From Prevotellaceae bacterium (GTDB lineage Bacteria > Bacteroidota > Bacteroidia > Bacteroidales > Bacteroidaceae), in assembly GCA_029219385.1 (NCBI GenBank), contig JAQXTH010000025.1, forward strand, positions 1-33,980: a DNA stretch of 33,980 bases, in the 5' to 3' direction. Within the stretch, counting starts at the first letter, position 1, and each line of letters begins with the position of its first letter. Made by a program: the position numbers and the translations under genes. The notes under the pieces were generated by a model. The model made no database searches, was not told where the DNA came from, and saw only the letters and a list, made by a program, of their open reading frames with translations. Positions 1-33,980 of the stretch are shown one piece after another.

Positions 1-1350
1 TTGATACTTGTGATTATAGTGGGGCAGGCAGTTTTTGGTTCCATGGGTTTTCTATTGTCGGGCCAACCGTTGCGCATAGCCATACAATGTGGTTTCTCCA
101 TGGCTCAGATAGGTGAGTTTGCCTTTATCATCGCCTCGTTGGGTGTGAGTCTGGGCGTTACCGAGCCATTTCTCTATCCGGTGGTGGTGGCCGTCTCTGT
201 GATAACCACATTTCTCACCCCCTATATGATACGCTTAGCCCCGAGTGCTGCCAACCTTGTGGAACGCAAAGTGCCCAAGCGAGTGAAACACCTGCTCAAC
301 TCGGAGAGTGCAACGACCTCTGTCAACAGCGAGACTAAATGGCACCGGCTCATCATGGCGTTGGTGAAACAGACGCTCAGCTACTCGGTGTTGTGCATAG
401 CAATATTGACACTAAGCCTTTCTTCGCTGCTGCCTGTGTGTCGCAAGATATTGGGCCACTGGCCGGGCAATGCCGTTTGTGGCATGGTGACATTTTTGGT
501 CATGTCGCTATTTGTGAGGGCAATAGTGATGCGCAAAAACCACAGCGAAGACTTTCGCGCCCTTTGGCGTGAGAAATTCTACAATCGTTTTCCTTTGATT
601 TTCACTATATTGGTGAGATTTGTGATAGCCTCTTCGTTTGTGTTCTACCTGATCAACTATCTCTCTCCCTACTCTTCGCTTCTGCATTGGGTGGTTGCCT
701 TTGTGCTTGTGGGGTGCACCATGTTTTCGCGCCGTGTCAAAATAAGCAGCAAAAATCTTGAGAACTTGTTTTTGCGCAACCTGCAGAGCCGCGAAATCCA
801 CGACCGCCGTTCGGGACACGCCGCTCCCTCCTATGCCGGTCAGTTGCGCTCACACGATGTGCATCTCACCATTGTCGAAATACCCATGAACAGCACCCTT
901 GCGGGACAAAGTCTGCGTCGGCTCAATCTGGCACGCGACATGGGTGTGATGGTTGCCGCCATAGTGAGAAGCGGGCGGCGCATACACATTCCGGGTGGCG
1001 ACACCATTCTCTTCCCCGGCGACCGAATACAGATAATCGGTTCGGACACCGGCATTAAGGCTTTTTGCGAGAAAATCAACAGCGAGGTGTTTGCCGACAA
1101 CACCATGATTGAAGAAAACGACATGATCCTTAAAAGCATCATCATAAAGGAACACTCGCCTCTGCGCGACAAAACCGTGGCACAAAGCCGCCTGCGCGAA
1201 GACTATGGTTGTATGCTCGTGGGCTTTGAAGACGAAAACGGACAAATCGGACTGCCCCGGGCCGAACACACCATACGCCTTGACGACCTGCTATGGATCG
1301 TGGGCGAAAAGGCGGCAATAAAAAAACTGTCAAACGACAATATCGACTAA
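1..1350 (+). CDS. Cation/proton antiporter (CPA2 family), C-terminal part
   Basis: This is the 3' part of a monovalent cation/proton antiporter of the inner membrane. The reading frame is open at the window edge and begins inside a membrane segment, so the TTG at base 1 is very probably an internal leucine codon. Residues 1-80 contain antiporter helices with the typical stretch GFSMAQIGEFAFIIA, and more hydrophobic segments follow to about residue 240. Two regulatory TrkA_C (RCK_C) domains close the protein, at about residues 285-355 (around GQSLRRLNLARDMGVMVAAI) and 377-447 (around LRDKTVAQSRLREDYG). Such domains bind ligands and gate K+ or Na+ transporters. No RCK_N (nucleotide-binding) domain is visible in this part. 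The cation cannot be told from sequence. The gene ends 25 bases before the next plus-strand gene. Confidence 0.8.
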   Translation: MILVIIVGQAVFGSMGFLLSGQPLRIAIQCGFSMAQIGEFAFIIASLGVSLGVTEPFLYPVVVAVSVITTFLTPYMIRLAPSAANLVERKVPKRVKHLLNSESATTSVNSETKWHRLIMALVKQTLSYSVLCIAILTLSLSSLLPVCRKILGHWPGNAVCGMVTFLVMSLFVRAIVMRKNHSEDFRALWREKFYNRFPLIFTILVRFVIASSFVFYLINYLSPYSSLLHWVVAFVLVGCTMFSRRVKISSKNLENLFLRNLQSREIHDRRSGHAAPSYAGQLRSHDVHLTIVEIPMNSTLAGQSLRRLNLARDMGVMVAAIVRSGRRIHIPGGDTILFPGDRIQIIGSDTGIKAFCEKINSEVFADNTMIEENDMILKSIIIKEHSPLRDKTVAQSRLREDYGCMLVGFEDENGQIGLPRAEHTIRLDDLLWIVGEKAAIKKLSNDNID

Positions 1351-1375
1351 CCTTCAGCAATATTCCTTATAGATA

Positions 1376-3739
1376 ATGAAAACCATTTTCTGCCTGTTTA
1401 ACAATAACGAGTCGGATTGCCGACAAACAATAGAAAATCTGTCGCAACAAAGCGTGGAGATTGATCTTATAGTGGTGTTTCAACACTCAACACAAACTCT
1501 CGAAGATTTGCGCCCCGCCTTCAAAAATGTAAGTGTCATATCTACGCCCTCAACCTGTTTCGACCACTCCATTCTGGCCTACATCAACTCACTCGAGCCA
1601 CAACACACGATACTCTATACCAAGACTTCACCCCTTTCTCCGGGCTACAGGGCTTTGGAGCGCATGATTGCCCTGTGTGACAGCAGCGGCACCATGGCCT
1701 ATGCCGACCACTATGACAAGAAAGGCGACACGCTCGTTCCCCACCCCGTCACAGACTATCAGGAGGGCAGCGTGAGAAACGACTTTGATTTTGGCAGTCT
1801 GCAAGTCTACAACGGAGCGTTCTACACAGATTGCGCCTACAAATATGCCGCCCTCTATGCCGACCAACTGAGACGCAACCATATCCATATTCCCGAATTT
1901 CTCTATACCGAAGAGGAGAGCGACACGCGCAAGAGTGGCGAAAAACAATTCGACTATGTAAATCCCGCCCAAGCAAATGTGCAGAAAGAAATGGAACAGG
2001 CTTTCACCTCCTTTCTGAAAAGTCGCAACCTGCTCATCACCCCCCAAATGATACGCAATGCAAACCTCGACGTTGATTTCGCGATAGAGGCCAGCGTGAT
2101 AATTCCCGTGAGAAACCGCGAAAAGACCATTGGCGACGCCATTTGTTCGGCTCTCGAGCAGGAAACTTCGTTTGACTATAACATTATCGTGGTCGACAAC
2201 CACTCCACCGACAACACGGGTCGGGAAATCGACCTCACAGCCTCTGCCGACAAAAGAGTCGTTCATCTCGTGCCGGAGCGAAACGACCTCGGCATCGGCG
2301 GTTGCTGGGACATGGCCATTCGCTCGGAGCATTGCGGAAAGTTTGCCGTGCAACTCGACTCCGACGACCTTTACAGCAGCCCCCACACCCTGCAGCGCAT
2401 TGTCGACAAGTTTTACGAAACAAAAGCCGCAATGGTGATAGGCAGTTACAGCCTCGTGGACTTCGACCTCAACCCCCTGCCGCCCGGCCTCATAGACCAC
2501 AAGGAGTGGACCGACGACAACGGCATGAACAACGCCCTGCGTATCAACGGACTGGGGGCACCGCGTGCCTTCTTTGTGCCGGTGGTGCGCAAAATTGGTT
2601 TCCCCAACACAAGCTATGGCGAAGACTATGCCGTGGGATTAGCCGTTTCGCGCCAATATCGCATTGGGCGCATATACGACAGCCTCTATCTGTGCAGGAG
2701 GTGGAGCGGAAACTCCGACGCGGCTCTCTCTATCGAAAAGACCAACCGCAACAACATCTATAAAGACCGGATACGCACTTTCGAGATTGCCGCCAGAAAG
2801 AAACTTCTTGCCAAGAAATTATCTCCCAACGACTTTGATTTTTTCCTCCATGCCCAAATGGAGGCATGGCCCGAAGTAGAAGAACGTATTTGCGCTCTTG
2901 ACACAAAAGTTGAGCACAAATCATTTCATATCGGCGATGGGGTTGTTTTTGAATCACAATTCAATCCCGAGCGCATTCGTTCGACCGGAGCAAAGGTCGA
3001 CCCCGAAAGCATCGCCCGACGCAAATGTTTCCTTTGCCACGACAACCAACCACAAGAACAGATTCACCTCGATTTTGAGGGCAAATACCAATTGTGCGTC
3101 AATCCCTACCCCATACTCCACAAACACTTCACACTGCCACTCACTGCCCACGAGCCCCAGGTGCTCAAAAGCCACTGCGATGACATCGAAAAGATTGTTG
3201 GTTGTTTGCCCCACGACATGATTCTTTTCTACAACGGTGCACAATGTGGTGCCTCGGCTCCCGACCATTTTCATTTCCAACTCGGCCAACAAGGAGAAAT
3301 CCCCTTGGAGCGCGACTGCACAAACTATCAGCAAAAGGGCAGCGTTTCACTCGGCAACGACATCTTCATGGTGACTTCATTTGCCTATCCTTTCTTCGTG
3401 GGGCCCTGCAAGAGCAAGTGCATCGAGTTGATAACAGACTCATTGCCCATTGTAGAAGAAGAACCGGAACCACGCTTCAACCTGATTGCATCGAGAGACA
3501 AGGTAATCATCATTCCGCGTCGCAAACTTCGCCCCGACTGCTACTATGCCGAGGGAGAGGCAAAGATGTGTATCAGCCCGGGAGCGGTTGACATGGGCGG
3601 CCTCATTGTTGCCCCACGCAAAGAAGACTTTGAGCGACTCACCGCCGACATTATCACCTCTGTCCTGAAAGAGGTGGCCATGACAGAAGAAGAGTTGAAA
3701 CCCACAATTGAAAAATTAAAAAACAGCAAGATATGGTGA
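1376..3739 (+). CDS. Glycosyltransferase family 2 fused to a DUF4922 (GalT/HIT-like) domain
   Basis: A 787-residue soluble fusion protein. Residues 1 to about 230 resemble a degenerate GT-A fold. Residues about 238-420 are a clear GT2 domain: [16 protein letters not shown] at its start, [11 protein letters not shown] in the nucleotide-sugar binding region, and the DXD-like metal site D328-S-D330-D331. The C-terminal part, from about residue 540, matches the DUF4922 type, related to galactose-1-phosphate uridylyltransferase and Ap4A phosphorylase. It has a CFLC cysteine pair near residue 551 and a HIT-type triad H631-F-H633-F-Q635. The likely chemistry is sugar transfer plus nucleotidyl transfer or nucleotide-sugar phosphorolysis, but the substrate is unknown. 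The stop overlaps the next gene by 7 bases, so it is probably translated together with the SpoIID-like gene. Domain calls are firm; the combined function is inference. Confidence 0.8.
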
Positions 3740-4962
3740 GCGTGGGCATAGTGACGGCAAAGGCCATACGCGTCAGTTTCCACGGCAAATGGACGAACGG
3801 TGACGGCACACCACTCCGTGTCGACAGTCTTGTTGTCACAACACCTGCTGAATTTCTGCCTGCCGACAAAGAGGCAACTTTCACCCTCCACAATGTCACG
3901 ATAGGCATTGACTATCATTGGCAACGCAACGAAGACCAGACCTTCGGTGGCAGCCTCAAGATAATAAAAGAGGGCGATAGTCTCACCGCGGTCAACACAT
4001 TGGCGATAGAAGACTATCTCGTGTCGGTCATAAGCAGCGAGATGAAGCCCACTGCCCACATGGAGTTTCTGAAAGCGGCCGCCGTGATAAGTCGGTCGTG
4101 GGTGTTGAAACAAAAGGAACACCACGCCTCGCCACTCCGCAACGACCCTTCAACCAATTCGCCCGAAACAGACACCATTATAACCTGGCAGGATCATCGC
4201 GACCACACTCTCTATGACGTTTGCGCCGACGACCATTGCCAACGCTATCAGGGGCTCACACGCATTATCCACCCCAATGCCCGAAATGCCGTGGAGGAGA
4301 CCGCTCACCAGGTGCTCACCTACGGGGGCGAGGTGTGTGACTGTCGTTTCTCCAAATGTTGTGGTGGCACAACCGAGGCCTATTCTACCTGTTGGGAAGA
4401 CCGCGATGTGGCATATCTGCGCCCGGTGGCCGACACCGACCCTGACAACGGCCATGTGTTTTGCAACACGTCAGACAAGAGCATATTGTCGCAGGTGCTA
4501 AACGATTATGACCTCACCACCACCGATTTCTATCGTTGGAAAAAGGTCTACACACAAACTCGCCTGCAACAACTGCTTCGCCTCAAAACGGGGCGCGATT
4601 TTGGCGATATTAAAGCCCTGCGCCCCCTCACCATCGGTCCCGGCGGACGCATCTGCCGGCTGCTGATAGAAGGCACACACACGCACCTCGTCATAGGCAA
4701 GGAACTGACCATACGCGCTGCCCTGAGCGAGAGCCATCTCTATAGTTCTGCCTTTACCATAGAAGCCTCGCCCACATCGCCCGGTGGCATACCACAGACA
4801 TTCACCCTCAACGGGCGTGGCTGGGGTCACGGTGTAGGTCTCTGCCAAATTGGTGCAGCGGTCATGGCAAACAAGGGTTACACCTATACGGAAATCCTAC
4901 AACACTATTATCCCCATACCTCTCTAAGTATTTACAAATCATCAGGCTCAGACAAAACATGA
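3733..4962 (+). CDS. SpoIID/LytB domain protein (probable peptidoglycan lytic enzyme)
   Basis: A 409-residue SpoIID/LytB family protein. SpoIID of Bacillus is a lytic transglycosylase acting on glycan strands lacking stem peptides. The family core is visible as [10 protein letters not shown] (residues 95-104), whose E103 aligns with the catalytic glutamate of SpoIID, followed by [11 protein letters not shown]. The C-terminal signature [17 protein letters not shown] lies near residues 360-380. A CxCxFSKCCGG stretch in the middle is also typical of SpoIID-type proteins. No clear signal peptide is seen from the ATG used here, which is odd for a cell-wall enzyme and leaves its location open. The start overlaps the upstream gene by 7 bases, and the stop overlaps the AmpG-like gene by 4 bases (ATGA), so these three genes are very likely translated together. 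Confidence 0.85.
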
Positions 4963-6239
4963 AACACACAAAAATTTCTCCCTGGGCATGGGTGCCCTCC
5001 CTCTATTTTGCCGAAGGTATACCTTATCTTATGGTAATGACCATCTCGGTATTGATGTATAAACGCTTGGGACTTGAAAACGACGACATTGCGCTCTATA
5101 CAAGTTGGCTCTATCTGCCTTGGGTAATCAAACCGTTGTGGAGCCCCATAGTGGACGTTTTAAAGAACAAACGCTGGTGGATTGTAATTATGGAATTTGT
5201 GGTGGGCGTAACTCTGGCCGGTGTTGCCCTGACCATTCAAACAGACCACTTTGTGCAATACACTCTGGCCTTTTTCTGGCTCATGGCATTTAGCAGCGCG
5301 ACCCACGACATTGCTGCCGATGGTTTCTATATGATAGGTCTCGACTCCAACGAGCAGTCTCTCTTTGTAGGCATACGCTCTACCTTCTACCGCGTCTCAA
5401 TGATTGTCGGGCAGGGGCTCACCCTGATAATGGCCGGACATCTTGAAAAAAGCACCAACGACATCGGCAAGGCGTGGACCATTACAATGGCTGCCGTGGC
5501 AATAGTGTTTGTGGCAATATTCATATACCACTCTTTCTTTCTGCCAAAAGTGAAAAGCGACACCGCCACGCAAGGCCGTGGCGACATAGTAGAGAAATTT
5601 TTCAACACATTTATTGAATTTTTCATGCGCAAAGGGGTGATAACGGCCATGGTCTTTATGTTGCTCTATCGCTTCCCCGAAGCATTGTTAGTAAAGATTG
5701 CACCTCTCTTTCTTGTTGACTCAGCCGAGGCAGGCGGTTTGGCCATGAGCACCGAGAATGTTGGCATCGCCCAAGGCACCGTTGGCGTGATAGGGCTCAC
5801 TCTGGGTGGCATTTTGGGCGGCATTTGTGCTGCGAGCGGAGGTTTCAAGAAATGGTTGTGGCCAATGGTGTGGGCCATCACCCTGCCCGACCTCGTTTAT
5901 GTGGGGTTGAGCGTGTTCCTGCCCCACAACATCTGGCTGATTTCTGCTGCGATAGCCATAGAGCAATTTGGCTATGGCTTCGGCTTTACGGCCTATATGC
6001 TCTTTATGCTCTATTTCTGTCAAGGCGAGAACCAAACTTCCCACTATGCCATCTGCACCGGCTTTATGGCACTGAGCATGATGCTGCCCGGAATGTTTGC
6101 CGGTATGCTTCAACAATACCTGGGATATACCACATTCTTCATTCTTGTGGTGATTTGCACATCGCTCACCTTTATCGTGGCAGCAATGATCAACATAGAC
6201 CCCTCTTTCGGAAAGAAAACAACACAATCTAAAGAATAA
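4959..6239 (+). CDS. AmpG-like MFS permease
   Basis: A 426-residue inner-membrane transporter of the major facilitator superfamily, with about a dozen hydrophobic segments. The stretch AFSSATHDIAADGFYMIGL (about residues 110-130) and the following RSTFYRVSMIVGQG are typical of the AmpG/acetyl-CoA transporter subgroup. AmpG of Enterobacteria brings GlcNAc-anhydroMurNAc muropeptides into the cytoplasm for peptidoglycan recycling. The ATG overlaps the stop of the SpoIID-like gene in an ATGA arrangement. Pairing a lytic transglycosylase-like enzyme with an AmpG-like permease fits a muropeptide release and uptake route. The substrate has not been shown here, and AmpG-like carriers can have other substrates. 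Confidence 0.75.
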   Translation: MKHTKISPWAWVPSLYFAEGIPYLMVMTISVLMYKRLGLENDDIALYTSWLYLPWVIKPLWSPIVDVLKNKRWWIVIMEFVVGVTLAGVALTIQTDHFVQYTLAFFWLMAFSSATHDIAADGFYMIGLDSNEQSLFVGIRSTFYRVSMIVGQGLTLIMAGHLEKSTNDIGKAWTITMAAVAIVFVAIFIYHSFFLPKVKSDTATQGRGDIVEKFFNTFIEFFMRKGVITAMVFMLLYRFPEALLVKIAPLFLVDSAEAGGLAMSTENVGIAQGTVGVIGLTLGGILGGICAASGGFKKWLWPMVWAITLPDLVYVGLSVFLPHNIWLISAAIAIEQFGYGFGFTAYMLFMLYFCQGENQTSHYAICTGFMALSMMLPGMFAGMLQQYLGYTTFFILVVICTSLTFIVAAMINIDPSFGKKTTQSKE

Positions 6240-6257
6240 TAATCATAACAACACACT

Positions 6258-7550
6258 ATGAAACATCTGCTTTACATACCGCTTATATCGCTTTGTTGCA
6301 TACTGACCTCGTGTAGCGACGAGGAGTCTTTCTCCATTCCCACCTACGATACCTACCGCCGCTCGGTGGTCGTCTATTTGGCTGCTCAAAACTCTTTAGG
6401 AGATATCGGGGCCTCGCGATTAGACTCGGCTGAGATTGTGAGAGGCGCAAGCAAACTCACCGACCCCCACGACAATGTTTTTCTTTTTATCGACGACATG
6501 AAAAAGCCTCGGCTTTACCGCATTTGCAGATATCGCAACAACACGTTCTACCCCAAAGTGCTCGCATGGTCAACCGACTTGTGTTCGAGCGACCCCGCCA
6601 CTCTGCGAGACCTGCTGAAATATGTCTCGACCAAATACCCGTCTGAGAGTTACGGTCTTGTGATGTGGAGCCACGCCGATGGCTGGCTTATGGCAGACAA
6701 CACTCAAAACACACTCGGCAACATCAACAAGTCATTTGGCATGGACGTGGGGCCCGACGGTAACCCACAGACCGACACCGACGCGTCGGGCAATATCGGT
6801 GCATCGATGAACATCTCCGACATGGCCGATGCCATTGCCCTCAGCGGTGTTCACCTCGACTATATCTTTTTTGATGCCTGCCTCATGCAATGCGTGGAGG
6901 CTGCATACGAATTGAGAAACGTGACCAATTATATCGTGGCCAGCGCAACATCAACATCTGCATACGGAGGGTATTATGAAAATCTTATTCCCAACGCCTT
7001 GTTTGCCTATCCCGCTACCGACGAAAACATTGCTCTCATCTCACAACAATATTATTATGACGCTGTTGAAAATCCCGATCTGAAGAGTAAATACAACAAC
7101 ACGGGCAATGCCATATCTACAATCAAGACACAATATCTCGAACAACTCGCGCAAGCCACAGCCCAATACATCTCTCCCCTATTTGCCGAAAAGATGACAC
7201 CGTCTCTCGACGACATTCAAATGTATATGAACTCACGTATCTTCAACGCGCCAAATTATTATGACATGGGAAGCGCGGCACACAAACTATTGCCCGAAGA
7301 AGACTACCAAAACTGGCTCTCCATTGCCGGGAAGTGTGTGATAGACCACCATGTCTCCAATTCATATATAATAGGAATTATCAACGGAATGCCGGTGGAG
7401 AATACTCTCTTCGACCCCGACCACGTGTTGGGAGTCTCAATGTTTCTCCCTCAAAAGAAATACAATGCCTATCCTTATGACCCATTTAACACGCAATTCA
7501 AAAAGACTTCCTGGTATCGCGATGCAGGCTGGGAAGTGACCGGTTGGTAA
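6258..7550 (+). CDS. Clostripain-family (C11) cysteine peptidase, lipoprotein
   Basis: A 430-residue exported lipoprotein of the clostripain-related peptidase family (C11). The N-terminus has a lipoprotein signal with a lipobox ending LTSC at residue 21, followed by acidic residues. The catalytic pair is visible: His139 in LVMWSHADGW and Cys208 in YIFFDACLMQCVEAAYEL. C11 enzymes cut after basic residues (Arg or Lys) and several are self-activated. The gene starts 18 bases after the AmpG-like stop and is probably the last gene of that group. Its role beside cell-wall genes is unknown. About 140 bases follow before the cyd group; they contain a short GCTTG-type hairpin but no clear terminator. 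Confidence 0.85.
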   Translation: MKHLLYIPLISLCCILTSCSDEESFSIPTYDTYRRSVVVYLAAQNSLGDIGASRLDSAEIVRGASKLTDPHDNVFLFIDDMKKPRLYRICRYRNNTFYPKVLAWSTDLCSSDPATLRDLLKYVSTKYPSESYGLVMWSHADGWLMADNTQNTLGNINKSFGMDVGPDGNPQTDTDASGNIGASMNISDMADAIALSGVHLDYIFFDACLMQCVEAAYELRNVTNYIVASATSTSAYGGYYENLIPNALFAYPATDENIALISQQYYYDAVENPDLKSKYNNTGNAISTIKTQYLEQLAQATAQYISPLFAEKMTPSLDDIQMYMNSRIFNAPNYYDMGSAAHKLLPEEDYQNWLSIAGKCVIDHHVSNSYIIGIINGMPVENTLFDPDHVLGVSMFLPQKKYNAYPYDPFNTQFKKTSWYRDAGWEVTGW

Positions 7551-7645
7551 ATCCGTAGGGGGACAAGCTTTGCTTGCTTGGACTCTGCAATGGTGGAAAA
7601 ACGCAATTTTAAAACATTTTTTAATGGTTGTTGAACAAAATTGTC

Positions 7646-7653
7646 TATATTTG
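7646..7653 (+). promoter_or_regulatory. Probable -7 box of the DUF4492-cydAB promoter
   Basis: TATATTTG matches the Bacteroidota -7 consensus TAnnTTTG and lies 36 bases before the first ATG of the cyd group. The expected -33 TTTG is poor: TTG occurs at 7628-7630 and 7631-7633, with shorter spacing than usual. A start site near 7660 would give a leader of about 30 bases. No FNR- or Rex-like operator was recognised. Confidence 0.5.
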
Positions 7654-7689
7654 TAACGTCTCACAACAAAACAGCCTCACACACAAACA

Positions 7690-7908
7690 ATGCTCAAACA
7701 AATATGGCAGTTCTATTATGACGGTTTTCGCCAAATGACCATTGGCAAAACCCTATGGACAATCATCATTATCAAACTGATAATAATCTTCGGTATATTG
7801 CGCGTGTGCTTCTTCAAGCCTACACTCTCGGGCAGCGATGCGGAAAAGGCTTCGCAAGTGAGACGAAACCTCGTGGAGAGCCCCACAACAAACCACGTTG
7901 ACAATTAA
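7690..7908 (+). CDS. DUF4492 small membrane protein upstream of cydA
   Basis: A 72-residue protein with one hydrophobic helix (about residues 22-42) after an aromatic and basic N-terminus (MLKQIWQFYYDGFRQM). It matches the DUF4492 type, which in Bacteroidota and some Campylobacterota sits directly ahead of cytochrome bd genes. The ATG lies 36 bases after the -7 box and the stop is 53 bases before cydA, so it is the first gene of a DUF4492-cydA-cydB unit. The position and single helix suggest a small accessory subunit of the oxidase, comparable in role to CydX or CydS of other bacteria. That role is inference. The soluble tail after residue 45 is polar and of unknown function. Confidence 0.8.
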   Translation: MLKQIWQFYYDGFRQMTIGKTLWTIIIIKLIIIFGILRVCFFKPTLSGSDAEKASQVRRNLVESPTTNHVDN

Positions 7909-7961
7909 AACAACCACCAACATTCAAACAAAATAAAACATAAACACACATATTATTGCAA

Positions 7962-9527
7962 ATGGAAAATCTTCTTAACATTGTCGATTGGTCGAGAGCC
8001 CAGTTTGCGCTCACGGCCTGCTACCATTGGCTCTTTGTTCCTCTCACACTGGGACTGGGACTGATTGTGGCAGTGATTGAAACTATTTATCTACGCACAC
8101 GCTCAGACCATTGGTTGTCGGTGTGTAAGTTTTGGATGCGTCTGTTTGGCATAAACTTCGCCATTGGTGTTGCCACAGGCATTATCCTTGAGTTTGAGTT
8201 TGGCACCAACTGGTCGAACTACTCTTGGTTTGTGGGCGACATCTTTGGTGCTCCCTTGGCCATAGAGGGCATTTTTGCATTCTTCATGGAGTCAACATTC
8301 TTTGCCGTGATGTTTTTTGGTTGGAAGAAATTCTCACCCAAAGCCCACCTCGCTGCCACTTGGCTCACTGCCTTTGGCGCAACATTGTCGGCTTGGTGGA
8401 TTTTGGTGGCAAACTCGTGGATGCAACACCCCGTGGGCATGACATTCTCTCCGGAAGAGATGCGCAACGTGATGACAAGTTTCAGCGAAGTGGCCCTTTC
8501 GTCGGTGGCTGTCAACAAATTTCTCCACGCTGTTTCGAGCGGCTGGTGTCTGGGCGGCATCTTTGTAGTAGGCGTTGCAGGCTGGTATCTGCTCAAGAAA
8601 CGCCACACACAATTTGCCATTGACAGCATCAAAGTGGGTGGCGCGGTAGGTCTCGTAGGTATATTGGTTACAATGGCAACCGGCCACGGCTCGGCAGTAG
8701 AGGTGGCCAAAGTGCAGCCCATGAAACTTGCAGCCATGGAAGGCCTCTATGAGGGACAATGCGGCCAAAACCTTGTGGCTTTCGGCATATTAAATCCCAA
8801 CAAAAAATATAATGACAACCAAGAGGCCATGTTGTTTGACATCTCCATTCCCTATGGATTGTCAATACTCGGGCGCAACGATGTCAACGCCTTTATTCCG
8901 GGCATTAAAGACATTATTGACGGAAAAGACATGATAGACGGAAAGCCTGTCAACACCGTGGCATACGACCAACGCATAGAACGCGGAAAAGCCGCACGCC
9001 GAGCCCTCGCCGACTTTAACGATGCCTTCAGCCGTGGCGACACTGTTGCAATGAATGCTGCACGAACCGCATTGGCGGCCGATTATGCCTATTTCGGTTA
9101 TGGCTGGCTCAACAGTCCCCAAGAAGCTGTTCCCAACGTGGCAATGGTTTTCTATCCCTTCCACATCATGGTGACACTGGGCGGTTGGATAATGCTGTTT
9201 CTAATGGTTTCGCTTTTCCTTGTATTCAAAAAACGTGAATGGCTGACTTTCTCTGTGAAGAACATCAAAATATTCCCTCTGTTGGCAATCATCACCGTGC
9301 CGCTCACATATATCTGCTCGCAATGTGGCTGGATTGTTGCCGAAGTGGGACGCCAACCCTGGGCCATACAAGACATCATGCCGCTCAAAGCCGCAGTCTC
9401 GTCGGTTTCGTCTGCCGGAGTGATGACAACATTCTTTATCTTCGCGATATTGTTCACGATTTTGCTTGTGGCCGAATTGCGCATTATATGCACACAGATA
9501 AAGAAAGGCCCCGAAAGTAATATCTGA
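7962..9527 (+). CDS. cydA: Cytochrome bd quinol oxidase subunit I
   Basis: The 521-residue subunit I of cytochrome bd oxidase, which oxidises quinol in the inner membrane and reduces oxygen to water at high affinity. Key residues line up with Escherichia coli CydA at a constant offset of three: H22 for heme ligand H19, and K255 and E260 (in MKLAAME) for Q-loop residues K252 and E257. The conserved GRQPW is at 463-467. The length is that of the long Q-loop type, with an extended loop at about residues 255-380. An upstream in-frame TTG at 7956 would add two residues, but the ATG at 7962 gives the usual short N-terminus and is preferred. cydB follows after 42 bases. Confidence 0.95.
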   Translation: MENLLNIVDWSRAQFALTACYHWLFVPLTLGLGLIVAVIETIYLRTRSDHWLSVCKFWMRLFGINFAIGVATGIILEFEFGTNWSNYSWFVGDIFGAPLAIEGIFAFFMESTFFAVMFFGWKKFSPKAHLAATWLTAFGATLSAWWILVANSWMQHPVGMTFSPEEMRNVMTSFSEVALSSVAVNKFLHAVSSGWCLGGIFVVGVAGWYLLKKRHTQFAIDSIKVGGAVGLVGILVTMATGHGSAVEVAKVQPMKLAAMEGLYEGQCGQNLVAFGILNPNKKYNDNQEAMLFDISIPYGLSILGRNDVNAFIPGIKDIIDGKDMIDGKPVNTVAYDQRIERGKAARRALADFNDAFSRGDTVAMNAARTALAADYAYFGYGWLNSPQEAVPNVAMVFYPFHIMVTLGGWIMLFLMVSLFLVFKKREWLTFSVKNIKIFPLLAIITVPLTYICSQCGWIVAEVGRQPWAIQDIMPLKAAVSSVSSAGVMTTFFIFAILFTILLVAELRIICTQIKKGPESNI

Positions 9528-9569
9528 GACATAACCTCATTCGTATAACCAAACAAACATATCTTTATC

Positions 9570-10664
9570 ATGGACTATACTTTCTTACAACAATATTGGT
9601 GGTTTCTGTTGAGCGTGTTGGGCTCTGTGCTCGTTTTTCTGCTTTTTGTGCAGGGGGGTCAAACCGTCTTGATAAACAAACTCGACCCACAACGTCGTGA
9701 AATGATGATTGGTTCGATTGCCCACCGTTGGGAACTGACATTCACCACTCTAGTCACATTTGGAGGAGCATTCTTTGCCTCATTCCCCCTTTTCTACTCC
9801 ACAAGTTTCGGAGGTGCCGTGTGGGTTTGGATGTTAATATTGCTCGGTTTTGTCTTGCAGGCCGTGAGTTATAAATATCGCTCTTGCGAGGGCAATTTGT
9901 TGGGTCGCAAAATCTACGACTTCTTTCTTGTATTGAATGGAATTACCGCTCCTTTGCTATTGGGTGGCGCAGTGTCTACATTTTTCTTTGCCGGCAGTTT
10001 CAGCGTAGACAAAAGCAACCTGCTCGACCCGGCCTCACCCATAATCAGCAGTTGGGACAGCAGCCTACAAGGAATAGAATTGTTGGGCGATTGGCGCGTG
10101 GTAGCATTCGGTCTCGCAGTGTTGTTTCTCTCCCGATTGTTGGCCAATCTGTGGTTTATCAACCAGATAGACGATAGTGAGGTGAAGGCATTCAACCGTC
10201 GTCAGTTATTGATAAACTCCATAATCTTCGTGGTGCTTTTCCTTATATCAATTATAACCATACTCACTGCCACTGGCTATGAGACAACCGGCACAAATAC
10301 GTTTATCAATGTTGAATATAAATATCTCAACAACTTGTTGGCAATGCCGGCAGCCCTAATTGCTCTGTTGATTGGCACTGTTGCTGTTGTTGTATCAATT
10401 ATTGCTACGCTCGCGAAACCCACGTTCCACAAAGGAATATGGTTGGGCGGAGCAGGCACTATTTTGGTGGTGATGTCGCTGTTTTGGATAGCCGGCTACA
10501 ACAACACACCCTACTATCCCTCAGCCTCAGACCCCACGTCTTCACTCACGATCTACAACAGTTCTTCATCGCCCTTCACACTGCAAACCATGACATACGT
10601 TAGTTTTGCCGTTCCGTTTGTGGCTGCCTATATCGTGTGGGTATGGCGAAAGTTGTCGAATTAG
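9570..10664 (+). CDS. cydB: Cytochrome bd quinol oxidase subunit II
   Basis: The 364-residue subunit II of cytochrome bd oxidase, which pairs with CydA in the inner membrane and stabilises the heme d site. It starts with YWWFLLSVLGSVLVFLLFVQGGQT, whose aromatic and glycine-rich pattern is typical of CydB, and has about nine hydrophobic helices. Its length is usual for the family. It is the last gene of the unit and ends 25 bases before the first of two hairpins that separate it from convergent recA. The cydDC genes needed for oxidase assembly in many bacteria are not in this window. Confidence 0.95.
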   Translation: MDYTFLQQYWWFLLSVLGSVLVFLLFVQGGQTVLINKLDPQRREMMIGSIAHRWELTFTTLVTFGGAFFASFPLFYSTSFGGAVWVWMLILLGFVLQAVSYKYRSCEGNLLGRKIYDFFLVLNGITAPLLLGGAVSTFFFAGSFSVDKSNLLDPASPIISSWDSSLQGIELLGDWRVVAFGLAVLFLSRLLANLWFINQIDDSEVKAFNRRQLLINSIIFVVLFLISIITILTATGYETTGTNTFINVEYKYLNNLLAMPAALIALLIGTVAVVVSIIATLAKPTFHKGIWLGGAGTILVVMSLFWIAGYNNTPYYPSASDPTSSLTIYNSSSSPFTLQTMTYVSFAVPFVAAYIVWVWRKLSN

Positions 10665-10689
10665 TTTATTCTTGCTCTTAAATGAACAA

Positions 10690-10730
10690 AAAAAACCTTG
10701 TGAAAGGCAATGCCTCTCACAAGGTTTTTT
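10690..10730. terminator. Bidirectional terminator between cydB and recA
   Basis: The arms at 10690-10708 (AAAAAACCTTGTGAAAGGC) and 10712-10730 (GCCTCTCACAAGGTTTTTT) pair almost perfectly around a three-base loop, with one mismatch. A T-run ends the right arm and an A-run opens the left arm, so the structure can stop transcription from either side. It lies 25 bases after cydB. Confidence 0.85.
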
Positions 10731-10759
10731 GTTTCGACAATCACTTTGAATTGCAAAAC

Positions 10760-10803
10760 AAAACCGACAGACTTCTGGTGATTTGCCAATATCTGTCGGT
10801 TTT
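10760..10803. terminator. Second hairpin between cydB and recA, probable terminator
   Basis: A perfect 12-base inverted repeat, AAAACCGACAGA at 10760-10771 and TCTGTCGGTTTT at 10792-10803, flanks a 20-base loop. T-runs follow on both strands. It probably ends recA transcription coming from the other side. The core TCTGTCGG occurs once more at 10821-10828 without a partner. Confidence 0.6.
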
Positions 10804-10907
10804 ATTATCTTTTATCAAAATCTGTCGGAAGGATTTAATCCAAGTCGGCCGAAAGAGCACTAAAAAGATTTTTCCAGCTTAACGACATTAAACCGGAACA
10901 TAGAGAA

Positions 10908-11990
10908 CTAAACGATTTCGCCCTCAGTCTCGTCGCTGTCGATGGCAACGGTGGGTTCGGCATTGCCACCCATCTGTTCTTTTATAACAGCCAAGACCTT
11001 TGCTTCGATTTCCTCGGTGAGCTCGGGATTGTCTTTAAGAGTCCTCTTGAGTTGTTCACGCCCTTGGGCTATTTTGCTGCCATCGTAACTGAACCAACTG
11101 CCCGACTTCTGAATAATGTCATTGGCCACTGCCAAATCCATGAGTTCGGCAACTCTCGAGATACCTTCGCCAAAAGTTATCTCAAACTCAGCCTTGCGAA
11201 ACGGAGGCGCAACCTTGTTTTTCACAACTTTTACTCTCACTTGATTGCCCAACACCTCTTCTCCGCTCTTGATGGCCGTGACACGCCTAATGTCTATGCG
11301 CACACTGCTATAAAACTTCAAGGCGTTGCCACCTGTGGTTGTTTCGGGATTGCCAAACATCACGCCGATTTTCTCCCTCAACTGGTTGATAAAGATGCAG
11401 CAGGTGTTTGTCTTGCTAATGGTGGAAGTGAGTTTGCGCAAAGCCTGACTCATAAGACGTGCCTGCAAGCCAACCTTGTTGTCACCCATTTCGCCCTCAA
11501 TTTCCGCTTTGGGCGTGAGAGCAGCCACAGAGTCAATCACGATAATGTCTATGGCAGCCGAACTGATAAGTTGGTCAGCAATTTCGAGAGCCTGCTCTCC
11601 ATTGTCGGGTTGAGAAACAAGCAAGTCGCTGATATTTACTCCCAACTTTTGCGCATAGTATGGGTCAAAAGCATGCTCGGCATCTATAAATGCAGCAATG
11701 CCACCCATCTTTTGTGCCTCGGCAATGGCATGAGTGGCAAGGGTTGTCTTGCCCGAAGACTCCGGACCATATATCTCTATGATACGGCCACGCGGATATC
11801 CACCCACCCCGAGGGCTATATCAAGGCCCAAGCTGCCGGTAGGTATCACATCCACCTTTTCAGCAGGGCGATCACCCATCTTCATGATTGAACCTTTACC
11901 AAAATCTTTCTCTATCTTAGCCATGGCCACTTGGAGTGCTTTGACTTTCTCGTTGGCCGGTGTCTCAGTCTCTATGTTCTTCTTTGCCAT
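10908..11990 (-). CDS. recA: Recombinase RecA
   Basis: A 360-residue RecA, the ATP-dependent strand-exchange protein of homologous recombination and activator of the SOS response. The Walker A motif GPESSGKT is at residues 75-82. Walker B ([12 protein letters not shown]) and the L1/L2 DNA-binding loop regions (EGEMGD and [16 protein letters not shown]) are intact. Length and acidic tail are usual for Bacteroidales. The ATG at 11990 lies 47 bases after pepT, on the same strand, so read-through from pepT is possible. No LexA-type operator was recognised upstream. Transcription ends at the two hairpins shared with cydB. Confidence 0.97.
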
Positions 11991-12037
11991 AAATTATATG
12001 TTTCTCTTATTAAAAATTATATCTACTCTGTTGTTTG

Positions 12038-13267
12038 TTAATCATTATATTGGGCTGTTATGTTGCAAATCTGCACAATGGTTTGCATGGCCTTATGCAA
12101 AGAGGGTATCGGCAAATATTCCAAAGGACCGTGGAAGTTCATTCCGCCGGCAAAAATGTTGGGACACGGCAAACCCTTGAAGGAGAGTTGCGCTCCGTCG
12201 GTGCCACCACGAATGGCCTGTATCTTGACCGGCACCGAAGCCTTTTCCATTGCTTTAATTGCAATGTCAATAACGTGCATCACGGGGTCTATCTGCTCGC
12301 GCATATTGTAATATTGATCGTTAATATCACATTTCACTACCTTGCGACCATATTTCTCATTGATTTGCTCACACAAGCGGACAAGTTGTTTTTTGCGTGC
12401 CTCAAACTTCTTGCGGTCGTGGTCGCGAATGATATAACTGAGTTCTGCATTCTCCACATTGCCCGACAAAGAGGTGAGATGGAAAAATCCCTCATATCCG
12501 TCTGTTGCCTCAGGTTTCTCGTTGGCAGGCAGCAAACTCGCCAGTTCTGTTGCCACGCCCACGGCATTTATCATCTTGTTTTTGGCATAGCCGGGATGAA
12601 CACTCACACCTGTAACTGTGATTTTGGCCGAAGCAGCATTGAAATTCTCAAACTCCAATTCACCCACCTCACTGCCATCAATGGTGTAAGCCCACTCGCA
12701 GCCAAATCTCTCCACATCGAAATTGTGGGCTCCGCAGCCTATCTCTTCATCGGGATTGAAAGCAATGCGAATGTCTCCATGCTCAATCTCGGGATGATTT
12801 TTAAGATACACCATAGCCTCAACTATTTCGGCAATGCCGGCTTTGTCATCGGCACCGAGCAGAGTGTGGCCATTGGTCACAATAATGTCTTCACCCTTAT
12901 GATTGAGCAACTCGGGAAATACTGAAGGCGAAATGCGAATGTCGGCCTCAGCATCAAGCACAATATCTTCGCCGTCATAGTTTTCCACAATGCGTGGGCA
13001 GATGTTTGCTCCCGAACAATCGGGACTTGTATCATAATGAGCGATAAAGCCCACCACAGGAGCCTTCTTATCGCAATTGGCAGGCAATGTGGCATAAAGA
13101 TAGCCCAAATCATCGAGGTAGACATCGTCAAGTCCCTCACTTTCGAGTTCTTTCTTCAGATAGCGGACAAAATCCCACTGTTTCTCGGTGCTCGGAGTTG
13201 TCGTCGAACTGTCAGACGACTGTGTGTCAAAACGGGTGTAGTTTAAAAACCTTTCTACTATATCCAT
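12038..13267 (-). CDS. pepT: Tripeptide aminopeptidase (peptidase T)
   Basis: A 409-residue cytoplasmic M20B metallopeptidase that removes the N-terminal residue of tripeptides. Two-zinc site residues are visible: H77 and D79 in IAHYDTSP, D140 in [11 protein letters not shown], and the E174-E175 pair in [13 protein letters not shown], where the first glutamate is the catalytic base. The length is normal for PepT. The gene starts 9 bases after the TPR protein stop and is probably cotranscribed with it. Confidence 0.93.
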
Positions 13268-13276
13268 GTCTTATTA

Positions 13277-13630
13277 TTAAATATGTTTTCTTAAAATTCT
13301 GCGTGTCTCAACAGACACATCGTCGGTAGAAAATTCTCCACTGAGATTTGATGTTGCCACCAAAGGATCTATCTCTGCCGCCCTGCGGAGGTCGTTGTAT
13401 GCAGCCTCCTTGTTGTTTAGTGCGAAATATAATTTTCCTCTTAGAAAATATGCTTCGGCCAAACTGCTGTCAAGCATTATTGCACTATCGAGATCGTCAA
13501 GAGCCTTAGCTTCGTCTTTGAGAGCCAAATATATCTTGGCACGTTTCAGCAACAAATCGGCACTCTTCGGAGCCGCTCCCATGCGCAATGTTATTTCAGC
13601 CAAAGCCGTATATAGTTGTGTTTCTGTCAT
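13277..13630 (-). CDS. Small TPR-repeat protein
   Basis: A 117-residue protein made mostly of tetratricopeptide repeats between about residues 22 and 92. The pattern includes RAKIYLALKDEAKALDDLD and FLRGKLYFALNNKEAAYNDL, each followed by an A-x-x-x-DP/DS end. TPR units serve as protein-protein docking surfaces; the partner is unknown. There is no signal peptide, so it is probably cytoplasmic. It lies 36 bases after fkp and 9 bases before pepT, which suggests cotranscription but gives no functional clue. Confidence 0.75.
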   Translation of the reverse strand: MTETQLYTALAEITLRMGAAPKSADLLLKRAKIYLALKDEAKALDDLDSAIMLDSSLAEAYFLRGKLYFALNNKEAAYNDLRRAAEIDPLVATSNLSGEFSTDDVSVETRRILRKHI

Positions 13631-13666
13631 TAGTATCGGAAGTCTGTAATGAAATATAAAACCTGT

Positions 13667-16537
13667 TTAACTCTTAGAAATCTCCAGACCCGTGTCAGAC
13701 AACGACATATCAACCATGCGCGCTGTGGGCGAAAGCGGATTGGCAGCAAGCAAAGCACGCAATCTCACGGCAGCCTCAGGGTCTTTGGCAACCATATACA
13801 TATAGCCTCCCCCACCGGCACCCGGCAGTTTGTAGCCCAAGCAAAGGTCATCTATCATCGAGCAAAGTTTCTCTATAGCAGGAGGAGCCGTGCCCTCGTC
13901 AAGTCGGCAATTCAACTGCCAGGAACGGCGCAACAATTTGCCATACAGATTTAAGTCGCCACGCTCAATGGCCTGCTGCATATCGAGAGCATGTTGTTTC
14001 ATCTCTGCCAAAATAGCAAGACGCTTTGATTCGTTGAGAAACATTCCTCTCACTATTTCAGCCAAAATATGTTTAGCCGTGCGCGTGATGCCGGTGTAAT
14101 AAAGCAAGTGGCAAGCACCCTCCTCGCGTCTGAACAAAGTATCTGCCAACCAACCGGCACTGACATCCTGACGGAAACCCGAGCGGCTTTGCAACATCTT
14201 GATGCCGGGCAACACTCCGCCAAATTGATCTTGCCAGCCTCCGCCTGTGGTGAGCAATTGTTCGAGCGTGAGGGTTTGGTCGCAAACCTCATGTTTGGTC
14301 CAACCAAGTCCGCAAAACTCAGACAATGCGCCCAACACCGTTGCAGCAAGAATACTGCTTGTGCCAAGACCCGAACCGGCAGGAATTGCAGCAAGCAACG
14401 TGATGTCTATGCCGGCTCCAAAATCTTCTAACTGACGACGCAACGAACTATAGCCTCCCATGCCGTATGTGGGAAGGAAACCTGCGAGAGCCAACGCAGC
14501 CTTGGGAATTGAAAACGGAGAACCAACCTTATTGAATGCCGCCAACTCTTCGTAGGTCTCAATAACCTCTTGCGCCCCAAGATCTATGCTTCGGCACACA
14601 ATGTTATAATCCTTATTGGGTTTCACATAGACCTGCAAAGGCTGCTGCCCATTCAGATTTATGGCAAAGTTAACCACATTGCCGCCACTATACAAAGAAT
14701 AGGGCGGAGTGTCGGTCCAACCGCCAGCCACATCTATCCTCACCGAACTGCGTGCCCACACAATTTGGTCGAGACACACATTGAGACGAGGCAATACATT
14801 TTGTCTACGTGAGTTTTCAACAATGCCTTTTCTTAGCAACGAGAAAGCCGTGTCTGACCATTTTTCAGACAGAGTTTCATTGACTTGCAACACACGGCTG
14901 CGAAACATCGCGTCGTGTATTCGGGTCATAGTGGGAGCATCGTCGGCAATATTTCGTGGCAATTCAAGATTATATTGTTTATATTTCAAAGCCAAATCGT
15001 TGAGGTCGATTTGATAGAAAATGCTCTTCTTGTAATTATCTGCCAACGACATAATATTGATGGCTCGATAAGAACGACGCTGCTCTTCGAGTCTCAACAG
15101 ATTGGCACTGTCGGAAATCTCGTCGGCCGACACACGGCGCATGGTGCGCCACCTCACAGACATGGCCTTGTCGGGATTTGAAGAAAGAAACCATTGAGCC
15201 AATCGCCCAAGTTCATCAACATCGGCACTGACGGGAAACAAATCTGCCCCTTGCAAATCCGAAGAGTTTTTGAAATCGTCGGCCGAGATGTCTCTCTCTG
15301 CCAACCATTGTGAAAGAGAACGACCAAGGAAAAGCGTGTTGTCATCTTTAAGATCACCTCTGAAGGTATCGTCAAACCCATAGGGGCGCAACACATATTC
15401 ACGCTCACCCATCGGCACTACGTCCAGACACTGCCCCTCGCCCAAGTCAATCAACCAATTATTCACCGGCACACCGGTGATGATGCTGCGCGAAGACAAA
15501 GTCCATGTGCAAGGCACAAAGGAATTTTCTATCCAGATGTCGGGTGTGTTGAGGTCTACCGAAGTGCGCACCACCGAGTTTTGGGTGAATATGCTGGGTT
15601 GTTGTTTTATGTTGTTATGAATAATGAGCCGCTGGTCTTTCACGCTATTCATCTGAGAGGTTGTAGAACTGAGCAACTCTCTGCTCGTTCCATAGTGATA
15701 GAATTGACCGCCCTCAAGTGGCAGGATGCACACCGTGAGGTCGTTGAGCAACGGATTGGGAGCCGAAGGTGTCTCGCCCAAACCGGTGCCGAAATCACTA
15801 TATAAGTCATAGTTTATGATTTTTCCCCCATTGGCCGTCGACAGAGAACATAGTCTTTCGACTGCCCTGTCGCTGAGCAACCAAATGCCAATGTCCATAA
15901 GGAAATAATGAGTCTCAGACAATTTTGCGAGCGTTTGCGTAGAGGGCTTTTGCAACATATAGTCCAATCGATCGGGGTTGTCGCGATTTATCATAAACAC
16001 TCCGTGGTGAGAGGCCAAAGACGGTTCTTCCCACAAACCATAGCAAACAACATCGGCCTCGGGTATCACGCCCACATTGTCGGCCTTTATCATCACATCA
16101 CCCGATGCTATCAGAGTGTGGAAACAATCGGGAGCCGCCTCCATGATACGCTCGTAGAGAGGCATTTGAAAGTCCAACAAAGTCTGGTCTATCTTCTGAC
16201 CGCGCTCGGCTCTGAAAACAGGTATCGGAGTGAGCACCTTGCCACAAGGTGCATATGCAGGAATGCGTCGCCCCTGACCACCGGCATGAAGAAGAATGCG
16301 CTTCTCGCCCGACAACCATTGAGAGAAATCCGATGTCGGTTCACCGTTTTCCACACAAGAGAGCGACTTGCCCGTTTCATGAGCATAACACGAGCGCAAC
16401 AACCAGTTGGTTCCTCCGCCCGAGCCTACACGCTCGCCCTTGGGGTCTGAGACACAAAACCATTCTTCTGTGTCAACATTGGCCACACGATGAAAATGTT
16501 TCACCAGATTTGGGGGTAAAGATAATAGATGTTTCAT
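13667..16537 (-). CDS. fkp: Bifunctional L-fucokinase / L-fucose-1-phosphate guanylyltransferase
   Basis: A 956-residue two-domain enzyme matching Fkp of Bacteroides, which turns free L-fucose into GDP-L-fucose for fucosylation of capsule and glycoproteins. The N-terminal half is the guanylyltransferase; near residues 80-110 it has LLHAGGQGRRIPAYAPCGK, a nucleotide-sugar pyrophosphorylase loop. The C-terminal half is a GHMP kinase, with RIDVAGGWTDTPP near residue 597 and the ATP-binding PAGSGLGTSSILAA near residue 718. The length agrees with known Fkp (about 950). The upstream gap of 114 bases contains a hairpin but no clear promoter. It probably leads a run with the TPR protein and pepT. Confidence 0.93.
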   Translation of the reverse strand: MKHLLSLPPNLVKHFHRVANVDTEEWFCVSDPKGERVGSGGGTNWLLRSCYAHETGKSLSCVENGEPTSDFSQWLSGEKRILLHAGGQGRRIPAYAPCGKVLTPIPVFRAERGQKIDQTLLDFQMPLYERIMEAAPDCFHTLIASGDVMIKADNVGVIPEADVVCYGLWEEPSLASHHGVFMINRDNPDRLDYMLQKPSTQTLAKLSETHYFLMDIGIWLLSDRAVERLCSLSTANGGKIINYDLYSDFGTGLGETPSAPNPLLNDLTVCILPLEGGQFYHYGTSRELLSSTTSQMNSVKDQRLIIHNNIKQQPSIFTQNSVVRTSVDLNTPDIWIENSFVPCTWTLSSRSIITGVPVNNWLIDLGEGQCLDVVPMGEREYVLRPYGFDDTFRGDLKDDNTLFLGRSLSQWLAERDISADDFKNSSDLQGADLFPVSADVDELGRLAQWFLSSNPDKAMSVRWRTMRRVSADEISDSANLLRLEEQRRSYRAINIMSLADNYKKSIFYQIDLNDLALKYKQYNLELPRNIADDAPTMTRIHDAMFRSRVLQVNETLSEKWSDTAFSLLRKGIVENSRRQNVLPRLNVCLDQIVWARSSVRIDVAGGWTDTPPYSLYSGGNVVNFAINLNGQQPLQVYVKPNKDYNIVCRSIDLGAQEVIETYEELAAFNKVGSPFSIPKAALALAGFLPTYGMGGYSSLRRQLEDFGAGIDITLLAAIPAGSGLGTSSILAATVLGALSEFCGLGWTKHEVCDQTLTLEQLLTTGGGWQDQFGGVLPGIKMLQSRSGFRQDVSAGWLADTLFRREEGACHLLYYTGITRTAKHILAEIVRGMFLNESKRLAILAEMKQHALDMQQAIERGDLNLYGKLLRRSWQLNCRLDEGTAPPAIEKLCSMIDDLCLGYKLPGAGGGGYMYMVAKDPEAAVRLRALLAANPLSPTARMVDMSLSDTGLEISKS

Positions 16538-16572
16538 AATATCAGACTAAATATTTACATCAGCAAAGCAAG

Positions 16573-16617
16573 CTCCTTTTTTAGCCGCCACTCCGGCAAG
16601 GCTCACAAGAAAAGGAG
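16573..16617. other. Hairpin in the gap ahead of fkp
   Basis: CTCCTTTT at 16573-16580 pairs with AAAAGGAG at 16610-16617, with an inner AGCC (16583-16586) and GGCT (16600-16603) pairing. It lies 36 bases upstream of the fkp ATG and 35 bases downstream of the small 71-residue ORF. It may end the zeta-like unit or structure the fkp leader. On the minus strand it lacks a T-run, so it is not a standard terminator. Confidence 0.4.
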
Positions 16618-16651
16618 TTTTCGCAAGAATATATCACACCAAAACGCCACT

Positions 16652-16867
16652 TTAATCGTCGAAATGCTCTTTCCACCATGGCGACTGCTTGAGATTGTCA
16701 AGCAGACGGCGCGCGTCTTGCTCGGTTGCGTTTCCGTCGGGAGTGCCAATCACAAGCGTATATCCAAACAGCGAGGCACGGGTCATCATCTTGCGATTGG
16801 CAACCGCCAACCCATGCTGCAAGCGTTTTGCATAGGGTGTCAATGTTGTGTTATAATCGCTATTCAT
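16652..16867 (-). CDS. Small hypothetical protein overlapping the zeta-like gene
   Basis: A 71-residue soluble, charged protein that I do not recognise. Its ATG at 16867 lies inside the end of the zeta-like gene, overlapping by 8 bases in another frame, so the two are probably translationally coupled. It has a basic first half (YAKRLQHGLAVANRKMM) and an acidic, helical end (TEQDARRLLDNLKQSPWW). It has no visible similarity to the epsilon antitoxin and follows the kinase instead of preceding it. An antitoxin role is possible from position only. The short length and lack of a known family keep confidence moderate. Confidence 0.55.
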   Translation of the reverse strand: MNSDYNTTLTPYAKRLQHGLAVANRKMMTRASLFGYTLVIGTPDGNATEQDARRLLDNLKQSPWWKEHFDD

Positions 16868-17429
16868 GACTCAATATCTTTTTGTAACGCTCCATATCAT
16901 ACACCATAGTCTCGCCATTTACTGTTTCTGCCACAACCACCGAAGTAGTGTTGTTGTCAATCAATATCCAGCGATCCACAATCTGACTGTATATCTCTAT
17001 GAGATTTTGAATGCCCGCAGCATATCTGCGCCTAATAACATCAACGGGGATATTGTGTCCACCCTCAGACACACGCTTTGCCACACGCTTTATCGCGACT
17101 TCGGGCGACGAAAGCCACAAAAATATCAATTCGACCATGTAGCCCGACTTATGTGCACGTTTAATCAGATTCACATACGAATGGGTAGACAAAGTTGTCT
17201 CCACGGCAAACGTCTCGCCTTTCTTCATCAAGTCGTTGATGCGCGAAATCATCAGTTTGCCTGCTTCGATTGGCACACTTTCGGGGTGAAAGGGCGACAA
17301 GCCACGGGCTATCTCGTCTGCATTGATATATTCCTCACAATTCATGAACTCGGGCAAAATTGTAAACGAGGCAGTTGTCTTGCCGGCCCCGTTGCAGCCC
17401 GCAATAATATAGATCTTTTTCTTTGCCAC
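16860..17429 (-). CDS. Zeta-toxin-like P-loop kinase
   Basis: A P-loop protein of the zeta toxin/AAA type. Zeta toxins phosphorylate UDP-N-acetylamino sugars and block cell-wall synthesis, but many chromosomal relatives have no proven toxicity. Visible features are the Walker A GCNGAGKTT near the N-terminus, INADEIARGLSPF (the zeta-type NAD/D segment), ETTLSTHSYVNLI, and an R-x-x-R-R-Y pattern in VIRRRYAAGI. The GTG at 17429 (MAKKKIYIIAG, 189 residues) is preferred because family members begin just before this strand. An in-frame TTG at 17480 would give 206 residues. A well-formed promoter lies at 17499-17529. The small ORF at 16652 overlaps its end. Confidence 0.8.
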   Translation of the reverse strand: MAKKKIYIIAGCNGAGKTTASFTILPEFMNCEEYINADEIARGLSPFHPESVPIEAGKLMISRINDLMKKGETFAVETTLSTHSYVNLIKRAHKSGYMVELIFLWLSSPEVAIKRVAKRVSEGGHNIPVDVIRRRYAAGIQNLIEIYSQIVDRWILIDNNTTSVVVAETVNGETMVYDMERYKKILSHE

Positions 17430-17498
17430 TTTCTTTGAGTTTTTTAATATGTCTGCCACCAAGAGATAGATAACAGACAAAGTCGATTTTTAGCAAGG

Positions 17499-17529
17499 CA
17501 AATATAATAAATTTCGTCTGAAGAACAAA
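17499..17529 (-). promoter_or_regulatory. Bacteroidota-type promoter of the zeta-like gene
   Basis: On the minus strand this reads TTTG, 19 bases, TATATTTG, an exact match to the family consensus TTTG-N19-TAnnTTTG. Predicted start near 17492, about 63 bases before the GTG at 17429 and only 12 before the TTG at 17480. Confidence 0.75.
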
Positions 17530-17534
17530 TTTTT

Positions 17535-17563
17535 AGCACCTCAATTCATTCTTTCGAGGTGCT
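17535..17563 (-). terminator. Hairpin after coaE, possible terminator
   Basis: AGCACCTC (17535-17542) and GAGGTGCT (17556-17563) form a perfect 8-base stem with a 13-base loop, 14 bases beyond the coaE stop. In the coaE direction it is followed by AAAAATTTG instead of a T-run, so termination would be weak. A TTTT follows on the plus strand. Confidence 0.45.
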
Positions 17564-17576
17564 TTTGAACACATTT

Positions 17577-18170
17577 TCAAATAATAGTTTTAAAAATGCG
17601 ATTTATCTGTATCGACAAATCAGAGATTCCGTCGTTGACAATCACATGGTCGGAACGTCTCAGTTTTTCTTCGCGCGACATCTGCAAACCTATCCATTCC
17701 AAAGCATGACTACGGTCTATTCCGTCGCGACGGCATATCCTCTCTATGCGCACTTCGAGAGGGGCATCCACCATCACCGTTTTGTCACACAGAGCGTCGA
17801 AACCGGCTTCAAACATCAGAGCACACTCCATCACCACTACCCTTTCTGCTCCCTTATTTTCTTTCCACCTGACAAAGCGGTCTCTCACCCGCGGATGAAC
17901 AATCGCGTTCACACGAGCAGCATTAGCAACATCTGCACAAATATAATCAGACAACACAGCCTTGACGAGTCTGCCGTCGGCATCTGTCACACACGGTCCT
18001 ATCAAATCAACCAAGTCGCGATGTATGACCTTGTTTTCCCTCATCTCGGCCTTGGCCTCATCGTCACAATAAAACACAGACAACCCTCTCTCTTCGAGAA
18101 GTTTGCAAACAAAACTCTTGCCGCTGCCGATACCTCCGGTAACGCCAATGCAAACAGGGCTACTCAACAT
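17577..18170 (-). CDS. coaE: Dephospho-CoA kinase
   Basis: The last enzyme of coenzyme A synthesis, phosphorylating the 3'-hydroxyl of dephospho-CoA with ATP in the cytoplasm. The P-loop GVTGGIGSGKS lies at about residues 8-18, followed by FYCDDEAK and later DAPLEVRIERICRRDG, all typical of CoaE. The ATG at 18170 gives 197 residues, the usual length. A longer reading from TTG at 18191 would only deepen the overlap with ybbR. The chosen start overlaps the ybbR stop by 11 bases, so translation is probably coupled. It is the last gene of the nusB-yajC-ybbR-coaE group. Confidence 0.93.
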   Translation of the reverse strand: MLSSPVCIGVTGGIGSGKSFVCKLLEERGLSVFYCDDEAKAEMRENKVIHRDLVDLIGPCVTDADGRLVKAVLSDYICADVANAARVNAIVHPRVRDRFVRWKENKGAERVVVMECALMFEAGFDALCDKTVMVDAPLEVRIERICRRDGIDRSHALEWIGLQMSREEKLRRSDHVIVNDGISDLSIQINRIFKTII

Positions 18171-19140
18171 TGTCTTCAATAAGAAATTCAACCTCCTCGG
18201 GCAAAATGCGTATGTGGCTCACACCTCGCGGTTTATCTTTGAGCGATAGACGCAAACGGTTGCCACTGCTTTTCATTACTTCGTCATAGGTCACCACAAT
18301 GGCAAACTTATCGGCAGTCACCTCGCGAAAACGCTTCATGCCCACATGAAAGGTAACGCTCACCATGCCGGGAAACGTTTTCAGAGTCTTTCCGGCAGGA
18401 AAGTTTATATATTCCACCGGCACTTGAACGGTGTTTTCTGTCACAAGGTCGGCGTCAAACGTCACCTTGATTTTCTCGGGCACAATTTTTGCACCCCTTA
18501 TCTTTGCCAGTCCCACCGTGTGGGTGGTCGTCTTATTGAGTTTTTCCAACACGAATGGTTTGGTGTAGACGCGTGTAAGCGTGTCGAGCAATTCTCTCGA
18601 GGCATAAACCTTCGCATATTGCGGAGATATGGAGGTGTCACCAACCGCATAGAGACTATCGGCCGTGATTTTTCCGTTTATTACCACCGGCACTTTCACG
18701 TAGGTTCCGTAATTATAGAAATACTCCACAGTGTCGGGCTTAACCGACACTACTTTTGTGGCAACATTGAGTTTTTCAAAAGTCTCGCGCGTTATCTCCG
18801 ATGTGAGTATAGAGACATAGCCCGACGACTTGACATAGTCGTTGAAATCTATCTTGATGGTGTCGAGCAGGTTGGAATACTTGTATTTCAACAAAGTGCC
18901 TCCATTATCATGGAGTGTCACCTTGATGACATTCTGTGGCGGCGTGGTAATAACAACATTGCCGGGCACATTTACGAGTTTCACCGGCACAGACACCTCC
19001 AAATCGTATTCTTCCTCCAAAGTGAGGAAGAGCCAGAAACCAAACGACAACACCAGAAAAAACAAAAAGGCCCAGAGGTTTCTGTTGAGACTACTCTTCA
19101 GAAACCTCTTGGCCTTTACATATTTTCTTTTATACGACAT
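18160..19140 (-). CDS. YbbR-domain membrane-anchored protein
   Basis: A 326-residue protein with a basic N-terminus, one transmembrane helix at about residues 21-42 (NLWAFLFFLVLSFGFWLFL) and an external part with YbbR-like repeats (for example SVPVKLVNVPGNVVI and VQVPVEYINFPAGK). In Firmicutes YbbR (CdaR) binds and modulates the diadenylate cyclase CdaA. No cyclase gene is in this window, so its partner here is unknown. The ATG at 19140 (MSYKRKYVKAKR) is preferred over a GTG at 19167. It lies 74 bases after yajC and overlaps coaE, an order common in Bacteroidales. Confidence 0.82.
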   Translation of the reverse strand: MSYKRKYVKAKRFLKSSLNRNLWAFLFFLVLSFGFWLFLTLEEEYDLEVSVPVKLVNVPGNVVITTPPQNVIKVTLHDNGGTLLKYKYSNLLDTIKIDFNDYVKSSGYVSILTSEITRETFEKLNVATKVVSVKPDTVEYFYNYGTYVKVPVVINGKITADSLYAVGDTSISPQYAKVYASRELLDTLTRVYTKPFVLEKLNKTTTHTVGLAKIRGAKIVPEKIKVTFDADLVTENTVQVPVEYINFPAGKTLKTFPGMVSVTFHVGMKRFREVTADKFAIVVTYDEVMKSSGNRLRLSLKDKPRGVSHIRILPEEVEFLIEDNVE

Positions 19141-19214
19141 GCCGACACCAAAAATTTTGTGTCTCACTATGTTTTTGCATTCCGTTTACTACAGAAAGAC
19201 AAAAACTCCGATTT

Positions 19215-19547
19215 TTATTTAGACTGCTGAGCCTCGGCCACACTGCCGGCGTTGGCATATATCGAAGATTTCTCTATGGTTATCTTCACGTTTTTGTCAA
19301 TTTCAAGAACCACGGTGTTATTGGCATTGTTCACTTCGCGTATCACTCCGTGAATGCCACCTGCGGTGACAACCTGATTGCCCACACCAAGACTCTTGCG
19401 AAAATTCTCAATCTGTTTTTGTTTTTTCTTTTGCGGACGTATCATGAAGAAATACATAATCACAAAAATCAAAACAATCATAATCCAGAAACTCCAGGGG
19501 TTGCCCTGAGTGTTGGTTGCCTCAAGCATAGAAATAAGTAACATCAT
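19215..19547 (-). CDS. yajC: Preprotein translocase subunit YajC
   Basis: A 110-residue inner-membrane protein with a single helix at about residues 18-37 (PWSFWIMIVLIFVIMYFFMI), followed by the family signature RPQKKKQKQ and a soluble part with VGNQVVTAGGIHGVI. YajC associates with SecDF and the SecYEG channel. SecDF is not in this window. The ATG at 19547 gives a normal length; a second ATG one codon later is equally usable. nusB ends 43 bases upstream. Confidence 0.93.
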   Translation of the reverse strand: MMLLISMLEATNTQGNPWSFWIMIVLIFVIMYFFMIRPQKKKQKQIENFRKSLGVGNQVVTAGGIHGVIREVNNANNTVVLEIDKNVKITIEKSSIYANAGSVAEAQQSK

Positions 19548-19590
19548 AATTTTTTTGGTTGTTTAAAGACGTTTCGGTATCGCCTTGGGG

Positions 19591-20517
19591 TTATTTAAAT
19601 AATTTTCCTTCGTTTCTCAAATCCTTCACAATGCTGTCGAGCGTGGCATTGATAAAGTTGGCGTTTTTATGTGCGCAATATATGCGCGCTATGTTCATAT
19701 ATTCATTGAGCGAGATGTTTATGCTGATGGCAGGGAAATTCATTATCTCTCCCAAAGCGGTCAGCATAATGGCCAGGTCTATTGTGACAAGACGCGAAAC
19801 ATCCCAATTGCGTATGTGCGATTTGATGAGTTCCATATTGTCACTTTTTGAGGCAATGGTTTTCACAAGCAGGTCACGCCCGAACTTGCGTTCCTCGTCG
19901 CTGTCATATCCGCTCAAAAGTGGCTGGTCGTCGCCGTTTGCCTCATCAAACCTCTTTATGGTTTTCATCACAAAAGTGTCGACTACAAATCTGTCGTCAT
20001 TCCAATAAATGCTCCAATCCTCAAGAGCCTCGTCGATTTGCTCATTCTGATAGATATATTTTTTATAGAGGATTTTCCATATTTCACGGTCAGCCTCATA
20101 GGAGTTGTCGTTACTCTCCATATATTCGCGATATTCATCGCTCGCCACAATGAGGTCGTAAATAGAGTGAACCACATCTTCGTGGGTGGTCCAGCGAAGT
20201 TGCTTGTTGTTTTGAGTAAATTCATCAAGCTTTCTGTTGTTTTGCAGTTGGGTGGCAAATTTGTTTGCCACAAACTTGTCGCTTGGCAACGCCTTGACAC
20301 CTCTTTCCAAAAGACGGCTGCAAATCATCTCATATCGCTGCGCTGCATAATCCGTAATGTCACAAATCAAATTCAACATGTGATGATACAACTTGCCGGC
20401 CATCGAGAGACTCTCGTCTACTTCCTCTATGACATCTTTCATATCCTTGCCGCCGTTAGAAACATTGGCATACACAAGTTGAACTACTTTAATTCGGATT
20501 AATTCTCTATTTATCAT
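19591..20517 (-). CDS. nusB: Transcription antitermination factor NusB (long Bacteroidota form)
   Basis: A 308-residue NusB, about twice the length of the Escherichia coli protein, as is usual for Bacteroidota. The N-terminal MINRELIRIKVVQLVYA shows the R-x-x-A/V-x-Q-x-L-Y pattern of the family. The classical core is in the C-terminal third (VTIDLAIMLTALGEIMNFPA, then SLNEYMNIARIYC). NusB with NusE joins the rRNA antitermination complex. The ATG at 20517 is preferred because the longer open frame begins upstream of the family N-terminus. A promoter box lies at 20561-20568. It leads the nusB-yajC-ybbR-coaE group. Confidence 0.92.
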   Translation of the reverse strand: MINRELIRIKVVQLVYANVSNGGKDMKDVIEEVDESLSMAGKLYHHMLNLICDITDYAAQRYEMICSRLLERGVKALPSDKFVANKFATQLQNNRKLDEFTQNNKQLRWTTHEDVVHSIYDLIVASDEYREYMESNDNSYEADREIWKILYKKYIYQNEQIDEALEDWSIYWNDDRFVVDTFVMKTIKRFDEANGDDQPLLSGYDSDEERKFGRDLLVKTIASKSDNMELIKSHIRNWDVSRLVTIDLAIMLTALGEIMNFPAISINISLNEYMNIARIYCAHKNANFINATLDSIVKDLRNEGKLFK

Positions 20518-20560
20518 ATATCTATCTTTACGCGACCCCACCCGGGCTCTGATTATTGTG

Positions 20561-20568
20561 CAAAATTA
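20561..20568 (-). promoter_or_regulatory. Probable -7 box ahead of nusB
   Basis: On the minus strand this reads TAATTTTG, matching TAnnTTTG, and it predicts a start near 20554, about 37 bases before the nusB ATG. The -33 position, 19 bases upstream, reads CGTT, a poor match. It would drive the nusB-yajC-ybbR-coaE group. Confidence 0.45.
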
Positions 20569-20652
20569 AAAAGAAAAATGGTGATTTAACGCTTTTATTC
20601 ATAAAAAAGTTTTGTCACCTCGCTCCCGACCATGTTTTTCCCTCGCGAGAGC

Positions 20653-21084
20653 TCACTCTGTCTTCAAAACATACACGTTGGTTTCTTTTTTCTGCAACAT
20701 GGTCGCATAGATATGGTTTGCCGCCACGCGCGAAGGCCTCGATGTCAACATAACGGTTGACTGTGGCCACAGAGATTGGGAACGGTCTATCGCGTCGGCC
20801 ACCACGCGTCGGCCAAATCCACGCCCCTGCCACCTGCCGCCAACCACCACGTCCTCTATCCACACTTTTGTGCCTGTTGGCGAAGTGACCGCCACCAGGG
20901 TGTATGTGGCAACCGCCTCTTCCCCCTCGTAGGCGACAAACAGGCGCGTGTTGGGATTGGCAACGATTTCGGCCAGTCGCATCATATCGAAACCCGTTTC
21001 GCGCGTTGTGAGATCAGTCAACAATGTCTTTATGGAATTGCAGACCTCAGGGGTCGCCTTCGTTATCTCTTTCACATTTATCAT
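20653..21084 (-). CDS. GNAT-family N-acetyltransferase
   Basis: A 143-residue acetyltransferase of the GNAT fold, using acetyl-CoA as donor. Motif A is clear: VWIEDVVVGGRW followed by QGRGFG at residues 86-91, the pyrophosphate-binding loop. The end part (VAANHIYATMLQKKETNVYVLK) resembles the motif B region. The acceptor is unknown. It starts 31 bases after the GH16 gene on the same strand and could be cotranscribed with it, although the functions show no obvious link. Confidence 0.85.
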   Translation of the reverse strand: MINVKEITKATPEVCNSIKTLLTDLTTRETGFDMMRLAEIVANPNTRLFVAYEGEEAVATYTLVAVTSPTGTKVWIEDVVVGGRWQGRGFGRRVVADAIDRSQSLWPQSTVMLTSRPSRVAANHIYATMLQKKETNVYVLKTE

Positions 21085-21115
21085 ATAGATTTATAAATAA
21101 AAAAACATTGTTGAA

Positions 21116-23650
21116 TTATCTCCACATTCTAACCCTACCTTTATAGATATAGAAATTACCTCTTCGGGGGCTTGTAACCTTTTGACCATTGAGGTCGTAG
21201 ATTGTCGTATCGGTCTCTTCTAACTGTGTTGCCACATAATTGTGATCTGTCTCAACACCGAGCAACACGTTGCCATCGTTCTCGGCCTCCTCTCGTGTCT
21301 GATAGACTCTCACCCAGTCAAACTGTGTTTCATAGACAAACGAGCGGTCGGGAACCGCTGCCCACGAGCCGTTGCCCACGCTCTGATTTAATATTATATA
21401 AAAAGGTTTGTCAAAAGGCCATTGACCCTGTTGCAGTTCGGTATCTGATGTCGACTTGCTGTATGTGAACACCTGCGTTCCGTCGAGATACCAAGTCAGT
21501 CGGTCGGCCTCTTTCAAAAGGCCATAGGTGTGCCATTGCTCTTGGTGCCCACAAGACTCATTGCCTCCGTTGCCTCCGTGGGCGAGATCGTATGTCCAAT
21601 GGCTATGCACAGTGTGGTATGCCCTGCTCTCGGTGTTGATTGTCTCCCAAACGTCTATCTCGCCACAAGTCGGCCAGCCGTCAGACTGATCCTCGGGCAT
21701 GAGCCAGAAGGCAGGGAAATTGCCACTGTGAGGCACGGTCAGAATGCGAGCTTCTACATATCCATGATTAAAGGCAAACCTGCCACTTGTCTGCTTTGCG
21801 CCCGAAATCATCTGACCATCAAAGCCGGCAATATCACCGGGATTGGCGAAACAGCGACAAACAAGGTGACCATTGTCGACAAAAGCCACGCGTGGGTCAT
21901 CTACGATAAACCTATTCCATGCTGCAGAATATCGAGTGGAGGTTACCCACAAATCATCATTAAGACTCTCACCATCAAACTCTTCTATCAAAACCGGTGA
22001 GCGCAGATTGTCGGCCACCGTTTCGGGCGTAAACTCTGCCAATATCTTTATGTCACCATACACACTGTCGGCTGGAATGGAGAACGAGGTCGTTGCACCG
22101 TTCAGATTGACTCTGAACTTTCCCTCCGACCCGTCGGGACGCGAAATCGTTACTTCAGCCGAATAAGCACGATAGCCCTTGGCAAGGGGTTGAGCAACAA
22201 ATGTCATCTGCTTGAAGGCCGACACTTCGGTGGGAATGCCCTTACCACTAACACGAGTGGCAGAAGCGTCATACAACGACTGACCCACAACGCGACCGTT
22301 AGGAGTTTCCAACTCAAGTCTCACTGCCGGCTTGTGAACCAAAATATTGAAATCTGCCATCACCCCGATATTAGAAAAATACAGACGGCCACGATAAAAT
22401 CCGGGGCGCAACTCATCGGGCAATGCAAACGAAGAGACATTGCCAACCGACTCCAACGCTGTTATAAATACACCATCGTGATTATAGTCAATACACAAAA
22501 CACCCTCATCGGCCGACAAGGTTTCTGTGCCACTTTCTGTCTCGAGGGTGGCACTGACCGCGAGCGTCACCGTGTTGCCCACCACAATGGGAATAGAGAC
22601 ATTCTCGGTGAAATCTTGATAAGCAGCTTCAGCGACCTTGGCCGAGAGTGTCTTGATGCTTGTGGCGCCAAAGCGCAACGACTTGAAGTTCAACCCTTCT
22701 ACCAAGGCTGCATCTTGAGGTTTGTTGTTGATGTCTGCGTCGCCCGGATTATCTTTATCGACAGTCTCCAAAACAATCTCCACGTCTCCATCAACCATAG
22801 ATGAAGTCAGCGTCAACACATCGTCGACCACCGACAAAAACGACAGGGTGTCGACCACATACTGCGGAGTGCCATGAACAAGCCTGTCGCCATCGAGATT
22901 AAAGCCATGCTTCACAATCACCCGGCTCAGCATCTTGTTTTCTCCCACCAATGTCCCGACCTCAAAAGTCTGCTCTTGGCCAAAATCTGCCTCAAAATTC
23001 TTTGAGACCTCCTCGCTGCCGCCCACGCAAATTTTCACACCAACCTTTTCGGGACGAACCACAAGGCGCGTGTCGACTATGCAGCCACCATTCCTTATAA
23101 TATCGTTGTTGACCACATCACTACCCTCGGCACCGATATAGTCCCAGTCCACCTTATACCTCATGCGATAAACACCGGGCACCAATCCCTCGGGCAAGAC
23201 AAAAGCAGGAGGATTGAGCACGTTGCCGCTGGCCAACGACTCTCCGTTGCTGTTCTTTCCGTTATAATAACTATATGTCACAACCTCCGAACCCTCTGAG
23301 GGTCGGCCGTCATCGTCTAAAGCAGTCTCAAAGCGACCATCGTTGTTATAATCTATATACACATATCCGCTCATCCATCCGCCCCACCACCTAAACGAGG
23401 GAACAAGTGTCTCGCCTGCCTTTGCCACAAAACTCTCTGAAAGCAAGTCTTGATACAACAGCTTGTTAGTCGACTGAGTCACAGCCATCGTCTGATTGCC
23501 GTAAAGAGGCGATTCCAAAACAATACCCATCAACACACGCGAGGCATGGGTGTGGACTGCATCTTTACCTGCCGTTACGGGATAGTCGTCGGCGCAGACC
23601 ACCGCCGCCACCGACAAAAATAAATACAATAATATCTGTCTCATCTCCAT
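21116..23650 (-). CDS. Secreted GH16-family glycoside hydrolase with N-terminal accessory domains
   Basis: An 844-residue exported protein. A signal peptide covers about residues 1-20 (LLYLFLSVAAVVCA, cut before DDYP). The first part carries domains with YVYIDYNNDGRF and VLCIDYNHDGVF, the aspartate-rich pattern seen in GEVED-like modules. The C-terminal catalytic domain is GH16: E664-I-D666-V-W-E669 matches the ExDxxE active site (nucleophile and acid/base glutamates). GH16 enzymes cut beta-1,3 or beta-1,3/1,4-glucans and galactans; which applies here cannot be told. The last 30 residues (IYDLNGQKV... FYIYKG) look like the short C-terminal tail of many Prevotella secreted proteins. An ATG two codons later is equally possible. 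No SusC/SusD pair is nearby. Confidence 0.85.
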   Translation of the reverse strand: MEMRQILLYLFLSVAAVVCADDYPVTAGKDAVHTHASRVLMGIVLESPLYGNQTMAVTQSTNKLLYQDLLSESFVAKAGETLVPSFRWWGGWMSGYVYIDYNNDGRFETALDDDGRPSEGSEVVTYSYYNGKNSNGESLASGNVLNPPAFVLPEGLVPGVYRMRYKVDWDYIGAEGSDVVNNDIIRNGGCIVDTRLVVRPEKVGVKICVGGSEEVSKNFEADFGQEQTFEVGTLVGENKMLSRVIVKHGFNLDGDRLVHGTPQYVVDTLSFLSVVDDVLTLTSSMVDGDVEIVLETVDKDNPGDADINNKPQDAALVEGLNFKSLRFGATSIKTLSAKVAEAAYQDFTENVSIPIVVGNTVTLAVSATLETESGTETLSADEGVLCIDYNHDGVFITALESVGNVSSFALPDELRPGFYRGRLYFSNIGVMADFNILVHKPAVRLELETPNGRVVGQSLYDASATRVSGKGIPTEVSAFKQMTFVAQPLAKGYRAYSAEVTISRPDGSEGKFRVNLNGATTSFSIPADSVYGDIKILAEFTPETVADNLRSPVLIEEFDGESLNDDLWVTSTRYSAAWNRFIVDDPRVAFVDNGHLVCRCFANPGDIAGFDGQMISGAKQTSGRFAFNHGYVEARILTVPHSGNFPAFWLMPEDQSDGWPTCGEIDVWETINTESRAYHTVHSHWTYDLAHGGNGGNESCGHQEQWHTYGLLKEADRLTWYLDGTQVFTYSKSTSDTELQQGQWPFDKPFYIILNQSVGNGSWAAVPDRSFVYETQFDWVRVYQTREEAENDGNVLLGVETDHNYVATQLEETDTTIYDLNGQKVTSPRRGNFYIYKGRVRMWR

Positions 23651-23669
23651 AGATTTTTATTACAAAATG

Positions 23670-23677
23670 CAAATATC
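23670..23677 (-). promoter_or_regulatory. Weak -7 box candidate ahead of the GH16 gene
   Basis: Minus strand reads GATATTTG, seven of eight to TAnnTTTG, 20 bases before the first ATG. A TTG lies about 20 bases further upstream. Suggestive only. Confidence 0.3.
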
Positions 23678-24055
23678 ATCTTTTTTTTTAATTTACCACA
23701 ATTTTCACCCCCTTTTTTTACTTCGCCTCAACATTTTCTTTTTCCAACCGCCACAATAGCACGTAGCAAATAACATGCATGTCATATGGACTAAAACGCA
23801 TCGAAAAGAACTCTAAACAAAACTTAGAGAAACATCATAAATAGCTCATTTTCAATACATATTCATTAACATAACGTCCCAGCCGCCTATTGAGAGTTTC
23901 ATCCGTTTTGAATAATTTTGTACCACGGTTGTACCATGGGCAGAGGGACACACGGTTCTTAATGAAGGTTCTTATTTCCCCTTGTTTCTTCTTAAAAGTT
24001 TCCGTCAAGGACCATCCCCCATGAGTCACTGCAAAATTCAAAAAAAACGGTAAAA
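23678..24055. other. Intergenic region with no convincing gene
   Basis: AT-rich gap between the divergent GH16 gene and the HTH-membrane gene. It holds homopolymer runs near the GH16 side. A 68-codon minus-strand ORF (23835-24041) resembles nothing I know and is not called. TTGTACC appears twice (23916-23939) around ACGG, a possible small binding site. It marks the left edge of the AT-richer island. Confidence 0.4.
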
Positions 24056-24712
24056 ATGAATACTACAACTCGCATTCCAATCGTGCTGATGTCCGTAGTG
24101 GAAACAGCACAGGCAGTAAGCATCAGCGTCAAGACAGTACGCAGTCTTATTCGTCAAGGCAGGCTAAGAGCCGTAAATTTAGGTACACGCATGACAAGGA
24201 TCTATTTGCAAGACCTTCTTGAAATAGCCAAGGGACAAGGTTATCAGGTGGTTCTCCCTTCTTCCCTATCGTTAGAAGGAGCAACATCCAAGAAAGCACT
24301 TTATGAGGCAAAGGAGGAACTGGGCAATGCCTACCATAGGTTGGAATCAACGAGAATAGCACTTGTGGCTGCCCACAGGAGTACGGACAACATCGTTGAC
24401 GGAATATGCCATGCCATAGTAAAGGCAGAGCAGAGCAACCTTAAAGTTGGCATCAACGATGAAGGACTTACCCAGTTGGATGAGCGGAACAGCACCGCCA
24501 TTTCTGCCTTCAAGCAAGCCCTTGACGAGCACGAGAAGAGGGTAAACGGCCAGTTCATTCACCAGCAGAAAGAGCTTAAACGCATCTGCAACATTGAGGA
24601 AGGTGCATACTTCAACGGTCGCACCTATGCCTGGATGTTCGGCTTGGCTTTTTTAAGTTGGGCAATTATCTTTGTAGAAATCACCATTTGGATATGTATC
24701 AAACTTTTTTAG
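24056..24712 (+). CDS. Excisionase-like HTH protein with C-terminal membrane helix
   Basis: A 218-residue protein. Residues about 12-60 form a MerR/excisionase-like helix-turn-helix (VVETAQAVSISVKTVRSLIR, then RLRAVNLGTRMTRIYLQDL), the kind used by Xis proteins and small plasmid or transposon regulators. A long polar, probably helical stretch (about 75-190) follows. The last 25 residues are a hydrophobic helix (LAFLSWAIIFVEITIWICI) ending near the C-terminus, so the protein is probably tail-anchored with its DNA-binding head in the cytoplasm. This arrangement is uncommon. The ATG at 24056 follows an A-rich stretch. The next gene starts 21 bases downstream and is probably cotranscribed. Confidence 0.7.
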   Translation: MNTTTRIPIVLMSVVETAQAVSISVKTVRSLIRQGRLRAVNLGTRMTRIYLQDLLEIAKGQGYQVVLPSSLSLEGATSKKALYEAKEELGNAYHRLESTRIALVAAHRSTDNIVDGICHAIVKAEQSNLKVGINDEGLTQLDERNSTAISAFKQALDEHEKRVNGQFIHQQKELKRICNIEEGAYFNGRTYAWMFGLAFLSWAIIFVEITIWICIKLF

Positions 24713-24733
24713 CAAACTCAAAACATCAGAATC

Positions 24734-25078
24734 ATGACAGACAACGAATATAGCAAGACAAGAAAAGCAGCTGTGGATGCCCTTATCTATTGGGCAAAGA
24801 CAGGAATGAGAGAGTTCACCATGCGTGACGCAGTAAACAACTACCTGGAGGCGAGCGGTGCAAACCGCCCCTCCATCGGTGGCGAAGAGACTATCCTCGC
24901 ACACAGAAAAATAGCAGCCAACCGACTGGCGATTGACTGCATCTATGCTTTGTCCAAAGAGGAACTATCCAAGGTGGACAGGGTGTTGAAGGGGATTTGC
25001 CGAGGCAAAGCGTTGATATTCACAAATAGTGAAACCTACAAGTCCTCACCGTTTGCTCTGTTGTACTCGTTATCATAA
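24734..25078 (+). CDS. Hypothetical protein, partner of the HTH-membrane gene
   Basis: A 114-residue soluble, charged protein that I do not recognise. Mostly predicted helical, with YSKTRKAAVDALIYWAKTG near the start and ALSKEELSKVDRVLKGICRG at residues 75-95. It lies 21 bases after the HTH-membrane gene, so the two form a unit. Its last 14 codons overlap the end of the opposite-strand gene at 25036. The tail after about residue 96 looks less protein-like and could be read-through into a recombination junction. The start at 24734 is the only good ATG. Confidence 0.6.
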   Translation: MTDNEYSKTRKAAVDALIYWAKTGMREFTMRDAVNNYLEASGANRPSIGGEETILAHRKIAANRLAIDCIYALSKEELSKVDRVLKGICRGKALIFTNSETYKSSPFALLYSLS

Positions 25079-25716
25079 TACATCGTTATGAAATATTTAC
25101 CATAGTTCTCGGAAATAATAAACCAGACAGTTTTTTTTATGGCTTTGTCAAGAGCATACATGGCAGCTTCCTCATAAATATCGTTAGAGATTTCCTCCGA
25201 TGGGTTTTCCAATTGTTCTTTTGTGTATTTTGAACAAATCAAAGATTGGAATTCTTCAGTGTAGTTTGCCACCGTAGTATCTGGAAGTTGGTAAAAGATA
25301 GCCTCATAACGTTTTTTGTGGACAGTCATTTCGTATGAGATATTCTCGTCTTCTTTGAGTTTGGGGTCTTCCTCTGATAAACTGCAATACTTTGAATTGT
25401 TTTTGAATTGTTTACATAAAACATTAAATCGGATCCTGATGCTTGCCTCGTCCATTGTATTTGCATCACAAACCATGATACGGCATACTTTATCATTATT
25501 TGTAACAATATGAACGTTTACATCCACACCATTAAATTTTCCAGTGAGTACGCCCTCAGCATAAGGGCTTTGTGTGAATCCCTTTGATTTGAGTTTTCTC
25601 ATCATATCACTCTTGTTGCCATCTACAGGAATGCCCAGGAATTTGGTTACATCCTTCTGTGCAATACCAACTATTGATATGCAGCACAACACTAAAGATA
25701 ATAAAGCTTTCTTCAT
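25036..25716 (-). CDS. Exported protein of unknown function
   Basis: A 226-residue protein with a clear signal peptide (MKKALLSLVLCCISIVGIA, cut before QKD). The mature part has KFLGIPVDGNKSDMMRKLKSKGF near its start, a pattern seen in small exported Bacteroidales proteins, followed by a mixed alpha/beta region without a family I can name. No lipobox is present, so it is probably periplasmic. It lies 35 bases after the HNH gene on the same strand and may be its operon partner. An exported protein following an XRE regulator and an HNH enzyme is unusual. Its 3' end overlaps the convergent gene by 43 bases. Confidence 0.7.
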   Translation of the reverse strand: MKKALLSLVLCCISIVGIAQKDVTKFLGIPVDGNKSDMMRKLKSKGFTQSPYAEGVLTGKFNGVDVNVHIVTNNDKVCRIMVCDANTMDEASIRIRFNVLCKQFKNNSKYCSLSEEDPKLKEDENISYEMTVHKKRYEAIFYQLPDTTVANYTEEFQSLICSKYTKEQLENPSEEISNDIYEEAAMYALDKAIKKTVWFIISENYGKYFITMYYDNEYNRANGEDL

Positions 25717-25751
25717 ATTGTAATTTTTTTAATTGTTTTGTTATTTTCTGT

Positions 25752-26789
25752 TTAACAGTAATCATCTATACAATCACCGCCAGTCCATTCTTTTCCCTGA
25801 AAGAGGGTAATTGTCTTTAATGCTCCATTTTCTTCAAAAAACGAACCTCCATTTTTATGAATATATTTGTCGTTCAAAATATATACATAGGCAATATACC
25901 ATTGTTTTAATCCTTCTGGATTATGTGTCGCGATGCAGAGCCGTTGCCTATCATCTGATATAGCGAATTCAATAATAGAATTGATTCCATAGGTGTTGTT
26001 TGAAAATACTTTCCCTTTTTCCAATGATGAATAATAGGCCTCTAATGTGAGTGTGTCTGTAGGACATAAAGGAAACTCTGTTGGTGTTTTCCAATCTTCT
26101 TGCATAGCATTAGAAGTTAATGATTCCACTATCGATGGCAATGTTCTTTTTTCCTGTTGTTCATATGCACTTGGTATTCGTGTAGACAATTGTGTCCAAT
26201 CGTGACGAGCCCTCTCAGACTGCAAATCCTTGAATATCCATTCACCTATGCCATTACCTTGTGGAGTGCTAACAAATTCTGCGTCTTCTTTACTCCATTT
26301 CTCCAGATTCTTCCTGCATTTTGCTGCCTCCGCCTCCGAGACAGTACGCATCCAAGAAAAATTAGGGTCTGATGTTCTTTCTCGTAGCAAGGCTGGATTA
26401 TCTAAAAATGCATCTATACTTCCACATATATTGATTATTCTTCTGCGAGTTATTGGATTATTCAAGACGTTTTCAAGTTTTGTTACCCAATGAAGGTTTT
26501 CTGCTCTATTATTACATCTGTTTGTATCTTTATGGTCAACTACCATTCCCTCTGATTTTTGATGCCCCCAAAATGCGGTCGCTACAACTTGATGGACACA
26601 AATATTTGAGGCAAAAAACATGTATCCATTTTTCTCATTCTTTGTACCAAAAGTCCATTTGTTGTCCATTGGCCTTATTCGGCAATCTTTTTTAGGATGC
26701 CTCATGATGGCACCATTGTCTCTTATAGAATAAATATCTCCCTTATATTCACATGAAACCTCAACCTTGAAATTGTTTATGTCAATCAT
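25752..26789 (-). CDS. HNH endonuclease-like protein with unknown C-terminal domain
   Basis: A 345-residue protein. The N-terminal 110 residues resemble phage and homing-type HNH_3 nucleases: VHQVVATAFWG with H66, VVDHKDTNRCNNRAENLHW (D85-H86, N93-N94, E97-N98) and TKLEN. Before it, YSIRDNGAIMRHPKKDC resembles the NUMOD4-like DNA-contact segment found with such nucleases. Residues about 115-345 carry no family I recognise; they include YYSSLEKGKVFSNNTYGIN and LKQWYIAYVYILNDKYI. It starts 8 bases after the XRE regulator stop, so the two are coupled. Possible roles are a mobile nuclease or a defence effector; sequence alone does not decide. Confidence 0.75.
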   Translation of the reverse strand: MIDINNFKVEVSCEYKGDIYSIRDNGAIMRHPKKDCRIRPMDNKWTFGTKNEKNGYMFFASNICVHQVVATAFWGHQKSEGMVVDHKDTNRCNNRAENLHWVTKLENVLNNPITRRRIINICGSIDAFLDNPALLRERTSDPNFSWMRTVSEAEAAKCRKNLEKWSKEDAEFVSTPQGNGIGEWIFKDLQSERARHDWTQLSTRIPSAYEQQEKRTLPSIVESLTSNAMQEDWKTPTEFPLCPTDTLTLEAYYSSLEKGKVFSNNTYGINSIIEFAISDDRQRLCIATHNPEGLKQWYIAYVYILNDKYIHKNGGSFFEENGALKTITLFQGKEWTGGDCIDDYC

Positions 26790-26797
26790 AACAGTGT

Positions 26798-27298
26798 CTA
26801 TTTAAGGTCAACAAAATCTATTTTCTTTCCTAAAGCGGCTGCAATCTTTGATAGAATATCAAGCCCTACGGAATATCTTCCTTTCTCTATACGACTAAGA
26901 TTAGCTGCATCTATGCCAGCCAGTCTTGCCAAATCACGGGCTTCCATGCCTCTTTCTTCACGTATCTGACGAATTCGTCCACCGATACGTGCACGATCCT
27001 TATGACGAGTACCAGTACTGATGCCTATGATTCCACCGCCAATGGCAAATTGCATAGATTCTCGCCAAATAGAATTTGTCATTTCTTCCTTGTCATCGGA
27101 AAAGTTCTTGTCAAACAAGACTTCCAACCAATGAAGTTCATAATCTTGTGTTTCCTTACTTGTATATGTACCTATCTGGCACAAGACAGTAAAAACTTCT
27201 CCATCAGGAGCTATTACTTCGACCTCATTCCGACTAATAATCTGAGCTGACGATTGTGTCGGAATCTCTAAAAAAGAATGTTGACTTTTGTCTGTCAT
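26798..27298 (-). CDS. XRE-family transcriptional regulator
   Basis: A 166-residue protein with a C-terminal helix-turn-helix of the Cro/C1 (XRE) type at residues 107-160 (IRQIREERGMEARDLARLAG, then DAANLSRIEKGRYSVGLD). The N-terminal 100 residues are not a known sensor domain; they contain EVIAPDGEVFTVLC and an amphipathic stretch with a GGGIIGIS segment. Most XRE regulators carry the HTH at the N-terminus, so this order is less common. It is the first gene of the unit with the HNH protein and probably controls its own promoter at 27358. Confidence 0.85.
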   Translation of the reverse strand: MTDKSQHSFLEIPTQSSAQIISRNEVEVIAPDGEVFTVLCQIGTYTSKETQDYELHWLEVLFDKNFSDDKEEMTNSIWRESMQFAIGGGIIGISTGTRHKDRARIGGRIRQIREERGMEARDLARLAGIDAANLSRIEKGRYSVGLDILSKIAAALGKKIDFVDLK

Positions 27299-27357
27299 AA
27301 TTGTATTGCCGAATTTTAAGTGTTGTCGCCACTTTTAATGATTAAAAAATTCAACTG

Positions 27358-27365
27358 CAAAGATA
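27358..27365 (-). promoter_or_regulatory. -7 box of the XRE-HNH promoter
   Basis: Minus strand reads TATCTTTG, a full match to TAnnTTTG. A GTTG lies 20 bases upstream as a partial -33 box. Start predicted near 27351, leaving a leader of about 53 bases before the XRE ATG at 27298. Confidence 0.55.
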
Positions 27366-27669
27366 ACCCTAATTGGCAAATACACCAACTGATTTCCTAT
27401 ATTTCTGAGTATTTTATGAATATTTTCATTTTTTTAGCAAACTTTTCATCAAATGAAACATAAACTATATTCTTGGAACCATTTCGGGAACGAGATAATA
27501 AGGAGGTGTTACTCCTTCCGAATTATTAACCTGCATTGTCTTTCAGCTATATATGCCAACTGAGATACAACCGAGGTACAAGGCATCAATTTTTGCCCTA
27601 TGTTGAAGCCACTAACAAGGCGCGCGCTCACCCCTCTTTCTCTTCTTCGAACGTCTCACTCTTTATGAC

Positions 27670-27693
27670 TGATGAAAGTAGGACTTTTCATCA
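27670..27693. repeat. Short hairpin with TTTTCATCA arms
   Basis: TGATGAAAGT at 27670-27679 pairs with ACTTTTCATCA at 27683-27693 around a three-base loop, with one bulged base. The right arm and flank, 13 bases, also occur at 27441-27453, there without the partner arm. Confidence 0.5.
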
Positions 27694-27916
27694 AAAATGA
27701 GCTCTTTAGATAGCAACCAGCCAAAATTGCCCAAAATATTTTCATAAATAATCTTAAAACGGCTTTTTACCCCTGTCATAGTTTTTTCTCTTTGCCGAGT
27801 GCCTTGAACTATATATTTTCGTCTGTTCAAAATTTGTACCGTTTTGAATTTGTTGTTTTCAAGAGAATACTGTGGCTCAGCGTGTTAGGAGATATAAAAA
27901 AGGTTTCCACATGAAT

Positions 27917-28010
27917 TATAGTTCCCTAACTTAGAACACTATAGTTTTCTAGTTAGAATACTTAAGTGTTTTAGTTAGAATTCTTAAGTGTTCTAATTTA
28001 GGGAACTATA
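27917..28010. repeat. 94-bp imperfect palindrome made of 22-bp tandem repeats
   Basis: The outer 24 bases (27917-27940 and 27987-28010, starting TATAGTTCCCTAA) are inverted copies with one mismatch. The inner halves pair at about 15 of 23 positions around a central CTTAAG at 27961-27966. The same span can be read as three direct repeats of 22 bases at 27929, 27951 and 27973 (for example AGTTAGAATACTTAAGTG), so it is both tandem and palindromic. It resembles a small miniature element or regulatory array and lies 214 bases before clpB. Confidence 0.7.
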
Positions 28011-28223
28011 AAATAAGCGCGAAAAACACCGAGAAATTCAACACAAGACTTTCTTTCGGCAATCAATAAAACTCCGCCACACAGCGTTGCTTAACTGCCG
28101 AACTGACAGACTGTTATAATGCAAACAAAACCTCAAATCTGCCATTTTGACAGATTTAAGATCTTAGGCACAAATAATGAATATAGTATTGGCAAAAAAC
28201 AAAACACAAAAACATAGAGAACC

Positions 28224-30857
28224 ATGAATCTTGAAAAATTTACCATTAAAGCAGGCGAGGCTCTGCAACAAGCCGTGAAAGAGGCGCAGCGCCACTCGCA
28301 ACAGGCCATTGAGCCCGAACACCTCTTTAAGGGCATAACCCTTGAGAGCGACAACGTGATGAACTTTCTGTATGGTAAACTGGGAGTAAACGCAGAAAAT
28401 CTCAACCGCACAGTGGAGGCACAAATAGCCTCGCTGCCAAACGTGACCGGCGGAGAACCGCTCCTCGGACGCGCCACACAAAAAGTGATCGACACTGCCG
28501 AACAGATTGCCCAAAAAATGGGTGACGATTTTATCGGCACAGAAGTATTGCTGCTCGCAATACTCGACACCGACTGCCAGATGAGCCGCATTCTTAAAGA
28601 TGCCGGCTTCACGCGCGACGCTTTGCTCAATGCGATACGCGAACTCCGAGGCGGCGAACAAGTGAAATCGGCCTCAGCCGAAGACACCTATCAGTCACTC
28701 GCAAAATATGCACGCGACCTCGTCAAGGCCGCACGCGAGGGAAAACTCGACCCCGTGATAGGCCGCGACGAAGAGATACGCCGTGTTTTGCAGATTTTGA
28801 GCCGACGCACCAAGAACAACCCCATCCTTTTGGGCGAACCGGGCACCGGCAAAACGGCAATCGTCGAAGGACTTGCCAACAGAATAATGAAAGGCGACGT
28901 GCCCGAAAACCTCAAAAACAAGCGTCTCTTCTCGCTCGACATGGGCGCACTGCTCGCCGGAGCCAAATACAAGGGCGAGTTTGAAGAACGTCTCAAGAGC
29001 GTTGTGAAGGAGGTAGAGCGTTCACAAGGCGAGATAATCCTCTTCATCGACGAGATACACACCCTCGTAGGGGCCGGTGGAGGACAAGGGGCAATGGATG
29101 CCGCCAACATTCTCAAACCGGCGTTGAGTCGTGGCGAACTGCGCTCAATCGGTGCCACCACACTCGATGAATATCAAAAGTATTTTGAAAAGGACAAGGC
29201 TCTGGAACGCCGTTTCCAAGTGGTCATGGTCGACGAACCCTCAATGGAAGACAGCATCTCTATCTTGCGAGGCATTAAGGAACGCTATGAGAACCACCAC
29301 AAGGTGCGTATTCAAGACGATGCAGTGATTGCCGCTGTTTCGCTCTCCGAGCGCTATATCACCAACCGCTTCCTGCCCGACAAGGCCATAGACCTGATGG
29401 ACGAGGCTGCCGCAAAACTGCGCATAGAGCGCGACTCCATGCCCGAAGAACTCGACGAACTCCACCGCCGCATAAGCCAATTGGAAATAGAGCGCGAGGC
29501 TATAAAACGCGAGGGCGATAAAGACAAACTCCAACAACTCTCAAGCGAGATTTCTGCACTTAAAGAACAGTCTGACTCCATGCAGTCTAAATGGTTGCAC
29601 GAAAAAGAACTTGTCAACAAAATACAGCAAAACAAGCAGGAGATAGAACAACTGAAATTTGAAGCCGAGCGTGCCGAACGCGAAGGCAACTACGCAAAAG
29701 TGGCAGAAATACGCTATGGTCGACTGCAACAACTCTCAACAGAGATAAACAACATTCAGCAACAACTGGCCTCCACACAGGGTGGCAGTGCCATGATAAA
29801 AGAAGAGGTAACCCCCGACGACATTGCCGAAGTGGTGAGCCGCTGGACCGGCATACCCGTGAGCCGTATGCTCCAAAGCGAACGTGAGAAACTCCTCCAC
29901 ATGGAGGAAGAGTTGCACCACCGCATTATAGGTCAAGACGATGCAATCGAGGCAGTGAGCAACGCTGTGAGACGCAGTCGTGCCGGAGTGCAAGACCCCA
30001 AACGGCCTATCGGCTCATTCATCTTTATGGGCACCACCGGTGTGGGCAAGACCGAGCTTGCCAAGGCCTTGGCCGAATACCTCTTCAACGACGAGACCAT
30101 GATGACACGTATCGACATGAGCGAATATCAAGAGAAATTCAGCGTGAGCCGACTGATTGGTGCACCTCCGGGCTATGTGGGCTACGACGAAGGCGGCCAA
30201 CTCACCGAGGCAGTGAGACGCAAACCATACAGCGTGGTGCTTTTCGACGAGATAGAAAAGGCTCACCCCGACGTGTTTAACATCTTGCTGCAGGTGCTCG
30301 ACGATGGTCGTCTGACCGACAACAAAGGTCGCACCGTCAACTTCAAAAACACCATAATCATCATGACCTCAAACCTCGGCAGCCAATATATTCAAGAGCG
30401 CATGGCAGAGATGGAGGGCAAGAACGAAAAGGAATGCACCGACATCATGGAGCAAACACGCGCCAAAGTTTTGGAGATGCTCAAACAAAACATCAGGCCC
30501 GAGTTCATCAACCGTATCGACGACATCATATTGTTCCGTCCGCTCACTCGCAGCCAAGCCGACGACATTGTGCGCCTGCAAGTTGCCGGAGTCAACGCCA
30601 ACCTTCGTGAAAACGGCCTGGAACTCCGCGTGACCGACGCTGCCATACACCTGCTCGGCAAATTGGGCTACGACCCCGAGTTTGGTGCGCGTCCCATCAA
30701 GCGAGCCATACAACGCTACCTGCTCAACGACCTCAGCCGCGCCATTTTGGCCGACACTTCTCTCGACCGCACTCTTCCCGTTGTAGCCGATGCCGAAGGC
30801 GACAAAATTATTTTCCGCCAAGACAGAGAAACACAATCCTCGAGCGACAAACACTAA
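28224..30857 (+). CDS. clpB: ATP-dependent disaggregase ClpB
   Basis: An 877-residue Hsp100 chaperone that, with DnaK, pulls proteins out of aggregates. In order: a Clp N-domain (residues 1-150), the first AAA+ domain with Walker A GEPGTGKT at 204-211 and Walker [11 protein letters not shown], a long middle coiled-coil domain (about 410-530, rich in E, K and Q), and a second AAA+ domain with Walker A GTTGVGKT at 603-610 and [10 protein letters not shown]. The M-domain separates it from ClpA and ClpC. The ATG at 28224 starts [14 protein letters not shown], the usual beginning. It stands alone between an AT-rich gap and a strong terminator. No CIRCE element was seen. Confidence 0.96.
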
Positions 30858-30880
30858 ACAGACGCTACGGGCAAATACAA

Positions 30881-30928
30881 AAAAATCCCGGCCATGCCGC
30901 ATTTCAATGCCACATGGTCGGGATTTTT
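30881..30928 (+). terminator. Terminator after clpB
   Basis: AAAAATCCCGGCCATG (30881-30896) pairs with CATGGTCGGGATTTTT (30913-30928), with one G-U pair and a 16-base loop, then a run of T. It lies 24 bases after the clpB stop. Confidence 0.9.
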
Positions 30929-31040
30929 TATGTGTATTAGACATCGGTGAATTGCACAAAACAAGTTAATATACCATAAACAAAAGTCAACAAACGCCTT
31001 AGCTTATAAAAACATTTCCAATTTGAAAACTATTTCAATT

Positions 31041-31144
31041 TTTATTGATATATTTGCGTTAAAATTTTGAAGTATCTATGCCCAACCCCATCTTGAGACG
31101 CTAAGCAATATTTCAAAACTTCAGAATGTCGATATATCAATAAA
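31041..31144. repeat. 13-bp inverted repeat pair upstream of the type I locus
   Basis: TTTATTGATATAT at 31041-31053 and its exact reverse complement at 31132-31144 enclose 78 bases, 56 bases before the hsdM remnant. TATATTTG at 31049-31056 overlaps the left arm and matches a -7 box, so the repeat may sit on the promoter of the locus. The rest of the 30929-31199 gap shows no gene. Confidence 0.5.
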
Positions 31145-31199
31145 CTTTTTCGACCTGACGAAGTAGAATTCGACATAATACTCTAATATAAAAACCTAT

Positions 31200-31520
31200 A
31201 TGGACAACAAACAATATAACGCTCTCTTCTCCTTTATCTGGAACATTGCCAACGATGTTCTGGTTCATGCTTTTGAGAAAGGCGACTACAAGAAAATAAT
31301 ACTGCCCTTCATGGTGCTGCGTCGCCTTGGTGTGCTCCTTGAGCCCACCAAGGCTTTCTATGAGCAGGAGGTGAAGCCATACGATGCAGAGGCAGCATTC
31401 GGAGACCCCGTTATCGGCTACGAATTCTCCTTCACCAAGTATTTCTACAAGCCTGTGCAGCTCCGCACCCTCGATGCCATCTTGGAGGATATCACACCGA
31501 TGGACTGTTGGACGAAATAA
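31200..31520 (+). pseudogene. hsdM remnant (type I DNA methyltransferase, internally deleted)
   Basis: A 106-codon ORF joining the two ends of a type I restriction methyltransferase. Residues 1 to about 57 (QYNALFSFIWNIANDVLV, KIILPFMVLRRL) are the HsdM N-terminal domain. From about residue 58 (YEQEVKPYDAEAAFGDPVIG, then YEFSFTKYFYKPVQLRTL) it matches the HsdM C-terminus. The whole catalytic middle, with the SAM-binding and NPPY/F motifs, is missing. The last codons are out of frame: the DNA still encodes TDGLLDEIIK and a stop, but one frame away (31496-31528), so the ORF ends as PMDCWTK instead. It is almost certainly not an active methylase. It forms the left edge of the cassette array. Confidence 0.75.
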
Positions 31521-31528
31521 TAAAGTAA
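31496..31528 (+). repeat. Cassette junction repeat, copy 1 (hsdM 3' end)
   Basis: A 33-base sequence encoding TDGLLDEIIK and a stop, in a frame different from the ORF it lies in. It recurs at 32635-32667 and 33790-33822 with a few changes each. It lies 4 bases before the first DUF1016 ATG. Confidence 0.85.
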
Positions 31529-31532
31529 AAGT

Positions 31533-32558
31533 ATGAATGAATTAGTCGTAATTACCCCGGAACCTACACAAGAATATGTGAGTCTCGTCTCACATATTGC
31601 TAATCTTTGGGAAGATGCTCGCAACAATGCCATTACAGCTGTTAACGAGTCATTGCTGATGACAAGTTGGAAAACAGGTCAATATATAGTAGAATTTGAG
31701 CAAGAAGGTAATGCCAAGGCGCGATATGGCGAACGACTCCTTGTGAACCTTTCCAAAGACTTAACAAGACTGAGGGGACGTGGTTTCAGTCGTTCCAACC
31801 TCACATATATGCGTAAGTTCTATCTTGCATTCCCAAAATGTGAGACGATTTCTCACAAATTGACATGGAGCCATTATTTCGAACTTCTCAAATGTGATGA
31901 TTCTCTCGAAATGCAGTTCTACATGGTGCAAGCCATCAATGAAGGATGGAAGGTAAAAGAACTGAAAAGACAAATCAACAGTTCCCTCTTTCAGCGTCTT
32001 GCATTGAGCACAGACAAAGAAGGTGTTCTGGCGATGTCAAAGCAAGGACATGTTGTGCAACAACCATCAGACATAATCAAAGATCCTTATGTCTTGGAAT
32101 TTACGGGACTCCCACAGAGGAAGCGATATAAGGAAAGTGAATTGGAAACGGCATTGAAAGCAAATATGGAACAATTCCTTCTGGAACTTGGCAGAGGATT
32201 CGCTTTTATAGGTCGTCAATACGATATTCCTATCGGTAGTCGTCGTTTCAAGGTGGATTTAGTGTTCTATCATGCCATCTTGAAATGTTATGTCCTGATA
32301 GATTTGAAACGAGCAGAGATAAAGCATGGCGACATTGGACAAATGAACATGTATCTGAATTACTTCAAGACAGAGATATGCCAGCCTGACGATAATCCTC
32401 CTATCGGTATTGTCCTTGGCGCAAAGAAAGACGAACTGTTGATGGAGTATGCCATGGATGGTATCAGCAATCAGCTATTTGCTGCACGCTACCAGCTATA
32501 CCTGCCAAACAAAGAAGAACTTCAGGCGCAGCTCAATTACATCATTGATAATCAGTAA
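31533..32558 (+). CDS. DUF1016/YhcG-family PD-(D/E)XK nuclease, copy 1
   Basis: A 341-residue protein of the DUF1016 family, common inside type I restriction loci. The N-terminal part (about 10-170) is the DUF1016_N helical region, with YGERLLVNLSKDLTRLRGRG and LTWSHYFELLKC. The C-terminal nuclease fold has LELGRGFAFIGRQYDIP, the metal-binding D242 in VDLVFYH, D257-L-K259 in LIDLKRAE, and the helix GQMNMYLNYF. The catalytic set is intact, so it could be an active nuclease; its target is unknown. The ATG follows the hsdM-end repeat by 4 bases, and its stop is 4 bases before the chimeric ORF at 32563. It is cargo of the first cassette. Confidence 0.88.
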   Translation: MNELVVITPEPTQEYVSLVSHIANLWEDARNNAITAVNESLLMTSWKTGQYIVEFEQEGNAKARYGERLLVNLSKDLTRLRGRGFSRSNLTYMRKFYLAFPKCETISHKLTWSHYFELLKCDDSLEMQFYMVQAINEGWKVKELKRQINSSLFQRLALSTDKEGVLAMSKQGHVVQQPSDIIKDPYVLEFTGLPQRKRYKESELETALKANMEQFLLELGRGFAFIGRQYDIPIGSRRFKVDLVFYHAILKCYVLIDLKRAEIKHGDIGQMNMYLNYFKTEICQPDDNPPIGIVLGAKKDELLMEYAMDGISNQLFAARYQLYLPNKEELQAQLNYIIDNQ

Positions 32559-32562
32559 TCCT

Positions 32563-32667
32563 ATGACACAACGATACAATACATATAAGGACAGTGGGGT
32601 GCAATGGCTCGCTCCCCGCAGCATAGAGCGTGATACCGACGGACTGTTGAACGAAAAAATGAAGTAA
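32563..32667 (+). pseudogene. Chimeric mini-ORF: HsdS N-terminus joined to HsdM C-terminus, copy 1
   Basis: A 34-codon ORF. Codons 1-16 (MTQRYNTYKDSGVQWL) are the start of a type I specificity subunit HsdS, whose next residues are normally GEIP. The rest (SIERDTDGLLNEKMK, then stop) is the end of HsdM. The two genes normally stand in the order M then S, so this S-start to M-end joint cannot come from a simple deletion. It lies 4 bases after the first DUF1016 gene and 4 bases before the second. Any peptide made would lack function; it may serve as the joint for cassettes. See the near-copy at 33721. Confidence 0.75.
32635..32667 (+). repeat. Cassette junction repeat, copy 2 (hsdM 3' end)
   Basis: The second 33-base copy (TDGLLNEKMK and stop), in frame at the end of the chimeric mini-ORF. 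It is followed by GCGTATGAATGAATT, nearly as after copy 1, where AAAGTATGAATGAATT follows. Confidence 0.85.
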
Positions 32668-32671
32668 GCGT

Positions 32672-33700
32672 ATGAATGAATTGACGACAAACGGCAATGT
32701 CTTGAACGACATCCGCAGGATTATAGAAGATGGCAGACGGCAGGCGTATGCTGCTGCAGGTCAAATAGCCATTGCTACCTATTGGAACATTGGCAGGCGA
32801 ATTGTTGAGGAAGAACAAAACGGACAGGAGCGAGCCAAGTATGGCACTAAACTTATCGCCAATCTTGCCCGACAACTTACGTTGGAATATGATTCGGGAT
32901 TCAGCTATCGCAGTCTCAATGAATATCGTCGTTTTTATCTGTGTTTCAGTGATTTGGAGATTATGCACACGCGCGTGCACAATTTGACGTGGAGTCATCT
33001 TCGTATCATCATGCGCGAAGCAACGCCGGAAGGAAGGCAATGGTATATAAAGGAGGCATCTGAGCAGATGTGGAGCACACGTACGTTGGAACGTAATGTT
33101 TCAACCCAATACTATGGTCGCATGATGGCTTCGCAACGTCAGCAATTAGAACTTCCGTTGCCGGTAGTTGAAGGTGAAGACCCGAAGGAATACATCAAGA
33201 ATCCCGTTGTGGCAGAATTCATGGGCTTTCGCAAGGATACTAAATTCGACGAATCTGAGATGGAGCAAGCCTTGTTGGACAACCTTCAGCAGTTTATCTT
33301 GGAGCTTGGTCGTGGCTTTGCCTTTGTAGATAGACAGAAACACATCAAGACGGATACCGAGGACTATTATATCGACTTGGTGTTCTACAACTATCGTATG
33401 AAGCGATTTGTCTTGTTTGAGCTGAAGACACACAAACTGACACATCAAGACATGGGTCAACTGGATATGTATGTACGTATGTTTGACGATCTGGTGAAGG
33501 GAGAGGACGATAATCCGACCCTGGGTGTGTTGCTTTGCACCGAAACAGACAAGACCATTGCCAGGTATTCCGTACTGCATGAGAGCGAACAGTTGTTTGC
33601 CTCAAAATATATGGCCTACATGCCAACCGAAGAAGAACTGCGTCGAGAGATAGAACAGCAAAAGCAATTCTTTCTCGCTCAACATGGCAGAGATGTTTAA
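32672..33700 (+). CDS. DUF1016/YhcG-family PD-(D/E)XK nuclease, copy 2
   Basis: A 342-residue DUF1016 protein of the same family as copy 1 but from another subgroup. N-terminal region: RAKYGTKLIANLARQLTLEY and FSYRSLNEYRRFYL. Nuclease fold: LELGRGFAFVDRQ, D235 in IDLVFYNY, E250-L-K252 in LFELKTHKL, and GQLDMYVRMF. By eye the two proteins share only blocks such as LELGRGFAF and the catalytic strands, so they are old paralogues or separately acquired. Both begin MNEL after the same repeat. It starts 4 bases after the mini-ORF stop and ends 20 bases before the next one. It is cargo of the second cassette. Confidence 0.88.
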   Translation: MNELTTNGNVLNDIRRIIEDGRRQAYAAAGQIAIATYWNIGRRIVEEEQNGQERAKYGTKLIANLARQLTLEYDSGFSYRSLNEYRRFYLCFSDLEIMHTRVHNLTWSHLRIIMREATPEGRQWYIKEASEQMWSTRTLERNVSTQYYGRMMASQRQQLELPLPVVEGEDPKEYIKNPVVAEFMGFRKDTKFDESEMEQALLDNLQQFILELGRGFAFVDRQKHIKTDTEDYYIDLVFYNYRMKRFVLFELKTHKLTHQDMGQLDMYVRMFDDLVKGEDDNPTLGVLLCTETDKTIARYSVLHESEQLFASKYMAYMPTEEELRREIEQQKQFFLAQHGRDV

Positions 33701-33703
33701 CTC

Positions 33704-33710
33704 AAGGAGG
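33704..33710 (+). promoter_or_regulatory. Strong Shine-Dalgarno sequence before the second mini-ORF
   Basis: AAGGAGG ends 10 bases before the ATG at 33721. Purine-rich sites this complete are rare in Bacteroidota and fit the start of a former hsdS gene. Nothing similar precedes the first mini-ORF. Confidence 0.5.
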
Positions 33711-33720
33711 ACTAACCATT

Positions 33721-33822
33721 ATGACACAACGATACGATATATATAAGGACAGTGGGGTGCAATGGCTCTACCCCAGCATAGAGCGCGATACCGATGGATT
33801 GTTGGACGAAATAATGAAGTAA
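33721..33822 (+). pseudogene. Chimeric mini-ORF: HsdS N-terminus joined to HsdM C-terminus, copy 2
   Basis: A 33-codon ORF of the same build as that at 32563: MTQRYDIYKDSGVQWL from HsdS, then SIERDTDGLLDEIMK and a stop from HsdM. By hand alignment 92 of 102 positions agree with the first copy, with one 3-base gap at the joint. The joint falls at the same place in both (after GVQWL), so both descend from one event or arose by recombination between copies. The next gene starts 22 bases later. Confidence 0.75.
33790..33822 (+). repeat. Cassette junction repeat, copy 3 (hsdM 3' end)
   Basis: The third 33-base copy (TDGLLDEIMK and stop). What follows (AAACTGCTTGGAAAAAG) differs from copies 1 and 2, marking where the third cargo begins. 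Confidence 0.85.
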
Positions 33823-33844
33823 AAACTGCTTGGAAAAAGAAATT

Positions 33845-33980
33845 ATGGGACAGAAAGAACAGATAAAACTCTTTGAGCAAAAAAGAGTGCGCAGTGTTTG
33901 GGACGAAGAGAAAGAGGAATGGTTCTTCTCGGTGATTGATGTGGTGGAAGTACTGACAGATAGCACTAATCCAACAGATT
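33845..33980 (+). CDS. BRO-N family protein, N-terminal part
   Basis: The first 45 codons of a gene cut by the window edge. The sequence IKLFEQKRVRSVWDEEKEEW followed by FFSVIDVVEVLTDSTNPTD is the start of the BRO-N (phage antirepressor-like) domain, found in phage regulators, DinD-like proteins and accessory proteins of type I restriction loci. The ATG at 33845 is 22 bases after the third hsdM-end repeat. It is the third cargo of the array and unrelated to the two nucleases. Whether another HsdS-start repeat follows it lies outside the window. Confidence 0.75.
   Translation, partial: MGQKEQIKLFEQKRVRSVWDEEKEEWFFSVIDVVEVLTDSTNPTD

Follow-up and report, generated by a model that had tools for sequence, protein, structure and literature searches.

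Candidate defence genes stacked in a gutted type I restriction locus and separated by fused scraps of hsdS and hsdM

The window analysed here is the whole of contig C25 (33,980 bp) from a metagenome-derived draft genome of a Prevotellaceae bacterium (G000; 62 contigs, 87.6% complete). The wrecked restriction-modification operon of this gut-type bacterium contains a stack of several candidate anti-phage genes with short hsd scraps between them, and the array reaches the contig end (Table 1). Its cargos are two DUF1016 genes with a YhcG_C nuclease domain, whose proteins are 36.5% identical and both start with MNEL after an hsdM end, and a Bro-N gene truncated by the contig end. The 45-residue piece of the latter gave no Pfam match and was assigned through its 63% match to the Bro-N protein of strain Prevotellamassilia timonensis An873. 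The original prediction of two divergent DUF1016 nucleases and a BRO-N protein as cargos was thus confirmed. A PADLOC scan placed the cargo proteins with catalogued embedded defence candidates, the window Bro-N through its An873 relative only: PDC-S02 was best for both DUF1016 proteins (1.5e-132 and 2.4e-128), PDC-S13 matched the An873 Bro-N relative (4.7e-126; the window piece was outside the scan) and PDC-S04 the Bro-N/Fic protein of locus L021 (6.2e-154). On these sequence matches, the array cargos are predicted defence genes.

Table 1. Positions of the array features in the window
Feature	Position	Strand	Description
hsdM remnant	31200..31520	+	5' part joined to 3' part, middle of ~1.5 kb absent, last codons out of frame
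hsdM 3' end copy 1 plus ATGAATGAATT start	31496..31543	+	48 nt, 87.5%, shared with the stretch before/at the DUF1016 b start
DUF1016 gene a	31533..32558	+	YhcG-type PDDEXK nuclease, 341 aa; YhcG_C 4.7e-59, DUF1016_N 1.9e-42; PADLOC PDC-S02
Linker 1	32563..32667	+	16 first hsdS codons fused in frame to ~15 last hsdM codons
DUF1016 gene b	32672..33700	+	342 aa; YhcG_C 1.1e-49; PADLOC PDC-S02
Linker 2	33721..33822	+	in-frame fusion of hsdS start to hsdM end
Bro-N gene, 5' part	33845..33979	+	cut by contig end; 63% to An873 Bro-N protein

The two linkers are full joints of ~100 bp, and an extra hsdM end stands alone at 31496–31528. A repeat search recovered a 59-nt hsdS-start family at 32562 and 33720 (90% identity) and a 52-nt hsdM-end family at 31477, 32616 and 33771 (67% and 88% to the reference copy). 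A 102-nt joint query matched both full joints, at 100% (E 4.5e-48) and 90% (E 1.0e-32), as well as the extra hsdM end at 94%, which excludes chance; the noted recurrence of an hsdM end (31496, 32635, 33790) and an hsdS start (32563, 33721) among different cargos is therefore real. The units are in direct order and the linkers ~90% identical to one another. Because hsdS start and hsdM end share one frame, the window joints read through as ORFs of 34 and 33 codons. The ORF is open in all four linkers, those of other genomes included, and their lengths differ by multiples of three. This short ORF may be a translation coupler, setting the next cargo behind the stop-codon context of hsdM. A conserved small peptide was considered and rejected, given several residue-changing substitutions and an out-of-frame joint in genome G309. 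A supposed scrap of a Bro-N/Fic end before linker 2 was likewise dropped, similar letters forming the 3' flank of DUF1016 b in locus L026.

The hsdM gene ahead of the first unit is not intact but a remnant of 106 codons with an HsdM_N domain (2e-8); in blastn against the intact hsdM of L026, positions 31175–31354 corresponded to the 5' end and 31353–31543 to the 3' end region. To the right, the array could be followed only through contig C38, which probably continues it. This contig begins within a Bro-N gene, of which the 3' part (129 codons) is followed by an hsdS start and an hsdR end (L005:1-879). A further hsdS start is therefore present there, but hsdS and hsdR are remnants rather than intact. 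The Bro-N piece on C38 is 97% identical to the An873 protein as against 63% for that on C25, so the two pieces may be two genes. Cargos thus lie after an hsdM remnant in the window and ahead of an hsdS start and hsdR end on C38. All three hsd genes across the two contigs are deletion remnants, and the locus lacks the complete hsdM, hsdS and hsdR of a functional type I system. Elsewhere in the source genome (87.6% complete) a single N6_Mtase match was above cut-off, in a 1302-codon frame on C6. Type I loci with a single cargo were L026 (DUF1016 b; hsdR frameshifted) and L021 (Bro-N/Fic; hsd genes complete). In L021, a short hsdS-type start precedes a 58-nt fragment of DUF1016 b in the interval from Bro-N/Fic to hsdS; since this fragment sits amid complete hsd genes, stacking preceded gutting there. 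In an empty-site search within the genus for clpB beside tcdA, a clpB 3' end query matched 14 of 19 genomes, the source genome included; tcdA was not found in the 11 regions read behind clpB (two of them only ~1 kb), and the genes that follow clpB there mostly look different by eye (L25-type ribosomal protein, pth).

The full joint was present in three of 399 family genomes, belonging to three genera and differing in cargo order: the source genome, strain An873 and G138, where in the latter two it lies within contigs of 53 kb and 51 kb. The linker is thus not confined to the source genome or to one set of cargos, and the core hsd genes are gutted in all three loci. The four joints have nearly identical end points and are taken as a single origin. 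Searches of viral contigs (by exact pattern), plasmids and phages did not find the linker. At the sensitivity of a pattern scan, no relatives of Bro-N/Fic or DUF1016 a came from viral contigs, which held 22 Bro-N relatives of at most 66% identity.

Scars of the same type recur at hsdR, alaX-like and mcrC-like genes and at a dnaX-like promoter (some names assigned by eye). Among the loci read, L067, L181 and L215 come from one genome and count once, and L020 and L024 lie on one contig. In G309, at a locus that includes some masked bases, a Fic gene is followed by an hsdR start fused out of frame to an hsdS end, a further ORF and a complete hsdR. In G684, a RhuM-Fic ORF is preceded by the 59 nt that open an alaX-like gene, with a complete alaX-like copy directly after it. 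The two alaX-like starts are 98% identical, and a single alaX-like gene is present in G601 and G746, members of the same family; other upstream genes also differ between the G684 site and its relatives. Of six scars in the alaX-like gene, five have end points no more than about two codons apart and a short following motif in common, hinting at common descent or at a site preference, and in G502 a serine-recombinase-like ORF (by eye) lies directly upstream of this gene. No motif common to scar ends at different targets was seen by eye, as would be expected if joining is non-homologous; the alaX-like scars nonetheless cluster. In L025, an identical 17-bp direct repeat flanks an hsdM end plus DUF1016 b, with hsdS and the rest of hsdM undetected. 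Different cargos share a target start, of hsdS or another gene, so that heterogeneous units occupy one place with homology on one side. The scar found beside such genes in related bacteria, with the start of the following gene duplicated, hints at the way in which they are added.

The flanks of DUF1016 genes were surveyed at 60 loci, of which five with partial DUF1016 matches (L079–L083) were excluded. Two-sided direct duplications accompanied 16 of 55 DUF1016 genes (16/52 dereplicated) against 12 of 209 other ORFs (p = 7.6e-6), the control ORFs being ATG ORFs of 250 to ~530 aa, some of which may be no genes. Mismatched flank pairs used as a further control gave one duplication in 300. At the threshold used, 39 of the 55 genes had no flank duplication, and of the plasmid DUF1016 loci read one in nine was positive. 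Seven of the 12 positive control ORFs were of cargo class themselves, namely Bro-N (L024, L066), Bro-N/Fic (L027), DUF1016 (L052, L066) and, by eye, Fic (L037, L077). The duplications around the 16 positive DUF1016 genes measured 26–146 bp, and with copies 74–100% identical many of the events are not recent. In 11 cases the duplicate covered the start or promoter of whatever gene follows: the downstream ATG in six (L037, L044, L065, L069, L073, L076), a degenerate ORF start in one (L036) and a promoter or leader in four (L027, L052, L056, L072). The remainder comprised a copied hsdM end (L024) and four other intergenic repeats (L042, L059, L063, L077).

Direct observations are the joints, their occurrence with other cargo orders in three genera, the gutting of the core genes, purifying selection on DUF1016 b (dN 0.035 and dS 0.289 against its homologue in the equally gutted locus of An873) and, beside DUF1016 genes, an excess of copied starts and promoters. 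From them we infer one-sided (homology-facilitated illegitimate) recombination that adds cargo just behind a gene start and restores the target from the incoming copy, a reading to which we assign a probability of roughly 0.5. The array would then be a stack of candidate defence genes that grew where hsdM meets hsdS in a type I restriction locus. Every new cargo would have come on DNA from a related locus, in the order hsdM end, cargo, hsdS. To the right, within hsdS, this incoming DNA would recombine homologously; to the left it would break within the last ~50 bp of hsdM and be joined non-homologously ~48 bp behind the resident hsdS start. The resident cargo would be kept, the new one would adjoin an hsdS rebuilt from the incoming DNA, and an hsdS start fused to an hsdM end would remain as the scar. 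We further infer that this joint later spread and was re-used through ordinary homologous recombination, and that internal deletions after stacking may have removed hsdM, hsdS and hsdR while the cargos persisted. As a more tentative and somewhat improbable generalization, a process at work in Bacteroidales, and perhaps in other bacteria, could put single DUF1016, Bro-N, Fic or RhuM genes behind the starts or promoters of hsdS, hsdR, mcrC, alaX and dnaX, duplicating ~25–150 bp and keeping the host gene working; its repetition would build arrays, and the hsdS::hsdM joint would be one product. On this reading a cargo might even adopt the first codons of the host gene as its own N-terminus.

The joint itself looks like a scar of cargo addition, not the adding device. 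Of the original idea of a fixed joint that takes up accessory genes, the association with other cargo orders held in two further genera, but that of a fixed loading site was not supported: all four linkers folded no better than shuffled sequences (z 0.4 to 1.0), an Rfam search of the array region (30800–33980) gave no match, a scan of eight flanking proteins on C25 and C38 turned up neither a recombinase nor a tyrosine integrase, few of the family genomes carry the full joint, and scars of the same type occur with quite different genes. Accessory genes as such are already known from type I loci (available text of PMC12255303; PADLOC PDC-S).

Core genes gutted in all three joint-bearing loci would also be left if the joint were a deletion remnant of tandem type I loci (hsdM-X1-hsdS-hsdR-hsdM-X2-hsdS) that had lost everything between a point 48 bp inside hsdS and one ~50 bp short of the next hsdM end; the order of the fused pieces fits, as does an hsdR::hsdS joint in L112. 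We consider this unlikely, because it leaves unexplained the scars that have no upstream gene end (hsdR start, leader and DUF1016 in L037; alaX-like in L186; promoter copy in L052) and requires identical end points each time or later copying, and no tandem whole-locus pair was noticed in the gene maps, viewed without a dedicated search. It is also doubtful that a dedicated nuclease or recombinase inserts single-gene cassettes behind starts and promoters, with the short target duplicated either through fill-in of a staggered cut or in the manner of a target-site duplication. Such an enzyme would account for duplications that copy the local target and differ by site, for the diversity of targets, for the excess around DUF1016 genes, for the 17-bp repeat in L025 and for the clustering in the alaX-like gene; against it, duplication length varies over the range given above, shared cassette ends were not seen by eye, the proteins scanned beside the window array included no recombinase, and hsd loci would require incoming DNA that stops precisely short of hsdS. 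A unit duplicated in tandem, with its cargo later diverging or being replaced, agrees with direct-order units, similar linkers and the MNEL start shared by both DUF1016 genes, but is very improbable: cargos are of unrelated families or 36.5% identical while linkers remain ~90% identical, as had been argued originally, and two starts flank a single cargo in L186 and L065. An assembly artefact, conceivable for an incomplete 62-contig draft in which the array runs to the contig end, is hardly credible with the same joint well inside contigs of An873 and G138.

Embedded defence genes and arrays built by one-sided recombination are each already known. The available text of PMC12255303 describes accessory genes within type I loci, including DarTG2 between hsdS and hsdR in EPEC, and that of PMC12707154 places PrrC (ecoprrI) in a type IC locus. 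Such genes are also catalogued as PADLOC PDC-S families. The PDC-S class is said to come from work on embedded defences such as a preprint by Payne et al. of 2024. The present array resembles these cases in having DUF1016, Bro-N and Bro-N/Fic genes (PDC-S02, S13 and S04) inside a type I operon, and differs in its several stacked cargos, the fused scraps separating them and the gutted host operon. The T6SS immunity-gene arrays of Vibrio cholerae are heterogeneous and grow as one module after another is added at a single place, which their authors explain by a mechanism akin to homology-facilitated illegitimate recombination with an anchor on one side (PMC5361080, available text). According to the same text a new module there displaces the effector and the immunity genes remain, whereas here cargo goes behind a gene start that is duplicated, and gene families and hosts are others. 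Integron cassette arrays share the one-direction single-gene cassettes with short repeats between them, but the linkers here hold no folded (attC-like) site, no integrase was among the eight flanking proteins scanned, and each locus has its own repeats, taken from the local target gene. In shufflon-like hsdS switching loci a conserved hsdS start is likewise re-used as recombination homology; in contrast, the array has no second hsdS, its changing part is the cargo and not the target-recognition domains, and the inverted repeats listed as reaching into it are only weak pairs of 25–27 nt.

Within the literature searched, the start-copy signature looks new. Any genome can be screened for this mark of gained candidate defence genes, a duplicate of the following gene's start or promoter, which helps to put the gains in order. 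Start copying may explain how single genes settle in operons without breaking them, and its signature would make the entry of embedded defence genes into restriction operons directly testable. The array suggests, moreover, that cargos can outlive the restriction system that received them.

The window covers all of contig C25 of a draft genome of 62 contigs, and its last 2.8 kb contain, in order, an hsdM remnant, a first DUF1016 nuclease gene (DUF1016 a), linker 1, a second nuclease gene (DUF1016 b), linker 2 and the 5' end of a Bro-N gene. In each linker the opening 16 codons of hsdS are fused in frame to the final ~15 codons of hsdM, giving ORFs of 34 and 33 codons. The original observation of strongly diverged nucleases beside similar linkers was borne out, the linkers being ~90% identical and the DUF1016 a and b proteins 36.5% identical. 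Comparison of the window DUF1016 b with that of Prevotellamassilia timonensis An873, both from gutted loci, gave dN 0.035 and dS 0.289, and with that of locus L026 (hsdM, DUF1016 b, hsdS and an hsdR broken by frameshifts) dN 0.066 and dS 0.928; on these values DUF1016 b is under maintenance. Its PADLOC class suggests phage defence as the reason for its retention.

Within the source genome, linker matches at E ≤ 0.001 were found on C25 and a second contig, C38, only; C38 is the putative right-hand neighbour of C25. Its first features are the 3' portion of a Bro-N gene, an hsdS start, a brief remnant of hsdS and the last ~210 nt of hsdR, after which comes a ThiF-family gene on the opposite strand. 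Rightward extension, proposed earlier as a way to an intact hsdS and hsdR, thus recovered an hsdS start on this putative neighbour, with hsdS and hsdR present there as remnants. Because the N-terminal and C-terminal Bro-N pieces differ in identity to the An873 Bro-N protein (63% and 97%, respectively), a further unit could be hidden in the gap between the contigs.

Location of features in the window and in compared loci
Feature	Location	Strand	Remarks
DUF1016 a gene	window 31533..32558		
DUF1016 b gene	window 32672..33700		
Bro-N gene	window, from 33845		
HNH endonuclease gene	window 25752-26789	-	adjoins Cro-type HTH gene; upstream of clpB
Cro-type HTH gene	window 26798-27298	-	upstream of clpB
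Palindrome	window 27916-28011		two 48-nt arms, 81% complementary, no spacer
AACTTAG/CTAAGTT-rich repeats	C38 (L005:2020-2125)		resemble the window palindrome, by eye
DUF1016 b plus ~45 nt from the hsdM end	L025:479-1876		identical 17-bp direct repeat on both sides
hsdM and hsdS part fused as single frame (821-822 codons), two genera	L111:11416-13881; L112:10930-13398		
hsdR/hsdS joint	L112:9665-9841 (G309:C87)		
Stack of DUF1016 and three lipoprotein-like ORFs ahead of alaX-like gene	L215:3981-8421 (= L067)		each of the three ORFs headed by a copy of the alaX-like gene's start

The expectation that the joint would recur in related genomes with other cargos held. Some linker sequence was matched in 6 of 399 genomes of the family, and the full joint in at least three, belonging to three different genera: the source genome, G128 (An873) and G138. 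An order-wide draw of 393 genomes gave the full joint in the source genome only, among the candidates scored, and draws from the genera of G138 (139 genomes) and G128 (58 genomes) gave it solely in G138 and G128, respectively. These draws overlap, and the 399- and 393-genome searches scored at most two candidates per genome among the matches listed, with misses possible. Cargo order differs in each locus. The window and C38 have DUF1016 a, linker, DUF1016 b, linker, Bro-N and hsdS start; An873 has hsdM end, DUF1016 b, an hsdM end joined at AAATAA, a Bro-N/Fic fragment, linker, Bro-N and hsdS start; and G138 has hsdM end, a DUF1016 b fragment, hsdM end, Bro-N/Fic, linker, a Bro-N fragment, hsdS start and hsdS end, and Fic. 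The neighbouring genes also differ, and each of the three loci has lost hsdM, hsdS and hsdR or retains them only in gutted form. The four joints probably share one origin.

Single-cargo relatives are L026 and locus L021 (G095), the latter with complete hsdM, Bro-N/Fic, hsdS and hsdR. In L021 a 58-nt DUF1016 b fragment (90% identical to L026, E 7e-19) also lies before hsdS, preceded by ATGGAGAGATATAGCGAA, a sequence similar to the L110 hsdS start. Stacking had therefore occurred in at least one complete locus. The hsdM-hsdS junction is free of cargo in four loci of the same hsdM family (L109-L111 and L113). No further hsdM and no hsdS were detected around the DUF1016 b gene of L025, which resembles an independently mobilised cassette.

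Self-comparison of 116 loci revealed short direct repeats near many DUF1016 and Bro-N genes. When the 400 bp before each gene were compared with the 400 bp after it, scores of 35 bits or more being counted as positive, 16 of 55 DUF1016 genes (16 of 52 once three near-duplicates were removed) and 12 of 209 other ORFs of the same loci had duplicated flanks (Fisher P = 7.6e-6); the majority of DUF1016 genes (39/55) were negative at this threshold. Mismatched flank pairs were positive once in 300, in a pair (L065, L068) with an alaX-like target in common. Seven of the 12 positive control ORFs were themselves Bro-N, Fic or DUF1016 genes (Fic by eye), and their removal, a post hoc grouping made after the data were seen, gave 16/55 vs 5/202 (P = 2.5e-8); one of the remaining five is an L067 ORF stacked before the alaX-like gene. 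Among plasmid DUF1016 loci one of nine was positive, in the Bacteroidota genus Persicobacter, the nine (three of them from Bacteroidota) being taken from 15 among the matches listed of 453 matching records. The pattern may extend beyond Bacteroidota, because positive locus L044 belongs to a record labelled Lentisphaerae.

The right copy included the ATG of the downstream gene in 6 of the 16 positives, the targets being hsdR (L037 and L076, in the latter with the aligned copy starting some 15 nt behind the ATG), hsdS-like genes (L069, L073), an alaX-like gene (L065) and a membrane-type ORF (L044). A promoter or leader was copied in four, before a dnaX-like gene (L052), a RhuM-like ORF (L027) and other ORFs (L056, L072); L036 carries a copied degenerate ORF start, L024 a copied hsdM end, and four others an intergenic repeat. 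The copied start now serves as the DUF1016 protein's own N-terminus in L069, L073 and L036, and the Bro-N gene of L066 is preceded by a copied start of the next gene, mcrC-like. The hsdR identity in L037 and L076 was supported by tblastn; alaX, dnaX, mcrC, panB, pgk, RhuM (L027) and hsdS (L069, L073) were named by reading the sequences.

In G684, the first 59 nt of an alaX-like gene run in frame into a RhuM-Fic ORF (Pfam), followed directly by the complete alaX-like gene, the two start copies being 98% identical. In two genomes of the same family, G601 and G746, the alaX-like gene has a single start and lies upstream of pgk; other upstream genes also differ. The first ~20 residues of the RhuM-Fic protein look borrowed, since its 12 plasmid homologues among the matches listed start to align at residue 15 in two cases and at residue 24 or beyond in the other ten. 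Self-comparison of 30 alaX-like loci detected copied starts in two genomes (G684 and G734), DNA self-comparison being the sole basis for the 12 loci in which the start peptide motif was unrecognised. In G734, a stack of three ORFs separates DUF1016 from the alaX-like gene. Just upstream of the alaX-like gene in locus L212 (G502), a 673-codon ORF resembles a large serine recombinase by eye, given which the alaX-like gene could be an integration target.

The same kind of scar arises at the hsdS/hsdR junction too, there without coding through. Locus L112, which contains some masked bases, has the hsdM-hsdS fusion, Fic, the hsdR/hsdS joint, another ORF with an HTH-like start (by eye) and a complete hsdR; in the joint, ~32 codons from the hsdR start are fused, in a different frame, to ~30 codons from the hsdS end.

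One-sided recombination is the most likely origin of the scars, in one step. On its right side, incoming DNA would recombine homologously with the target gene, and on its left side it would be joined non-homologously within the start of that gene; that start would be restored from the incoming DNA, leaving the old one as a scar ahead of the cargo. PMC3240628 describes homology-facilitated illegitimate recombination for three competent species and, at low frequency, for Escherichia coli conjugation, and PMC5361080 proposes an akin mechanism for T6SS immunity arrays. No donor DNA was found. An alternative is a dedicated insertion process that duplicates target sequence; scars cluster in the alaX-like gene, which favours some site preference or common descent. 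Deletion between tandem type I operons would give the same product in hsd loci taken alone. That defence genes can be embedded in type I loci is already known; among the matches listed in searches of open-access papers we found no report of the hsdS::hsdM joint, nor of DUF1016, Bro-N, Fic or RhuM genes flanked by a copied gene start.

Longer or additional repeats occur near the DUF1016 genes of L057, L059, L061 and L063, reaching 2.4 kb in L063. The window palindrome and the repeats on C38 perhaps represent a small dispersed repeat family of the source genome. On a Citrobacter freundii IncHI2 plasmid (L217), an unannotated two-piece DUF1016 match lies beside an aminoglycoside resistance gene.
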